A DNA stretch of 60,062 bases from positions 1 to 60,062 of the forward strand of contig PEAM01000026.1 of the NCBI GenBank assembly GCA_002753565.1, in the 5' to 3' direction. Each line of letters begins with the position of its first letter. The first letter of the stretch is position 1. The position numbers and the translations under genes were made by a program. The stretch comes from Magnetococcales bacterium (GTDB lineage: Bacteria; Pseudomonadota; Magnetococcia; Magnetococcales; JADFYX01). The notes below the pieces were generated by a model. It made no database searches, was not told where the DNA came from, and saw only the letters and a list, made by a program, of their open reading frames with translations. Positions 1-60,062 of the stretch are shown one piece after another.

Positions 1-121
1 CCCGATCTCCCCAAAAGGTCTCCGGGTCATCCAGGGACTGTTTGTACCACTGCTGGTATTTCTCTTCGTTGATAAAAGCGTTTTTTGAAAAATCTGCGGG
101 AACAGGGTAGACTTTACTCAT
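1..121 (-). CDS. acs: acetyl-CoA synthetase, N-terminal fragment (cut by window edge)
   Basis: Only the first 40 codons are inside the window; the gene runs off the left edge. The reverse-strand translation begins MSKVYPVPADFSKNAFINEE and continues with YQQWYKQSLDDPETFWGDR. This is the conserved N-terminal cap of AMP-forming acetyl-CoA synthetase, which makes acetyl-CoA from acetate, ATP and CoA via acetyl-AMP. An AGGA-type ribosome binding site sits just upstream of the ATG at 121. It is divergent from a rightward cluster holding an acetate-type symporter-kinase, a DUF4212 protein and a DUF294 protein, partners that usually travel with acs. Catalytic motifs lie outside the window, so the identification rests on the N-terminal cap and the context. 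Confidence 0.85.
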   Translation of the reverse strand, partial: MSKVYPVPADFSKNAFINEEKYQQWYKQSLDDPETFWGDR

Positions 122-594
122 CGACTTTTTTTCCTCGAAATAGAATTTTGACCCCTGGGCATCTCAACCCTCAACACCCACCATTTTATCCGTCTCCGGA
201 AACCAATCTAAAGCCCTGAACGCTATCTCCAAAAACGTTATATTTCTCTATGTACAATTAGTTGTTATGTTTTTTGCCAGTATCTGTCTACCACTTTACC
301 AAGGGTTTTGGAAAGGGCTGATTTAACATATCCATCCATTTAACGGATTCAGGCAGTCTATTTTCCGGCAAGTTATAGTACGGAAAACAATCAATTACAA
401 TAGAGCAAACGCCCTAAAATATTCTCTATGGAAAAAGGGGCCATAAAAGTATTCAACCCGATCCCAACACCTCAATCTCCCTATTTTTGGCAGCGTCTCA
501 CGCCCCTTTCTCGGCCCAATAAGGCAAAATAATAGCACGATGAAGGGGCGACTTTCCTTTGCCCATCGTTTCAACAAAGGCTACTATTTGTCTC
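122..594. other. divergent intergenic region, acs / DUF294 gene
   Basis: About 470 bp, AT-rich compared with its surroundings, between the two divergent start codons. It must hold the promoters for acs and the rightward acetate cluster. I see no convincing -35/-10 pair, no sigma-54 -24/-12 element and no clear dyad. The short open frames in it have no ribosome binding site and resemble nothing known. Confidence 0.5.
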
Positions 595-2508
595 ATGGAA
601 AATAACAACCCCAAGCGTGTTGACCCCCAGATCCTGGAAACCTTCCAAGCGGATCAACAAGGGGTGCAGCCTTTTCTCTCGGCCTCCCCTCCCTTCGATC
701 TTCTGCCAACCGAAACCGTGACAGAGTTGAGTCGCTTGGTTGTGGTCAGAACCTTGGGTGCCGAAGAGCTGATTCTGAAACCGGGGGAGCTGTGTCAAAA
801 GGTCTATGTGATTCGTTCCGGTGCGGTTTCCGTCAGCAGTGCTGAGGGGACCCTGCTGACGCACCTGGAGCAAGGGGACACCTTTGGGGCCACCTCCTCT
901 TCAGAGAAGGTACGCCACCCAAAAAGCATTCGCACCGACAGAGAGACCGTTCTCTACCAAATACCCCAAGAGAAATTTGAGTCGTTATGCGACCATTTTC
1001 CCTCCTTTGCCCACCACTTTCTTCCCATCAGCAGCAACCAGGTACGAGGCTCCCTGCTTCGAGATTCGGCCAACCGGAATGGGCTGAGAATCATCGCCAC
1101 CCCCCTGAGCCAATTGGTGACACGCAGCGCCTTGGTTATCGATGAAAAAACCAGCATACGAAAAGTGGCGGAGGCCATGGATCAGGAGAAGGTCGATAAC
1201 GTGCTGCTGGTTAAGGGTGGTGAGTTGACGGGCATTTTAACCCACCATGATCTATCAAGTCGGGTGGTTGCCAAAGGGCATCACGTCGGCGAGTCTGTCT
1301 CGACAGTCATGACCCCCAACCCGGCAACCTTGGATGCCAGCGCCCTGGGCGTCGATGCCGCCCAGTTGATGACCAGCCTGGGTATTGAGCATATTCCCGT
1401 TCTCGACAAGGGCCAGCCCATCGGGGTGGTGACCGCGAAAAATCTCTCTCAAAATCCAACCACTTCAGCCATCTATCTGGTCCGAGAGACCTATCGCCGC
1501 AAAACCTTGGATGGCTTGAAAAGAATCGCAGCCCAAATTCCCAATCTGCTGGCAGACTTGACCGACGCCTGGATTCCGGCCCACAATATCGGCCACCTGG
1601 TCTCCAGCGTCACCGATGCCCTCAACATTCGGCTGCTGCAGTTGGCTGAAGAGCACCTTGGACCTCCTCCGGTCTCTTATAATTGGGTGGTTGTCGGCTC
1701 TTTAGGTCGGTGCGAACAGACAGCGGTATCGGATCAAGATAACTTTATGCTGTTTGATAACGATTACGACGAAGCCAAACACGGCGACTATTTTACCCAA
1801 CTGGCCGAGCATGTCTGCACGGGCATGAACGAGCTGGGCTATGTCTTCTGTCCGGGGGGTATCATGGCTCAGAACATCAAATGGCGCCAACCTCTCAAGG
1901 TGTGGAAGGGCTATTTCAGAAAATGGATGGAGGAGCCTGAACCCAAAGCCTTGATGCTCTCGTGCATCTTTTTTGATCTGCGCTCTCTCTACGGAAAGAA
2001 AAAGCTCTTTTTAAAGCTGGAAAAATTTATCACCGAACGGAGCAAGGAAAACCGCATCTATCTTGCTCACATGGCGGCCAACGCCCTGACATCCCATCCC
2101 CCCTTGGGGTTTTTCAACAATTTTACCCTGGTAAGAGAGGGTCTGCACAAGCGCACTTTAAACCTGAAGCAGAATGGTGTAATCCCTATCGTGGATCTGG
2201 CTCGGATTTACGCGCTTTCGGCGGGGGCCGATCCGGTCAATACGGTAGATCGTCTCAAACTGGCGGCAGAATACAACATCCTCAGCCGGGAAGGGTGTCA
2301 AGATCTTCTGGATGCCTTCGAACTGATCAGCATTACCCGACTCCGTTATCAAGCTCGCTTGATTAGAGAGAACAAAAAGGTGGATAACTATATGTCGCCC
2401 AAGCTGCTGACCAATATGGAGAGAGATCACCTGAAAGATGCTTTTTCGGTCACCCAAACCATGCAGGCCGCTCTACGACAACATTTTCAGACAAATTCGC
2501 TTGGTTAG
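595..2508 (+). CDS. cNMP-binding / CBS-pair / DUF294 nucleotidyltransferase-like signalling protein
   Basis: About 637 residues. In order: a cyclic-nucleotide-binding-like beta-roll (roughly residues 25-140), a tandem CBS pair (about 175-290, with VMTPNP between the repeats), then a DUF294 nucleotidyltransferase-like domain and its C-terminal partner. The GSLGRCEQ...DQDN signature of DUF294 is at about residues 368-383. The family resembles GlnD-type nucleotidyltransferases and is commonly encoded beside acs/actP and a DnaQ-like exonuclease, as here; its substrate is not established. I place the start at the ATG at 595. A TTG at 559 with an AAGGGG element upstream would add 12 residues and cannot be excluded. 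The receiver gene follows after 66 bp. Confidence 0.85.
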   Translation: MENNNPKRVDPQILETFQADQQGVQPFLSASPPFDLLPTETVTELSRLVVVRTLGAEELILKPGELCQKVYVIRSGAVSVSSAEGTLLTHLEQGDTFGATSSSEKVRHPKSIRTDRETVLYQIPQEKFESLCDHFPSFAHHFLPISSNQVRGSLLRDSANRNGLRIIATPLSQLVTRSALVIDEKTSIRKVAEAMDQEKVDNVLLVKGGELTGILTHHDLSSRVVAKGHHVGESVSTVMTPNPATLDASALGVDAAQLMTSLGIEHIPVLDKGQPIGVVTAKNLSQNPTTSAIYLVRETYRRKTLDGLKRIAAQIPNLLADLTDAWIPAHNIGHLVSSVTDALNIRLLQLAEEHLGPPPVSYNWVVVGSLGRCEQTAVSDQDNFMLFDNDYDEAKHGDYFTQLAEHVCTGMNELGYVFCPGGIMAQNIKWRQPLKVWKGYFRKWMEEPEPKALMLSCIFFDLRSLYGKKKLFLKLEKFITERSKENRIYLAHMAANALTSHPPLGFFNNFTLVREGLHKRTLNLKQNGVIPIVDLARIYALSAGADPVNTVDRLKLAAEYNILSREGCQDLLDAFELISITRLRYQARLIRENKKVDNYMSPKLLTNMERDHLKDAFSVTQTMQAALRQHFQTNSLG

Positions 2509-2574
2509 AACGTAGAACTCTTATAATCCTGTACTCAAAGAAGCTGAGGACTGTTCAACTGTTTGGAGAACATG

Positions 2575-2952
2575 ATGCCCCGAGATATCTTGATTGTGGA
2601 TGACGCACCGAACATCGTGCTTTCGCTTGAATTTTTAATGAAGAAAGAGGGATTTACCGTCCGAGTGGCCGTCGATGGTGATGAGGCCCTCAAGGCGATG
2701 GAGGAGAGAGCGCCGGACCTGATCCTGCTGGATGTCATGATGCCGAAACGCAATGGCTATGAGGTGTGCCAGACCATTCGGGCCCGTGAAGAGTGGAAAA
2801 ACACCCGGATTATCATGCTGACGGCCAAAGGTCGGGATGTGGAACGGGAAAAAGGGTTGGCCATGGGTGCGGATGATTATGTGACCAAGCCATTTGCTAC
2901 CCGTGATCTGGTTGTTAAAGTCCGAGAAATGTTGGATATTGCCGAGAGTTGA
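2575..2952 (+). CDS. single-domain response regulator (CheY-like)
   Basis: 125 residues forming one receiver domain and nothing else. The acidic pocket is in ILIVDDAP, the phospho-acceptor Asp is in ILLDVMMP, the Thr is in MLTAKG and the Lys is in VTKPF. With no output domain it probably acts by protein contact or as a phosphate shuttle. It lies between the DUF294 gene and the pseudokinase-exonuclease gene, and upstream of the symporter-kinase with an intact His; that kinase is the most likely phosphodonor (inference). The GGAG at 2565-2568 sets the start at the ATG at 2575 (or 2572) rather than the in-frame TTG at 2563, which overlaps the Shine-Dalgarno. Confidence 0.9.
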   Translation: MPRDILIVDDAPNIVLSLEFLMKKEGFTVRVAVDGDEALKAMEERAPDLILLDVMMPKRNGYEVCQTIRAREEWKNTRIIMLTAKGRDVEREKGLAMGADDYVTKPFATRDLVVKVREMLDIAES

Positions 2953-2998
2953 CCCCTTCGATCTCTTTCGAAGCTGGGTCGATTCGGATTGAGAGACT

Positions 2999-5113
2999 AT
3001 GAGTAACCGTAAAAAATATTGGGGACTGTTTGGGTTTTTCCTCGTGTTGGAGCTGGCTGTAGTCGCCATCCTGATCTGGCGAGCCACCACGGAGATGCCC
3101 CTGCTTACCCCCGAGATTACAGCCTGGCTTCAACACCATGGCGGCATCCTCCTGGCTGCTTTGGCTGGACTGTTTCTTGTGCTGGGTCAGATCTGGTCGT
3201 GGATTGACAAATCCCTTCTAGAACCAACAGAGGCCCTCTCCCGTGATATCAGCATCATGGCCAAGGCCGACCCTAACCGAAAAATTCAGGTGGATTCAGG
3301 CCATTGGCTTGGGGCGTTGCCGGAATCTGTCGAGCAGTTGGGGGCCAGCCTGGTCCAGGCCCGCCGGGAGATCAACGAAGCCCTGGCCACCGGAACCCAA
3401 GGGGTTGAGCGGCTGGAGATGGTGATCAAACGGTTGAAGGTCGGTGTGATTGTCTGCGATGCTGAAGCGCGGATTTTACTCTACAACGCCTCCATTCAAG
3501 ATCTGTTTCGCAACCAGGATCAGGCTTTGGGGTTGGGGCGTTCGCTTTTTGGTCTCTGTGCCCGCCTTCCGGTCGAGACCACCATGATACAACTGCTGCA
3601 ACAACGGGAGAATCCACAAGATAACGAACGGGACGAGGCCCGTTTTTTTTGTGCGACCACCCAAGGAGAGCTTCTGCTCGACTGTATCATGTCTCTGTTG
3701 CCCAAACAGGGTACCGATAAAGATATGTTTGTCATGACCCTGTCGGAAGTGACCCGAAAAATGGAGGCGCTGCAGCGAAATGACCGCCTGATTCGCACCT
3801 CCCTGGAGCGGTTTCGCTCCCCCATGGCAACCATTCGGGCCGCAGCGGAAAATCTGGTGGAAAACCCCGACATGCCTTCGCCAACACGGGAGACCTTCAC
3901 CCAGATCATCAACCAGGAGATCAAGGGGCTTTCGGAACTGTTCGATTCGGTCTCCCGAGAGGCGCGCGCTTTGGCCTCCGATCACTGGACCCTCACCGAC
4001 ACCCACACCGCCGACCTGTTTGCCACTCTGGAGAGACATCTGACCAAAAAGCGGGGACCAACCCTTCTTGTGGAGGGTACGCCCTTATGGATTCAGGCCG
4101 ATGCACCGGCTCTGCTGCTGGTGTTGGAGGCGTTGGTTGAAAACATTGTCGCCACCACCCAGGTGGAGAGCCTCACCCTGGAGACGCTCATGGGGGACAG
4201 GCGGGTCTATCTGGATATTATCTGGTCGGGTGATCCCATCCCTTCGGGTGTGGTGGAGTCCTGGCAGGGGTTGCCCCTACAAGAAAGTACCGGAAACTTA
4301 ACCCTGGGGGATGTTCTGGAGCGTCATGGTGGGGCCATTTGGAGCCAAGTTCATCGTACGAGTGGACAGGCTATTCTACGCCTGCCCGTCTCCTCCTCTC
4401 CTCGACAGTGGCAACTGCCCCGAGAGGAGATCCCGGAGAGGCCGGAGTTCCACGACTTTTCCCGTACGGAGACCGTTCGGGAGTTGGGACGACTGGCTGC
4501 CAGCTCCCTGGCCAACCTGACCTTTGTGGTGTTTGACACCGAAACCACCGGCCTCAACCCCAGCAACGGCGACGAGATCATCTCCATTGCCGGTGTGCGG
4601 ATTGTCAACGGTCGGATTCTGCAGGGAGAGACCTTCCAATCTCTGGTCAATCCCAGGCGCACCATTCCACGGGTCTCCATAGGTATCCATGGTATCACCG
4701 ACCAGATGGTCAAGGACGCCCCCCCCATCGAGGAGGTTCTGCCCCGCTTCAAAGAGTTTTCCACCGGCGCGGTTCTGGTGGCCCACAATGCCGCCTTCGA
4801 CATGCGTTTTCTACAACTGAAAGAGGAGCTGTGTGGTGTCTGGTTTGATAATCCGGTTCTGGACACCCTGCTTCTTTCGGTCTACCTCCACGACGAGGTA
4901 ACCGACCACACCCTGGATGGTATTGCCGGTCGTTTGGGGGTTCAAATTCGGGAGCGCCACACCGCTATGGGTGATGCCATGGTAACTGCTGAGGTGTTTG
5001 TCCGGCTTCTTGAACTCCTGAATGTAAAGGGAATATCCTCTTTGGGATTGGCGGTTCAGGCTTCTGAAAGTATGCTGCAGATCAGAAAACAGCAGGCCAA
5101 AGCAAACTATTAG
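2999..5113 (+). CDS. membrane PAS / degenerate histidine kinase fused to DnaQ-type 3'-5' exonuclease
   Basis: 704 residues. Two membrane segments (about 9-27 and 50-68) are followed by a HAMP-like linker, a PAS-like domain (about 140-250), a HisKA-like helix pair and a remnant ATPase-like region. A complete exonuclease domain occupies about 508-690. The exonuclease carries a full DEDDh set: D513 and E515 in DTETTGL, D601 in HNAAFD, H654 and D659 in HTAMGD. In the HisKA-like part the usual S-H-E-L-R-T-P-L reads L-E-R-F-R-S-P-M, so the phospho-accepting His is replaced, and clear glycine-rich ATP boxes are absent. It is therefore probably a pseudokinase sensor with an active nuclease output. 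Related exonucleases occur next to DUF294 genes in acs/actP clusters. Substrate unknown. Confidence 0.8.
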   Translation: MSNRKKYWGLFGFFLVLELAVVAILIWRATTEMPLLTPEITAWLQHHGGILLAALAGLFLVLGQIWSWIDKSLLEPTEALSRDISIMAKADPNRKIQVDSGHWLGALPESVEQLGASLVQARREINEALATGTQGVERLEMVIKRLKVGVIVCDAEARILLYNASIQDLFRNQDQALGLGRSLFGLCARLPVETTMIQLLQQRENPQDNERDEARFFCATTQGELLLDCIMSLLPKQGTDKDMFVMTLSEVTRKMEALQRNDRLIRTSLERFRSPMATIRAAAENLVENPDMPSPTRETFTQIINQEIKGLSELFDSVSREARALASDHWTLTDTHTADLFATLERHLTKKRGPTLLVEGTPLWIQADAPALLLVLEALVENIVATTQVESLTLETLMGDRRVYLDIIWSGDPIPSGVVESWQGLPLQESTGNLTLGDVLERHGGAIWSQVHRTSGQAILRLPVSSSPRQWQLPREEIPERPEFHDFSRTETVRELGRLAASSLANLTFVVFDTETTGLNPSNGDEIISIAGVRIVNGRILQGETFQSLVNPRRTIPRVSIGIHGITDQMVKDAPPIEEVLPRFKEFSTGAVLVAHNAAFDMRFLQLKEELCGVWFDNPVLDTLLLSVYLHDEVTDHTLDGIAGRLGVQIRERHTAMGDAMVTAEVFVRLLELLNVKGISSLGLAVQASESMLQIRKQQAKANY

Positions 5114-5175
5114 TCCAACATCGGCACCCTATTGAAGAAGACCCAAGGCCGCGTTGGTTTACAGGAGAAACAACC

Positions 5176-5397
5176 ATGAACCACCAGTCAGCCGACCGGA
5201 AAAAACAGCGGCTTTTGGCCCTCTGTATTGCCGGCTTCATCGCCCTGAACTACCCCCTGCTCTCCCTCTTTGATCAGGCGGAACTGACGCTGGGTATCCC
5301 GGTTCTGTTCCTCTATCTCTTTTTGGTCTGGGCGGTCATCATCTCCTTGATTGCCCTGGTTATGGAGACCGGCCAGGAACCCGGAGAGGAGCGATAA
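5176..5397 (+). CDS. DUF4212 small membrane subunit of sodium:solute symporter
   Basis: 73 residues with two hydrophobic helices (about 15-35 and 42-65) and charged ends. This is the size and shape of the DUF4212 family, which is nearly always encoded directly before a sodium:solute symporter of the acetate/proline class. AGGAG stands 8 bp before the ATG. It ends one base before the start codon of the symporter-kinase, so the two are translationally coupled and the proteins probably form one complex in the inner membrane. Assignment is by size, topology and position rather than catalytic motifs. Confidence 0.8.
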   Translation: MNHQSADRKKQRLLALCIAGFIALNYPLLSLFDQAELTLGIPVLFLYLFLVWAVIISLIALVMETGQEPGEER

Positions 5398-5398
5398 G

Positions 5399-8176
5399 AT
5401 GACTCTGCCCTGGGAGTGGGTTGTTCCTCTGATCTCTGTCGCCTATCTGGGACTGCTCTTTGCCGTGGCCTATTTTGCCGATATGCGGGCGGATCAGGGG
5501 CGCTCCTTAATCAGCAACCCTTATGTGTACACCCTTTCCATTGCCGTTTACTGCACCTCTTGGACCTTCTACGGTAGCGTGGGTCGGGCGGCGGTTAGTG
5601 GTATCGGCTTTTTGCCCATCTATCTGGGTCCCACCCTCATGGCTGCCATCTGGTGGCCGATTTTAGGCAAGATCATTCGAATATCCAAAGATAATCGGAT
5701 CACCTCCATCGCCGACTTTATCGCCTCACGCTACGGAAAAAGCCGAGGGATTGCCGCCATGGTAACCCTGATTGCCGTAGTGGGGATCATGCCCTATATT
5801 ACCCTGCAATTAAAAGCTGTTGCCACCAGTTTGGATGTGCTGGTCCACCATCTGGAGTATGGTTTTTCTTCAGGCCATCCGGCGGCTCCCTGGGGAGATA
5901 CGGCTCTTTATGTGGCGTTGATTCTGGCTCTCTTCTCGGTTCTTTTCGGCACCCGCCACCTGGATGCCACCGAACGTCATGAGGGGATGGTGGCAGCCAT
6001 TGCCTTTGAGTCCATCATTAAACTTCTGGCCTTTCTGGCGGTGGGCCTGTTTGTCACCTTTGGTCTGTTTGACGGACCGGGGGAGCTGTTCCAAAAGACC
6101 ATGGCCGACCCCAAGTTAAAAAGTTTAATGGGATTTGGTACCCTCTCCGGGGGCTATTCCAGTTGGTTTTCCCTCACTTTTCTGGCCATGATGGCGATAC
6201 TTTTTCTACCCAGACAGTTTCAGGTCTTGGTGGTGGAGAATGTAAACGAAAACCATATCCGCAAGGCCGCCTGGCTGTTTCCTCTCTATCTGTTGATTAT
6301 CAATCTTTTTGTTCTCCCTATCGCCTTTGCGGGCAATCTGATTTTTCCCGGTGCATCGGCTGACCCGGATACTTTTGTCTTGACCCTGCCTATTTTCGGT
6401 GATCAGCAGTGGCTGGCGCTGTTTGCCTATTTGGGAGGGCTGTCTGCGGCAACCAGCATGGTTATTGTGGCGGCTATCGCCCTCTCCACCATGGTCTGTA
6501 ACGATCTGATTATTCCGGCTTTTCTCCGTTTTCATCTTCAGGTTCAAGAGGATCTGTCCGGTATCATCCTCACCATACGCCGTGGGGTTATTCTGGCTCT
6601 TTTGCTGCTGGGCTACATCTATTTCCGCCTGATTGGCGAATCTCATACCCTGGTGACGATTGGTCTGGTCTCGTTTGCGGCGGCGGCCCAGTTTGCTCCG
6701 CCCATTCTATTGGGCATCTTCTGGAAGGGGGCCAGCCGTCGAGGGGCCATTGCCGGACTGTTGGCTGGCTTTCTGATCTGGGCCCACACCTTGCTTCTGG
6801 CCTCTTTTGCCATTTCGGGCTGGATACCAGAATCTTTCCTCACTGAAGGGCCTTGGGGCATCACCTGGTTACGACCCTATGCCCTGTTTGGCCTCTCTGT
6901 TTTCGATCCGATTACCCACTCCATTTTTTGGAGCATGTTGATCAATATCGGCCTGCTGATCACCGTCTCGCTGTTTGACCGACAGACTGCTGTTGAGCGC
7001 ATACAAGCCCTCAATTTTGTTAATGTCTTTGAACAGGGTGCCCGAGGTGGAGAGGCGTATCTTTGGAGTGGGTCGGTTTCGGTTGTCGACCTGAAAAGGT
7101 TGGTCGCCCGCTTTGTTGGGCCAACTCGGGCGATGCGGGATTTTGACCATTTTATCACGCAACATCGACTGATCCTGCCAGAAAATGGCATAGCCCCCTC
7201 CAGCCTGGTTGCGTTTGCCGAACAGCGTCTGGCTGGCGCCATTGGTTCCGCCTCGGCCCGTATCATGATTCACTCCATCGTCAAGGGAGAGGAGTTGGAT
7301 CTGGAAGGGGTCATGCGTATTTTGGACCAGACCAGCCAAGTGATCGAATACAGTCAGCGTCTGGAGCAAAAATCGGCCGAGTTGGAAGCGGCCACCCGGC
7401 AGTTGAAGCAGGCCAATACCCGTCTTCAAGAGCTGGACCGTTTGAAGGATGAGTTTATCTCCACCATCAGCCATGAGCTGCGCACTCCACTCACCTCTAT
7501 TCGGGCTTTTTCAGAAATCTTGCGTGACAATGAGGATCTTCCTACAGAGGAGCGACAAAACTTCCTGGGTATTGTCATCAAGGAGACTGAGCGACTGACC
7601 CGACTGGTTAACCAGGTGTTGGACCTGGCCAAGCTGGAGTCGGGTTTAATGGAGTGGCACCCCACAGAGGTGGACCTGGCGGAGGTTACCCAAGAGGCTA
7701 TTGACGTAACCAGCAGGCTGTTTGAAAACCGCTCGGTTACACTGGAAAATTTTGTCCCCAGCCACCCCATTATTCTAACGGCTGATCGGGACCGTATTCA
7801 GCGCGTCATTATCAATTTTCTCTCCAATGCGGTTAAATTCAGCCCGGAGGGGAGCGGCAGGGTAGAGATTAGACTGAGGGAGGAGCCGGCTTTTATTGGT
7901 CTGGAGGTAAAGGATAATGGCCCGGGGATCCAGGAGGGGGAGCACAAAAGAATTTTTGATAAATTTCACCAGGTTAGAGATGAGTCTGGGGAGAACAAGC
8001 CGGGAGGAAGTGGATTGGGATTGGCCATTTGTCAGCGCATTGTCGACCACCATAATGGCCGTATATGGGTAGAGAGTGGGCCGAACCTGGGTGCCACCTT
8101 TATTTTTGTCTTGCCTCTTTTTCAGCCTGAGAAAAAAGAGATCGCAAAAAAAGAGGCCTCTCCCTCCAACCGATAA
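5399..8176 (+). CDS. sodium:solute symporter fused to histidine kinase (acetate-type transporter-sensor)
   Basis: About 925 residues. The first ~525 form a sodium:solute symporter (SLC5/SSS) domain with about 13 membrane helices. A soluble linker and a coiled coil (about 650-685) lead to a HisKA domain with intact ISHELRTPL, H692, and an HATPase_c domain with N, G1 (DNGPG) and G2 (GGSGLGLAI) boxes. Known relatives with this layout, such as CbrA, combine transport with sensing and phosphorylate a separate regulator. No receiver is fused here, so the receiver at 2575-2952 is the obvious partner by position. Substrate is inferred as acetate or another short monocarboxylate from the DUF4212 partner and nearby acs. 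GAGAGGAG precedes the ATG at 5399; the upstream in-frame extension lies inside the DUF4212 gene. Confidence 0.88.
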   Translation: MTLPWEWVVPLISVAYLGLLFAVAYFADMRADQGRSLISNPYVYTLSIAVYCTSWTFYGSVGRAAVSGIGFLPIYLGPTLMAAIWWPILGKIIRISKDNRITSIADFIASRYGKSRGIAAMVTLIAVVGIMPYITLQLKAVATSLDVLVHHLEYGFSSGHPAAPWGDTALYVALILALFSVLFGTRHLDATERHEGMVAAIAFESIIKLLAFLAVGLFVTFGLFDGPGELFQKTMADPKLKSLMGFGTLSGGYSSWFSLTFLAMMAILFLPRQFQVLVVENVNENHIRKAAWLFPLYLLIINLFVLPIAFAGNLIFPGASADPDTFVLTLPIFGDQQWLALFAYLGGLSAATSMVIVAAIALSTMVCNDLIIPAFLRFHLQVQEDLSGIILTIRRGVILALLLLGYIYFRLIGESHTLVTIGLVSFAAAAQFAPPILLGIFWKGASRRGAIAGLLAGFLIWAHTLLLASFAISGWIPESFLTEGPWGITWLRPYALFGLSVFDPITHSIFWSMLINIGLLITVSLFDRQTAVERIQALNFVNVFEQGARGGEAYLWSGSVSVVDLKRLVARFVGPTRAMRDFDHFITQHRLILPENGIAPSSLVAFAEQRLAGAIGSASARIMIHSIVKGEELDLEGVMRILDQTSQVIEYSQRLEQKSAELEAATRQLKQANTRLQELDRLKDEFISTISHELRTPLTSIRAFSEILRDNEDLPTEERQNFLGIVIKETERLTRLVNQVLDLAKLESGLMEWHPTEVDLAEVTQEAIDVTSRLFENRSVTLENFVPSHPIILTADRDRIQRVIINFLSNAVKFSPEGSGRVEIRLREEPAFIGLEVKDNGPGIQEGEHKRIFDKFHQVRDESGENKPGGSGLGLAICQRIVDHHNGRIWVESGPNLGATFIFVLPLFQPEKKEIAKKEASPSNR

Positions 8177-8201
8177 AAACCCATCCATGGCCCTTTTTTT
8201 A

Positions 8202-8421
8202 ATATAAAGATTCCAAACCAAGTGGGTACCAAACAATACTGGATGGGTCTGGGAAGGCATGAATACCTTCCCAGCGGGTTTGGGCAGCGCCAAAGATCAT
8301 AAACCTTTGACTTTGCTTTTGTTTTTTATCTAAAAGCGTGGGGTTGGGGGGCCTGCAAGGCCTCCCAAGGTGTTGACTTTGCCCTTAACCATTGTCCCAA
8401 TTTGGTTTGAAATCTCTATAT
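8202..8421. repeat. miniature inverted-repeat element, long copy
   Basis: A non-coding 220 bp unit between the symporter-kinase and iorB genes. Its ends are imperfect terminal inverted repeats: 8202-8226 matches the reverse complement of 8396-8421 with three mismatches and one gap, sharing the core CAAACCAA. Inside are three hairpins: CTGGGAAGG/CCTTCCCAG (8249-8274), TTTGGGC..GCCAAA (about 8279-8294) and GGGGGGCCT/AGGCCTCCC (8346-8366). The decamer TTGACTTTGC occurs at 8307 and 8373 and flanks the third hairpin. A related 117 bp unit lies at 44070-44186. The right end touches the stop codon of iorB, so it may also act as a 3' stabilising or terminating structure. Too short to encode a transposase. 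Confidence 0.7.
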
Positions 8422-8422
8422 A

Positions 8423-9031
8423 TCAACGATTCTGCTTGGAGGAGGCGATGCGTCGCCCGGTCTCGAAAGCGGTGTCATTTAGAGCAACCAGCTTGGGCTT
8501 TCTGGTCCGAAATCGATCAAGCAGACAGCTTTTCAACGCATCAGCAGAGAACGGAAGCAGGTCGGCTACCGCTCCCAACATGACCGTATTGACCAACTTG
8601 GCATTACCCAACTCCTGAGCCACAGCCCCAGCATCAAATGCAGTGACCGTCACCCCCAGATCCCGAATCTGCTGGACCGGATTATCAGGGTATTCATACA
8701 ATCCAACTGAAACCACCGGTGGCACAATCCGCATATCGTTGACCAAAGCCACCCCGCCAGGGCGCAAATGGGGTACCCAACGCAGAGATTCGGCGGCCTC
8801 AAAACCAATTAAAAAATCCGCCGTTCCCTGAGTGATAACCGGAGAGAGAACCCGCTTGCCAAACCGAACATGGGAAGAGACCACCCCACCCCGCTGTGCC
8901 ATACCAGCCACCTCGGTTTTTTTGACATCAAAACCCAGACTGATCGCTGTCTCCGCCAGAATTTCCGCAGCCGTCATCACACCCAAACCACCGATACCGA
9001 CCACCAACAGATTGGTAATACCCTCATCCAT
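8423..9031 (-). CDS. iorB: indolepyruvate ferredoxin oxidoreductase, beta subunit
   Basis: 202 residues matching the gamma-type domain of 2-oxoacid:ferredoxin oxidoreductases: VVGIGGLGVMTAAEILAE near the N-terminus, then EVAGMAQRGGVVSSHVRFG. With IorA it oxidatively decarboxylates aryl pyruvates (from Phe, Tyr, Trp) to aryl-acetyl-CoA and reduces ferredoxin. Its ATG at 9031 lies inside the 3' end of iorA (8 bp overlap), with AAGGG upstream, so the subunits are translated as a pair. It is the last gene of a long leftward set with the branched-chain amino acid transporter and phenylacetate-CoA ligase. Confidence 0.92.
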   Translation of the reverse strand: MDEGITNLLVVGIGGLGVMTAAEILAETAISLGFDVKKTEVAGMAQRGGVVSSHVRFGKRVLSPVITQGTADFLIGFEAAESLRWVPHLRPGGVALVNDMRIVPPVVSVGLYEYPDNPVQQIRDLGVTVTAFDAGAVAQELGNAKLVNTVMLGAVADLLPFSADALKSCLLDRFRTRKPKLVALNDTAFETGRRIASSKQNR

Positions 9032-10910
9032 GACTCATACACCCTTTCGACGATTCAGGAACCGGCACAATCGCTACCGGCGCACAGGTTTTCGGACAGA
9101 GATCACAGCCGGTACAGGCTGCTGTCTCAATCTTGACAAAGGCGAGATCCACCTCTTTTCCGTTTGGTTTGACCTCCTTCCCCCGGCGGGTGACCAAAAT
9201 AGCCGGGCACCCGACATCCAGACAGTTTCCACAGCCGGTACACTTGTCATCGATGACCGTAAAAGCGGTTCTAGGCTTGTAATGGTCAATTAAAACACAA
9301 GGTTGGTCTGTGATAATAACCGAAGGCTCCGGTATTTTGACCTCCTCCCGAATGGCTTTGAAAAGGTCTGGCAGTTGATAGGGATCGATGACCCGTATCC
9401 GCTCTTTACGAACCCCCAACGCCTCAACCAGCTTGGGAAAGTCGACCCGTCCGGTCTCCGATCCCTGCAAATCTCGACCACTACCGGGATTCTCCTGTCC
9501 ACCCGTCATACCCACCGCCCGATTATCCAGCAGCATGATGGTGACGTTACCCCGGTTATAGGTGATATCCAACAGCCCCTGCATGCCCATATGCAAAAAG
9601 GTGGAGTCGCCGATTACCGCCACAATCTGCTTGTTGGCATCGGTAGCACCCCGCCCCTTGTCCAGCCCCAGAGCAATACCCATGGAGGCCCCCATGGAGA
9701 TGGTGGTATCCAACGCCTCCCACGGTTGCCCGGCTCCCAGGGTGTAGCAGCCGATATCCCCAGAAATATGGATATTACGAACCCGTGAAAGGGTATAGAA
9801 GACACCCAGATGGGGACAGGCCGTACACATGGTGGGAGGACGGGGAAACAGAGGGGCAATGGTTACGGCAGGAGGAGGCTCTTCGACCTCTGCCGGTGCC
9901 TCACCCAACAAAGCGCCTATGGCAGGCAATAGTTTGGCTGGGGATAGCTCGTCGGTGGCCGGAAGAATATCTTTGCCATGGATGGGAACCGGCAGTTTGG
10001 CGGCATTCAGCTCCAGTTCAACCAGCGGCTCGGTCTCCTCCACCACCACAAGACGCTCAACCAGATCGGCCAGTTTTCGAACCCGTTCCATGGGAACCGG
10101 ATGGCTGAAGCCCAGTTTTAAGACCGGCATATCAGGATAACACTCCCGAACATGCATGTAGGCCGGACCCGAGGTGATAAAACCGATACGCCGATCACTC
10201 CCCTCCTCCAACCGATTAAAGGCACTGGCTTCACTCTCTCGCAACAGCTCGATATCCCGTGCCAACATCATGGGCAGTCGCCGCTTGGCTGCTCCGGGAA
10301 CCATCACCCAGCGGTTGGGATCTTTTTTAAAGCCAGCTGCTGGGCGATCCACCCTGGAACCCACCGTTACCAAGGCTTTAACATGGCAAATTCGGGTGGT
10401 CATGCGCACAATAACCGGTGTGTTCAGAGTCTCGGAGAGATCAAAGGCCGATTTGATCATGGCATGGGTCTCTTCCGAGTCCGCCGGCTCCAGAATGGGC
10501 AGGTGACCAAACCGGCCCCAATAGCGCGAATCCTGCTCGTTTTGAGAAGAGGAGAACCCCACATCATCGGCAATGGCAATCACCAATCCCCCCACCACCC
10601 CGGCCAGGGTCTGGGTCATCAAAGCGTCCGAGGCCACATTCATGCCGACATGCTTCATGGCACAAAAACTACGGGAACCGGCTAAAGAGGCCCCAATGGC
10701 AACCTCCAAGGAGACCTTCTCGTTTACCGACCATTCGGTATAGATATCAGGAAAAGGGGCCAGATTTTCTAAAATTTCTGTCGAAGGCGTGCCCGGATAG
10801 GCTGCCGCCACCCGAGCGCCCGCCTCCCATACAGCACGAGCTGTCGCTTCGTTTCCTGAGAGCAGAAGACGGGTACCAGCGGGGGCCTGAACGAGTTTAT
10901 TTTGCAACAT
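9024..10910 (-). CDS. iorA: indolepyruvate ferredoxin oxidoreductase, alpha subunit
   Basis: 628 residues. The N-terminal pyrimidine-binding half begins LLLSGNEATARAVWEAGARVAAAYPGTPSTE. The TPP-binding half contains GDSTFLHMGMQGLLD and LLDNRAVGMTGGQ. The C-terminus carries two 4Fe-4S ferredoxin motifs, CTGCGNCLDVGCP and CTGCDLCPKTC. This is the normal IorA layout; the oxygen-sensitive enzyme converts aryl pyruvates plus CoA to aryl-acetyl-CoA, CO2 and reduced ferredoxin. The ATG at 10910 is preceded by AAGGAAAG; the in-frame TTG 15 bp upstream overlaps that Shine-Dalgarno and was rejected. paaK lies 58 bp upstream in the same direction. Confidence 0.95.
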   Translation of the reverse strand: MLQNKLVQAPAGTRLLLSGNEATARAVWEAGARVAAAYPGTPSTEILENLAPFPDIYTEWSVNEKVSLEVAIGASLAGSRSFCAMKHVGMNVASDALMTQTLAGVVGGLVIAIADDVGFSSSQNEQDSRYWGRFGHLPILEPADSEETHAMIKSAFDLSETLNTPVIVRMTTRICHVKALVTVGSRVDRPAAGFKKDPNRWVMVPGAAKRRLPMMLARDIELLRESEASAFNRLEEGSDRRIGFITSGPAYMHVRECYPDMPVLKLGFSHPVPMERVRKLADLVERLVVVEETEPLVELELNAAKLPVPIHGKDILPATDELSPAKLLPAIGALLGEAPAEVEEPPPAVTIAPLFPRPPTMCTACPHLGVFYTLSRVRNIHISGDIGCYTLGAGQPWEALDTTISMGASMGIALGLDKGRGATDANKQIVAVIGDSTFLHMGMQGLLDITYNRGNVTIMLLDNRAVGMTGGQENPGSGRDLQGSETGRVDFPKLVEALGVRKERIRVIDPYQLPDLFKAIREEVKIPEPSVIITDQPCVLIDHYKPRTAFTVIDDKCTGCGNCLDVGCPAILVTRRGKEVKPNGKEVDLAFVKIETAACTGCDLCPKTCAPVAIVPVPESSKGCMSHG

Positions 10911-10968
10911 GAGCTTTCCTTGCACTTAATTGAATCGGTCGTTTTCAGTAGGGGCTATCAAGGGAGGA

Positions 10969-12267
10969 CTATTTTTTACGGTGGTCAATCACCCGAACCG
11001 CCTTGCCTTGAGAGCGGGGAACCTCTCCCAGTTTTTTAACAATAACGTGAGAGCTGATCCCGATAAACTCCTTGATATCCCGTTTAACATGCTCCCCAAC
11101 CCGGTTGATGGACTCCGCACCCTTTTCGTACAGAGGCTGGCTGGCTTCGACATTGATAACAACCCGGTCCATGCTCCCCTCTCTAAACACCTCAATCTGA
11201 TAAAAAGGTCCCAAGGTCTCTATGCGCATCAACACCTCTTCCACCTGAGAAGGGAAGACATTCACCCCTCGGATAATCAACATATCATCGGTTCGGCCCG
11301 CCGGTTTTCGCATCCGAACATGGGTCCGTCCACATTTGCAGGGGGCATACTCAAGCCGAGAGATATCTCGGGTAGCATAACGTAAAATAGGAAAGGTCTC
11401 TTTGGTCAGGGAGGTAAAAACCAACTCCCCCTCCTCACCCGCCGGCAGAGGTTCTCCCGTATCGGAATCCACACACTCCACCAAAAAGTGGTCTTCCCAG
11501 ACATGCAGCCCATTTTTGGCCTCCACACACTCATTCGAGACCCCCGGCCCAATCAGTTCAGACAGACCATAGACATCCACCGCGTCGATACCCATCCGAG
11601 ACTCCAGCTCAAAGCGCATCTCGTTGGTCCACGGCTCCGCCCCAAAAATACCCACCCGAACCGGCAGGCTTTTAAAGTCTACCCCCATCTCCTCAGCCGC
11701 CTCAACCAGGTTCAGGGCATAGGAGGGGGTACAAGCCAGGGCATCGGCCTCAAAATCTTTAAGCAACATGATCTGTTTGCGGCTCTGCCCTCCAGAGATG
11801 GGGGTAACCATCAGCCCCAACTCTTCGGCACCATAATGAAAACCCAGTCCACCCGTAAAGAGACCATAACCATAGGCGTTCTGGATGCGATCCCCCGGAC
11901 GCAGACCCGATGCAGCCAGAGAGCGGGCCATCAGTTTGGCCCAGGTTTTAATATCTCGACGAGAATAGCCCACCACTGTCGGCTTGCCGGTGGTACCGGA
12001 CGATGCATGCACCCGGACCACCTGACTCATGGGGGTGGAAAACAGACCAAACGGATAGTTTTGCCGCAGATGCTCTTTTTTGGTAAACGGCAGATGACGG
12101 ACATCAGCCAGAGATTGAATGTGGACCGGCTTCACCCCCAGCTCATCCATACTCTGACGATAATGTTTAACGGTGGCATAACATCTTTCGACCGTGGTCT
12201 GCAGGCGATGAAGCTGCAGGGCTTCCAACTCTTCTCGGGGGAGGGTCTCTTTATCTGGTTCGAACAT
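10969..12267 (-). CDS. paaK: phenylacetate-CoA ligase (AMP-forming)
   Basis: 432 residues, normal for PaaK. The adenylate-forming motif is [19 protein letters not shown], followed by [12 protein letters not shown] and [19 protein letters not shown], and the C-terminal domain begins [22 protein letters not shown]. It activates phenylacetate or related aryl acetates to the CoA thioester with ATP. Next to iorAB it could run forward to salvage aryl acetates, or share a pool with aryl-acetyl-CoA made by IorAB. AAGGTAGAG precedes the ATG. The paaABCDE epoxidase genes are not in the window, so the aerobic paa route cannot be assumed. Confidence 0.95.
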
Positions 12268-12295
12268 GGCTCTACCTTTTTAATAAAAAAATAAT

Positions 12296-12733
12296 CTATT
12301 CCATCCACTGAGAGACAGCGTCTCCCCTAATAAATACGGTGCCAGAGAAAAGGCCAACCAAAACCGAGTCCGATTGACGGCGCACCTCCACTCGATAGTT
12401 TCCGGTCTGTTTGGAGCGGGTCTCCTCAAAAGCCTCGGCCACCAGACGGTCACCCCTTTTGCTGGCTGCAGGATAGCTCATGGTGGTGGTCAACCCTACC
12501 GCCGTCTCTCCTCTGGCGTTGCTCGCCAGACCAAAGGCAAAATCGGCCAGGGCAAAGGTTGCTCCCCCATGGGTAATGTGGACAGAGTTTAGATGGTTAT
12601 CGGTCACAGCCATCTCCACCTGGCACCATCCCGGTCGGGCCGCCACCACCTCTATCCCCAACAGGCGAGCAAACCCCCCCTCCTCCATCCATCGGCCAAC
12701 CTTCATGGCCTCATCCGTCGAACTTTTCTCCAC
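12296..12733 (-). CDS. paaI: PaaI-like hotdog-fold acyl-CoA thioesterase
   Basis: 145 residues with the hotdog-fold thioesterase pattern: LLGIEVVAARPGWCQVEMAV, then HLNSVHITHGGATFALADFAFGLASNARG, which contains the HGG segment and active-site acidic residue of the PaaI group. PaaI enzymes hydrolyse phenylacetyl-CoA and ring-hydroxylated derivatives and release trapped CoA. It lies 28 bp upstream of paaK in the same direction, which supports the PaaI role. The start is GTG at 12733 with AGGAAG seven bases upstream. Confidence 0.87.
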   Translation of the reverse strand: MEKSSTDEAMKVGRWMEEGGFARLLGIEVVAARPGWCQVEMAVTDNHLNSVHITHGGATFALADFAFGLASNARGETAVGLTTTMSYPAASKRGDRLVAEAFEETRSKQTGNYRVEVRRQSDSVLVGLFSGTVFIRGDAVSQWME

Positions 12734-12786
12734 GTTTTTTCTTCCTGGTCTCTCTTGGTTAACGGGCCAACGGAGGCAAAAGGGCT

Positions 12787-13437
12787 TTATAAAACCCGAT
12801 GTTCCGAAATCACATCATACCCCTCTTTTATCAGAGCTTCTGCCAGTTGATGGGGGTTTTGTGCCCGATAGCGGACAATCACAATCCGCAAACCGGTCTC
12901 ATCCGGGTGAACGGGGGAGACGATGGTGGCAATATAGCCACCCAAGCGGTTGATCAACTCGGTAAGAGCCGTCAACTCGCCGGTCTTATCCGGCAGATGT
13001 AGAGCCAGACGGGTGGTCTCTTCCATGGTGCAGCCGGTAATATCGAGGAAAAAGTCCAGCAGATCTCCGGTGGTGACTATCCCCACCAACTGATCCCTCT
13101 CCACAACCGGCAGGCAGGTGATTTGATTCTGCCGTAACGAAAGCCCCGCCTCCTCCACCAACGTGTCGGGGCTGCAGGTTACCACCTTGCGCTGCATGAT
13201 GGTTTTTGCCGTCACCTTGTCCAGCAGATAGTTGGCCTCGTTCACCGAAAGGGTGGAGACCGACGAGGGAGCGGCCAGTTTGATCTCATCCTCACAAACC
13301 AGCCCAATCAACCGCCCTTTTTCCAACACGGGGAGGTGGTTGATATTATGCTCTTTCATTAACTGAGTCATCTCGATCAGGTTGGTGTTGGCATCGATGG
13401 TGACAACCTGACGGATCATGATTCGGCTTACAAACAT
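12787..13437 (-). CDS. CBS-pair plus ACT-domain regulatory protein
   Basis: 216 residues. Two CBS repeats (about 7-60 and 78-135: IMIRQVVTIDAN, HNINHLPVLEKGRLIGLV, IMQRKVVTCSPD, QITCLPVVERDQLVGIVTTGDL) are followed by an ACT-like C-terminal domain (about 145-210, LALHLPDKTGELTALTELINRLGGYI). CBS pairs usually bind adenosyl ligands and ACT domains bind amino acids, so this is a plausible soluble sensor of energy state and amino acid supply. It sits inside the liv/paaK/ior set, between the thioesterase and livF. Proteins of this type often accompany these pathways, but its target is not known. Confidence 0.82.
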   Translation of the reverse strand: MFVSRIMIRQVVTIDANTNLIEMTQLMKEHNINHLPVLEKGRLIGLVCEDEIKLAAPSSVSTLSVNEANYLLDKVTAKTIMQRKVVTCSPDTLVEEAGLSLRQNQITCLPVVERDQLVGIVTTGDLLDFFLDITGCTMEETTRLALHLPDKTGELTALTELINRLGGYIATIVSPVHPDETGLRIVIVRYRAQNPHQLAEALIKEGYDVISEHRVL

Positions 13438-13504
13438 GTCAACCCTTCCCTATCGAGTATGGTCTACGAAAAAAGGTCTATTCTCTCTCCCTATTTGACA
13501 ACCA

Positions 13505-14236
13505 TCAATGGCCCAAATAGGCTTTACGAATCTCTTCATTGGCCAGAAGATCTGATGCCGACGCTGAAAGGGTAACCCCGCCGGTCTCTAGAACATAGCC
13601 CCGCTGCGCAATTTTAAGGGCCGCCTTGGCGTTCTGCTCCACCATCAGACAGGTCAGCCCCTCCTCTTGGTTAAGCTGGCGAATAACCCGAAAAATATCG
13701 GCAACCAACAGAGGAGCCAGCCCCATGGAAGGCTCATCCAACAACAGCAAGCGGGGTCGCCCCATCAAAGCCCGACCAATCGCCACCATCTGCTGTTGTC
13801 CCCCAGAGAGGGTTCCCGCCCGGTCTTGGGCCTTGTCTTGAAGGATAGGGAACAGTTCATAGACCCACTCTGTACCTTTTTTAATCCAGCTTTTATCCCG
13901 GCGGTGAGCATAGCCACCCAGATAGATATTATCAGCTACCGTCAAATCGGCAAACATCAAACGGCCCTCAGGCACATGGCATATCCCCACCTCGCAGCGG
14001 TGATGGGCCGCCATTTTGGTGATGGACTCCCCTTCAAAGGTGATCGAACCACCATGGATGGGCAGAACACCAGATATAGCTCGCAACAGCGTGGTTTTTC
14101 CGGCCCCGTTGGCACCAACGATGGTCACCAACTCCCCTTCATTGACCTCAATATCCACCCCGCGCAGCGCTGGAGTCTTACCGTAGTGACAGGAGAGCGA
14201 AGAGAGCGCGAGAAGAGGTTGAACAGCATCACCCAT
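13505..14236 (-). CDS. livF: branched-chain amino acid ABC transporter ATP-binding protein LivF
   Basis: 243 residues, a standard LivF ATPase. Walker A is GANGAGKTT, the signature is LSGGQQQMVAIGRALM and Walker B is LLLLDEPSMGLAPL. It drives uptake through LivHM at the inner membrane. The ATG at 14236, within the last bases of livG (8 bp overlap), has GGAG nine bases upstream. The ATG at 14245 abuts that GGAG directly and is less likely. In this context the system may import aromatic amino acids or aryl acids rather than only Leu/Ile/Val (inference). Confidence 0.94.
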   Translation of the reverse strand: MGDAVQPLLALSSLSCHYGKTPALRGVDIEVNEGELVTIVGANGAGKTTLLRAISGVLPIHGGSITFEGESITKMAAHHRCEVGICHVPEGRLMFADLTVADNIYLGGYAHRRDKSWIKKGTEWVYELFPILQDKAQDRAGTLSGGQQQMVAIGRALMGRPRLLLLDEPSMGLAPLLVADIFRVIRQLNQEEGLTCLMVEQNAKAALKIAQRGYVLETGGVTLSASASDLLANEEIRKAYLGH

Positions 14237-15005
14237 CCGACTCATCTCCCGATCCCAGATAGGCCTCGATCACCTTGGGGTTGGACTGGATCTGTTCCGG
14301 GCTCCCCTCTGCCAGATATTCACCATGGTTCAACACCAGCAGGCGGTGAGAGATGGCCATCACAAGAGCCATGTTATGTTCCACCAACATGACCGAAACC
14401 CCCGTCTCACACAACCGGGAGATCAACGCTCCCATCTCTTTGGTTTCCGAATCGTTCAACCCGGCAGCCGGTTCGTCCATCAGCAACAGTCGGGGCTGGG
14501 TAGAGAGGGCTCTGGCCAGCTCCAGCCGCTTCAACTCCCCATAAGGGAGGGCGTCGGAATCTCGGTCGGCCAGATGGTCCAGCCCACAAAAAGCCAGGTT
14601 TTCCATCGCCATCTCACGCATCCGCTTGGCTTCAGAAACCGCCCTTGGCAGATGCAGAGCCGCCGCCACAAAACCGGTCACACCATGACGGTGACAACCC
14701 ACCAAACAGTTTTCCAGTACCGACATGTTAAAAAAAATCTGCGGTGTCTGAAAGGTTCGGGAGATGCCGATATGGGAAATTTCATGGGGAGAGAGGCCGA
14801 CCAGATCCTGACCCCGAAAGTGAATCTGCCCTGAAGAGGGGCGATAGATGCCCGATAGCAGATTAAACAGCGTGGTTTTACCTGCGCCGTTGGGGCCAAT
14901 CACCGAGAAAACCGTCCCCTGACCCATAGCAAAACTGAGCTTGAAAATGGCCGCCACCCCCCCAAAGGTTTTGGTCAGATTGTTGGTTTCCAAAAAAAGA
15001 GCCAT
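14229..15005 (-). CDS. livG: branched-chain amino acid ABC transporter ATP-binding protein LivG
   Basis: 258 residues. Walker A is GPNGAGKTT, the signature region is LPYGELKRLELARALST and Walker B is LLLMDEPAAGLN. The YGELKRLE form of the signature and the insertion after the Q-loop are typical of LivG rather than LivF. The start codon follows the livM stop with one base between, and its 3' end overlaps livF. It forms the ATPase heterodimer with LivF. Confidence 0.94.
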   Translation of the reverse strand: MALFLETNNLTKTFGGVAAIFKLSFAMGQGTVFSVIGPNGAGKTTLFNLLSGIYRPSSGQIHFRGQDLVGLSPHEISHIGISRTFQTPQIFFNMSVLENCLVGCHRHGVTGFVAAALHLPRAVSEAKRMREMAMENLAFCGLDHLADRDSDALPYGELKRLELARALSTQPRLLLMDEPAAGLNDSETKEMGALISRLCETGVSVMLVEHNMALVMAISHRLLVLNHGEYLAEGSPEQIQSNPKVIEAYLGSGDESDG

Positions 15006-15006
15006 T

Positions 15007-15978
15007 TCAGGAGATCGCCGAAGGGTTGGTTGTGGAACGGTTGCTGGCGATTATCTGTTTAACCTTCTGGCTTAGCGATACCCACAGCCCCTGAGGCAGG
15101 AAGATCATGATCCCCATCATGATGGCACCCAAAATCAGCACCTCATACTCCTCAAAAACCACCAAGGTCTCCGGCAATAGAGTCAGGACAGCCGCCCCGA
15201 AAACGGCCCCATAGGTCGAGGCCATCCCCCCCAGAACAACCATCACCACCAGCTCGATGGAAAAATGAAAACTGAAAGAGTCCGGACTGATAAACCCCTG
15301 CTGATGGGCAAACAGACTCCCCGCCAACGCCGCAAACAGAGCAGAGACCACAAACACCCGCACCTTGATTCGCTCGATATCCACCCCCATCATCTGCGCC
15401 CCTACCTCAGAGCCATGAACAGCACGTAGGGCCAGGCCAATGCGGGAGTTGATGAGATTCAGAGCCAGCCACACCCCCAAAAGCATGACACCGGTTGCCA
15501 CCCCATACCAGCGAATATCGCTATCGATGGCCCAGCCAAACAGGGTTAACGTGGGAATATCCGCCAGACCGTCCGGCCCACCGGTAATATGGGTAGGCTG
15601 CACCATCAAAATATTGATGATAATGCCAAATCCCAACGTCGCCATGGCCAGATAGTGACCCTTCAGCCTGAGGATGGGCCGGGCGATCATCTCTGCCACC
15701 AGCCAGGCAGCCAGCAGCCCCGCCAACAGAGCCAGCCAGGCGTTCCACCCCATCAGAGTGGTCAACAACCCAGAGGAGTAAGCACCAATACCAAAAAAAG
15801 CCGCATGACCCAGGGAGATCTGTCCGGTATAGCCCATCAAAAGATTCAGCCCAACAGCAATAAGCGCATTAAAGGCGATGGTCACCCCGACCACGGTAAC
15901 AAAATAGTTGCCGGGAAACACAATCGGCGCCAACACCACCAGCGCAACCAAAACCAGAAAGCCACCATATCTTCTCAT
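15007..15978 (-). CDS. livM: branched-chain amino acid ABC transporter permease LivM
   Basis: 323 residues with about nine hydrophobic helices and the permease motifs NLLMGYTGQISLGHAAFFGIGAYSSGLL and the coupling-loop region GLALRAVHGSEVGAQMMGVD. This is the longer of the two liv permeases. It starts with an ATGA overlap of the livH stop (4 bp). It forms the inner-membrane channel with LivH. Confidence 0.95.
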   Translation of the reverse strand: MRRYGGFLVLVALVVLAPIVFPGNYFVTVVGVTIAFNALIAVGLNLLMGYTGQISLGHAAFFGIGAYSSGLLTTLMGWNAWLALLAGLLAAWLVAEMIARPILRLKGHYLAMATLGFGIIINILMVQPTHITGGPDGLADIPTLTLFGWAIDSDIRWYGVATGVMLLGVWLALNLINSRIGLALRAVHGSEVGAQMMGVDIERIKVRVFVVSALFAALAGSLFAHQQGFISPDSFSFHFSIELVVMVVLGGMASTYGAVFGAAVLTLLPETLVVFEEYEVLILGAIMMGIMIFLPQGLWVSLSQKVKQIIASNRSTTNPSAIS

Positions 15979-16850
15979 ACCCGGTCACTCCCCGCTCGAC
16001 CAAACAGCCCTTGAGGCTTGAAAAACAGCACCAACAATAAGATGATGAAAGCGATGGCGTCCTTGTACCCCGACGAGATCAAACCGGCCCCCAACGACTC
16101 CAACACCCCCAACACCACACCACCCGCCACCGCTCCCATGGGGTTGCCCAACCCGCCCAGAATAGCTGCGGCAAACCCCTTTAAACCCAGCATCATACCA
16201 GCATCGTAAGAGGTAAAGGCGATAGGCGCGATAAGCACACCAGCCACCCCACCCAAAAAGGCGGAGAGCCCGTAGGAGAAGAGCATCATCCGGCGAACCG
16301 GAATGCCCATAAGAGAGGCTGCCATGGGGTTGGCAGAACAGGCCAGGATGGCTTTACCGGTAACGGTTCTCTTAAAAAAAGAGCGTACCAGCAGTACCAT
16401 AAGGGCTGTAACCCCCATCACCCACAAACTTTGCGGGGTCAGGGTTGCACTGCCCAGGTGAATGGGAATTTCGCCGGAGAAGGCCGGGAGGCTGTGAAAG
16501 TTTTTACCCCAGATCAGCAGAGCAGCCCCACGCAAAAAGATGGAGGCGCCAATGGTGATGATGATGGTCGAAACCACGGTGGCCGATTTAGCGGGTTCGA
16601 TGGCAAATTTTTCCAACATCATACCGATGGCAACGGTAATCAGCAGGGCAAAACCGATGGCAACCACAAAGGGCAGACCGACCGCCAGGAGCGAAACCGC
16701 ACTCATGGCGCCGATCATGACAAACTCCCCTTGGGCAAAGTTAACCACATCGGAGGCGTTGAAGATGATGGCAAATCCCAAGCCCACCAGCGCATAGGCC
16801 GAGCCAACCGTCACGCCGGTGATCAGGGATTGCAGGAAGACTTCACCCAT
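15975..16850 (-). CDS. livH: branched-chain amino acid ABC transporter permease LivH
   Basis: 291 residues, about eight membrane helices, opening with the LivH-type pattern LITGVTVGSAYALVGLGFAIIFNASDVVNFAQGEF. The coupling region includes ILACSANPMAASLMGIPV. It follows livK with four bases between stop and start and overlaps livM by four bases. Length and motifs are normal for the family. Confidence 0.95.
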   Translation of the reverse strand: MGEVFLQSLITGVTVGSAYALVGLGFAIIFNASDVVNFAQGEFVMIGAMSAVSLLAVGLPFVVAIGFALLITVAIGMMLEKFAIEPAKSATVVSTIIITIGASIFLRGAALLIWGKNFHSLPAFSGEIPIHLGSATLTPQSLWVMGVTALMVLLVRSFFKRTVTGKAILACSANPMAASLMGIPVRRMMLFSYGLSAFLGGVAGVLIAPIAFTSYDAGMMLGLKGFAAAILGGLGNPMGAVAGGVVLGVLESLGAGLISSGYKDAIAFIILLLVLFFKPQGLFGRAGSDRV

Positions 16851-16854
16851 AAGA

Positions 16855-17997
16855 CTATTCTACGATGGACCAGTCACCATTTTTAATCTCCAACATTTTA
16901 AAAGCATCCAGACCCAAGCCCAAATGGTCCTTCGGGCTCATGTTGAAAACACCACCGGCACCGATAAAGTTACGGGTTTTTTCAATCTCTGTACGAACCG
17001 CCTCTTTATCGGTAGAGCCTGCCCGTTTAATGGCTTCAACAGCAAGAAACAGCGCATCGTAACCGTGTCCACCAAAGGTGGAGACAGCACCATGCTGGGC
17101 TTCATAGGCCGTTTTATAGGCGAGGATCACCTTTTTTTGCGGGTCGGAATCTGGCAGTTTGTTGGCAACCAGCAGAGAGGCCGCCGGAAGCCGTACCCCC
17201 TCAGCAGAGGCACCGGACATCTCGATATATTTTTTAGAGGCCACCCCATGAGACTGATAGAGAGGCAGGGTAATACCCAACTGACCGATATTCTTGGTGA
17301 CAATAGCCGGACCGGAACCAAAGCCAAAATTCAAGATGGCCTCAGGATTGGCAGCACGAATTTTGGAAAGCTGGGCGGTCATGTCGGTATCTTTTTTACC
17401 GTAGGACTCATCAGCGACAATCTCGATGCCATACTCAGGAGCCAGGGCCAACACCTGTCCTCGGCCCGATTTGCCAAACCCACCGGAGCCGGAGATCATG
17501 CCAACCTTTTTAATACCCCGCTTATTCATATCCAAAAAGATTTTCTGAGCGGCCATTTTGTCGGTATGGGGCGTTTTAAAAACCCATTTTTTAACCGGAT
17601 CGATAATTTTTACCGAGCCAGCCATGGAGATAAAAGGCAGCTTGGCCGCTTCCACCAGGGGAATAACCGCCATGGTGGTGCCTGATGTGGAGCCACCAAC
17701 AATTAAATCGACCCGATCTTTTTTAATCAGCCGTTTAACAAAGTTGACCGCCTTTTTGGGGTTGGCCCCGGTATCGTAGTGGAACAGCTTGATCTGGCGA
17801 CCATTTACGCCCCCCTCGCGGTTGATCTTCTCCACATACATCTGCAGCGTCTTCAACTCCGGATCTCCCAAAAAGGAGGCCGGACCGGTGACCGCAAGGA
17901 AAGTACCCAGTTTAATCTCACTCCCCGCTTGAGCCGTCGCACAAGAGAGAAGAAGAACCATTCCGCTTAGCAAAGCTTTCAGTGTGTTATTCATCAT
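16855..17997 (-). CDS. livK: periplasmic amino-acid-binding protein of the Liv transporter
   Basis: 380 residues. An N-terminal signal peptide (MNNTLKALLSGMVLLLSCATAQAG) is followed by a type-I periplasmic binding fold: IKLGTFLAVTGPASFLGDPELKTLQMYVEKIN, DLIVGGSTSGTTMAVIPLVE and GGHGYDALFLAVEAI. It captures the ligand and delivers it to LivHM. First gene of the leftward liv-to-ior set. The ligand cannot be told from sequence alone; the neighbouring porin, iorAB and paaK point to amino acids or aryl acids. Confidence 0.92.
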   Translation of the reverse strand: MMNNTLKALLSGMVLLLSCATAQAGSEIKLGTFLAVTGPASFLGDPELKTLQMYVEKINREGGVNGRQIKLFHYDTGANPKKAVNFVKRLIKKDRVDLIVGGSTSGTTMAVIPLVEAAKLPFISMAGSVKIIDPVKKWVFKTPHTDKMAAQKIFLDMNKRGIKKVGMISGSGGFGKSGRGQVLALAPEYGIEIVADESYGKKDTDMTAQLSKIRAANPEAILNFGFGSGPAIVTKNIGQLGITLPLYQSHGVASKKYIEMSGASAEGVRLPAASLLVANKLPDSDPQKKVILAYKTAYEAQHGAVSTFGGHGYDALFLAVEAIKRAGSTDKEAVRTEIEKTRNFIGAGGVFNMSPKDHLGLGLDAFKMLEIKNGDWSIVE

Positions 17998-18021
17998 TGT
18001 TTTTCATTCCATGTATGGGTG

Positions 18022-18079
18022 AGAAAAAACAGGAGAACCCCCTTATCCTACCCAAAACAAACAGAGGAGAATAAGGGGG
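18022..18079 (-). terminator. rho-independent terminator after the porin gene
   Basis: On the minus strand a 9 bp GC-rich stem (arms 18071-18079 and 18038-18046, CCCCCTTAT with ATAAGGGGG) is followed by a T-rich tract ending GTTTTTTC. It lies between the porin gene end and livK, so livK probably has its own promoter or depends on read-through. Confidence 0.6.
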
Positions 18080-18148
18080 CTGAAAATGACATCGCAAGTC
18101 TGTTCCAATCCGGCCGATCAGGCTGGGTAGCAGCCATCCATCCTCAAA

Positions 18149-19468
18149 CTAGAATTTAAACATCAACTCCGTCCGAAAAAAATGGGCATTTTTGGCGGTA
18201 CTCACGTCATAATTGCCCGGATTCAGATGTTCATAAACCACATGACCGGAGAAATGCTTGTTGAAGGTATAGTTGAACTTCGAGGTCAAATACAACCCCC
18301 GGTCCTTACCGGTTCCGGCGCCATCGTCCTCATCGGCCATCATCCAAGCAGCCCGAAGGGAGAGTTTACCCTTTTCGGTAATCGCCATATTCAAGCCGAC
18401 AGAAGGTACAGAGAGGTTGGTCCACCAAGCCGGTCCCGTACGAGGGGCGCCATTGGTGGCAATGTAGGAGTAAACATAGAGTTCGTTCCACTGCGACCAC
18501 CGACCAAATACCTGCCACCACCCTTCATTGTCGGTGGTGGTGTTGGGATCATCCCCGGAGAGATAGTAGTAGCTTAAATCGATAACCGGCTTGAACGAAG
18601 AGGCCATGGGGAGCTTATAGGCGAGCTTGGCATCCACCATCCAGCCACCTATGTCGGTGACCGTATTGTTCTCCATCTCACCGGTTTGGTAGGCCACCTC
18701 CAGGTTACCCGAGAGAGCGTCATTAAACTTGGGCATCAGCCGGATGCCGGCTGTATGCAGATCAATGTCGTTGTCTGCTCCGGTGGTATCATCCTCTTGC
18801 TTATAGACGTAGTATATCTCGGAGGGATACATGGGGTGCTTGTTTTTGACATAGAAACCGGCGGCCCGCTCGTTGATCCCGGCGGGAGAGACCTGACGAT
18901 GTTGACTGTTGATGGCCAACTCATCCTCATCCTTGTTGGCCATGCCAAACAGGTCGATGGTCAGGTCGTCGGCTATTTTGTATTGGGCCTTGATGGCGTT
19001 GAAATAGATGGTGCGGGAGCCATCTTCCGGGGTACCGTCGAGAATAATCTTGCCGGTTCCATAGATCATGTCCTGACGACCAATCCGCAAGTTCAGCTTG
19101 CCGCCCAGCAGATTATTGAAGTCCATGTAGAGATTGTCCGGGACAACCTCGCTGAAAAATTCCTGGTTATCCAAGGGACGACCGGCCGGTTTGCCGTCGG
19201 TGAAGTCCCAAAACTCATTGGTCAGGCGAATTTTAGCCGAGATATCCGGGGTAAAGCCGTATTCCCCCCAAATCCGTGTCCGAGTCCGATGATATTGCCA
19301 CTGGGTCAGGTTGGTCGCCCCTTTGGCAATGGGGATTTCATCCCAGTTGACCAGCCGAACCCGAACATCACCACCCCAGGAAAAACCGGTAGCAGCCTCA
19401 CCACCGGACGGGACCCAAGCCATGCCAGACAACAGCAGGCCCATTGCAACAGCTGACTTTTTCATCAT
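18149..19468 (-). CDS. outer-membrane porin, alginate-export (AlgE-like) domain family
   Basis: 439 residues. A signal peptide (MMKKSAVAMGLLLSGMAWVP...GEA) precedes an array of amphipathic beta strands ending in Phe (LMFKF), the outer-membrane C-terminal signature. Patterns such as KLNLRIGRQDMIYGTGKIILDG and YHRTRTRIWGEYGF match the alginate_exp porin family, which forms monomeric beta-barrels for organic acids and sugars. Placed just upstream of livK, it probably supplies the outer-membrane step of the same uptake route (inference). An AGGAAC Shine-Dalgarno precedes the ATG. A candidate promoter is at 19570-19598. Confidence 0.8.
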   Translation of the reverse strand: MMKKSAVAMGLLLSGMAWVPSGGEAATGFSWGGDVRVRLVNWDEIPIAKGATNLTQWQYHRTRTRIWGEYGFTPDISAKIRLTNEFWDFTDGKPAGRPLDNQEFFSEVVPDNLYMDFNNLLGGKLNLRIGRQDMIYGTGKIILDGTPEDGSRTIYFNAIKAQYKIADDLTIDLFGMANKDEDELAINSQHRQVSPAGINERAAGFYVKNKHPMYPSEIYYVYKQEDDTTGADNDIDLHTAGIRLMPKFNDALSGNLEVAYQTGEMENNTVTDIGGWMVDAKLAYKLPMASSFKPVIDLSYYYLSGDDPNTTTDNEGWWQVFGRWSQWNELYVYSYIATNGAPRTGPAWWTNLSVPSVGLNMAITEKGKLSLRAAWMMADEDDGAGTGKDRGLYLTSKFNYTFNKHFSGHVVYEHLNPGNYDVSTAKNAHFFRTELMFKF

Positions 19469-19569
19469 AGCGTTCCTACCTTAGCCGATCTCTTTTATTA
19501 GTTTTGGGTAGCGAGGATAGCTGATCTACCATCCAAACTACCGAGAGCTTTTACTACTTGGAGAGAGAT

Positions 19570-19598
19570 CTTCTAGCAGAACTGTTGCATTTTTGCAA
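19570..19598 (-). promoter_or_regulatory. candidate sigma-70 promoter with overlapping dyad, porin gene
   Basis: Reading leftward: TTGCAA (19593-19598), a 17 bp spacer, then an extended -10 TGC-TAGAAG (hexamer 19570-19575), about 100 bp before the porin ATG. A perfect 5+4+5 dyad, TTGCA-TTTT-TGCAA (19585-19598), covers the -35 element and would suit a repressor. Identified by eye; the hexamers are four of six each. Confidence 0.4.
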
Positions 19599-19666
19599 TC
19601 TTTGTTACAATTTTTTGCCGAAATACCACAACCCAATCGGCAGACAATCGGCACCCATGGCCTTTT

Positions 19667-20785
19667 TTAGTGGCCGAGAATCTCCTCCAGCGCCGCTATA
19701 CAGCGCCGGTTCTCCTCTGGCAGTCCGATGGTAATCCGTACCGCTCCATCTCCCAGGCCAAAGGCTGACATGGGACGGATGATCACCCCCAACTTGAGCA
19801 GTCTGGCACAGAGCTCTCCGGCAGGCAGAGCATGGCGGGCAAACAGAAAGTTAGCCTGGGATGGCACCACAGAAAAGCCCAGGCCAAGCAGCGCCTCAGC
19901 CAACCACTTGCCCTCTGTCCGGTTGCGCCGAGCCCGCTGGGCAACGGCATCGGGAAGCGCGAGGGCAGCAATGGCCCCAGCCTGAGCCAACGTATTGACA
20001 TTAAAGGGCTCTCGGGTTTTCTGAAACTGCTTGATCAGGTCGGGGTGACCAACCGCATACCCCACCCTTACCCCGGCCAAGGCATGAATTTTAGAAAAAG
20101 TCCGAGCCACCACCACATTGGGATAGTGGGCCAGAAACTGTAGGCCATCGGGATAATCTTCGGCAAACGCGTACTCGAAATAGGCCTCATCCAACACCAC
20201 AATCACCCGTCTGGGAACAGAATCAAGAAGGGTTTTCACCGCTTGGGCACTGCAGTAGGTTCCGGTGGGGTTATTGGGGTTGCAGATCATCATCAGCTTG
20301 GTCTTTTCGTCCACGGCAGCCGCCATGGCGACCAGATCATGACGATCCTGTTCATCCAGGGGAACAGGCCGACCACACTCAAAGTGCAGGGAGGCGGCCA
20401 GGTCGTACACCACAAAGCTGGGACGGGCAAAAACCATATTCTCACCCGGCGAAATCAACGCCCGAACAATCATGTTCAGCAGCTCGTTAGAGCCGTTTCC
20501 CAGCAAGATACTCTCCGGCTCAACACCCAGATGATGGGCCAGCTTTTGGGTCAGGGTGTAGCAAGAGCCATCCGGGTATCGGTTGATCTCCAGGGCCGCT
20601 TGTTGAATGGCAGCAATCACCTCTGGCCTGGGCCCTTCCGGATCTTCATTACTGGCCAGCTTGATAATATCCTCCAACCCCAACTCCCGCTGAACCTCCT
20701 CAATGGGTTTTCCCGGACTATACGGTTGAACAGAAAGGGTGCCAGGACGAAACAGGGTGTTAAAGTTGGGGGGATGATTATTCAA
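19667..20785 (-). CDS. hisC: histidinol-phosphate aminotransferase
   Basis: 372 residues, a fold-type I PLP aminotransferase. Landmarks are IIKLASNEDPEGPRPEVI near the N-terminus, LLGNGSNELLNMIVRA, NPNNPTGTY, VVLDEAYFEYA, and the PLP-lysine motif VVARTFSKIHALAGVRVGYAVG. It makes histidinol phosphate from imidazole-acetol phosphate; many HisC proteins also transaminate aromatic amino acids. That would fit the neighbouring ior/paaK genes by providing aryl pyruvates (inference). The start is TTG at 20785 without a strong Shine-Dalgarno, so the exact start is uncertain. A hemerythrin gene ends 27 bp upstream. Confidence 0.9.
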   Translation of the reverse strand: MNNHPPNFNTLFRPGTLSVQPYSPGKPIEEVQRELGLEDIIKLASNEDPEGPRPEVIAAIQQAALEINRYPDGSCYTLTQKLAHHLGVEPESILLGNGSNELLNMIVRALISPGENMVFARPSFVVYDLAASLHFECGRPVPLDEQDRHDLVAMAAAVDEKTKLMMICNPNNPTGTYCSAQAVKTLLDSVPRRVIVVLDEAYFEYAFAEDYPDGLQFLAHYPNVVVARTFSKIHALAGVRVGYAVGHPDLIKQFQKTREPFNVNTLAQAGAIAALALPDAVAQRARRNRTEGKWLAEALLGLGFSVVPSQANFLFARHALPAGELCARLLKLGVIIRPMSAFGLGDGAVRITIGLPEENRRCIAALEEILGH

Positions 20786-20812
20786 AGAGGGGTATCCATT
20801 TGTGTTGAGGGG

Positions 20813-21253
20813 TCAAGAGATCCCTTCAGGGTGACCATCGAAATATTGGGAGACAACTTTGTTAAAGGTCTCAAAAATAAAAATCTCTTCTCTATCTACA
20901 CGCTCTTTCAGCCTTTTTTTAATACGGAAATAGTGTTTATCCGAAATCTTCTTGTCCACCAGGTTGGCACAGCGTTTAAAAAAGGCGTTGACCTCCTGAG
21001 AGACATCTTCCAGATCCCGGTTGGTCCGATAGAGCAGCATCATGACATCCGAATCCCGTTCCGCCACCTTCTCCAGCAAAGAGTAAATCCCGGCATCCTC
21101 TTTACGGATATGGTGACCAAGAAAATCCCCTATGGCAACCAATTTTTCTCTCCCTTCCGGAGAGTTGATACCCAGGGACTCGACCTCACGGAATGCATCA
21201 AAAAGTTTTTGATGCTCCATCACCAGCTCATCAACCAAAGAGAGAGTAGCCAT
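20813..21253 (-). CDS. hemerythrin-like diiron protein
   Basis: 146 residues with a hemerythrin HHE pattern: His in VMEHQKLFDAF, then LGHHIRKEDAGIYSLLEK with the HxxxE-type arrangement, and a C-terminal helix rich in Glu and Lys. Such proteins bind a diiron centre and sense, carry or detoxify oxygen or nitric oxide. The start is the ATG at 21253, preceded by GGGAG with seven bases spacing; the 15-residue upstream extension is not needed. It lies between hisC and a multi-PAS hybrid kinase whose upstream partner is a second probable diiron protein, so a role in oxygen signalling is plausible. Confidence 0.8.
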   Translation of the reverse strand: MATLSLVDELVMEHQKLFDAFREVESLGINSPEGREKLVAIGDFLGHHIRKEDAGIYSLLEKVAERDSDVMMLLYRTNRDLEDVSQEVNAFFKRCANLVDKKISDKHYFRIKKRLKERVDREEIFIFETFNKVVSQYFDGHPEGIS

Positions 21254-21372
21254 TTTGATGCTCCCATGAAAACCTACAAAACAGTGGTCTGTCCCCATCA
21301 GCCAAAGCCGACAATCCCCACCTTAAAGGATTAGCTCGCCCAGAGGTTAACACATATTCATATTAAAAAGGT

Positions 21373-21396
21373 AGAAAAACAGCACTCCATGGTGCT
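21373..21396 (-). terminator. probable terminator after the 1706-residue kinase gene
   Basis: On the minus strand AGCACC-ATGG-AGTGCT forms a six-pair stem (one G-T pair) with a four-base loop, followed by GTTTTTC. It lies about 100 bp after the kinase stop codon. Confidence 0.5.
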
Positions 21397-21495
21397 TTTC
21401 TATCCCCTGACCTCCATCCCTCTCTTGCAAACCACGCCGACCTCTCTCTGTTCCACCGCCCTGCAGCACAGGGCCAATCGTCTCCAATGCACGTT

Positions 21496-24400
21496 CTATT
21501 TAACGATAACCCCCATACTCTCTGCCAGACGAACAAGCCGCTCCATCGCTTTTTCAAAGTCTAGAATAAGCACCTCAGACTCCAGAGCCTCGTAGTCACC
21601 AGCCAACCCCATGGCAACCAAATGGGATTTGAGAACAGGCAGATGGCGCTCCACCTCCAGACTGTTTTCAGAGAGCAGACGGTAGATGGTAATCACTGTC
21701 TGTCCTAACTCTGCTGAGGCAACCACACCCTCCCGCTCTGTCAGCAGCCCCTCTGCCGGTGGAGACCCTCCCCCCTCTTCCAAGGTTAAAATGGCCTCTA
21801 TTGTCTGCTCAAGATCTTGTTTAAATTTATTTTTCTCCACAACAATCAGATCCCTGTCCCCTCCATCAACCACCCCTTCCAACCGCCGGGCGCTCTCAGC
21901 CAAAACCACTCCCCCCAAATTGGCGGCTACCCCTTTAATGGTGTGAACCAGTTTGAAAAGTGCGGCAAAATCCTCCTGCTCGACCAAGCGATCCAGATGA
22001 GCGCCACTCTCCAGGTGGTTCAACCTGAATTTTTTCAAGAGGGTCCACAGCAGTTTTCGACTTCCCCCCAACCGTTTCAGCCCCGACTTCAGGTCGAAAT
22101 CAGGCAGCTCCAGGATCAGGTCGATATCCTCCTCCTGGCTCTCTTCACCTAGGGGAAGAGAGGAGACAACCGGCGGCCCCTCAATCCATCGTGCCAGTGT
22201 GGTGTAGAGGTGGGCGACATCAATGGGTTTGGAGACATAATCGTTCATCCCCGCTGCCCGACACTTGCTCTCCTCCTCCTTGAGGGCGTTAGCCGTCAGA
22301 GCGATAACCGGCAAGGCGTCAAGTCCGGCGGTCTCTCGAATGACACGGGTCGTCTCATAACCATCCATCTGCGGCATGTGGATATCCATCAAAACCGCAT
22401 CAAAAGGCTGAGCCGCCAACATCTCCATGGCCCGACAGCCATTATCGGCAAGAGAGACGATCAGTCCGGCATCTTCCAGAATTTTTTGCGCCACCTCCTG
22501 GTTGATCAGGTTATCCTCCACCACCAGCACCTTGCGACCATAAATCTGCTTCAAAGTGGCGGCATCCACCAGTTGATCTGAAATAGAGCAGTAATCGGCG
22601 CCGGCTTGATGGCCAAACAGTGCCATGATGCCATTAAACAGGGCGGAACGATTGATCGGTTTGGTGAGCAGAAGATCCACACCGGCCGACGAGGCGCGTT
22701 TGACCGCCTCTTCTCGACCATGGGCGGTCACCAGGATGATGAAAGGGGGGGGATGGACTCTGTTTATTTTGATTATTCTGGTGGCTTCAATACCATCAAT
22801 CCCCCCCATTTTCCAATCCATCAACACCAACTGATAGGGCAGGCTCGACCCCAACGAGTCGTTAAAAAGTGCCACAGCCTCCTCGCCACTGGAGAGCGTC
22901 GTCACCCCAAAGCCGAACCCGTCCAGAGCGCTCTTGAAAATATCCCGGGCAAGGGGGTTGTCATCCACCACCAACACCTGCATCCCCTGCATATACACCG
23001 GCGGCATCCAACGATCCACCTGGTTCAGCGCCCCCTCCTGAACACGAAAAGAAAGATAAAAACTAAAGCGGCTCCCCTCTCCTGGTTGGCTCTTCACAGC
23101 AAGAGGCTCCCCTCCCAGCAGCTCTACCAACCGCTGGGAGATGACCAGTCCCAATCCGGTACCACCAAAACGGCGACTGGTGGAGCCGTCGGCCTGGGAA
23201 AAACTGTGGAACAGTTTGCTCTGTTCTTCGCCACTTATACCAATTCCAGTATCACGCACACTAAACTGCAGCTGCACCTGATCCCCCTTTTGCTCCACCA
23301 ACCGGCAGTAAAGCTCCACCTCCCCTTGTTCGGTAAACTTGATGGCATTGTTGGTAAGGTTGAGCAGCACCTGTTCCAGTCGCAAAGGGTCCCCAATCAA
23401 TGCGGTGGGGGTCTGGTGTTTGATATGCACCAACAGCTCCAGAGATTTTTCCTCGGCAAAAAAGGCGGCAATATTGGTAACATTGGAGAAAACTTCATCC
23501 AGGCTGAACGGGATCTGTTCAATATCCAGCTTCCCTGCCTCAATTTTTGAAAAATCGAGAATATCGTTGATAATCCCCAACAAAGAGCGGGTCGCCATCT
23601 GGACCTTATCCAGATGGTCACGCTGTTGATGGGTCAACTCCGAACGCAGCACCAGATGAGAGAGTCCCATGATGGCATTCATGGGGGTACGAATTTCGTG
23701 GCTCATGCGGGCCAAAAATTCACTCTTGGCCTGGGTGGCTTTTTCCGCCTCCTCCTTGGCCTCTTTAAGCATCATTTCCTGGGCACGCATGGAGGTGATA
23801 TCCCGGTTGATGCCGATTAAACGGATCGGCCTGCCCTCCCGGTCTCGCTCAACAATGGCGGAGGATTGCAGATGGCGAATGGTCTGATCTTCCAGCCGGA
23901 TGCGATACTCGGCATCAAACGCTCCCACCCCATTCAGGCAGTTTTGCAGCGACTGTTCTGCGGCCGCGATATCGTCTGGATGGATGGCGTTGCGCCAATC
24001 TTTATAGAGATGACCTTCCCGCTGATCGCTGATGCCATAAAGCTCTCGCATCTGATCATCCCATTTGAGCCGGTTATCGGCCAGATCCCACTCCCAGATA
24101 CCGATCCGCGAGGCTTTTGTCGCCAGCTGCAGGGTGTTGGAGACCTCCATCAGCTCCTGCTCACTCTCTTTACGCAGAGAGATATCACGAACAATTCCGA
24201 TGGCGCACCACTCCCCATCAAACTGGACCGCCCCAACAGAGAGCTCTACCGGAAACTCATGCCCCTCTCGGTGCAGGGCGGTTAGTTCGATGGCCTGACC
24301 GATGGCGGCCCCTTGACCACTCTGCTGAAAGTGTGGAAAATTTTTCCTGAAGACCGAATCATAACGGCTTGGCACCAGCAGGGTGTGCAGATCTTTACCC

Positions 24401-26616
24401 AGCACCTCCTCCCTGGCATAGCCAAAAATATCTTCCGCCCCCCGATTCCAGAAACTGACCCCTCCCTGATGGTCGAGAAGGATCACCGCATCCGGGGTAT
24501 TTTCCGTAATAACCTTCAGCTTGGCTTCACTGGCGTGCAGCTCTTTGATCGCCTGTTTTCGTTCGGTAATATCCACCTTTATCCCAACAAAGTGGGTAAT
24601 CTTTCCGGCCTCATCCGAAACAGCGGCAATGGTGGCATCTTCCCACCAAAAACGGCCATGCTTGGATCGATTATGGATCTCTCCCCGCCACACCTCTCCC
24701 GACAGGATGGTCTGCCACATCTGTTGGTAGAAGATGTCGGGGTGGTGACCGGATTTTAAAATAGCCGGTTTTTTACCCAACACCTCTTCCTGCTCAAAAC
24801 CGGTCAGTTGGGAAAAGGCCGGGTTGACATATTCAATGTTGCCGGTCTGGTCGGTAATGATGACGGTAACCGGGCTCTGCTCAATGGCCCGTCTGAGCTT
24901 TTGCAGCTCCAGCTCCGCCTGTTTACGCTCGGTCACATCACTGGCCATGCTGATTACCGCCTGACGACCATCCGCCAGCCGACCCAGGGGAGCGGTACTA
25001 AAATCCCACAACCGCATCTTACCGCTGGCTGTTTGAATCTTAAACTCGCCACCATAGGTAAGTTGCTCAATTTCAAACGGGTTTTCAACCCCAGTCAGCA
25101 ACGAACCACTCGGAAGACCATAGGCCTTATTGACCCATTCACTAACGGTTCGAATCTCTTCGGGAGCGTAGCCAGACAGTTCTGTCCAGGCCTCACTGAT
25201 GAGAATCACCTCCCCATCCTCCGCATGCAGCATGATGGGATAGGGCGCCCCCATCACCGCCCGACGGAACCGCTGCTCACTCTCTTTCAGGGCCTCTTCA
25301 GCCTGCTTGTGTTCTGAAATATCTCGAATGATGACTGTGCCAAAGACCTCCTCCTCCACACGAATCTGATCATAGGAGAGATCGATGGGAATTGCCTTGC
25401 CGCTTCTAGCCTGCAGAACATAGTCATGCTGCTTGATAAAAGCTTCTTTCCTTTTTTGGTGGGACATCTCATCGGTAGAGCTGGTCACCAAACCCGAAAA
25501 CCCCTCAACAAGTTGCTGGAAAGGCAGCCCTTGAAGTTGATCTGGGGAGTAGCCGGAGAGCGCCAGGGCTTTTTTGTTGGCCCGCACTATTTTCCCCGCC
25601 ACATCCAAGCTGAATATGGCATTGGGTGCCGTATCTAAAATACTCTCCAGTTGCGTCCGAGCCGTATAGAGAGAGCGGTTGGTATCCATGGTGCGTTTTA
25701 AAAACAGGATCAGGATGGTCCCAATAGCAAGCAGGATAGGAACCAATAATACCCCCCACCAGATAAAATCAACCGTCTCCTGGAACCGATTCCGAGTACT
25801 TTTCTCATGTTGTTGACTCAACAACGAAACATGATGGGTCAGCAGATCAACCGCCTGCAGAGCCGGTTGATCATCAATCTTGACCAACCTGTCGATCTCC
25901 GCCGGAGAAGTGCCGGCACCGATCTCTTGTTTGACCACCTCAAAAGCAGCCACATAGCGGGCAAAAACCTGCCTCAAAACCTCCAGAGCCTCCCGCTCCT
26001 CCTCTATGAGAGGGTAGCGGGCATAGCGGTTAATATCTCTGGCAAAGGTCTCCAGATCATGCTGAATTTTTAGTTCAATACCACTGGTCTGACGGAGAAG
26101 ATAGTTTTTAAAATGGTGAATGAACCCGCCATAACCCAGAGAGGACTTCAGTTGAAAAAGTATTTGGGCCCGTTCGGAGGTATCCTGGTGAGACTCCTCC
26201 CACCCCTTCTGCAATCCGTCAATCCGGGAGAAGGAAAACCAGCCGTAGAGGATCAAGAGCAAAACCAGGGCAACCGTCGACACCCCAATCCCGAAAGCCT
26301 GAAAAAAATAGTTGGAACGCTGAAGCTTTTCCAGATTGAGATGCTCCAACTTCTGGCTCTCATTCAGCAGCGCAGCCTCACGCTCGGCCAGCAGATCTTC
26401 CCGGTTTTGCAACACCTTGCGAAGGTGTTTGATATCCTCCTTATCCGTGCCGATCTCCACAATGGTCTGAGAGAGCAGTTGGGCTTTGGCGTTGGCCATA
26501 TAGGCCAGGCAACGCATCTGTAAAGAGCGCTCGACCAGACGCGCCTGACTCTCCCGGATATCCCGGTCCTGGCGCTGACTGACCTCTTTTATCCCTTCAA
26601 TCATGGGAGGGTGCAT
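21496..26616 (-). CDS. five-PAS hybrid histidine kinase with two receivers and HPt
   Basis: 1706 residues. An N-terminal cytoplasmic coiled coil (about 1-95) precedes membrane helix 1 (about 105-127), a periplasmic helical sensor (about 128-290) and membrane helix 2 (about 291-313). Five PAS domains span about 325-950. HisKA has H973 in [10 protein letters not shown], and the HATPase has [10 protein letters not shown] and [10 protein letters not shown]. Receiver 1 carries D1267 (MDWKMGG), receiver 2 D1411 ([10 protein letters not shown]) and the HPt domain H1558 ([10 protein letters not shown]). All phosphorelay residues are intact, as in BarA/TorS-type kinases. No DNA-binding output is fused. 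Its 5' end overlaps the ODP-like gene by 20 bp, so that protein is the likely sensory partner. Start is the ATG at 26616; another ATG at 26604 is possible. Confidence 0.93.
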
Positions 26617-27346
26617 CGATCAGATCAAACCCACAGGCAAGATTTTTCAGATGGTCAATCGCCTCCTTTACCCGCTCTCCCTCCAGGATGGAGCCGTGTT
26701 GGGGCAGGATGCGATCAATCTCCAACTGCTCAAATTGCTCCATGGTATGACGCAGAATCTGGTTGCAGGGCATGTAGAGCTGATGCCAGCTATCCATGGC
26801 CTGGGGATACCCCTCTCGAGCAAAAAGAGCCCAATTGTCATAGATGGCGCCGAACAGGTCGCTGCTAAACAGTGAACGGGTTTTTTGATCGTAGACGGCA
26901 ACGGCCCCCGGCGAGTGAAGATAGGGGGTTGGAATGAACCTCAACACCCGACCACTTTTCAAGGTGAGCTTATAATCCTTCTCATCTACCGGATAAAAGG
27001 TAGATTTAACCCCATAATGGCGAATCAGGCGGATGGTGTTCATGTGGGCTGCAATCAGCAGATCGCTTCGGTCGATGACATCTTCGACCACCGGCAGGTT
27101 ACCGCAAACGTCGGGATCTTGATGGGCAGCGATGATCACGGAAATATCCGACGGGCTGATGAGGTCGATCACTTTACGCATGACAATGGGAAAATGGGGG
27201 ATGGAGCCGGGATCAAACAGAACCGCCTCCTCATCCTCGATCAACAGGTAGGGGTTGCAGTGCAGATTGGCACTCTGGTCATAAAAACCAACCCAATGAA
27301 TCTCTCGAGTAATGGGAACCGGTTTGTTGTGATCAATCTGCCGCAT
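26597..27346 (-). CDS. flavodiiron-like (ODP-type) metallo-beta-lactamase-fold protein
   Basis: 249 residues, the metallo-beta-lactamase half of a flavodiiron protein with no flavodoxin domain. The metal motif is H75-x-D77-x-D79-V, with later ligands in YLHSPGAV, FSSDLFG and LPQHGSIL. Classical flavodiiron enzymes have H-x-E-x-D-H at the first site, so two positions differ. Stand-alone relatives called ODP (oxygen-binding diiron protein), described in Treponema chemotaxis, bind oxygen at a diiron site and signal to kinases. Here the gene overlaps a multi-PAS hybrid kinase by 20 bp, which favours a sensor over an oxygen reductase. The start is the ATG at 27346 with GGAG six bases upstream. Hydrolase activity cannot be ruled out. 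Confidence 0.78.
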   Translation of the reverse strand: MRQIDHNKPVPITREIHWVGFYDQSANLHCNPYLLIEDEEAVLFDPGSIPHFPIVMRKVIDLISPSDISVIIAAHQDPDVCGNLPVVEDVIDRSDLLIAAHMNTIRLIRHYGVKSTFYPVDEKDYKLTLKSGRVLRFIPTPYLHSPGAVAVYDQKTRSLFSSDLFGAIYDNWALFAREGYPQAMDSWHQLYMPCNQILRHTMEQFEQLEIDRILPQHGSILEGERVKEAIDHLKNLACGFDLIDAPSHD

Positions 27347-27412
27347 GACAATCTCCAAAAAGTGGAAAAAGAGGGCTGGATAATACATTTTTTGCCAGGG
27401 ATTAATCGATTA

Positions 27413-27444
27413 AGAGTATCCGTTTTCCTCTTGATGTCAATCCT
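27413..27444 (-). promoter_or_regulatory. possible promoter with FNR-like half-dyad, ODP/kinase operon
   Basis: Reading leftward: a consensus -35 TTGACA (27435-27440), a 16 bp spacer and a weak -10 TACTCT (27413-27418), about 65 bp before the ATG. On the plus strand the -35 overlaps TTGATgtcaATCct (27431-27444), eight of ten positions of an FNR box. Weak evidence; by eye only. Confidence 0.28.
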
Positions 27445-27540
27445 TAAACGCAGCGCAAAAAAAGCTTGCTGTCGCTTGCATAAATAGGCTAAAACCTTGT
27501 AGAACTTAAATAATACCAAGATTTTTTCACAACAATCCAC

Positions 27541-30255
27541 TCACACATCAAGCCGATGAATCGCCACGGTAGAAAGTTTATATTCCGGACAACTGGTATA
27601 GGTGTCGGCTGCCGGGCCAATCAGCAGGTTGGTCCGGGTCTCGGGAAAATGGAAGGTCATGAAAACCGTGCCGGGATTGACCTCACGGCTGATCAGACAC
27701 CCAACCGTTACCGACCCATAAAGAGAACGGACCTCCACCCGCTCACCATCCGTCACCCCCAGTTGCGCCGCATCATCGGGATGGAGACGAACCTTCTCCT
27801 CCTGAGCCGATTGAAGCTGAGAGATCCCAGTACGACGGGTCATGGTACCGACATTATAGTGAAACAGGGTCCGGCCGGTTGTTAATAAAAAGGGGTAGGC
27901 CTCGCTTACGGTCTCGGCAGGTGGCTGCCAGGGGGTGGGGGTAAACAGCCCCCGACCACGAATAAAATCTCCACCGGCATGGACAATCGGGGTGCCGGGA
28001 TGGTCCGGGTCGGGACAGGGCCACTGGATAAAACCCCGCCGGTTCAATCGGTCCATACTGATTCCCCGCCAGTTGGGAGAAAGAGAAGAGATCTCGGCCA
28101 GAACCTTCTCGGCATTGACCCGGCTACCCGGCCCCTCATCGGCGTTCAGGTCGAACCCCATGGCACGTGCCACCCGATTGATGATATCTCCATCAGACAA
28201 ACTCTCCCCTGGCCCCTCAACCGCCTTGCGAACCCGCTGTACCCGGCGATCACTGTTGACAAAGGTCCCCTCTTTTTCCAAAAAGCTGGCTCCCGGCAAC
28301 ACCACATCGGCCAAGTGGGCGGTCTCGGAAAAAAAGATATCTTGGACCACCAGAAACGAGACCTTCTCCAAAGCAGCCACCACATGCTGGGTATCCGGGT
28401 CCGATTGGGCCAGATCCTGGGCCATCACCCACATCCCCTTGACCACACCATGGCGGGCGCCATCCAGCATTTCGGGGACCTTCATCCCCATCTCAACCGG
28501 CAGATCCACCCCCCAAACCTGACGATGCTCTTGGCGGGCGATGGCGTCGTGAATAGAGCGATAGTCACTGACAACCCCCGGCAAAGCCCCCATATCGCAG
28601 GCCCCCTGCACATTGTTCTGCCCCCGAATGGGGCTGGAGCCGGTTCCGGGCCGACCCAGATTTCCGGTCATCAGGGCCATGTTGATCAATCCATGAGCCG
28701 ACAGCGTACCATGGCAGGCTTCGGTAATACCGAGCCCCCAAAGAATTTGTGCCGCATTGGCCGAACCATACAGATGGGCCGCCTGCCGAATCAGATCAGC
28801 TGGCACACCGCTGTGCTTCTCGGCCCACTCCGGTGTCGCCTCGGCCACCACCTGTTCAACCGCTGCCAGATTTTCCGTATGCTGGTCGATAAAGGCTGCA
28901 TCCAGATAGCCCCCCTCAATCAGCAGATGCTGAAGGGCATTGATAACCGCCAGATTACTACCAGGGCGCAGAGCCAGATGGAGATCGGCCCATTGGGCCA
29001 GCTCGGTGTTGCGGGGGTCCAAGACAATCAGCTTGGCTCCCGCCATGACCGCCTGTTTGATGCGACTGCCAAAAACCGGGTGGGCCTCGGTGGGGTTGGC
29101 CCCGACCAGCATCAACACATCCGACCGCTCCACATCCTCAAAGCTGTTGGTGCCTGCCCCGGTACCCAAGGCGGCCCCCAACGCAAACGCCGAAGGGGAG
29201 TGACAGACTCGAGCGCAGTTATCCACCGAGTTGGTCTGCATGACCATGCGGGTAAACTTCTGCATCAGATAGTTCTCTTCGTTGGTGCAGCGACTGGAGC
29301 TGACCGCCCCAAAGGCGTGGGGACCACCCTCCTGGCGAATGGCGCTCAACCGCTGTGCAATCAGGGTCACCGCCTCCTCCCAACTCGCGGGTTGAAAGCT
29401 CCCGTCCCCTTGGCGAATAAGGGGTTGGGTCAGCCGGTCCGGGTGGTGGACATAACCATAGCCAAAGCGGCCCTTCACACAACTGTGACCCCGGTTGGCA
29501 CTCCCTTGGGGGTCTGGCTCCATCTGGATAACCCGACCCTCTTTCACCCGGACCAGAAAAAGGCACCCTACCGCACAATAGGTACAGGTTGTCTGGACCG
29601 TCTGATCCGGCAACCCTTCAGTTAATTGCCCCACATCCAGAATCGCCCCCACCGGACACTGAGAGACACATTGACCACAACTCCGGCAGCGAGCCTCCTC
29701 CAAAGAGCGGTCGTTGCCCGCCACCACCCGGCTAGCAAATCCTCGCCCCACCATCGCCAGAACATGGGCACCCTCCACCTCATCACAGGCCCGAACACAT
29801 CGCCCACAGTGGATACACTTATCCATCTCCAGCTTGATGAAAGGGTGGCGATGGTCCGGCTCGGGCTGGTGCCGCTCCGGGTTAAGATAGCCGGGCGCAC
29901 GCACGCCATACTCCTGGGCCAACCGCTGCAGGTCACAGCGTCCATTGGCTGAGCAGGTGAGGCAGGTTAGCGGGTGATCGGTAATAATCAGCTCGAGGAT
30001 ACTACGCCGCAAGCGGCTTAACTTGGGGGAGTGGGTGGTGTAGACTGCCCCCTCTTGAATCGGCGTATGGCATGCTGCTACCGTACGGGAACCTTCCACC
30101 TCAACCAGACAGAGCCGACAGCCACCATGAGGACGCAAATTCTCGGCATGACAAAGGCTAGGCAGATCCCGCCCCAAGCCACGCACCACCTGTAAGATGG
30201 TCTGACCTTCCTCTGCCGAAACCGGTTCGCCATCCAGAACAAAAGAGTGTCTCAT
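27541..30255 (-). CDS. fdhA: NAD-linked formate dehydrogenase, molybdenum/tungsten catalytic subunit
   Basis: 904 residues. In order: a 2Fe-2S ferredoxin domain (about 1-80, LCHAENLRPHGGCRLC...AACHTP), a NuoG-like His/Cys cluster segment (HPLTCLTCSANGRCDL), two 4Fe-4S motifs (CIHCGRCVRAC and CRSCGQCVSQCP), the molybdopterin 4Fe-4S box (CTYCAVGCLF) and the bis-MGD catalytic domains. The active-site ligand is C351 in RVCHSPSAFALG, so this is a cysteine, not a selenocysteine, enzyme. It oxidises formate to CO2 and passes electrons to the diaphorase encoded just upstream (ATGA overlap). The layout matches soluble FDH alpha subunits of the FdsA type. An fdhD-like accessory gene is not seen here. 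Confidence 0.93.
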   Translation of the reverse strand: MRHSFVLDGEPVSAEEGQTILQVVRGLGRDLPSLCHAENLRPHGGCRLCLVEVEGSRTVAACHTPIQEGAVYTTHSPKLSRLRRSILELIITDHPLTCLTCSANGRCDLQRLAQEYGVRAPGYLNPERHQPEPDHRHPFIKLEMDKCIHCGRCVRACDEVEGAHVLAMVGRGFASRVVAGNDRSLEEARCRSCGQCVSQCPVGAILDVGQLTEGLPDQTVQTTCTYCAVGCLFLVRVKEGRVIQMEPDPQGSANRGHSCVKGRFGYGYVHHPDRLTQPLIRQGDGSFQPASWEEAVTLIAQRLSAIRQEGGPHAFGAVSSSRCTNEENYLMQKFTRMVMQTNSVDNCARVCHSPSAFALGAALGTGAGTNSFEDVERSDVLMLVGANPTEAHPVFGSRIKQAVMAGAKLIVLDPRNTELAQWADLHLALRPGSNLAVINALQHLLIEGGYLDAAFIDQHTENLAAVEQVVAEATPEWAEKHSGVPADLIRQAAHLYGSANAAQILWGLGITEACHGTLSAHGLINMALMTGNLGRPGTGSSPIRGQNNVQGACDMGALPGVVSDYRSIHDAIARQEHRQVWGVDLPVEMGMKVPEMLDGARHGVVKGMWVMAQDLAQSDPDTQHVVAALEKVSFLVVQDIFFSETAHLADVVLPGASFLEKEGTFVNSDRRVQRVRKAVEGPGESLSDGDIINRVARAMGFDLNADEGPGSRVNAEKVLAEISSLSPNWRGISMDRLNRRGFIQWPCPDPDHPGTPIVHAGGDFIRGRGLFTPTPWQPPAETVSEAYPFLLTTGRTLFHYNVGTMTRRTGISQLQSAQEEKVRLHPDDAAQLGVTDGERVEVRSLYGSVTVGCLISREVNPGTVFMTFHFPETRTNLLIGPAADTYTSCPEYKLSTVAIHRLDV

Positions 30256-31964
30256 GACTCCTCTCCATCTATAAACCAGAGAGCGGGAAAGAACCGAATA
30301 AGAGACTCAACAGCTGTGGGCAACATCCCCCCCAATCCACAAAGAGAGCCCTCCCGAAGGGTTTCGCACAACCCTTGCAACCGCTGAACATTGTCTGGAT
30401 TGATCCCGCTCTGGTACATCTGACGCAACAGCTCCTCTCCCCGCACAGAACCCAGCCGACAAGGAAAACATTTGCCACAACTCTCCCGTGCCCCAAAAGC
30501 AAAAATACCATGAGCAATGGTCAGCAGATCAACCCGATCATCAAACACCACCATACTCCCATGGCCCAACGTACCCCCCACCGCAGCCAGATGCTCAAAG
30601 CTAAGCGGGGTATCCAACAGCTCTGGTGGCAGAATAGCCCCCAAAGGTCCGCCAATCTGCACCCCCTGAATCTGCCGCCCAGCCGGAACGCCCCCCGCCC
30701 ACACCTCGATAATGGTACGGATGGGGGTGCCAAAAGGGGCCTCATACAGCCCCGGACGCTGGACCGCACTGTTGAGGCTGATCAATTTGGTACCACGGGA
30801 TTTTTCGGTACCGGTGGCAGCATAGCGGTCAGCCCCCTGGGCGAATAGAGTCGGCAGGTTGCAGACAGTCTCCACATTTTGCACCGCCGTCGGACAGCCA
30901 TACAGCCCCTCCTGGGCCGGATAGGGAGGACGAACACTCACCTGGGGCGGCAACCCCTCAATAGAGCGCAGCAGACTGGTCTCCTCCCCACACACATAAG
31001 CCCCCTGACCCTTGACCAGATGCAGGGTACAGTCCACCCCCCCCTGCCGGCCTTTCAGAGGCAGCAGCGCCTGCACACCATGGACTATCCGACTCATGCT
31101 TCGCCAGGATTGAGGGTACTCATGGCGAACATACAAATAGAGCCCCTTGGCCCCAACCCCATAGGCGGTCAACAACCCCCCCGCCAAAACCAGATGAGGC
31201 GCATCCTCCATCAACGCCTTATCGATATAGCTCCCGGCATCCCCTTCATCGCCATTAATCACCACATAACGACCACCGGCCCCCTCTTTAACCGGTGCCG
31301 CCGCGACCATCTCCAACTTTTGCGCCATGGGAAACCCCGCCCCACCTCGGCCTCTAAGCTGACTGATGGCTATCTGGCGGCGTACCGATGCCGGGGTGTG
31401 TTGGTCCACCACCGACTGAACAATCCGCACAACCTCATCAACCAACGCATCCTCCGTCTTGTTTGGTAAGAAAGCCGGAATAAGCTGCTGCACAAGGGGT
31501 TGAGGTTGAAGGTAGTGGTTGGTTATGGGAGGGGTTAAGGTCAGGGGGTCGCCACCATTCAGATAATCAATCAGAGCGGTAACAGCCCCATCCGGAGCCA
31601 GAGAGAGCGGCTCTCCATCCATCAACATCGCCGGAGCATGGGCACACAGACCAACACAGGTGACACGACCTACCGGCTGACCGCTCTCTTGTCGCAGTCG
31701 CTCTCGAAGCCCTTTTTTTTCCGCGCCACGGCAGGCCTCACCCTGGCAAAGCTGTACCCGGTGCTGGTCGGCACCGGGGCTCAGGGTATCATAAAACTCA
31801 GCCGTCGCCCGAATCCAGGCAGGGGGCAGATGATGCGCTTCCGCCAACTGGTCGATGGTGGCCTCGGTCAGAGGCCCCTCGGCACGGGCCTGGGTCAGGA
31901 GGGTCAGCAGGGTGTGATCGGCAGGGAGGTTTTTTAACTGTCGGGCAACCAGATTTTTAGACAT
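30252..31964 (-). CDS. fdhB: formate dehydrogenase diaphorase subunit, NuoE-NuoF fusion
   Basis: 570 residues. The N-terminal third is a NuoE-like thioredoxin-fold 2Fe-2S domain (VQLCQGEACRGAEKKGL and CVGLCAHAPAML). The rest is NuoF-like: the glycine-rich NADH site LRGRGGAGFPMAQKLE, the FMN site NGDEGDAGSYIDKALMEDAPH and the 4Fe-4S motif ESCGKCFPCRLGS with a later CGLGG. It moves electrons between the FDH clusters and NAD+. Separate FdsG/FdsB subunits in other bacteria correspond to this single fused chain, as in HoxF. The start is placed at the ATG at 31964 with AAGG upstream; an upstream in-frame extension of 17 residues looks unlike the family. Its stop overlaps the fdhA start. Confidence 0.9.
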   Translation of the reverse strand: MSKNLVARQLKNLPADHTLLTLLTQARAEGPLTEATIDQLAEAHHLPPAWIRATAEFYDTLSPGADQHRVQLCQGEACRGAEKKGLRERLRQESGQPVGRVTCVGLCAHAPAMLMDGEPLSLAPDGAVTALIDYLNGGDPLTLTPPITNHYLQPQPLVQQLIPAFLPNKTEDALVDEVVRIVQSVVDQHTPASVRRQIAISQLRGRGGAGFPMAQKLEMVAAAPVKEGAGGRYVVINGDEGDAGSYIDKALMEDAPHLVLAGGLLTAYGVGAKGLYLYVRHEYPQSWRSMSRIVHGVQALLPLKGRQGGVDCTLHLVKGQGAYVCGEETSLLRSIEGLPPQVSVRPPYPAQEGLYGCPTAVQNVETVCNLPTLFAQGADRYAATGTEKSRGTKLISLNSAVQRPGLYEAPFGTPIRTIIEVWAGGVPAGRQIQGVQIGGPLGAILPPELLDTPLSFEHLAAVGGTLGHGSMVVFDDRVDLLTIAHGIFAFGARESCGKCFPCRLGSVRGEELLRQMYQSGINPDNVQRLQGLCETLREGSLCGLGGMLPTAVESLIRFFPALWFIDGEES

Positions 31965-32063
31965 GAGAACTGAATACCTTTTTATCTTAGAGACGACAAC
32001 AGCGGTATAGCTCAAGCGCCAAGTGTCATCTCTTCTGACCGGTCCAGGGCTAACATTTACCCG

Positions 32064-32978
32064 CTATAACATGGTGGTTTTTACCTGATTTCGTCCACTC
32101 TCCTTGGCAGCATAGAGCATACGGTCTGCTTCATCCAACATGGGTTGGGGAGAGGAGCCTCGGGTGGGCATCATGGAGGCACACCCCAAGCTGATGGTGA
32201 CATGGTCGGAGATACCGGATTTGGGATGAGGAATCTGGAGATCTTCAATACTTTTTCGCAACCGTTCCGAAGTAATCGCCCCACCATGATGCTCAACCTG
32301 AGGCAGCACCACTACAAACTCCTCCCCCCCATAACGGGCAAACAGATCGGTCGAACGTTTCAAGGTATTTTGCAGTGTTTCAGCCACCTTTTTAAGACAC
32401 GCATCCCCACCGGAATGGCCAAAATAGTCATTGAACCGTTTAAAATAGTCGATATCTATCATGACAATCGCCAAGCTCAAACTCCCCCTGACTGCCCGAT
32501 TCCACTCCTGGGATAAGAATTGATCGAAATGGCGACGATTGGCCACACCGGTCAAGCTATCGACCAGAGAGAGACTTTTCAAGGTGTCTCGCTGATGTTT
32601 GGCTTCCAGATGGTTTTTTATCCGTGCTTTCAATATGGAGGGGGTGGCCGGCTTGGTGATGTAGTCCACCGCCCCCATCTCCAGCCCATGGGTCTCGTCG
32701 GTCTCCTCATTTTGCCCGGTTACAAAGACAACAGGAATCTCTGCGGTCATCTGGTTGGCTTTTAATTGTCGACAAACCTCATAACCATCCATCTCCGGCA
32801 TGACGACATCCAGAAGAATCAGATCAATCTGTTGCGTCTCTACCGCCTCCAGAGCTCTCTCTCCACTGGTCGCCGCAATAATCCTGTACTGCTCCTTAAT
32901 GATTTCAGCCAAGGTTTTAATGTTGCCAGGCACATCATCTACAATCAGGATTGTTGGTTTTTCATCACCTTTGGTCAT
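32064..32978 (-). CDS. receiver-GGDEF diguanylate cyclase (PleD/WspR-like)
   Basis: 304 residues. The receiver domain (about 8-125) has VDDVPGN, the phospho-Asp in LLDVVMPEMDG and the Lys in ITKPA. The GGDEF domain (about 135-300) has an active GGEEF at 217-221 and an RSTD inhibitory site five residues before it. It should make c-di-GMP when phosphorylated and be inhibited by product. The ATG overlaps the stop of the CHASE8-type hybrid kinase (4 bp), which makes that kinase, with its HPt domain, the natural phosphodonor. Last gene of a four-gene leftward set. Confidence 0.93.
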   Translation of the reverse strand: MTKGDEKPTILIVDDVPGNIKTLAEIIKEQYRIIAATSGERALEAVETQQIDLILLDVVMPEMDGYEVCRQLKANQMTAEIPVVFVTGQNEETDETHGLEMGAVDYITKPATPSILKARIKNHLEAKHQRDTLKSLSLVDSLTGVANRRHFDQFLSQEWNRAVRGSLSLAIVMIDIDYFKRFNDYFGHSGGDACLKKVAETLQNTLKRSTDLFARYGGEEFVVVLPQVEHHGGAITSERLRKSIEDLQIPHPKSGISDHVTISLGCASMMPTRGSSPQPMLDEADRMLYAAKESGRNQVKTTML

Positions 32979-35977
32979 GATTTCTGTTCCCCCGTTTCAA
33001 GCGCTAAAGTGGCTGAAATTTTTGTTAAACTCTTCTGTGCTTCGGCAAAATCGAACCGATCAATCTGCTCCCCCAACTGAGCCACAAGGGTTTGCACCTC
33101 CTCAGAGGCCGGGAGCAGGAGAGAACGCAGTCTTTGAAAACTCTCCTCCGAGGCAATCTCCTGCCCACCAAGCTGAGCGGAGAGCAACAACACCAGGGAG
33201 GATACCTCCCCAGCATCCCAACCGGCCTCCTCCTCTATTGCACCCTCTACAGAGCGGATTTTTTCTTGCTCTACCTTCTCTTTGTGCTGCTTCAACCGCG
33301 CAATGGAATCCATCACCTGTTCCAACGCTTGACCAAACAGGTTGAACAGCTCTCGTTGCCGGTCGGGGGAGTCATCCAACCCTTTTTCCAGAGCCAAAGC
33401 CTGCTTGGCCAGTTCGTTGGCAGAGATATTGCCCGCCATTCCCTTGATGGTATGAATCAGGCTTGCCACTGCCACACTCTTTTCACCCTCATCGAACAGG
33501 GTGCCAATCTGCTCAGCAGCCCCGGCATAGTCCCGATAAAACTCAGATAAAAGGGAATAATAGAGCCTATCGTTACCGTTGAGTCGATCCAGAGCCTCCT
33601 GCACATCCAGACCTGAGAGTTGCTGCATCTCCTCAGGTACAACACGACCGACATCAGGCTGACTCTCCTCCTCCACCTTACTAAAACCAAGCCCTTCACG
33701 AGGCCGCACCCATTTGATCAGGGCTGCATAGAGCTTTTTCTTGTCAATGGGTTTGGGTACATGATCATTCATGCCCACCTCCAAGCTCTTTTCATAATCT
33801 CCGGTCATGGCATGAGCCGTCATGGCAATGATGGGCAGCATGGCCAACTGTTCATCAGATCGCATCAGCCGGGTCGCTTCATAGCCATCCATCTTGGGCA
33901 TCTGAATATCCATCAACACCACATCATACGTCTCTTGACTCACCTTCTCCAAGGCTACCTCACCATCCTCGGCAACCTCAACCTGAAGCCCGATCCCGTA
34001 CAGGATCTCACATGCAACCTGCCGGTTGATGGCATTATCCTCTACCAGAAGAACCCGCGCCCCACCAATCTGTTTAATCACCTCGGTCGGGTCCACATCA
34101 TCCTGTCGAATACGGAAGGCCTTCGCCACATCCATACCGAATATGTCCATAATGGTATCAAACAAAAGTGAACAGTTGACCGGCTTGCCGACAAAGCCAT
34201 CCACACCCACCTCAGCCCCCTCCAAGCCATAGGACTCCTCTTGATCAAACGAGGTAAGCAATACCGTTTTTATTTTGTTCCCGTTCGGGATCTCATTATT
34301 TATTTTTCTTATTGTTTCAATACCATCCATATCCGGCATAAGCCAATCAACCAACACCAACTGAAACGGTTTCCCCTCCTCAGCAGCCAGATGGATGGCT
34401 GTCAGGGCCTCCGGACCACTGGCGGCTTCAACAGAAATAAAGCTGAACAGGGTCAACATTCTGCTCAAGGCCTGTCGACTGGATTGGTTGTCATCCACCA
34501 CCAACGCCCGCAGATGTTCCATCTCATCCGGGGGAATCATATCATGCTCCTCCCCCCCCAACCGCCGATTAAACGTGGTGGTAAAATAGAAGGTACTCCC
34601 CTGGCCTGTCTGGGACTCCACCCAAATCTGGCCAGACATCATCTCGACCAGACGCTGACTGATGGACAGCCCCAAACCGGTACCGCCAAATTTTCGGGTT
34701 GTCGAGTTGTCGGCCTGACTAAAGGCTGTAAAGAGCTTGGCCGCATGCTCCGGCGACAACCCTATTCCGGTATCCCGCACAGAAAACTGCAAGACCACCT
34801 GATCACTGGACTCCTCAACAGTGGCAACCTGAACCTCAATCTCGCCCTCATCGGTAAATTTAACGGCATTTCCGATCAGGTTGAGCAACACCTGCTCCAG
34901 TCGTAGAGAATCACCATAAAGCTCATACCGACACTCATCACTCACACACAGGATCAGTTCAAGATGTTTCTTTGCTGTCTGCGCCCGAAACAGGTCTGAA
35001 AGATGTTCAAACACCTCTCGGAGATAAAAGTCGGTACTCTCCAACTCCAGTTTACCGGCTTCAATCTTGGAAAAATCGAGAATATCGTTGATAATCCGCA
35101 GCAGTGACCGGGATGAGTTGGAAATTTTGGTCAGATAATCCCGCTGCTGAGAGGAGATATCGCCTTGAAGAGCCAGATCGGAGAGGCCAATAACCGCATT
35201 CATGGGGGTGCGTATTTCATGGCTCATATTGGCCAAAAATTCCGACTTGGCCCGTGTAGCCTGCTCGAGCTTGGTCCGTTGGTCGGCCAGATCAGAGACC
35301 ATTTTTCTAAAGGTCTTGGCCAACTGCCCAATCTCATCCTCAGAATCCACCTCGATGGTAGTATCAAACCGCCCTTTTCCAACCTCAATACTCGCCATGC
35401 GCAGAGATTCGATAGGGCCGGAGATGATGCGTTGAAACCAAAACGTGAGAATCAGGGCAATCAATAGCGCTACAGACAACACCCCGGTGCCCAACAGTAC
35501 ACTCCAGCCAATCTCATCCTGCAAGGCATAGAGGTTGGCTTGAATAACCAGGTAGCCAACCACCTCCTCACCCAACAGAATCTCCTCCTGAATAATCAGC
35601 CAATCCGACTCAAACCGAACCGTCTCCCCCTTATCCATGAGAGTTACCTGGGCATGGCTTGTATCGTTGGGGTTACGGTGATACTCGGCAAAGATTATTT
35701 TATCTTCTGAAAAGAGGGTGGCTTTATCAATGGAGGTTGCCGGCTCTAACGCTCTTAGAATACTGCTCGCCGTATCTGGATCATCAAAAACCAGTGCTGC
35801 CCGGCTGTTGAGAGCGATAATCCGGGTCTGGATTTGGACATCTTTGCGTAACTTCTGTTGCTCAGAAAAATAGTTGGTGACCGTAAAGGTAAGGGTGGCC
35901 AGCAGTAGGGTTATGCCGCTGATCAGGGTCATCATCCCGGTGAGCTTGGTGCGAATGGAGAGATTTTGAAAGGTCAT
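32975..35977 (-). CDS. CHASE8-HAMP hybrid histidine kinase with two receivers and HPt
   Basis: 1000 residues. Membrane helix 1 (about 10-32) is followed by a periplasmic domain (about 35-150) with IIALNSRAALVFDDPDTA, typical of the CHASE8 sensor of YfiN. Membrane helix 2 is at about 158-182 and HAMP at about 183-235. HisKA has H253 in [10 protein letters not shown]; the HATPase has DTGIGL and GGTGLGLSIS. Receiver 1 has D544 (VDWLMPDMDG), receiver 2 D690 (MDIQMPKMDG) and HPt H842 (IHTIKGMAGN). The 5' end overlaps the YfiR-like gene and the 3' end overlaps the receiver-GGDEF gene, each by 4 bp. In the YfiBNR system YfiR binds the CHASE8-bearing cyclase directly; here the same sensor sits on a kinase and the cyclase is separate. 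Confidence 0.92.
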   Translation of the reverse strand: MTFQNLSIRTKLTGMMTLISGITLLLATLTFTVTNYFSEQQKLRKDVQIQTRIIALNSRAALVFDDPDTASSILRALEPATSIDKATLFSEDKIIFAEYHRNPNDTSHAQVTLMDKGETVRFESDWLIIQEEILLGEEVVGYLVIQANLYALQDEIGWSVLLGTGVLSVALLIALILTFWFQRIISGPIESLRMASIEVGKGRFDTTIEVDSEDEIGQLAKTFRKMVSDLADQRTKLEQATRAKSEFLANMSHEIRTPMNAVIGLSDLALQGDISSQQRDYLTKISNSSRSLLRIINDILDFSKIEAGKLELESTDFYLREVFEHLSDLFRAQTAKKHLELILCVSDECRYELYGDSLRLEQVLLNLIGNAVKFTDEGEIEVQVATVEESSDQVVLQFSVRDTGIGLSPEHAAKLFTAFSQADNSTTRKFGGTGLGLSISQRLVEMMSGQIWVESQTGQGSTFYFTTTFNRRLGGEEHDMIPPDEMEHLRALVVDDNQSSRQALSRMLTLFSFISVEAASGPEALTAIHLAAEEGKPFQLVLVDWLMPDMDGIETIRKINNEIPNGNKIKTVLLTSFDQEESYGLEGAEVGVDGFVGKPVNCSLLFDTIMDIFGMDVAKAFRIRQDDVDPTEVIKQIGGARVLLVEDNAINRQVACEILYGIGLQVEVAEDGEVALEKVSQETYDVVLMDIQMPKMDGYEATRLMRSDEQLAMLPIIAMTAHAMTGDYEKSLEVGMNDHVPKPIDKKKLYAALIKWVRPREGLGFSKVEEESQPDVGRVVPEEMQQLSGLDVQEALDRLNGNDRLYYSLLSEFYRDYAGAAEQIGTLFDEGEKSVAVASLIHTIKGMAGNISANELAKQALALEKGLDDSPDRQRELFNLFGQALEQVMDSIARLKQHKEKVEQEKIRSVEGAIEEEAGWDAGEVSSLVLLLSAQLGGQEIASEESFQRLRSLLLPASEEVQTLVAQLGEQIDRFDFAEAQKSLTKISATLALETGEQKS

Positions 35978-36537
35978 GGCGATCCTCGATCCGACTTGAC
36001 AAGCTGTCCGACCTGCAACATGGTAGCACTCATTTTCAACCCGGCCTCGGCGACCCGATCCTTTTCAATTTCAAAACGCAGTTTATTGCCAATACGGACA
36101 AAATTAACCATCCCACCCCGACGGGCAAATCCCTCCGTATCACTTACCGTCAACACTGGTTTTTGGCTAACGGTTGAAAAAATCTTCTGCCACTGCCCCT
36201 CTTCTGACTGGGAGACAAACAAAAGATGACAGGCCGTCAACCCCGCCGCAGACTCTAACCGCCTGATGACAATCGAGCGACCTTTGACCTTTTTGCGAGA
36301 GAGAACATCCAGCAGCTTGCCAAACGGATCAACCCCCACCACACAGAGACGAAAAGGGGTACGTTCATCGGCAAAAACCGTTGCGGGCCACTGGACAAAT
36401 TTGGTGAAGTGATAAAGATACGCCGTTTTAAGCTGGTAGGCACTGGGTGGCCCAGCCAGGAGCATACCCCCTTTCATACCAAAAAAAACAAGAAGAGCGG
36501 CCAGGACCATAAGAAGCGAAGCGTGGAATCTGTTCAT
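35974..36537 (-). CDS. YfiR-like periplasmic protein (DUF4154)
   Basis: 187 residues with an N-terminal hydrophobic export segment (LLMVLAALLVFFGM...). The mature part has the YfiR/DUF4154 pattern: YQLKTAYLYHFTKFVQWPATVF, RLCVVGVDPFGKLLDVL, CHLLFVSQSEE and ending GLKMSATMLQVGQLV. In Pseudomonas, YfiR is a periplasmic inhibitor of the cyclase YfiN. Here it is followed, with a 4 bp overlap, by a kinase with a YfiN-like periplasmic domain, so it probably gates that kinase. The ATG at 36537 is 8 bp after the TonB receptor stop; the upstream in-frame TTG lies inside that gene. There is no strong Shine-Dalgarno, so translational coupling is likely. Confidence 0.85.
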   Translation of the reverse strand: MNRFHASLLMVLAALLVFFGMKGGMLLAGPPSAYQLKTAYLYHFTKFVQWPATVFADERTPFRLCVVGVDPFGKLLDVLSRKKVKGRSIVIRRLESAAGLTACHLLFVSQSEEGQWQKIFSTVSQKPVLTVSDTEGFARRGGMVNFVRIGNKLRFEIEKDRVAEAGLKMSATMLQVGQLVKSDRGSP

Positions 36538-36545
36538 GAGCTCAA

Positions 36546-38510
36546 TCAAAAATCCCAATCCAGACGGGCCAGAATGGATCGTGGAACCTCACGATTGGTG
36601 GTGCCGGAGTTCAGGTTCGAAAACTCCATGTGGGCGCGGTCGAGAAGATTGTGTCCGGTCAGACTCAGGGTCATGTTTTCCATGGGACGCCAGGCCAGAC
36701 GAACATCCAACCGGACCACCGCCGGCAGAGATGCGTTATCCAACCCACCCACATAAAACAGCGCGGTATCCAACGCCCAATCCTTATGTAGATCAAGATA
36801 GGAACGTACCTGGAATTGGTGGCGGGGAATATCACCATCAGAGGCCAAAACAGTGGTATCGGTACTATCCGGTGTCAGCCCGATGTTGAGCTTCAACCAG
36901 GTGTGGCTGGCCCGCAACTTCCAATCCTTGGAGATTTGCCAATCCACCGCACTCTCCACACCATAGGTGGAGGCAAAGGCTTGGTTTTCGAAAAGTTGGG
37001 ATACAATCAACTGTCCCCCGCTAAAGGTGGTACTGTTTTCGTAGGATATCAGGTTTTTATACTCATTATAAAAAGCGGCAATATCGAGAAAAACATTCGG
37101 ATGGGGCTGGGACCGGTAGCCGACCTCATAGGCCAACAGGGTTTCGGATCGGGTTTTGGGATTGCCGATAACATGGATGGCGCTGTTGGGACCGGTAGCC
37201 GAAGAGATGAAAATATCCCGGTCGGCCCGTGATGGGGAGCGTACGGCTCGGGAGATGGAGCCCCAAACAGCGTGTTTTTCGTCAACATGCCATAAAATCC
37301 GGGCATTGGGTTGATATTCCCAGCCGGTATAATCATTTTTTTCAACCTTGGCACCCAGAGTCAAACGCAGGCTCTTATCCCAAAAGGAGATCTCGTCCTG
37401 GGCAAAAAAGCTGAAGGTTTCATCATTGGTATCGGTTGGGCTCCAGCTGACCGATTGGCTGTTGACCATCTTATCCCGCGTGGTCCGATAGCCCACCCCC
37501 CAGATCAGTTCGTGGTCTTCCCGAGGCGAGAATCGGTGCTGAAAGTCAATATCCACCGTATCCCGATCTTCGTTTCCGGTTCGTACAGCCCGATCATAAT
37601 AGACCTGGACAGAAAGATTGGATGTCTCTGACAGAATCTGGCTCAGACGTATCTGAAGATTGCCGCCGTGGCTATCCTCCTGACTGCTGTCCATCTCCTG
37701 CTGATAGAGATCCCCTTGCAGGGTCAAGGTACGCGTTGGGGTCAGGTTCAAGTCAGCCCGAAACCCGCCACGAACGCTATTCCACGCATCCCCAGAATCG
37801 GTAGAGCTGGTTAAGTCGAAGTGGTTGCGGTCGCTCCCCTTGGCATAGACACGAAAAGCCGAATCCTTCCCCATGGGGCCACCATAACGAAATCCCCCCA
37901 AAACCTTATCAACATTGCCCGTGGCCAGGGTAACCCTCCCCCCCTGGGTCTCGCTGGCCTCTTTGGTAATGATATTAATGACACCGTTGACCGCATTGGC
38001 ACCCCACAGACTCCCCCCCGGACCACGGATAACCTCAATCCGATCGATGGTCTCTAGCAGAATATCCTGAACATTCCAGAAAACACCGGCAAACAAGGGG
38101 TTGTAGAGGGTGCGTCCATCCATTAAAATCAGCAGTTTATTAGAGTATTGTGCATTAAATCCCCGAGAGGTAATGGCCCAGGTATCGTTATTGATACGGG
38201 CCACCTGCAACCCTGGCACCAGCCGCAGCAACTCCGGCAGGCTGGTCATGCCAGAACGGCGAATCTCCTCCTGTCCAACCACATAAACGGCTGAGGAGGT
38301 ATCCACCAGCCGCTGCTCTTTTCGGGCCGCAGTTGTCAGGGTTATTTCTGCCAGCGCTTCAAAACCGATATCCAGGAGCTTTTCCAGATCCTCCTCAGCC
38401 TGCCACTCTTCTGTCGGGCTGGCCCAACCATTGGGCTGCAACACCACCATCATCAGTAGCGCTCCCAAAACAGCCCTCCCCGTTCGAATGCTCTCTCCTG
38501 CAAACTTCAT
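36546..38510 (-). CDS. TonB-dependent outer-membrane receptor
   Basis: 654 residues. A signal peptide (about 1-30) is followed by a plug domain (SAVYVVGQEEIRRSGMTSLPELLRLVPGLQVARI, and RIEVIRGPGGSLWGANAVNGVINIITK). A 22-strand type barrel ends in WDF, a C-terminal Phe signature. Substrate unknown; the short plug and TLTTAARKEQRL segment resemble receptors often paired with YfiR-like proteins and GGDEF or kinase genes, in which the receptor may report ligand status. AGAGGAG lies before the ATG. It is the first gene of the YfiR/kinase/cyclase set. Confidence 0.9.
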   Translation of the reverse strand: MKFAGESIRTGRAVLGALLMMVVLQPNGWASPTEEWQAEEDLEKLLDIGFEALAEITLTTAARKEQRLVDTSSAVYVVGQEEIRRSGMTSLPELLRLVPGLQVARINNDTWAITSRGFNAQYSNKLLILMDGRTLYNPLFAGVFWNVQDILLETIDRIEVIRGPGGSLWGANAVNGVINIITKEASETQGGRVTLATGNVDKVLGGFRYGGPMGKDSAFRVYAKGSDRNHFDLTSSTDSGDAWNSVRGGFRADLNLTPTRTLTLQGDLYQQEMDSSQEDSHGGNLQIRLSQILSETSNLSVQVYYDRAVRTGNEDRDTVDIDFQHRFSPREDHELIWGVGYRTTRDKMVNSQSVSWSPTDTNDETFSFFAQDEISFWDKSLRLTLGAKVEKNDYTGWEYQPNARILWHVDEKHAVWGSISRAVRSPSRADRDIFISSATGPNSAIHVIGNPKTRSETLLAYEVGYRSQPHPNVFLDIAAFYNEYKNLISYENSTTFSGGQLIVSQLFENQAFASTYGVESAVDWQISKDWKLRASHTWLKLNIGLTPDSTDTTVLASDGDIPRHQFQVRSYLDLHKDWALDTALFYVGGLDNASLPAVVRLDVRLAWRPMENMTLSLTGHNLLDRAHMEFSNLNSGTTNREVPRSILARLDWDF

Positions 38511-38533
38511 GGTATACTCCTCTCAACAAAAAG

Positions 38534-38571
38534 TCTGCCACCCTTTTTATGGCATTTTTCAAGCTGGCAGA
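38534..38571. terminator. inverted repeat with T tracts on both sides
   Basis: Arms TCTGCCA (38534-38540) and TGGCAGA (38565-38571) enclose a 24-base loop, with T-rich runs after the stem on both strands. It lies between the third hybrid kinase and the TonB receptor gene, so it may terminate the kinase transcript or attenuate read-through. The long loop weakens the call. Confidence 0.35.
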
Positions 38572-38631
38572 TTTTTCCCCTGTATCCGGTTTAGAGCCTT
38601 CACAACAACCGCACTCTCTTCTGTCAGCAGG

Positions 38632-41600
38632 TCATGAGGCAGAAGAGGCGTTGGGCGGCCCATCCGAAACAGGCTGCCCCACCACCTTAGCCTCAAAAAC
38701 CTCCAGTGGCTCCCCATGAGCAATAAATTGGTGGATAACGTTGAGCAGCCTTTTTTTTCGGATGGGTTTGGTCAAATGGAGGTCGCAACCGGCCTTGAGA
38801 ATCTTATCAGACACATCGGACATGGCATGGGCCGTCAAGGCGATGATCGGTACCGGGGTGGCGTTCTGGCTTTTCTCCCACGCCCGGATAGCTCGAGTCG
38901 CTTCATAACCATCCATCCGGGGCATCTGGATATCCATCAACACCAGATCAAACCGACTGGATTTAAACAGCTCCACCGCCTCAACACCATCCTTGGCTAC
39001 CTGAAGATCAAAAGGCCCCCGATTAAGAAACCCCTGAATAACCAGCAGATTATCTTCAGCATCATCCGCAACCAACAGTGAGAAATGACGCCCAGAAGCG
39101 TGCTCACTGGTTCGCTCCATCTGCCGCCGATCCAGAGTGCTGTTCAAGTTTTTTTCAACCCCCTCAACCAGCTGAACAGTAAAAGAGAACTGACTCCCCG
39201 CTCCCAACGCACTTTCAACCCAGATATTACCCCCCATCTTTTCTATCAAGCGATGACAGATGGTCAAGCCGAGTCCCGTACCCCCAAATCGCCGGGTTGT
39301 GGAGGCATCTGCCTGGGAAAAAGGCTGAAAGATGGTCTCCAACTTTTCTCGTGGGATACCAATTCCCGTATCCGAGACCGAAAAGTGCAGGATCCCCTCC
39401 TCCCCCTTGTCGATGGCAAGCACCACCTCCCCCTGCTCAGAAAACTTCAGGGCATTTCCCATTAAATTCAACAACACCTGGCGCAACCGCTGGGGGTCCC
39501 CCTCCACCACTTTGGGCACCGCTCTAGAGAGCCGTTTCCGCAGTTTCAGACCTTTCTCCTTGGCGCGAAAATGGAGAATATCCAGCGTGTGCTGAACCAG
39601 TTCGTGCAAATCGAAGAGGGTTATCTCCAGACTCAACTGGCCCGCTTCAATCTTGGAAAGATCCAAAATATCGTTGACCAGATCCATCAATCCTTCACCG
39701 GCTCGTAAAGAGACCTCCAGATATTGGCGCTGCTTGGCATTGATCTGGGTGTCCAGCAGCAGCTCATCCATGCCGATGATGGCATTAATGGGGGTGCGAA
39801 TCTCATGGCTCATGGTGGCCAGAAAGGTACTTTTGGCTTGGTTGGCCTGATCGGATAGTTTTTTTGCCTCTCGCAACGCCTGATCCATCCGGGTCCGCTC
39901 AATAATGCCCGAGAGGGTGTTGGCCATGGAGAGCAGAAACCCCTCCTCCTCTGGAGTTCTGAGATGTCCCGCCAGCAGGTACATGGTGATAATGCCAAGC
40001 AGCGCCCCCTTGGAGATAATCGGTACACAGTAGTGTCCGTGAGGCTCGATCCCATCATAGAGGGTGTCATGCCTGTCATCCACATGGTCGGCAAACACAA
40101 TCTGCCTGCTCTCCAAAACCCGACCACAAAGACAGACACCCGGCTTGATGGTCCGACAGAGATGGGTAAGCTGCTCGGGAAGCCCTTGATGGGCCACCAT
40201 CTCCAACTCGCCACTCTCTTGATTGAGCAGAAAAATGGCGCCTCGCTCCGCAGTGGTAATCCAGGTACCGGAAAGAATCAGTTGTAGGGCGACCTCCAGC
40301 TGCTCGATCAGAGAGGTGGCCTCGGTGGCGCTTTGCAAAAGTGTGTTGATGGAGGCTTGGGAGTGGAGCATTCGCTCCATGCTCTGCTCCTCCCGTTTGC
40401 GTGCGCTGATATCCCGGATAACCGCAGAGAAAAACTGGCTGCCATCTGTCTTCCAGGTATTGATGGCTATCTCCATCGGAAAGGCCTGCCCCCCCTTTTT
40501 CATCCCGACAAACTCCGCCGTCTGGCCGATCAACTGGGCCTGTTCACCTTTTTTATAGCGATCAAAACCCTGTTGGTGCGCATCCCCATACTCTTGAGGG
40601 ATCAATAGAGAGACAGGGCGCCCCGACACCTCTTCCTCCGTATAACCAAAGATGGTCTGCGCGCCACGGTTCCAGATGATGATACACCCGTCAGAATCGG
40701 TGGCAATAATCGCATCGCTGATTGAGGAGGTGACCGACCGAAACCGCTCTTCACTCTCCCGATAGGCCATCTCCACTTTTTTTCGTTCCGTCACATCGGT
40801 TATAAAAGCAAAGGCCGCCTCGGCCTCACCTACGGGATTGCGAACCGTCGTACAGTGAACAAACGCATACAGATCCTTGCCTGATTGGGTTTGAAAGGCT
40901 GTGTCGAAGGTCCGATGGTTGGTGATGGGAATCTGATCCGCCAACGACGCCATCCCCTGCTCATGGTTGGGATGGACAAAGTCCAGGGGTGTTTTTCCTA
41001 TGATATCTTGTGCCTGCAAACCCAACATCTGACAAAGGGCATCGTTCACCTCAAGAATACGCAGATCCTTTAAGGAGAAAAGCCAAAAACCCTCCGAGGT
41101 GTTCTTGAGGATAGAGCGATAACGACGCTCACTACCTGCCAGCGCCTCCTCCACCTGTTTTCGTTCGGCAATTTCGTTGCTCAACTGCAGATTGGTCAAC
41201 TCCATGGATTCAAACGCCTCTTCCATGGTTTTGATCATCTGCTTGCGCTCGGTAATATCACGCAAAAAAGCGGTAAAAAATTTCTTGCCACCGGCCTGGA
41301 TCGGGGTGATGACGATCTCCGTATCAATACGCTCACCATCAGCTCTGATTGCTGGCAACTCCAAGCGCTGACGCAAAATATTCTGCGCTCCTTTGGCACA
41401 GTAGAGTGCCAGACCTTGCCGATGTTTCTCTCTCAGATGAGGTGGGATGATGGTCTCGGCAACATCCTTTCCCACCACCCCAGAGGCAGAATAGCCAAAC
41501 AGCTTTTCGGCTGCGGTGTTGAATTCAACAATCTCCCCCTGTTCGTTGATGGTGACAATCGCATCCAGCGCCGTCTCCATCACAGAACGAAGACGGGCCT

Positions 41601-42000
41601 CACTAAGCTGCAGAGCCTCTCGGTCTGCTCTGTTTTGGTTTTGGATGGTGACAATTTTTGGCAACAGGTTGTGAATCAGACGCAGAAGCCCAACCAAAAT
41701 CAAACCGACCCCTACCAAAGAGACAATCCATTGTAAATTCAGGTGCAGATATTTCATGGCGGCCATCGCCTTCATCATCGGCATGTACAAGGGAAAAAGA
41801 TACATGGTGACAAGGTCGGCCACATAGAACAGGGCGATAATCAGCAGCCCTACCAACATCATGATAACAGGAAAGGTTGCCTCCAACGCCTGCAAAACCT
41901 GTCGGTTTTGATGAAAGATCCACCAAGAGGCTATGGTTCCCGAGATGAGAATAACATCGATCAAGGTCATACTCAGCACTGAGTTCCAAATCACATTCAA
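38632..42000 (-). CDS. membrane PAS-PAS-PAS-GAF hybrid histidine kinase with one receiver
   Basis: 1122 residues. Three membrane helices at about 8-28, 43-70 and 90-112 form a small membrane sensor with little periplasmic sequence. Then come PAS domains at about 135-250, 290-410 and 415-540, a GAF domain (about 555-700, with [25 protein letters not shown]) and HisKA with H732 in [10 protein letters not shown]. The HATPase has [10 protein letters not shown] and GGTGLGLTI, and one receiver carries D1023 in [10 protein letters not shown]. No HPt is fused, so it needs a separate HPt protein or uses that of a neighbour. It is monocistronic by position; a possible 56-residue ORF lies 131 bp upstream. 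Confidence 0.92.
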
Positions 42001-42131
42001 TACTCCGAAATCACTGCCGTCACAGGGATATTATCTGGTGAAACATAAAGCGACCAACGATCAGACCGAGAGAGATCCAGGGGGGAATATCTCAAAAAAC
42101 ACGCTTCTGGACCAGCGTATTATATAACTAT

Positions 42132-42302
42132 TTATACAGGATCTTCCAGTAAAAAGAGCGGATTGCGCAGACTCTCCTCAAGCAACAGCACCAGGGCCGA
42201 TGCGTTGAGGGTAAAACCCCAAGCCAAAGCGGGCTTCCTCTTTCCAGCGACACCGCCAGGGAGAGCAGGCTCCATTGCCAGTAGATCTTGAGTATGGGCC
42301 AT
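42132..42302 (-). CDS. possible small protein, 56 residues, unknown
   Basis: A reverse-strand reading frame starting MAHTQDLLAMEPALPGG and ending LRNPLFLLEDPV. An AGG element lies five bases before the ATG. It has a hydrophobic stretch (ALAWGFTLNASALVLLL) that could be a single membrane helix. It stands alone in the 460 bp gap between the hybrid kinase and the divergent 106-residue gene, in the same direction as the kinase. No family recognised. It could be a chance frame; the rest of the gap (42303-42461) shows only the leader of the rightward gene. Confidence 0.35.
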   Translation of the reverse strand: MAHTQDLLAMEPALPGGVAGKRKPALAWGFTLNASALVLLLEESLRNPLFLLEDPV

Positions 42303-42461
42303 GTTACCTAAAAAGCAGGATAACAGTTACAAACTTTTACCTTTTTTATCACAACCCACCCCCCAGGGCATGATACTCTCTCTACCTGACAGGATTGAGG
42401 AGACCTTAACCTTACAGCATGACATCTGACACGACCTCACCCCAAGGGGGAGCTGCTACTC

Positions 42462-42782
42462 ATGGACAAACGAGAAGCTCTGGCAAAAATACGCAACAAA
42501 AGCTGTGTCCCAAGCCTTCTATGGCAACAGCTAACCGCTACCCAACCCGGAGAAGACATGTCACCCCTTCTTCTGCGCCAGGCCGTCTGTAAACGACTCA
42601 CCCCTCCTCTCCTTTTTTTGAAAGAAAAAGGGTTTTTTCAAGAGTTTGACTTTCAGGATGTTGAGGATAAACCGGCCTGGAGAAGGTTGGTTATTCTCAA
42701 GCTGGGCAAGGATTTTGCAGAAGAGATAAAAAGAGCGTGCTCAATAACAGAAAAAGAGGCTAAGGAGCCCACCTCAAGATGA
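42462..42782 (+). CDS. hypothetical protein, 106 residues, coupled to a diguanylate cyclase
   Basis: No family recognised. It is mostly helical and charged, with a central segment RLTPPLLFLKEKGFFQEFDFQD and a basic start. The ATG has a GGGGGAG Shine-Dalgarno nine bases upstream. It overlaps the following cNMP-GGDEF gene by an ATGA, so the two are almost certainly co-translated and may interact. No signal peptide or membrane helix is visible. Confidence 0.75.
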   Translation: MDKREALAKIRNKSCVPSLLWQQLTATQPGEDMSPLLLRQAVCKRLTPPLLFLKEKGFFQEFDFQDVEDKPAWRRLVILKLGKDFAEEIKRACSITEKEAKEPTSR

Positions 42783-43762
42783 ACCAAAACAACGCCAACC
42801 CATCCGCCAACCTTCCCCCCTCCTTCACCAACGTCATCCGACAATCGAAGCTATTTGACGGGGTCAAGCCGGGATACTATTTGGCAGAACTGGAAAAATG
42901 CCACCTGTTCGAGGCCGCTCCCAACGATCTTTTGATCACCGTGGGCAAGGAGAATAAAAACACCTATTTTGTGCTATCCGGCACCCTCTACATACATATG
43001 GAAAAATCGGACTCCCCCCCCATACGCCATGTGGGAGAAGGCGAGACAGTGGGAGAGCTCTCCCTGTTGGGAGAGACCAAGGCCACCGCTTTTGTCGTTG
43101 TTCAGACTCCCAGTACCCTGTTGATGGTCCCACGGGAGGTGATGTGGCGGCTGATCAGGAGATCGGCCATCATCGCCCAAAACCTTCTTTTTATTCTTAC
43201 CGACTGGATCATCTCTGACAATGAACGTTTTCTCGACCGCTCCCGGGAGGTAGAAGATCTCAAGGGGCTCAGTCAACAAGATGGCCTGACCGGACTCCTC
43301 AACCGTCGCATGCTGGACAACACCCTCAATCGGGTTTACTCCCGCAGTCAAATGTGTGACAAGCCCTTTTCGGTTATCATGTGTGATGTCGACCACTTTA
43401 AAGCCTACAATGACCAACATGGCCATAAAGGGGGAGATTGTGCTTTGGTCGCCCTGGCTGACGTGCTGAAAGAGGCGGTCCGCCCCCTGGATTTTGTCGG
43501 GCGTTATGGTGGTGAAGAGTTTACCATCATCCTGCCGGACACCTCTCTGGAAGCAGCCCTGGTTGTGGCCGAACGTTTAAGAAAAGAGGTGGAGAACAGA
43601 AACATTTTCCATGTTGACGGCACCCCCCTCTCCTCCATTACCCTCTCTTTGGGTATCGCAACCTCTGCGCCGGACTCTTCGGTAGAGCAGCTTATCGAAC
43701 AGGCCGACCAAAGGCTTTATCAAGCCAAACATGGAGGAAGAAACCGCTGTTGCAGTGGCTGA
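42779..43762 (+). CDS. cNMP-binding-domain diguanylate cyclase
   Basis: 327 residues. The N-terminal half (about 25-150) is a Crp-type beta-roll with TYFVLSGTLYIHME and GEGETVGELSLLGETKATAFVVV. The C-terminal half (about 165-325) is a GGDEF domain with DGLTGLLNRRMLD, DVDHFKAYNDQHGH, an active GGEEF at 244-248 and an RPLD inhibitory site at 235-238. It should make c-di-GMP under control of a nucleotide or other ligand bound by the beta-roll. GELSLLGETKATA resembles the phosphate-binding cassette of cAMP receptors but lacks the canonical R-S-A-T pattern, so the ligand is uncertain. Confidence 0.92.
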   Translation: MNQNNANPSANLPPSFTNVIRQSKLFDGVKPGYYLAELEKCHLFEAAPNDLLITVGKENKNTYFVLSGTLYIHMEKSDSPPIRHVGEGETVGELSLLGETKATAFVVVQTPSTLLMVPREVMWRLIRRSAIIAQNLLFILTDWIISDNERFLDRSREVEDLKGLSQQDGLTGLLNRRMLDNTLNRVYSRSQMCDKPFSVIMCDVDHFKAYNDQHGHKGGDCALVALADVLKEAVRPLDFVGRYGGEEFTIILPDTSLEAALVVAERLRKEVENRNIFHVDGTPLSSITLSLGIATSAPDSSVEQLIEQADQRLYQAKHGGRNRCCSG

Positions 43763-43850
43763 TCAGCTTGACGGCATCAACAGCCCATCGGAAAAAAAAC
43801 AGCCCTCCAACGAAAAGTGTAAAAATCCACCCCAAACAGGTTAGAGTTTG

Positions 43851-43879
43851 TTGACGTACCCAGGGGTATTTGTTAGTGT
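43851..43879 (+). promoter_or_regulatory. candidate promoter of tRNA-Leu
   Basis: TTGACG (43851-43856), a 17 bp spacer, then TAGTGT (43874-43879). This would start transcription a few bases before the mature tRNA 5' end at 43890. The -35 is strong and the -10 weak. Confidence 0.5.
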
Positions 43880-43889
43880 CCGGTTTATT

Positions 43890-43976
43890 GCCGGGGTGGC
43901 GGAACTGGTAGACGCACCAGACTCAAAATCTGGCGTTGGCAACAACGTGTCGGTTCGATTCCGACCCTCGGCACCA
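43890..43976 (+). tRNA. tRNA-Leu (anticodon CAA)
   Basis: 87 bases including an encoded CCA end. The acceptor stem GCCGGGG pairs with CCTCGGC (one G-T pair), followed by a D-arm with GGTAGACGC. The anticodon stem CCAGA/TCTGG holds the loop CTCAAAA, giving anticodon CAA, which reads UUG. A long class-II variable arm (GCGTTGGCAACAACGT) and the T-arm GTCGGTTCGATTCCGAC complete the fold. No integrase or att-like duplication is adjacent. Confidence 0.97.
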
Positions 43977-44026
43977 TCTTAAAAAAACACTCCTTTTTTT
44001 CAATCTCTTCAGATAAAACCAACCCA

Positions 44027-44053
44027 CAAAAAAAAGCCACCCTTCAAGGTGGC
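44027..44053 (-). terminator. rho-independent terminator, leftward, after ispB
   Basis: On the minus strand GCCACC-TTGAAG-GGTGGC is followed by eight T residues. It lies 155 bp after the ispB stop, beyond the short miniature element, which would therefore be part of the ispB 3' untranslated region. Confidence 0.75.
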
Positions 44054-44069
44054 TTCATGTTGTATGGAG

Positions 44070-44186
44070 AGTCCAAACCCAATTGGCGGATGGGTCTGAG
44101 AAGAGATGGAGGCCTTCCCCGAGGATTTGGGCAGCGCCCAAGATTGCAACCCTTTGACTTTGCCTTTATCCCAATGGGTTTTGACT
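44070..44186. repeat. miniature inverted-repeat element, short copy
   Basis: A 117 bp non-coding unit. Its ends are inverted repeats: 44070-44086 (AGTCCAAACCCAATTGG) against the reverse complement of 44170-44186 (AGTCAAAACCCATTGGG). The interior shares GGATGGGTCTG, CCTTCCC, TTTGGGCAGCGCC and CCTTTGACTTTGC with the copy at 8202-8421, in the same order, and forms the TTGGGC..GCCCAA hairpin. Compared with the long copy it lacks the third hairpin and one of the two TTGACTTTGC decamers. Confidence 0.7.
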
Positions 44187-44208
44187 GACTCTAGAAACAA
44201 CCGAGGGA

Positions 44209-45231
44209 TCAATAACTGCGGTCAACAGCAAAATCAGCCAGCTTCAGCATGGTATCTCGCTCAGGAGAGGCTGGAAAGTCCAGGAGTTCCACCTTGGCCT
44301 CTTCGACCAGCTCCCGCGCCCGTTTCATGGCATAGTCCAGTGAGCCCCGATCCTTCACCAGTTGAATGGCCCGCTGCAGCCCTCCTTCCGGGTGGTTGGT
44401 ATCCTCCAGGCAGAGCCGCCAAAAAACCCGCTCTTCTTCTGTACCCGCTTCGTAAGCATGGATGACGGGCAGGGTAATCTTCCCCTCTTGAAAATCATCT
44501 CCGATGGTCTTGCCCAAGGTCTCTTGGGTTGCCGAATAGTCCAGGGCATCATCCACCACCTGATAGGCCTGCCCCAACAGGAGACCATAACGGGCCACTC
44601 GGTCCACCTCTGCCTGAGGTCGGTTGCACAGCACAGCCCCCAACTGCATGGCCGAAGAGAAGAGGGTAGCGGTCTTGCTGGAGACAACCTGCATGTATCT
44701 CTCTTCACTGGTGGAGAGGTCGTTGGTTACCACCAACTGCAGCACCTCCCCTTCGGAGATAACCGCACAGGCATCAGCAACAATTTCGAGAATTCTCAGA
44801 TCCCCGTGGCTGACCAAGACCTGGAAAGAGCGGGAGAAAAGAAAGTCCCCCACCAAAACCGGCGCTTTACTGCCCCAAACCGAGTTGGCTGTTTCGCTTC
44901 CCCGGCGGGTAACCGAACCATCCACCACATCGTCGTGTAGCAGGGTGGCGGTGTGGATAAACTCGACAACCGCTGCCAACAGAGCATGTTGGTTACCGGT
45001 ATAGCCGAACATTCGCGCCGTCAGCAGGGTGAGAGCCGGTCGAAGTCGCTTGCCGCCACTGTTGATCAGATGGGATCCCAAGGTTGGGATCAATTCCACC
45101 TGGGCATCTAACTGCTCCAGAATAATCCGGTTGGTCAACTCCAGATCATTTTGAATCAAAGCGTGCAGCTGTGCCAAAACGAAAGGCAGCTCTTTTTTGG
45201 GTTTATTGCTTTCTGGAGTTTGGATCTTCAC
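44209..45231 (-). CDS. ispB: octaprenyl-diphosphate synthase (trans-polyprenyl)
   Basis: 340 residues. The first Asp-rich motif is LLHDDVVDGSVTRRG and the second is QVVDDALDYSATQETLGKTIGDDFQEGKITLP; both are complete, and GGKRLRPAL precedes them. It builds the polyprenyl side chain of ubiquinone or menaquinone from isopentenyl diphosphate. The start is GTG at 45231 with only a weak Shine-Dalgarno. Chain length (octa or other) cannot be fixed from sequence by eye. It is divergent from maf, with about 230 bp between. Confidence 0.93.
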   Translation of the reverse strand: MKIQTPESNKPKKELPFVLAQLHALIQNDLELTNRIILEQLDAQVELIPTLGSHLINSGGKRLRPALTLLTARMFGYTGNQHALLAAVVEFIHTATLLHDDVVDGSVTRRGSETANSVWGSKAPVLVGDFLFSRSFQVLVSHGDLRILEIVADACAVISEGEVLQLVVTNDLSTSEERYMQVVSSKTATLFSSAMQLGAVLCNRPQAEVDRVARYGLLLGQAYQVVDDALDYSATQETLGKTIGDDFQEGKITLPVIHAYEAGTEEERVFWRLCLEDTNHPEGGLQRAIQLVKDRGSLDYAMKRARELVEEAKVELLDFPASPERDTMLKLADFAVDRSY

Positions 45232-45460
45232 TTAGCTTTTTATCGATTGATGAGTGCTCGAAAACAACAGAGCAAACCAGGGCTGCACATAAGATAAGGC
45301 CTTGTAAAACAGAACCATACACCCTATAAACACCACCTGATATATTATTAAAAAGCTGACCGAAAGGGGACTTTTATCCCCAAGAGATCAACACACACCC
45401 GCATTGCAAATCAGCGATACTTTATACCTAACCCCTCTAATTGGGGAGGAAAAAACCGTA

Positions 45461-46057
45461 ATGGAAGATAAAAAACAGATGGCCTGGCTTAAAAACGGGT
45501 CACCTTTATGCCTGGCTTCGGCCTCGCCAAGAAGGTTAGAACTGCTGCAACAGGTCGGAATTAAACCCTTTGTCTCCCCAGCCGAAATAGACGAAACAAT
45601 CAAGCCAGGAGAGACACCTCGCCACTATGTAAAACGTATGGCGACGACTAAAGCCAGATCGACAATGAATCAGGACCATGCCAGAGTGCTGGCTGCGGAC
45701 ACCATCGTAGTTTTGGATGGGGTGGTGCTGGGTAAACCCTTCGATAACCAGGAGGCCGAGCAGATGCTGGAGAGACTCTCCGGTCGGCCCCATCAGGTGA
45801 TGACCGCCATCGCCCTGTTCCAACCCCAGAGAGAAAAAATCGATGCCCTGGTGGTTGAAACGGCTGTCTGGTTCAAAAAAGTTTCTCGGGCGGAGATCCA
45901 GGCCTATGTGGCTACCGGCGAGCCGATGGATAAAGCTGGTTCTTATGGTATTCAAGGGTTTGGCGCTTTTATGGTCGAAAGAATCGACGGCTCCTATACC
46001 GCGGTTGTCGGTCTTCCGCTCTTTGAAACTTTGTCACTCTTGACAAATTCCAATTGA
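45461..46057 (+). CDS. maf: Maf-family nucleotide pyrophosphatase
   Basis: 198 residues. The conserved opening is LCLASASPRRLELLQQVGI, followed by VSPAEIDE, LAADTIVVLDGVVLGKP and SGRPHQVMTAIAL, and the C-terminal GSYGIQGFGAFMVERIDGSYTAVVGLPL. Maf enzymes hydrolyse non-canonical or modified NTPs such as dTTP/UTP or m7GTP, removing them from the pool. The start is the ATG at 45461 with GGGGAGGA 11 bases upstream; an in-frame TTG at 45404 is unlikely. Confidence 0.92.
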   Translation: MEDKKQMAWLKNGSPLCLASASPRRLELLQQVGIKPFVSPAEIDETIKPGETPRHYVKRMATTKARSTMNQDHARVLAADTIVVLDGVVLGKPFDNQEAEQMLERLSGRPHQVMTAIALFQPQREKIDALVVETAVWFKKVSRAEIQAYVATGEPMDKAGSYGIQGFGAFMVERIDGSYTAVVGLPLFETLSLLTNSN

Positions 46058-46243
46058 CTCTTTCGACAATACCGTGATAATAGGCCGGTTCAGGGTATCG
46101 GAGTTCTCTTTCTGGGGTGGTTTGAGTCAGCTTTTCAAATCCCTATCCAAAGAGCTGGATTGTGCGATAGATTCTGTATTTAAGTTGGGTATTTTTTTAT
46201 ACTTATGTCAGGCTAATAGTTGGAATTGGAGGATTTTCCTTAC

Positions 46244-46549
46244 ATGTACGCGGTAGTCCGCACAGGCGGAAAACAATATAAAGTGGCAGTGAATGATATC
46301 CTGCGTGTCGAATCTCTCGCCGGTGAAAAGGGCGATGAGGTTACCCTGGATGATGTTATCCTGGTCAGCGGTGACGATGGCATCCAAACCGGGGAGTCCC
46401 TTTCTGGCTCTCAGGTCAAAGGAACCATTGTCTCCCAGCTACGGGATAAGAAGATCCTCATCTTCAAAAAGAATCGGCGTAAGAACTACCGCCGAACCAA
46501 TGGTCACCGACAGAGTGTTACTGAGCTGAAAATCACGGCTATTCAGTAA
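46244..46549 (+). CDS. rplU: 50S ribosomal protein L21
   Basis: 101 residues starting MYAVVRTGGKQYKV and containing DEVTLDDVILVS and KKNRRKNYRRTNGHRQ, standard L21. GGAGG stands 11 bases before the ATG. A leader of about 185 bp follows maf; L21 operons are often autoregulated, but I see no defined structure in this leader. Confidence 0.98.
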   Translation: MYAVVRTGGKQYKVAVNDILRVESLAGEKGDEVTLDDVILVSGDDGIQTGESLSGSQVKGTIVSQLRDKKILIFKKNRRKNYRRTNGHRQSVTELKITAIQ

Positions 46550-46674
46550 CTATTGACAGCCGACCTCCCCTCACTTGAGTGATGGGTTCCCGTTTGATGC
46601 CACCGGTTTTCATGGTCGTCGATGAAAACCAGCAGGGCTTGGGAGAGAGGTCTCAACCAAGAGAGAGTAAGACA

Positions 46675-46926
46675 ATGGCACATAAAAAAGCCGGGGGTAG
46701 TACCCGGAACGGACGTGATTCAATTGGTCGCCGTTTAGGCGTAAAAAAGTACGGTGGACAGAGCGTTATCCCCGGCAACATCATCATGCGACAACGGGGA
46801 ACCAAAATTTTCCCAGGAGAGGGCGTCAGCATGGGCAATGACCACACCCTTTTTGCTGTTGTTGAAGGCAAGGTGACATTCAACACTCGGAACAACAAGC
46901 AGTACGTCAACGTGGTTACCCCCTAA
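46675..46926 (+). CDS. rpmA: 50S ribosomal protein L27
   Basis: 83 residues starting [28 protein letters not shown], the classical L27 N-terminus that reaches the peptidyl-transferase centre. GAGAGAG lies upstream of the ATG. It directly follows rplU in the usual operon order. No N-terminal cleavage extension of the Firmicutes type is present. Confidence 0.98.
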
Positions 46927-49780
<2,854 letters not shown>

Positions 49781-49782
49781 TC

Positions 49783-51051
49783 ATGCGTGATGTGACAACC
49801 TTGGTAAAAGAGATCGCCCTGGAGGCCCGGCAGGCAGCCTACTCCTTGGCGTGTGTGACCGGAGAGCAAAAAAACAGGGCGTTGGAGATTATGGCCAACA
49901 GGTTGGTTTCTCAAACCAACGCTCTGCAGACCGAAAACCAGATCGACCTGGATGCGGCAGAAAAAAATGGACTTTCCGAAGCCATGATCGACCGGCTTCG
50001 CCTCACCGAGGCCCGTATCGAAGGGATGGCAGAAGGGTTGCGACAGGTTGCCGCTCTGCCGGACCCGGTCGGTGAGATTACCGAAATCAAACCACGCCCC
50101 AACGGCCTGCAGATTGGACGGATGCGGGTCCCTCTTGGTGTGATTGGCATCATCTACGAATCCCGTCCCAATGTAACCGCCGATGCCGCAGCGCTGTGCA
50201 TTAAATCCGGCAATGCGGTCATCCTCCGTGGTGGCTCCGAGGCCCGTTATTCCAACCGGGCCATAGCGGCCATTCTTTCCCAAGGGTTGGAGGAGGCCGG
50301 CCTGCCCAGGGAGGCGGTACAGTTTATCGACACCACCGACCGAGCCGCCGTCGGCGCTCTGCTCAAGTGCAACGCGGAAGTGGATGTGATTATTCCCCGT
50401 GGTGGCAAAGGGTTGATTCAGCGGGTAATGGAGGACTCTACCATCCCGGTGATTAAACATTTGGATGGAATTTGTCACACCTATATCGACCGATATGCCG
50501 ACCCACAAATGGCGGAAGATCTGGCCTTTAACGGCAAGATGCACCGTACCGGCGTCTGTAATGCCACCGAAACCCTATTGGTCCACGAGGCCGTAGCGGC
50601 CCAGTTTCTGCCGTGGATTGGTCGGCGTCTTACGGAGGCTGGCTGTGAAATTCGGGGCTGCGAAAAAACCGTCGAGCTCTCCGGCCCCGACCTGCCCATT
50701 ATTCCGGCCACTCCAGAAGATTGGGATACGGAATATCTGGAAGCGATTCTCTCCATTCGGGTCGTGGAGAGCCTGGATGCGGCCCTGGCCCACATCGAAG
50801 AGCACTCCTCCCGCCATACCGAGGTGATTGTCACCGATATCCATAGCCGGGCCATGCGTTTTTTGCGTGAGGTGGACTCCTCCTCGGTGATGGTCAACGC
50901 TTCCAGTCGGTTTAGTGATGGCTTTGAGTATGGGCTGGGGGCGGAGATGGGGATCTCCACCGACAAGCTCCATGTGCGGGGACCGGTCGGATTGGAGGGG
51001 TTGACCTCGTTAAAATATATTGTCTTGGGTAAAGGGCAGGTTCGTCTTTAA
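49783..51051 (+). CDS. proA: glutamate-5-semialdehyde dehydrogenase
   Basis: 422 residues, normal length. [37 protein letters not shown] is the cofactor region, and the catalytic Cys is in [30 protein letters not shown] and [35 protein letters not shown] are also conserved. It reduces glutamyl-5-phosphate to the semialdehyde with NADPH, the second step of proline synthesis. Coupled to proB. Confidence 0.97.
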
Positions 51052-51097
51052 CCTGACAACGGCCGTTCCCAAGTTCAATAGCCGGCAAAAGGGTACC

Positions 51098-51775
51098 ATG
51101 GGTTTTTCTGTTGCACAGAGTGAAAAGATCGGCATTTTGGGCGGCGCCTTCAACCCACCCCATTTTGGCCATCTGCGCTCGGCTCGGGAGGCCTTGGAGC
51201 TGTTGAAACTGGATCGGATTATCTTTACCCCGTCCGGCGAACACCCGCTTAAAAAAAGCGCCACCCTGGCTTCTGCCACTCACCGTCTCGCCATGACCCG
51301 CCAGGCCATCGCCTCTGAACCCCTGTTTGAGGTCTCCGATCTGGAGGTAAAACAGTCCGGTGTCTCCTATACGGTAGATACCCTGGAAAAGCTGGCGGCC
51401 TGCCATAAAAATCAGGAGCTTTTTTTTATTGTGGGTGGCGATATTCTCGGTGAACTACACCGATGGAAGGATTGGTCACATATTCTAACCAACGCCCACC
51501 TGGTCATGATGATTCGCCCCGGCTTTCCTGTCGATCTCTCCTCAACAGTCGATCCGGTTGCCCGTTTTTTGAATAGTGTTCAGATCAATAACCCTGAAGC
51601 GTTGAACCGCCAGACAGCCGGCGGTTATCGCTTTGCCCAACTACCGGTCACACCCCTGGATATCTCATCTACCCAGATAAGAGAGCTGGCTAAACAGAGA
51701 AGAAGCCTTCGGTTTCTCACTCCCGATGGGGTGATGGAATATATTAATCATAATCAACTGTATGTAAGTGAGTAA
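51098..51775 (+). CDS. nadD: nicotinate-nucleotide adenylyltransferase
   Basis: 225 residues. The nucleotidyltransferase motif GILGGAFNPPHFGHLRSA is near the N-terminus and ISSTQIRELAKQRRSLRFL near the C-terminus, both typical of NadD. It converts NaMN and ATP to deamido-NAD. The start is the ATG at 51098 with AAAAGGG five bases upstream; a longer frame beginning inside proA lacks a ribosome site. Confidence 0.95.
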   Translation: MGFSVAQSEKIGILGGAFNPPHFGHLRSAREALELLKLDRIIFTPSGEHPLKKSATLASATHRLAMTRQAIASEPLFEVSDLEVKQSGVSYTVDTLEKLAACHKNQELFFIVGGDILGELHRWKDWSHILTNAHLVMMIRPGFPVDLSSTVDPVARFLNSVQINNPEALNRQTAGGYRFAQLPVTPLDISSTQIRELAKQRRSLRFLTPDGVMEYINHNQLYVSE

Positions 51776-51779
51776 AACG

Positions 51780-52172
51780 ATGGATAGTGAAAAGCTGGCT
51801 CAAGAGATCCAGGCTGTTTTAGAAGATAAAAAAGGGGTGGATATCGAGCTGATGGATCTGCGGGAGCGGTCCACCTTTACCGATTTTTTCCTGGTGGTCA
51901 CCGGCACCTCCACCACCCATGTCTCAGCCCTGGCTGAGGAGGTGGACCGTTTTGCCCACCAAAAGGGTCACCCCATTCTCGGCATGGAAGGCAACCGGGA
52001 GTCCCAGTGGGTTCTGGTGGATCTGGCTGATGTGATCGTCCATGTCTTTTTAGCGGAAACCCGCGAGCTGTACAACCTGGATAAACTCTGGAGTCGAGAG
52101 ACCCTGCTGCTCAATCGCCAACAGAGTGAGACCGATGACGCGCCAGATGAGGGTGGCCAGGAGCCATCTTGA
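51780..52172 (+). CDS. rsfS: ribosomal silencing factor RsfS
   Basis: 130 residues with the RsfS pattern GVDIELMDLRERSTFTDFFLVVTGTSTTHVSALAEEV and GNRESQWVLVDLADVIVHVFLAETRELYNLDKLW. It binds L14 and blocks subunit joining when nutrients fall. AAGTGAG lies eight bases before the ATG at 51780; a GTG at 51768 overlapping nadD is the alternative. It overlaps rlmH at a TTGA. Confidence 0.96.
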   Translation: MDSEKLAQEIQAVLEDKKGVDIELMDLRERSTFTDFFLVVTGTSTTHVSALAEEVDRFAHQKGHPILGMEGNRESQWVLVDLADVIVHVFLAETRELYNLDKLWSRETLLLNRQQSETDDAPDEGGQEPS

Positions 52173-52642
52173 AGTTTTATGTCATTGCCGTCGGTCGTGG
52201 AGCGCCCAAGCCCATTAAGGCCTTGGTGGAAGAGTATGCCAAGCGACTGAAACGGATGGCTCCGGTCACCATGATAGAGGTGGCCGAAGAGCGGAGAACC
52301 GCAGCAAGCAGCAGCAACATAGAACAGCTTTTGCAAAAGGAGGCGGGGCGTATTCGCCAGAAGATCCCCCCTGCGGCTCTGGTTGTTCCTCTGGAGATAG
52401 ACGCCTCCCCGCTCTCCTCCCCGGAGTTGGCGGCTAAAATAGGCAGACAGCAGGACCAGGGAGTGGGCGAGATCTGTTTTTTGATCGGCGGGCCCGACGG
52501 CCTCCACGCCTCTCTAAGACAAGAGACGTGGAGGCTCTCTTTTGGCCCCATGACCCTGCCACATCAGTTGGTGCGGGTTATCCTTCTGGAGCAGATCTAC
52601 CGCGCCATGACCATCCTGGAGCGGGTCCCCTACCATCGTTAG
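52169..52642 (+). CDS. rlmH: 23S rRNA pseudouridine-1915 N3-methyltransferase
   Basis: 157 residues, SPOUT fold, starting MKFYVIAVGR; EICFLIGGPDG and the C-terminal LSFGPMTLPHQLVRVILLEQIYRAMTILERVPYHR are the family signatures. It methylates pseudouridine 1915 of 23S rRNA. The start is TTG at 52169 overlapping the rsfS stop, with AGGAG nine bases upstream. Last gene of the rightward set. Confidence 0.96.
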   Translation: MKFYVIAVGRGAPKPIKALVEEYAKRLKRMAPVTMIEVAEERRTAASSSNIEQLLQKEAGRIRQKIPPAALVVPLEIDASPLSSPELAAKIGRQQDQGVGEICFLIGGPDGLHASLRQETWRLSFGPMTLPHQLVRVILLEQIYRAMTILERVPYHR

Positions 52643-52650
52643 AGAAGAAT

Positions 52651-52685
52651 CCCCCCCTTGATGGATGGGGATCAAAGGGGGGGGG
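52651..52685. terminator. hairpin between convergent rlmH and ydbL
   Basis: CCCCCCCTTGAT pairs with ATCAA-A-GGGGGGG around a short loop (one bulged A). It sits exactly between two convergent genes and is a candidate bidirectional terminator, though neither side has a long T tract. Confidence 0.5.
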
Positions 52686-52696
52686 AAGTCATCAGG

Positions 52697-53014
52697 TTAG
52701 TCGGTCAGTTTGGAGCCAGCCGACATTTCCACCGCCTGAAGCGGAACATTGTTCGTATTGGCAATGGCTTGGTATTTCTCTTTGCGTAAGGCGTTGATCT
52801 GGTTCATGAGGGCAACCAGACCCCCGTCGGCACCCGCACCAGGGGAGAGATATCCATTCCCCACCTCAACCAATTTTCCGGCAGCTTTGGCCTCTTTATA
52901 CTGGCTCACCTGGCCTGCACTCAACGAACCGCCGGCCTGGGCTATCGGAGCGTGTGAGAATAGAAGAGTAAGAGATAACGCCACAACCCCCAGGATTGAA
53001 AAACCGTTCTTCAT
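52697..53014 (-). CDS. ydbL: YdbL-like periplasmic protein (DUF1318)
   Basis: 105 residues. A signal peptide (KNGFSILGVVALSLTLLFSHAPIAQA) precedes a small domain with GQVSQYKEAKAAGKLVEVGNGYL and INALRKEKYQAIANTNNVPLQAVE, the DUF1318 pattern. AAGGAG precedes the ATG at 53014. Third gene of the ydbH-ynbE-ydbL order known from enterobacteria. There the YdbH-YnbE pair forms a bridge for phospholipid transport between the membranes and YdbL is proposed to modulate it. Confidence 0.9.
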   Translation of the reverse strand: MKNGFSILGVVALSLTLLFSHAPIAQAGGSLSAGQVSQYKEAKAAGKLVEVGNGYLSPGAGADGGLVALMNQINALRKEKYQAIANTNNVPLQAVEMSAGSKLTD

Positions 53015-53027
53015 TGGATCCAACTCC

Positions 53028-53228
53028 TTAAAAAAGATTACTATCTTTACTGATAAGTTCATCCACCGCCTTATCCATCTTGATGCGGATATCATGTTCA
53101 ATTTTAATGTTCATATTGATCACGATCGGTTTATCTGGTGGAGCCACCTTCACGGTGGGAGAACAGCCCATCGCCAGCACCATCAAGCTCAGGCTAAAAA
53201 ATCCTGCAAACATCCGTTTTTTCATCAT
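53028..53228 (-). CDS. ynbE: YnbE-like outer-membrane lipoprotein
   Basis: 66 residues: a short lipoprotein signal ending at the lipobox LAMGC, then TVKVAPPDKPIVINMNIKIEHDIRIKMDKAVDEL, matching YnbE. The lipid-anchored protein is thought to extend the YdbH beta structure into the outer membrane. It is 14 bp from ydbL and 96 bp from ydbH, in the same direction. Confidence 0.9.
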   Translation of the reverse strand: MMKKRMFAGFFSLSLMVLAMGCSPTVKVAPPDKPIVINMNIKIEHDIRIKMDKAVDELISKDSNLF

Positions 53229-53324
53229 TATTTATCCACTTTTTATAATAAACCAGAATCGTCAAACCCCGATTGGCAAACGAAACCAGGAGAAAAAACC
53301 TTCACCAATCACTAGGTAACGGTG

Positions 53325-56300
53325 CTACGGATCGGGTTCAGTCGGTTGAGAAAAAATATTGTTCAGCCCATCCATCTTCTCTTTTAAAAACAGAATGCGG
53401 CTGGCAATTTGATCCAGTTTACCAGAAAGATTCAAATTAAGCTCGACTGCTCTTCCTCCCTCCAGTTCTGGGTTGCTACCCACAGCCTGCAGAACAACCA
53501 GAGTCTCCCCCTCACTATCCCGGTCGATGCGTAAAGAGAGGGTCTGATAGTGATAGTTCTTCAAGGCCCGGATGACAAGGGGTGGAATGCCGCTCTGCTT
53601 GGCCATATCCTGAATATTCTCCCCAGCCAAGCGGATGATCCCCCCGCCATCGGTTTTTAACAGGCCATTTTGGATCACCAGCCCCTTTTTTTGCACAGAA
53701 AAAGGCAGTTGACCAGAGAGTTGACCAATCAGGGTAAGCCCCGGCACATGGATCAACTCGGCCACCTTGGCCAGATCGAGACCGGAGAGTCGCACGACGG
53801 TCTCCCCTTCAGGAGGAGTCAGGCTCCAAACGCTGGGATCAGCCGAAATTAGCGCATTGAGAAGAGAGAGAGTGAGCTGCTGCAACTGAAGCTCTTTTTC
53901 CGGCAGCAACTGAAACAGCAGGGTACTGTTTTTGATGGGAATCCCCGCAGTAATCTGGCGAATGGTAACAGACTGGCCCGCTTCACTCTCGCTCAGGGTT
54001 GGCCCAAACAGGCGAATCTTACTGCTGAGACCCTCCACCTGGATGGAGCCGTAGTGTGCAGAGATCTGCTCTAACGCCACTCGAGCCTCGCCATCTCGCA
54101 CCCCCTGTTGGTTCCAATCTCCTTTGACCGATAAAACCAGGGTTCCGGCCATTTTTTCTACTTTGGCAGCCAAAGCGGGGGAGATCTGCTGAAGAGTCAC
54201 CCCACCTTGACCCAGGGTGATCGGCTGCAGATCCACAGCAAGCCGCCCCTCTTTACGGTTGAGGCTATAGGCCCCCCGAAGGTTGAGAGTCAGGGCCTGG
54301 CTCTTTTTTTCGGTAAGGTCGAGGGTAAAATAGTGGTTTTTCTTGGCTGTCTGGCGAAAACGACTACTGAGTGTCAGGGGTCGAATCCAGGATGGTTTGT
54401 GTAAAGAGCTGATTTTTTCCACCGTCAACTGACCCTGAAGAGTCTCCCCCTCCCCCACCTTTTTGCCAGGAATCAACACCCCTCGACTACCCACACCATC
54501 CAGTTGCCAGAAGAGAGACGGCAGAGAGAGCTGCCCCCCCTCAAGCAGCCAGGAGAGGCGGTGTTCATTACCGCTTAGAACCACCGAGGGGGCCGTAACC
54601 CGCAAACGTAACGGCTCACCCTCTGCCTGCTTGAGAGCAATAGACCACTGGGAGGAGGCCAGCTGTAGGTGGATCTGGTTGGCAGGGTCGCTCTCCCCAG
54701 ACCAGACCGCAAGGGGAGTCTGGGTCGTTTTCAGGCTCAGGCGACCCTGGCGAATGGGTTGGGCCAACGGTGGCCCCATCAGCCGATCAACACCGACATC
54801 AAGCGGCTTCACCAACTTAACGACCAGCCGCCCATCCTGCCAGGCCATCTCGACCACACCCTGCAATTGAACGCCGTCCATTTGCCAACCTTCTGCCTGA
54901 ATGGTCGGCACACTTCCCACCACTCTGCTCCGCACTCTCCAACGGTTTCCACCCTCTTTGTCAATCCATGAATCCAGCTTAAGAGAGGAGAGCAGATAGG
55001 ACTCCCATCGCCAGTTGGCCAGAGAGAGCTTGAGGTCCAGAGGTCCGGGTGTGGTTGGGTCGTTTCGATTCTCTTCTGTTTGCAGAGTCATGAAAAGAGC
55101 GGCAGAGGTACCACTCTTCAGCTTCAACGCCACACCACCCGATCCACGCACCCCCTGGTTAGCCGGGTTGAATCGTAAAGAGAGCGGTTTAGCCCCCGGC
55201 TCAAGGGTGAAAGAGAGCCGTTCCTTAAAATTGATCCCTAAAGGGGGAGGCAGATAGGGTAGAAGCGCCTTTTTATTCACAGCAGCCATCAGAGGCCTGT
55301 CCAGGGTTATCCCCACCTCTCCCCCCTGCCACACCCCATCCAGACCACCTTGGCTCTGCCATTGGCTTATCTGCTGACTGGGAATGGACAGGTCGGCAAT
55401 CGACCACGACAGCGCCCCCTTCCCTTCTCCTCGGGCCAACAGACCGGCTCCCACCTCCAGCGCGCCCTCTTTAGACCAAACAGGAAGCCGACCTTCAACC
55501 CTGGCCTTGACAGCCAGCTCTCCCTGGCTATCGTGCCAGAAAGGCAGGGTTGAGAGGGCCTGTTTGACCGAGCCATGCGCAAGGTTACCTCCCCCTTCGA
55601 CATGCAGCGTCATAGCGGGGTTGCGGAGAAAATCCTGAACCTGTGCCTGTAGCCGAATGGAGAGAAGAGAGGCAGAGAGAGGGTTTTGATCGGGGTTCGA
55701 TACCGAGGCGACAATCTCCCCCTTCAGATGAGAGAGAGAGCTACTGGATGTGGCTCCCACCTCCTCTTTGGTTTCTTCATGACGTGCCAGGGTCACATCC
55801 AGGGCTAACGGATAACGCTGCCCCTCCAACCCCACCACAGCCCGACAGCCCCGACAGGAGAGCTCTCCCGGCCAATACTGTTCCAGCAGAGCCGCCGAAA
55901 GAGGGGCCGAAGGAGAATCGCTCTCCCCCCCTTGGGAGGGGGGGGTGTTTGGTGTGGGCTCCTCCCCTTTAAAGACAAACCCTTGGGGGAGCAGATCCCC
56001 CTCAATCATCAGGTTTTCCAACTCGATTGTCGAGAGGTAGCCCAGTCGAGGCCACTGCCATGGCCACTGAATCACCAGAGAGTCCCAGCGAATCCCCGGC
56101 CCCAAGGTCACCCCTTTAATGGAGAGCCGGTTGGTCTCCAGTTGGATGGAGTGTACCTGAGCCTGAGGAAATCCGGCCGACGACAAACCGTACAGCACCC
56201 CCTGGCGCAGAAGGGGGTTACGATAGTGGAGCAGGCCAAAAAGAGAGAGCGCCAGCAAAGTTAACACCACCCACCGAATACTATTCCGGGTGCCTTGCCC

Positions 56301-56339
56301 CCCTTTTGGCGGGGGGGCTGCTTCAGCTAACCTGGTCAC
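53325..56339 (-). CDS. ydbH: YdbH-family AsmA-like intermembrane phospholipid transport protein
   Basis: 1004 residues. One N-terminal membrane helix (about 20-38, WVVLTLLALSLFGLL) is followed by a very long repetitive beta-rich periplasmic part and a C-terminal segment with GGGIIRLAGENIQ and GRAVELNLNLSGKLDQ typical of the family (dicarboxylate-transport/YdbH domain). It is redundant with TamB and YhdP in E. coli in moving phospholipids to the outer membrane. It follows a sigma-54 regulator with a 17 bp overlap, which is an unusual partner. The GTG at 56339 has AAGG very close to it, so the true start may be slightly further in. Confidence 0.88.
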   Translation of the reverse strand: MTRLAEAAPPPKGGQGTRNSIRWVVLTLLALSLFGLLHYRNPLLRQGVLYGLSSAGFPQAQVHSIQLETNRLSIKGVTLGPGIRWDSLVIQWPWQWPRLGYLSTIELENLMIEGDLLPQGFVFKGEEPTPNTPPSQGGESDSPSAPLSAALLEQYWPGELSCRGCRAVVGLEGQRYPLALDVTLARHEETKEEVGATSSSSLSHLKGEIVASVSNPDQNPLSASLLSIRLQAQVQDFLRNPAMTLHVEGGGNLAHGSVKQALSTLPFWHDSQGELAVKARVEGRLPVWSKEGALEVGAGLLARGEGKGALSWSIADLSIPSQQISQWQSQGGLDGVWQGGEVGITLDRPLMAAVNKKALLPYLPPPLGINFKERLSFTLEPGAKPLSLRFNPANQGVRGSGGVALKLKSGTSAALFMTLQTEENRNDPTTPGPLDLKLSLANWRWESYLLSSLKLDSWIDKEGGNRWRVRSRVVGSVPTIQAEGWQMDGVQLQGVVEMAWQDGRLVVKLVKPLDVGVDRLMGPPLAQPIRQGRLSLKTTQTPLAVWSGESDPANQIHLQLASSQWSIALKQAEGEPLRLRVTAPSVVLSGNEHRLSWLLEGGQLSLPSLFWQLDGVGSRGVLIPGKKVGEGETLQGQLTVEKISSLHKPSWIRPLTLSSRFRQTAKKNHYFTLDLTEKKSQALTLNLRGAYSLNRKEGRLAVDLQPITLGQGGVTLQQISPALAAKVEKMAGTLVLSVKGDWNQQGVRDGEARVALEQISAHYGSIQVEGLSSKIRLFGPTLSESEAGQSVTIRQITAGIPIKNSTLLFQLLPEKELQLQQLTLSLLNALISADPSVWSLTPPEGETVVRLSGLDLAKVAELIHVPGLTLIGQLSGQLPFSVQKKGLVIQNGLLKTDGGGIIRLAGENIQDMAKQSGIPPLVIRALKNYHYQTLSLRIDRDSEGETLVVLQAVGSNPELEGGRAVELNLNLSGKLDQIASRILFLKEKMDGLNNIFSQPTEPDP

Positions 56340-57879
56340 CTTGGCCGATTTGATAGAGTTTAATCTTGTTGTGCAGGGATTGGCGGGTAATCTCCAGCAG
56401 TTTGGAGGCCTGAATCTTATTGCCGTTGGTCTGGGCCAACGCCTTGGTGATCAGGCGTATTTCTGTACGCCGTTTATGCAGCGGAAGAGAATAAGAGTCC
56501 AACACCTCTTCGGCCGGAGAAGCTTGGGCGCCACTGGAGCGCAACGAACAGAAATCGGCAGAGATCTGCTCGCCGTCGGTGGTTAACGCCACCAGCCGCT
56601 CCACCTCATGCTGGAGTTGACGGACATTGCCGGGCCAGGGGCTGTTTTCAAACAACTCGATCACCTCATTGGTGTAGCCACTCACCCGCTTTTTAAAGCG
56701 GTGGTTGACCTCCTTTAAAAACATCATGGCGAGGGGGACAATATCCTCCCGACGTTCTCGAAGGGGCGGAATGGTGATGTCGATGGAGAAGAGCCGGAAA
56801 AACAGATCCTCTCTAAAGTCCCCCTTATCCACGGCCTCTTGCAGATTTCGGCTGGAGGCAGAGATGATTCTAAAACGATAATGGTGTACCTTGCTCCCCC
56901 CCAGACGGACCCCTTCATTCTCTTGAATGGCCCGTAAAAATTTAGGTTGGATAGAGAGGGGCATATCGGCAATTTCATCCAAAAACAGGGTCCCTCCAGC
57001 TGCCTCCTCAAAGCGACCCATCCGAGGGGCGGCGGCACCGGTAAAGGCCCCTTTTTCATAGCCAAAAAACTCACTCTCCATTAAAGTCTCCGGGATGGAA
57101 GAGCAGTTGACCGCGACAAAAGGGCGTCCCCGACGATCTTCTGACTGTTCATGCACCATCCGGGCAATCACCTCCTTGCCCGTACCGCTCTCACCGGTAA
57201 TAAAGACGTTGACCGGTAACGGCCCCACTTTCAAGGCCATATCCACCACCCGACGCATGGCAGGGCTCTCGGAGATAAACTGATGCTTACCCTCTAGCCT
57301 TTTACCGGTACGGGTGATCTCTTCATGCACCCCCCGAGAGATCCTGATCATCTCATCGGCAACAGTGTTGTTCTCCAAAGAGAGGGCGAGAAATTTAACC
57401 ACCTTGAGGATCAACCGCTCATCCTCCTCGGTAAAACCGACGGTGGAGCGTTTATTCAAGAGTTCTACCGCACCGATATGGTACGCGCCAACCAGGCTCT
57501 TGATGGGCACACAGATGAGATTGCGGGTGGTGAAGGCGGTACTTTTATCCGCTTGGGAGTGAAAGCCCATCTCTCTATCCAGGTCTCCCCGGATGATGGT
57601 CTCGCCGCTGGTAATGGAGCGACCGACGATACTCCCCTCTTTAGGGGCAATAATCTCCTTCTCCTGCAGCCCGGTGCCATACTTAAGCCAGACATTTTCT
57701 GAGTCCGGGTCGGAGATGAAGATGCTGCACCGTTCTGCGGTGAAGAGCCGAGGAAACATCTCGACAATAAACAGCATCAACTGCTCAGCATCCCCTTTGG
57801 TCCAGGAGCGGTTAATCCGATCCAGGAGGGATTTCAAGCCAACCAGCCTCTGCTGTATGTCGACAGACTTATACATCAT
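56323..57879 (-). CDS. sigma-54-dependent activator, GAF-AAA+-Fis HTH
   Basis: About 518 residues. An N-terminal GAF domain (about 30-180) precedes the AAA+ domain (about 205-435) with Walker A GESGTGKEV, the sigma-54-contacting GAFTGA loop in EKGAFTGAAAP and Walker B GGTLFLDEIAD. A Fis-type helix-turn-helix at the C-terminus reads NKIQASKLLEITRQSLHNKIKLY. No receiver domain, so it is ligand-controlled through GAF (NifA/FhlA-like layout). The GAFTGA motif is complete, so it should activate sigma-54 promoters; none was recognised in the window. The ATG at 57879 has AAGGG upstream. It overlaps ydbH. Confidence 0.92.
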   Translation of the reverse strand: MMYKSVDIQQRLVGLKSLLDRINRSWTKGDAEQLMLFIVEMFPRLFTAERCSIFISDPDSENVWLKYGTGLQEKEIIAPKEGSIVGRSITSGETIIRGDLDREMGFHSQADKSTAFTTRNLICVPIKSLVGAYHIGAVELLNKRSTVGFTEEDERLILKVVKFLALSLENNTVADEMIRISRGVHEEITRTGKRLEGKHQFISESPAMRRVVDMALKVGPLPVNVFITGESGTGKEVIARMVHEQSEDRRGRPFVAVNCSSIPETLMESEFFGYEKGAFTGAAAPRMGRFEEAAGGTLFLDEIADMPLSIQPKFLRAIQENEGVRLGGSKVHHYRFRIISASSRNLQEAVDKGDFREDLFFRLFSIDITIPPLRERREDIVPLAMMFLKEVNHRFKKRVSGYTNEVIELFENSPWPGNVRQLQHEVERLVALTTDGEQISADFCSLRSSGAQASPAEEVLDSYSLPLHKRRTEIRLITKALAQTNGNKIQASKLLEITRQSLHNKIKLYQIGQGDQVS

Positions 57880-58074
57880 CCTCACCCTTGGGCGTCAAAC
57901 AATATGACACTGCCTTTTTCGATCATCTGACATTCATTAAAAAAAGTAAAAAAAACCACCAGATACTCCATATCATCGTACGCTGGAGACAAAGTGTTTA
58001 GACTTTTTTTCAACTAATCGAGGATTTAGACCCACCACTACCGGTTTATTCAGGGGGGTGGGGGATGGAAAAGT

Positions 58075-58117
58075 TGTAAAAAAAAATCACAGCACCCCGA
58101 GTAGGGTGCTGTGATTT
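58075..58117 (-). terminator. strong rho-independent terminator of the InsA-like gene
   Basis: A perfect 14 bp stem (AAATCACAGCACCC with GGGTGCTGTGATTT, 58084-58097 and 58104-58117) with a six-base loop is followed on the minus strand by a run of T. It lies about 95 bp after the InsA-like stop. The remaining 330 bp gap to the sigma-54 gene (57880-58210) contains only AT-rich leader sequence and no trace of a second transposase ORF. Confidence 0.9.
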
Positions 58118-58210
58118 CTGGAGAGGTTTCAATACCGACAAAAAAAGGTTAAATGGCTAAATATCAATATGTTACAATAAAGACCACCTTAAGAAAATCC
58201 GCCGACAACC

Positions 58211-58564
58211 TTAACCCGCCAAGGCTCTCAGGCGAGGGGGCTTACGTTTACGGACACGGGCTGGCGGCGCCTGAAAGCGTGACAGCAACTGAAACACCTC
58301 CCCAACGGCCTGTTCGGATACCCCCAACTGGCGGGCTGTCTCGGAAATATCGACACCATTCAGAGCCATTTCGATTATCTGGGTACGGCTGACCTCCTTT
58401 TTGGGCGGGCTCTTCTTTTGCTGGTTTCGGTAGTTGAGCAAAAAAACCCGCCGGGTACAGGCCGGGTTATGGCAGATATAACGCTGTTCACCATTGGGCT
58501 GTTTCCCATATTTGACGATATTCAGACTATTGCAATCAGGACAGTTTATCGGCGTAAAGGCCAT
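58211..58564 (-). CDS. orphan IS1 InsA-like zinc-ribbon / helix-turn-helix protein
   Basis: 117 residues. An N-terminal zinc ribbon (INCPDCNSLNIVKYGKQPNGEQRYICHNPAC, four Cys) and a helix-turn-helix (IIEMALNGVDISETARQLGVSEQAVGEVF) follow the plan of IS1 InsA, ending in a basic tail (ARVRKRKPPRLRALAG). In IS1, InsA represses the element and is followed by insB, reached by a frameshift; no insB or inverted repeat is seen here. GGAGGAG lies before the ATG and a strong terminator follows. It is thus either an IS remnant or a domesticated DNA-binding protein. Confidence 0.75.
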   Translation of the reverse strand: MAFTPINCPDCNSLNIVKYGKQPNGEQRYICHNPACTRRVFLLNYRNQQKKSPPKKEVSRTQIIEMALNGVDISETARQLGVSEQAVGEVFQLLSRFQAPPARVRKRKPPRLRALAG

Positions 58565-58968
58565 AGGGCTCCTCCCTCCCTCTCATGTGATCATCCCTCT
58601 CTACAGAGGTTCTCCATACACATTCATTACAAGCACTATGCCAAAAAACAGCCGATTATTGAATGGTTGATTTTTTCAAACGTATGCGTCATCCTTTCAT
58701 CAGGGTGAAGAACAGCATTCAAAATTTATCTACCCTTATGATTTTTAACACTTTTACTCCACAACATCCCTCACCCTGGCCTCGTTGATTATTTTTTCAG
58801 GATGACTCAATAGAGAGATTACAGGCCCCTTTTTCTCTGTTATGATGTCGCCATCACCAGGAGAAAGGCAAAAAATTCCCGCCTGCTGTCCAGGCAAATT
58901 TTGCCCCTTTGGCCTCTTTTGTCGGTTTGAAACGCCACCCTTTGCTGACCATCCAAAAGGAGTCGTCA
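58565..58968. other. gap between InsA-like gene and small basic gene
   Basis: About 400 bp, AT-rich, divergent promoter region. No hairpin, repeat or convincing ORF seen; overlapping short frames in all directions lack ribosome sites. Confidence 0.4.
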
Positions 58969-59223
58969 ATGGACACCAACAAAAAACAGAAGGGTTTCAA
59001 AGCCGGAACAAACCTGTTCTCCTTAACAAAACAGTTAATACTCAAACTCGGAAAAACAAAAAAATCGTTTCAAAAGGGGTCCCAACCCGTAAGCGGAAAC
59101 GGCTCCCTCCCCCTCAACCTGGGCAGTATCGAAACCATCACATCCCGGGCGGATAGAGCGAATAGAATCTCTCTGCGGATTAAAGAGCGGAGAAAAAAAA
59201 TCGGACTGGCAGGCTCCTCTTGA
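58969..59223 (+). CDS. small basic hypothetical protein, 84 residues
   Basis: Starts MDTNKKQKGFKAGTNLF and ends with a basic helix ISLRIKERRKKIGLAGSS. A strong AAAAGGAG lies six bases before the ATG, which makes a real gene likely. No domain recognised; the charge suggests nucleic-acid or membrane-surface binding. It lies 49 bp upstream of a Dnr-type regulator in the same direction. Confidence 0.6.
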   Translation: MDTNKKQKGFKAGTNLFSLTKQLILKLGKTKKSFQKGSQPVSGNGSLPLNLGSIETITSRADRANRISLRIKERRKKIGLAGSS

Positions 59224-59272
59224 CTACCTGCTCCCTGTCATACTTTAATATTGCTTTAAGGTCTCTTGAATT

Positions 59273-59974
59273 ATGGCCACACTAGAAGCCGATGAAATGG
59301 TTCTAAAAAAAAGCTCTCTCTTCTCTGCTCTGTCAAAAGAGCAGTTTGAAGAGGTCCGAAGAGGCATGCGGGTTATTCAACTGCAAAGTGGAGAGAACCT
59401 CTTTGATATGGGCACCCCGGCCGACCACTTCTATATTCTGGTCTTGGGGCAGATCAAGCTGTTTCGGCTCTCTTCAAACGGTACCGAAAAAATTGTCGAA
59501 ATTGTGCGCCCATCCGAGAGCTTTGCCACGGCGGTCATGTTTATGGAGGTCAAACGTTACCCTCTCGCCGCAGACGCCCTTAAAAAAAGCCGGGTTTTGG
59601 CCTTTGATAACAAACAACTTCTCGATATTCTAAGGCAATCGCCCGAGACCTGTTTCCGCATGATGGCCAACATGAGCCGTCGTCTGCGCTGGCAACTGAC
59701 CGAGATTGATAAACTCAGCCTGCAGACCGCACCGGGACGACTGGTGGCCTTTTTATTGGACCATGTTAAACCCATTGGCAACGCCAGTGGTGCCGGTCAG
59801 GTTAATCTGGACTCCCCCAAACGGGTTCTCGCCTCCCGTCTCTCCATTCAACCGGAGACCTTTTCACGTATTTTAAAAAAATTGAGCAGTAAAGATTTGA
59901 TCCAGGTAAAAGGGCAGGTCATCTGCATCCCCAACATTCAAGCCCTGGCTCTCCATGCCGAAGAGGGCATCTAG
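59273..59974 (+). CDS. Crp/Fnr-family regulator, Dnr-like
   Basis: 233 residues. A cNMP-type beta-roll (FDMGTPADHFYILVLGQIKLFRLSSNGTEKIVEIV) and SFATAVMFMEVKRYPLAADAL match the Dnr group of Crp/Fnr proteins, which respond to nitric oxide through heme. The C-terminal HTH reads RVLASRLSIQPETFSRILKKLS. The N-terminal Cys cluster of Fnr is absent, so it is not an Fe-S Fnr. The target set is not visible; the nearest downstream sequence (59975-60062) holds no gene start. ATG at 59273 with a weak AAGG element. Confidence 0.87.
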   Translation: MATLEADEMVLKKSSLFSALSKEQFEEVRRGMRVIQLQSGENLFDMGTPADHFYILVLGQIKLFRLSSNGTEKIVEIVRPSESFATAVMFMEVKRYPLAADALKKSRVLAFDNKQLLDILRQSPETCFRMMANMSRRLRWQLTEIDKLSLQTAPGRLVAFLLDHVKPIGNASGAGQVNLDSPKRVLASRLSIQPETFSRILKKLSSKDLIQVKGQVICIPNIQALALHAEEGI

Positions 59975-60062
59975 ATCAACCGGAAAAAAAATAGAGCGCA
60001 AGCCTTCCTAAGTAGCAAAAAAAAAAAAAAGAAGTTATAGCAAACGCTCGGGCCATATAGTG

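Follow-up and report, generated by a model that had tools for sequence, protein, structure and literature searches.

What can a histidine kinase frame without kinase chemistry do when it is joined to a nuclease that has kept its own? The question is raised by a 704-aa protein encoded in a 60,062 nt stretch of contig PEAM01000026.1 of a Magnetococcales bacterium (the window, meaning the whole stretch of DNA analysed). The initial annotation read this gene as a pseudokinase sensor fused to an intact DEDDh exonuclease, and family-wide conservation now strongly supports that pairing. The domain order is TM-TM-HAMP-like-PAS-DHp-ATPase-like-DEDDh exonuclease, and the parts are as follows.

2999..5113, + strand: pseudo-histidine-kinase / DEDDh exonuclease fusion, 704 aa (open ORF, Pfam, profiles, AlphaFold, Foldseek)
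3014..3208, + strand: two TM helices, spanning residues ~6-32 and ~46-70 (hydropathy; helices in the AlphaFold model)
3209..3388, + strand: HAMP-like or signalling helix, residues 71-130 (HAMP regions of chemoreceptors and transducers matched by the profile at positions 12-137)
3407..3748, + strand: PAS domain, residues 137-250 (weak Pfam PAS match below the cut-off; WalK and DosP PAS profile matches)
3752..3985, + strand: pseudo-DHp helix hairpin, residues 252-329 (acceptor His absent in all 106 homologues; HHalign to SLC5-HK DHp-CA)
3995..4396, + strand: dead ATPase-like (CA) domain, residues about 333-466 (conservation, AlphaFold, HHalign)
4439..4465, + strand: linker RPEFxDF, residues 481-489 (90-100% conserved)
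4502..5026, + strand: DEDDh 3'-5' exonuclease domain, residues 502-676 (PF00929; 2p1j; 9qpc)

Pfam matched RNase_T (PF00929) at residues 510-667 with 5.9e-39, and its PAS and HisKA matches were weak and below the cut-off. A profile of 75 homologues matched CovS/VicK (4i5s) over residues 48-474 (7e-21), further ThkA, the WalK PAS domain and DivL, and in its C-terminal part the PolC exonuclease 2p1j (2.6e-50). The AlphaFold model made with an alignment had a mean pLDDT of 86 but a pTM of 0.57, so the individual domains can be trusted but not their arrangement relative to one another; a single-sequence model of residues 251-479 (pLDDT 44) was set aside. Foldseek returned WalK, LOV-kinases, NifL, DivL (4q20) and HK853-RR468 for the middle part and the PolC exonuclease 9qpc for the C-terminal end (rmsd 1.4 A over 188 columns). 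The HAMP-PAS-DHp-CA order is shared with VicK, WalK and CovS, from which the fusion differs in lacking the catalytic residues and in its added nuclease. Because homologues occur at full length in many genera, an assembly or chance fusion was rejected. The fusion architecture and the loss of kinase chemistry are practically certain, and no earlier description of the fusion itself was found in the open-licence literature. The protein had also been called a membrane sensor. It does have two TM helices, but the loop between them is only ~13 residues long by hydropathy and in the AlphaFold model, which leaves no extracytoplasmic or periplasmic sensor domain; the cytosolic PAS domain, with LYN and GLGR near-invariant in the homologue alignment, is the only recognisable sensor.

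The conservation of the two halves was compared in 106 homologues (some duplicated between two collections; 77 after thinning at 80% identity). The stretch L269-E-R-F-R-S-P-M276 corresponds to the HisKA H-box and places E270 (3806-3808) at the position of the phospho-acceptor His, as had been noticed at the outset. This column contains Glu in 75 homologues, Asp in eight, other residues in 21 and a gap in two, and His in none. Nor has a conserved acceptor His arisen elsewhere in the family: outside the exonuclease, H443 alone comes close to invariance, and it belongs to an ordinary structural segment, ERHGG, in the ATPase-like domain. The ATPase boxes had been described as not visible, and they are indeed eroded, but a domain of ATPase fold is present at about residues 333-466. 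The Asp of its G1 box is replaced by Trp (W409) in 105/106 homologues, with G411 (105/106) following it, and neither a conserved N-box Asn nor the G2 glycines were found across the set. Four Trp residues, W364, W409, W422 and W448, are new to the CA domain and invariant or nearly so. As invariant Trp residues have replaced the CA motifs, the dead state is old and selected rather than drifting. The protein retains the DHp-CA fold of HisKA kinases without the His or the N/G1/G2 boxes.

The exonuclease domain presents the opposite picture. The catalytic residues D513, E515, D601, H654 and D659, all located correctly by the initial annotation, are invariant in 106/106 homologues with no sign of erosion, and together with the fold they place the domain among the DEDDh exonucleases (RNase_T, PF00929). 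We predict with high confidence that it is active. It resembles the proofreading domains of PolC and DnaQ (2p1j, 9qpc, 1j53) in the DEDDh site, in fold and in sequence (up to 43% identity), but differs from them in being polymerase-free, membrane-anchored and joined to a pseudokinase. An Orn-like, dinucleotide-degrading nuclease was considered and rejected, since oligoribonuclease was absent among the matches listed and the nearest relatives were PolC and DnaQ; the earlier proposal of a dinucleotide signal as substrate accordingly finds no support.

The initial annotation had further proposed a device acting instead of a transcription circuit. This goes too far, as the fusion gene adjoins an intact SLC5-type kinase and a receiver, and with these alongside it resembles an additional output branch of their circuit. 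Five co-directional genes occupy 559-8176, the fusion being the third; the other four are as follows.

559..2508, + strand: cNMP-binding domain, two CBS domains, DUF294 nucleotidyltransferase and DUF294_C (PF00027; PF00571 twice; PF03445, 8.9e-43; PF10335, 1.5e-44); possible ATG start at 595
2563..2952, + strand: stand-alone receiver (single-domain response regulator), phospho-Asp D57 (PF00072, 1.1e-31)
5176..5397, + strand: small membrane protein, 73 aa, two helices, no Pfam match; stops just before the SLC5-HK start
5399..8176, + strand: SLC5 symporter-like domain with intact HisKA and HATPase_c, CrbS/CbrA-like (PF00474; PF00512, 2.8e-21; PF02518, 2e-30); ATG start at 5399, the ORF having been called from TTG 5351

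The last of these combines SSF, HisKA and HATPase_c with an intact His, as in SLC5/STAC kinases, and the phospho-acceptor His is kept in 53/53 of its relatives. It has the same architecture as CrbS and CbrA and an intact kinase, whereas the fusion has a dead kinase part and no symporter domain. The small membrane ORF, which stops directly before the SLC5-HK start, recalls cbrX, which precedes cbrA and is translationally coupled to it in P. putida (PMC6591292). Directly downstream, on the minus strand at 8423-12267, lie an indolepyruvate:ferredoxin oxidoreductase subunit-like pair and a phenylacetate-CoA ligase-like gene, as judged from their translations; they may connect the locus with the use of aryl or keto acids. 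The same genome encodes a second DUF294 nucleotidyltransferase of 632 aa (G000:C76:161515-162867), and no exonuclease was detected alongside it.

This gene association recurs. Among the 87 loci that extend 1 kb or more to either side of the fusion, a same-strand receiver within 700 bp was found by script in 80 and, after correction, in 82; the two missed cases (L004 and L093, from the same genome) had an opposite-strand receiver nearer by. Across 94 relatives of the receiver, D57 is kept in 93, K109 and T/S87 in all 94, and fewer than 20 residues follow the domain in 93, so that these receivers carry no output domain. Where 5 kb was available on both sides (45 loci), the SLC5-HK and the small membrane protein were each found within 5 kb in 37 and DUF294 in 31. 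Paracoccus denitrificans PD1222 carries DUF294, small protein, SLC5-HK, receiver and fusion in that order (PDEN_RS25395-RS25415), every start overlapping the preceding stop, and its fusion is annotated merely as 'exonuclease domain-containing protein'; RS25405 is the kinase, RS25410 the receiver and RS25415 the fusion. Another Paracoccus plasmid has DUF294, receiver and fusion only. The nearest named relatives come from Magnetococcales bins. With 47 further genomes of the window's genus or order sampled for comparison, the pseudokinase part was detected in 26/48 genomes of the order and in 8/251 other sampled genomes of the phylum. It also occurs on plasmids of Paracoccus and Cupriavidus and in bins labelled Nitrospirota, Desulfobulbaceae and Chloroflexota, where binning errors are possible. 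One Contendobacter genome (G063) contains a second, diverged pseudokinase-exonuclease copy (L118).

Does the receiver belong to the nuclease or to the pseudokinase? Loci in which DUF294 accompanies a plain exonuclease served as the control; they are mostly from Magnetococcales, and their exonucleases are 231-258 aa long except for the L218 frames, which read longer. An adjacent stand-alone receiver was found in 0/15 of them against 82/87 fusion loci (Fisher p 4e-14, with related loci treated as independent). In two homologues, G031 (L108) and G037 (L107), ~70 residues covering the DHp are lost while the PAS domain, the dead CA and the DEDDh site are kept, and no receiver was found at either locus; as both come from the same genus, this is probably one event. 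In G035 the DHp is badly diverged and the stand-alone receiver is likewise missing from the locus. The absence of a receiver both beside plain exonucleases and where the DHp is lost indicates that the receiver tracks the pseudokinase, and specifically its DHp, not the nuclease. The rule is not perfect, because L020, L028, L029 and L040, four of the five receiver-less loci, retain the DHp, and the receiver could also serve an unseen partner.

The pseudo-DHp itself points to the neighbouring kinase. In its own genome, the pseudo-DHp profile matched the SLC5-HK with 42 bits and the next kinase with 24.6 bits; SLC5-HK-sized frames (913-981 aa) were the best other match in most fusion-bearing relatives, and genomes without the fusion, G036 excepted, gave no match of that strength. 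The DHp and CA align with those of 53 neighbouring SLC5-HK sequences (HHalign, E 4e-20). The two DHp regions share gapless columns with the same commonest residue at +11, +34 and +37, and differ at +8 and +15. This resemblance suggests shared descent of the pseudo-DHp and the neighbouring SLC5-HK, and perhaps also a receiver common to both.

The nuclease has a second recurrent partner. DEDDh exonucleases are paired with DUF294 in three ways, namely beside the fusion, beside a plain exonuclease and in direct Exo-CBS-DUF294 fusions. The direct fusions were seen in other Pseudomonadota (L119:1405-3735 from Stappia, L111:1-2088 on the minus strand, and L140-L144); in L119 an SLC5-type kinase begins just upstream on the opposite strand. 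In the exonuclease tree, which does not contain PP_0353 itself, the pseudokinase-linked sequences group together (95/93), the direct fusions group separately (99/97), and the plain exonucleases fall outside both groups; branches are long and the deep joins are unresolved. On this tree, the fused exonuclease falls outside the clade of plain DUF294-paired exonucleases, and orthology with them is not supported. In Magnetococcales, DUF294 stands beside the fusion in 25 genomes, beside a plain exonuclease in 14 and beside both in none, kinship being uncorrected. We consider it probable that the exonuclease works with the DUF294 protein. In P. putida, MxtR/ErdR controls an operon made up of pp_0354 (CBS) and pp_0353 (RNase_T); loss of pp_0353 causes poor growth on pyruvate, no DNA-use phenotype was seen, and a role in mRNA degradation is the authors' speculation (PMC9927547). 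PP_0354/PP_0353 and the locus in the window share the pairing of a DUF294 gene with an adjacent DEDDh exonuclease gene and a tie to an SLC5-type kinase, whereas the comparable plain-pair loci sampled here belong to a separate exonuclease branch and have neither a sensor part nor an adjacent receiver. As substrate, RNA 3' ends are favoured over DNA, by metabolic context only.

The closest precedent for a kinase frame that reads a receiver is DivL of Caulobacter, a pseudo-histidine-kinase that recognizes the phosphorylated single-domain receiver DivK~P and requires R553 for DivK binding (PMC4211667). DivL and the fusion share a HisKA frame without the acceptor His, a PAS input, the link to a single-domain receiver and an Arg at +3, where R273 corresponds to R553 of DivL and is kept in 100/106 homologues. 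Since Arg at +3 is common in HisKA domains generally, it is no specific proof of receiver docking. DivL differs in having Tyr at the His site, in keeping N/G1/F/G2-type motifs and in acting on CckA, whereas the fusion has Glu, a dead CA and an exonuclease output. The fusion is therefore not a DivL-type protein in the sense of Tyr for His with the ATP boxes kept, and since the N/G1/G2 boxes persist in DivL, the two are alike in mechanism only.

From these observations we infer the following scheme, which on balance we favour as the best explanation of the whole. The SLC5-type kinase would sense a small nutrient, which the analogy with CrbS/MxtR places in the acetate or pyruvate class, and phosphorylate the stand-alone receiver; that the input comes from this kinase is fairly likely. 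The phosphorylated receiver would dock on the DHp helices that lack His, in the manner of DivK~P on DivL, and the change would pass through the dead CA and the invariant RPEFxDF linker to paired exonuclease domains, with the PAS domain and TM helices providing a second input. Such docking and gating of the nuclease has, in our estimate, slightly better than even prospects, and so has the general view of the dead kinase frame as a docking and gating module for the intact DEDDh exonuclease. The exonuclease would trim RNA or DNA 3' ends in the same pathway as the DUF294 nucleotidyltransferase. The full chain, in which the phosphorylated receiver on a dead kinase from the feeding sensor's own lineage directly switches the exonuclease and so converts a nutrient cue into turnover of RNA or DNA, or into erasure of a nucleotide mark set by DUF294, without a transcription factor, is a tentative proposal that falls a little short of an even chance.

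The best-surviving alternative, which we regard as rather unlikely, is a membrane nuclease gated by its PAS domain, in which the dead DHp and CA form a dimeric relay stalk and the receiver serves the SLC5-HK elsewhere. The PAS domain, the TM helices and the linker are conserved, G031 and G037 keep PAS-CA-exonuclease with an intact DEDDh site in the absence of the DHp, and the SLC5-HK is not within 5 kb in about 8/45 loci. However, the receiver is still listed in six of those eight, and it is absent beside plain exonucleases and where the DHp is lost, so that it tracks the DHp.

The known DEDDh enzymes act on nucleic acid 3' ends, and the nearest structures are the PolC and DnaQ proofreading domains. 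Both points weigh against a nuclease that erases, under the gating control of the pseudokinase, a nucleotidyl mark set by the DUF294 protein; we judge this alternative improbable. This idea draws on DUF294 being a predicted nucleotidyltransferase, a recurrent partner and DEDDh-fused in some bacteria, and on the lack of a DNA-use phenotype in P. putida (PMC9927547). It is compatible with the gating in the scheme that we favour and differs from it in substrate only.

It is less probable still that the pseudokinase is a phosphatase or phosphate sink for the receiver while the nuclease does a separate job. The same gene association would be expected, and histidine kinases often act as phosphatases; but the HisKA phosphatase motif ExxT/N, with Glu at H+1 and Thr at H+4, is lost here, +1 being G/D/N and +4 A/G/S, and the tight conservation of exonuclease and linker argues for coupling. 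Finally, an ordinary active histidine kinase with overlooked motifs and a fused nuclease, for which the weak HisKA Pfam match might speak, was rejected as next to impossible, because none of the 106 homologues has the acceptor His, Trp occupies the G1 Asp position and the N and G2 boxes are missing.

As Paracoccus denitrificans PD1222, which can be cultivated, carries the module, the favoured scheme, in which the receiver docks on the dead kinase and gates the nuclease, is directly testable. If it is true, a nuclease output would be wired straight to a two-component receiver via a dead kinase, and the idea embodied by DivL would be extended from regulating a kinase to regulating a nucleic-acid enzyme. 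It would also offer a concrete mechanism for the DUF294-exonuclease pairs of CrbS/MxtR regulons, which are so far unexplained and include one that affects the use of pyruvate.
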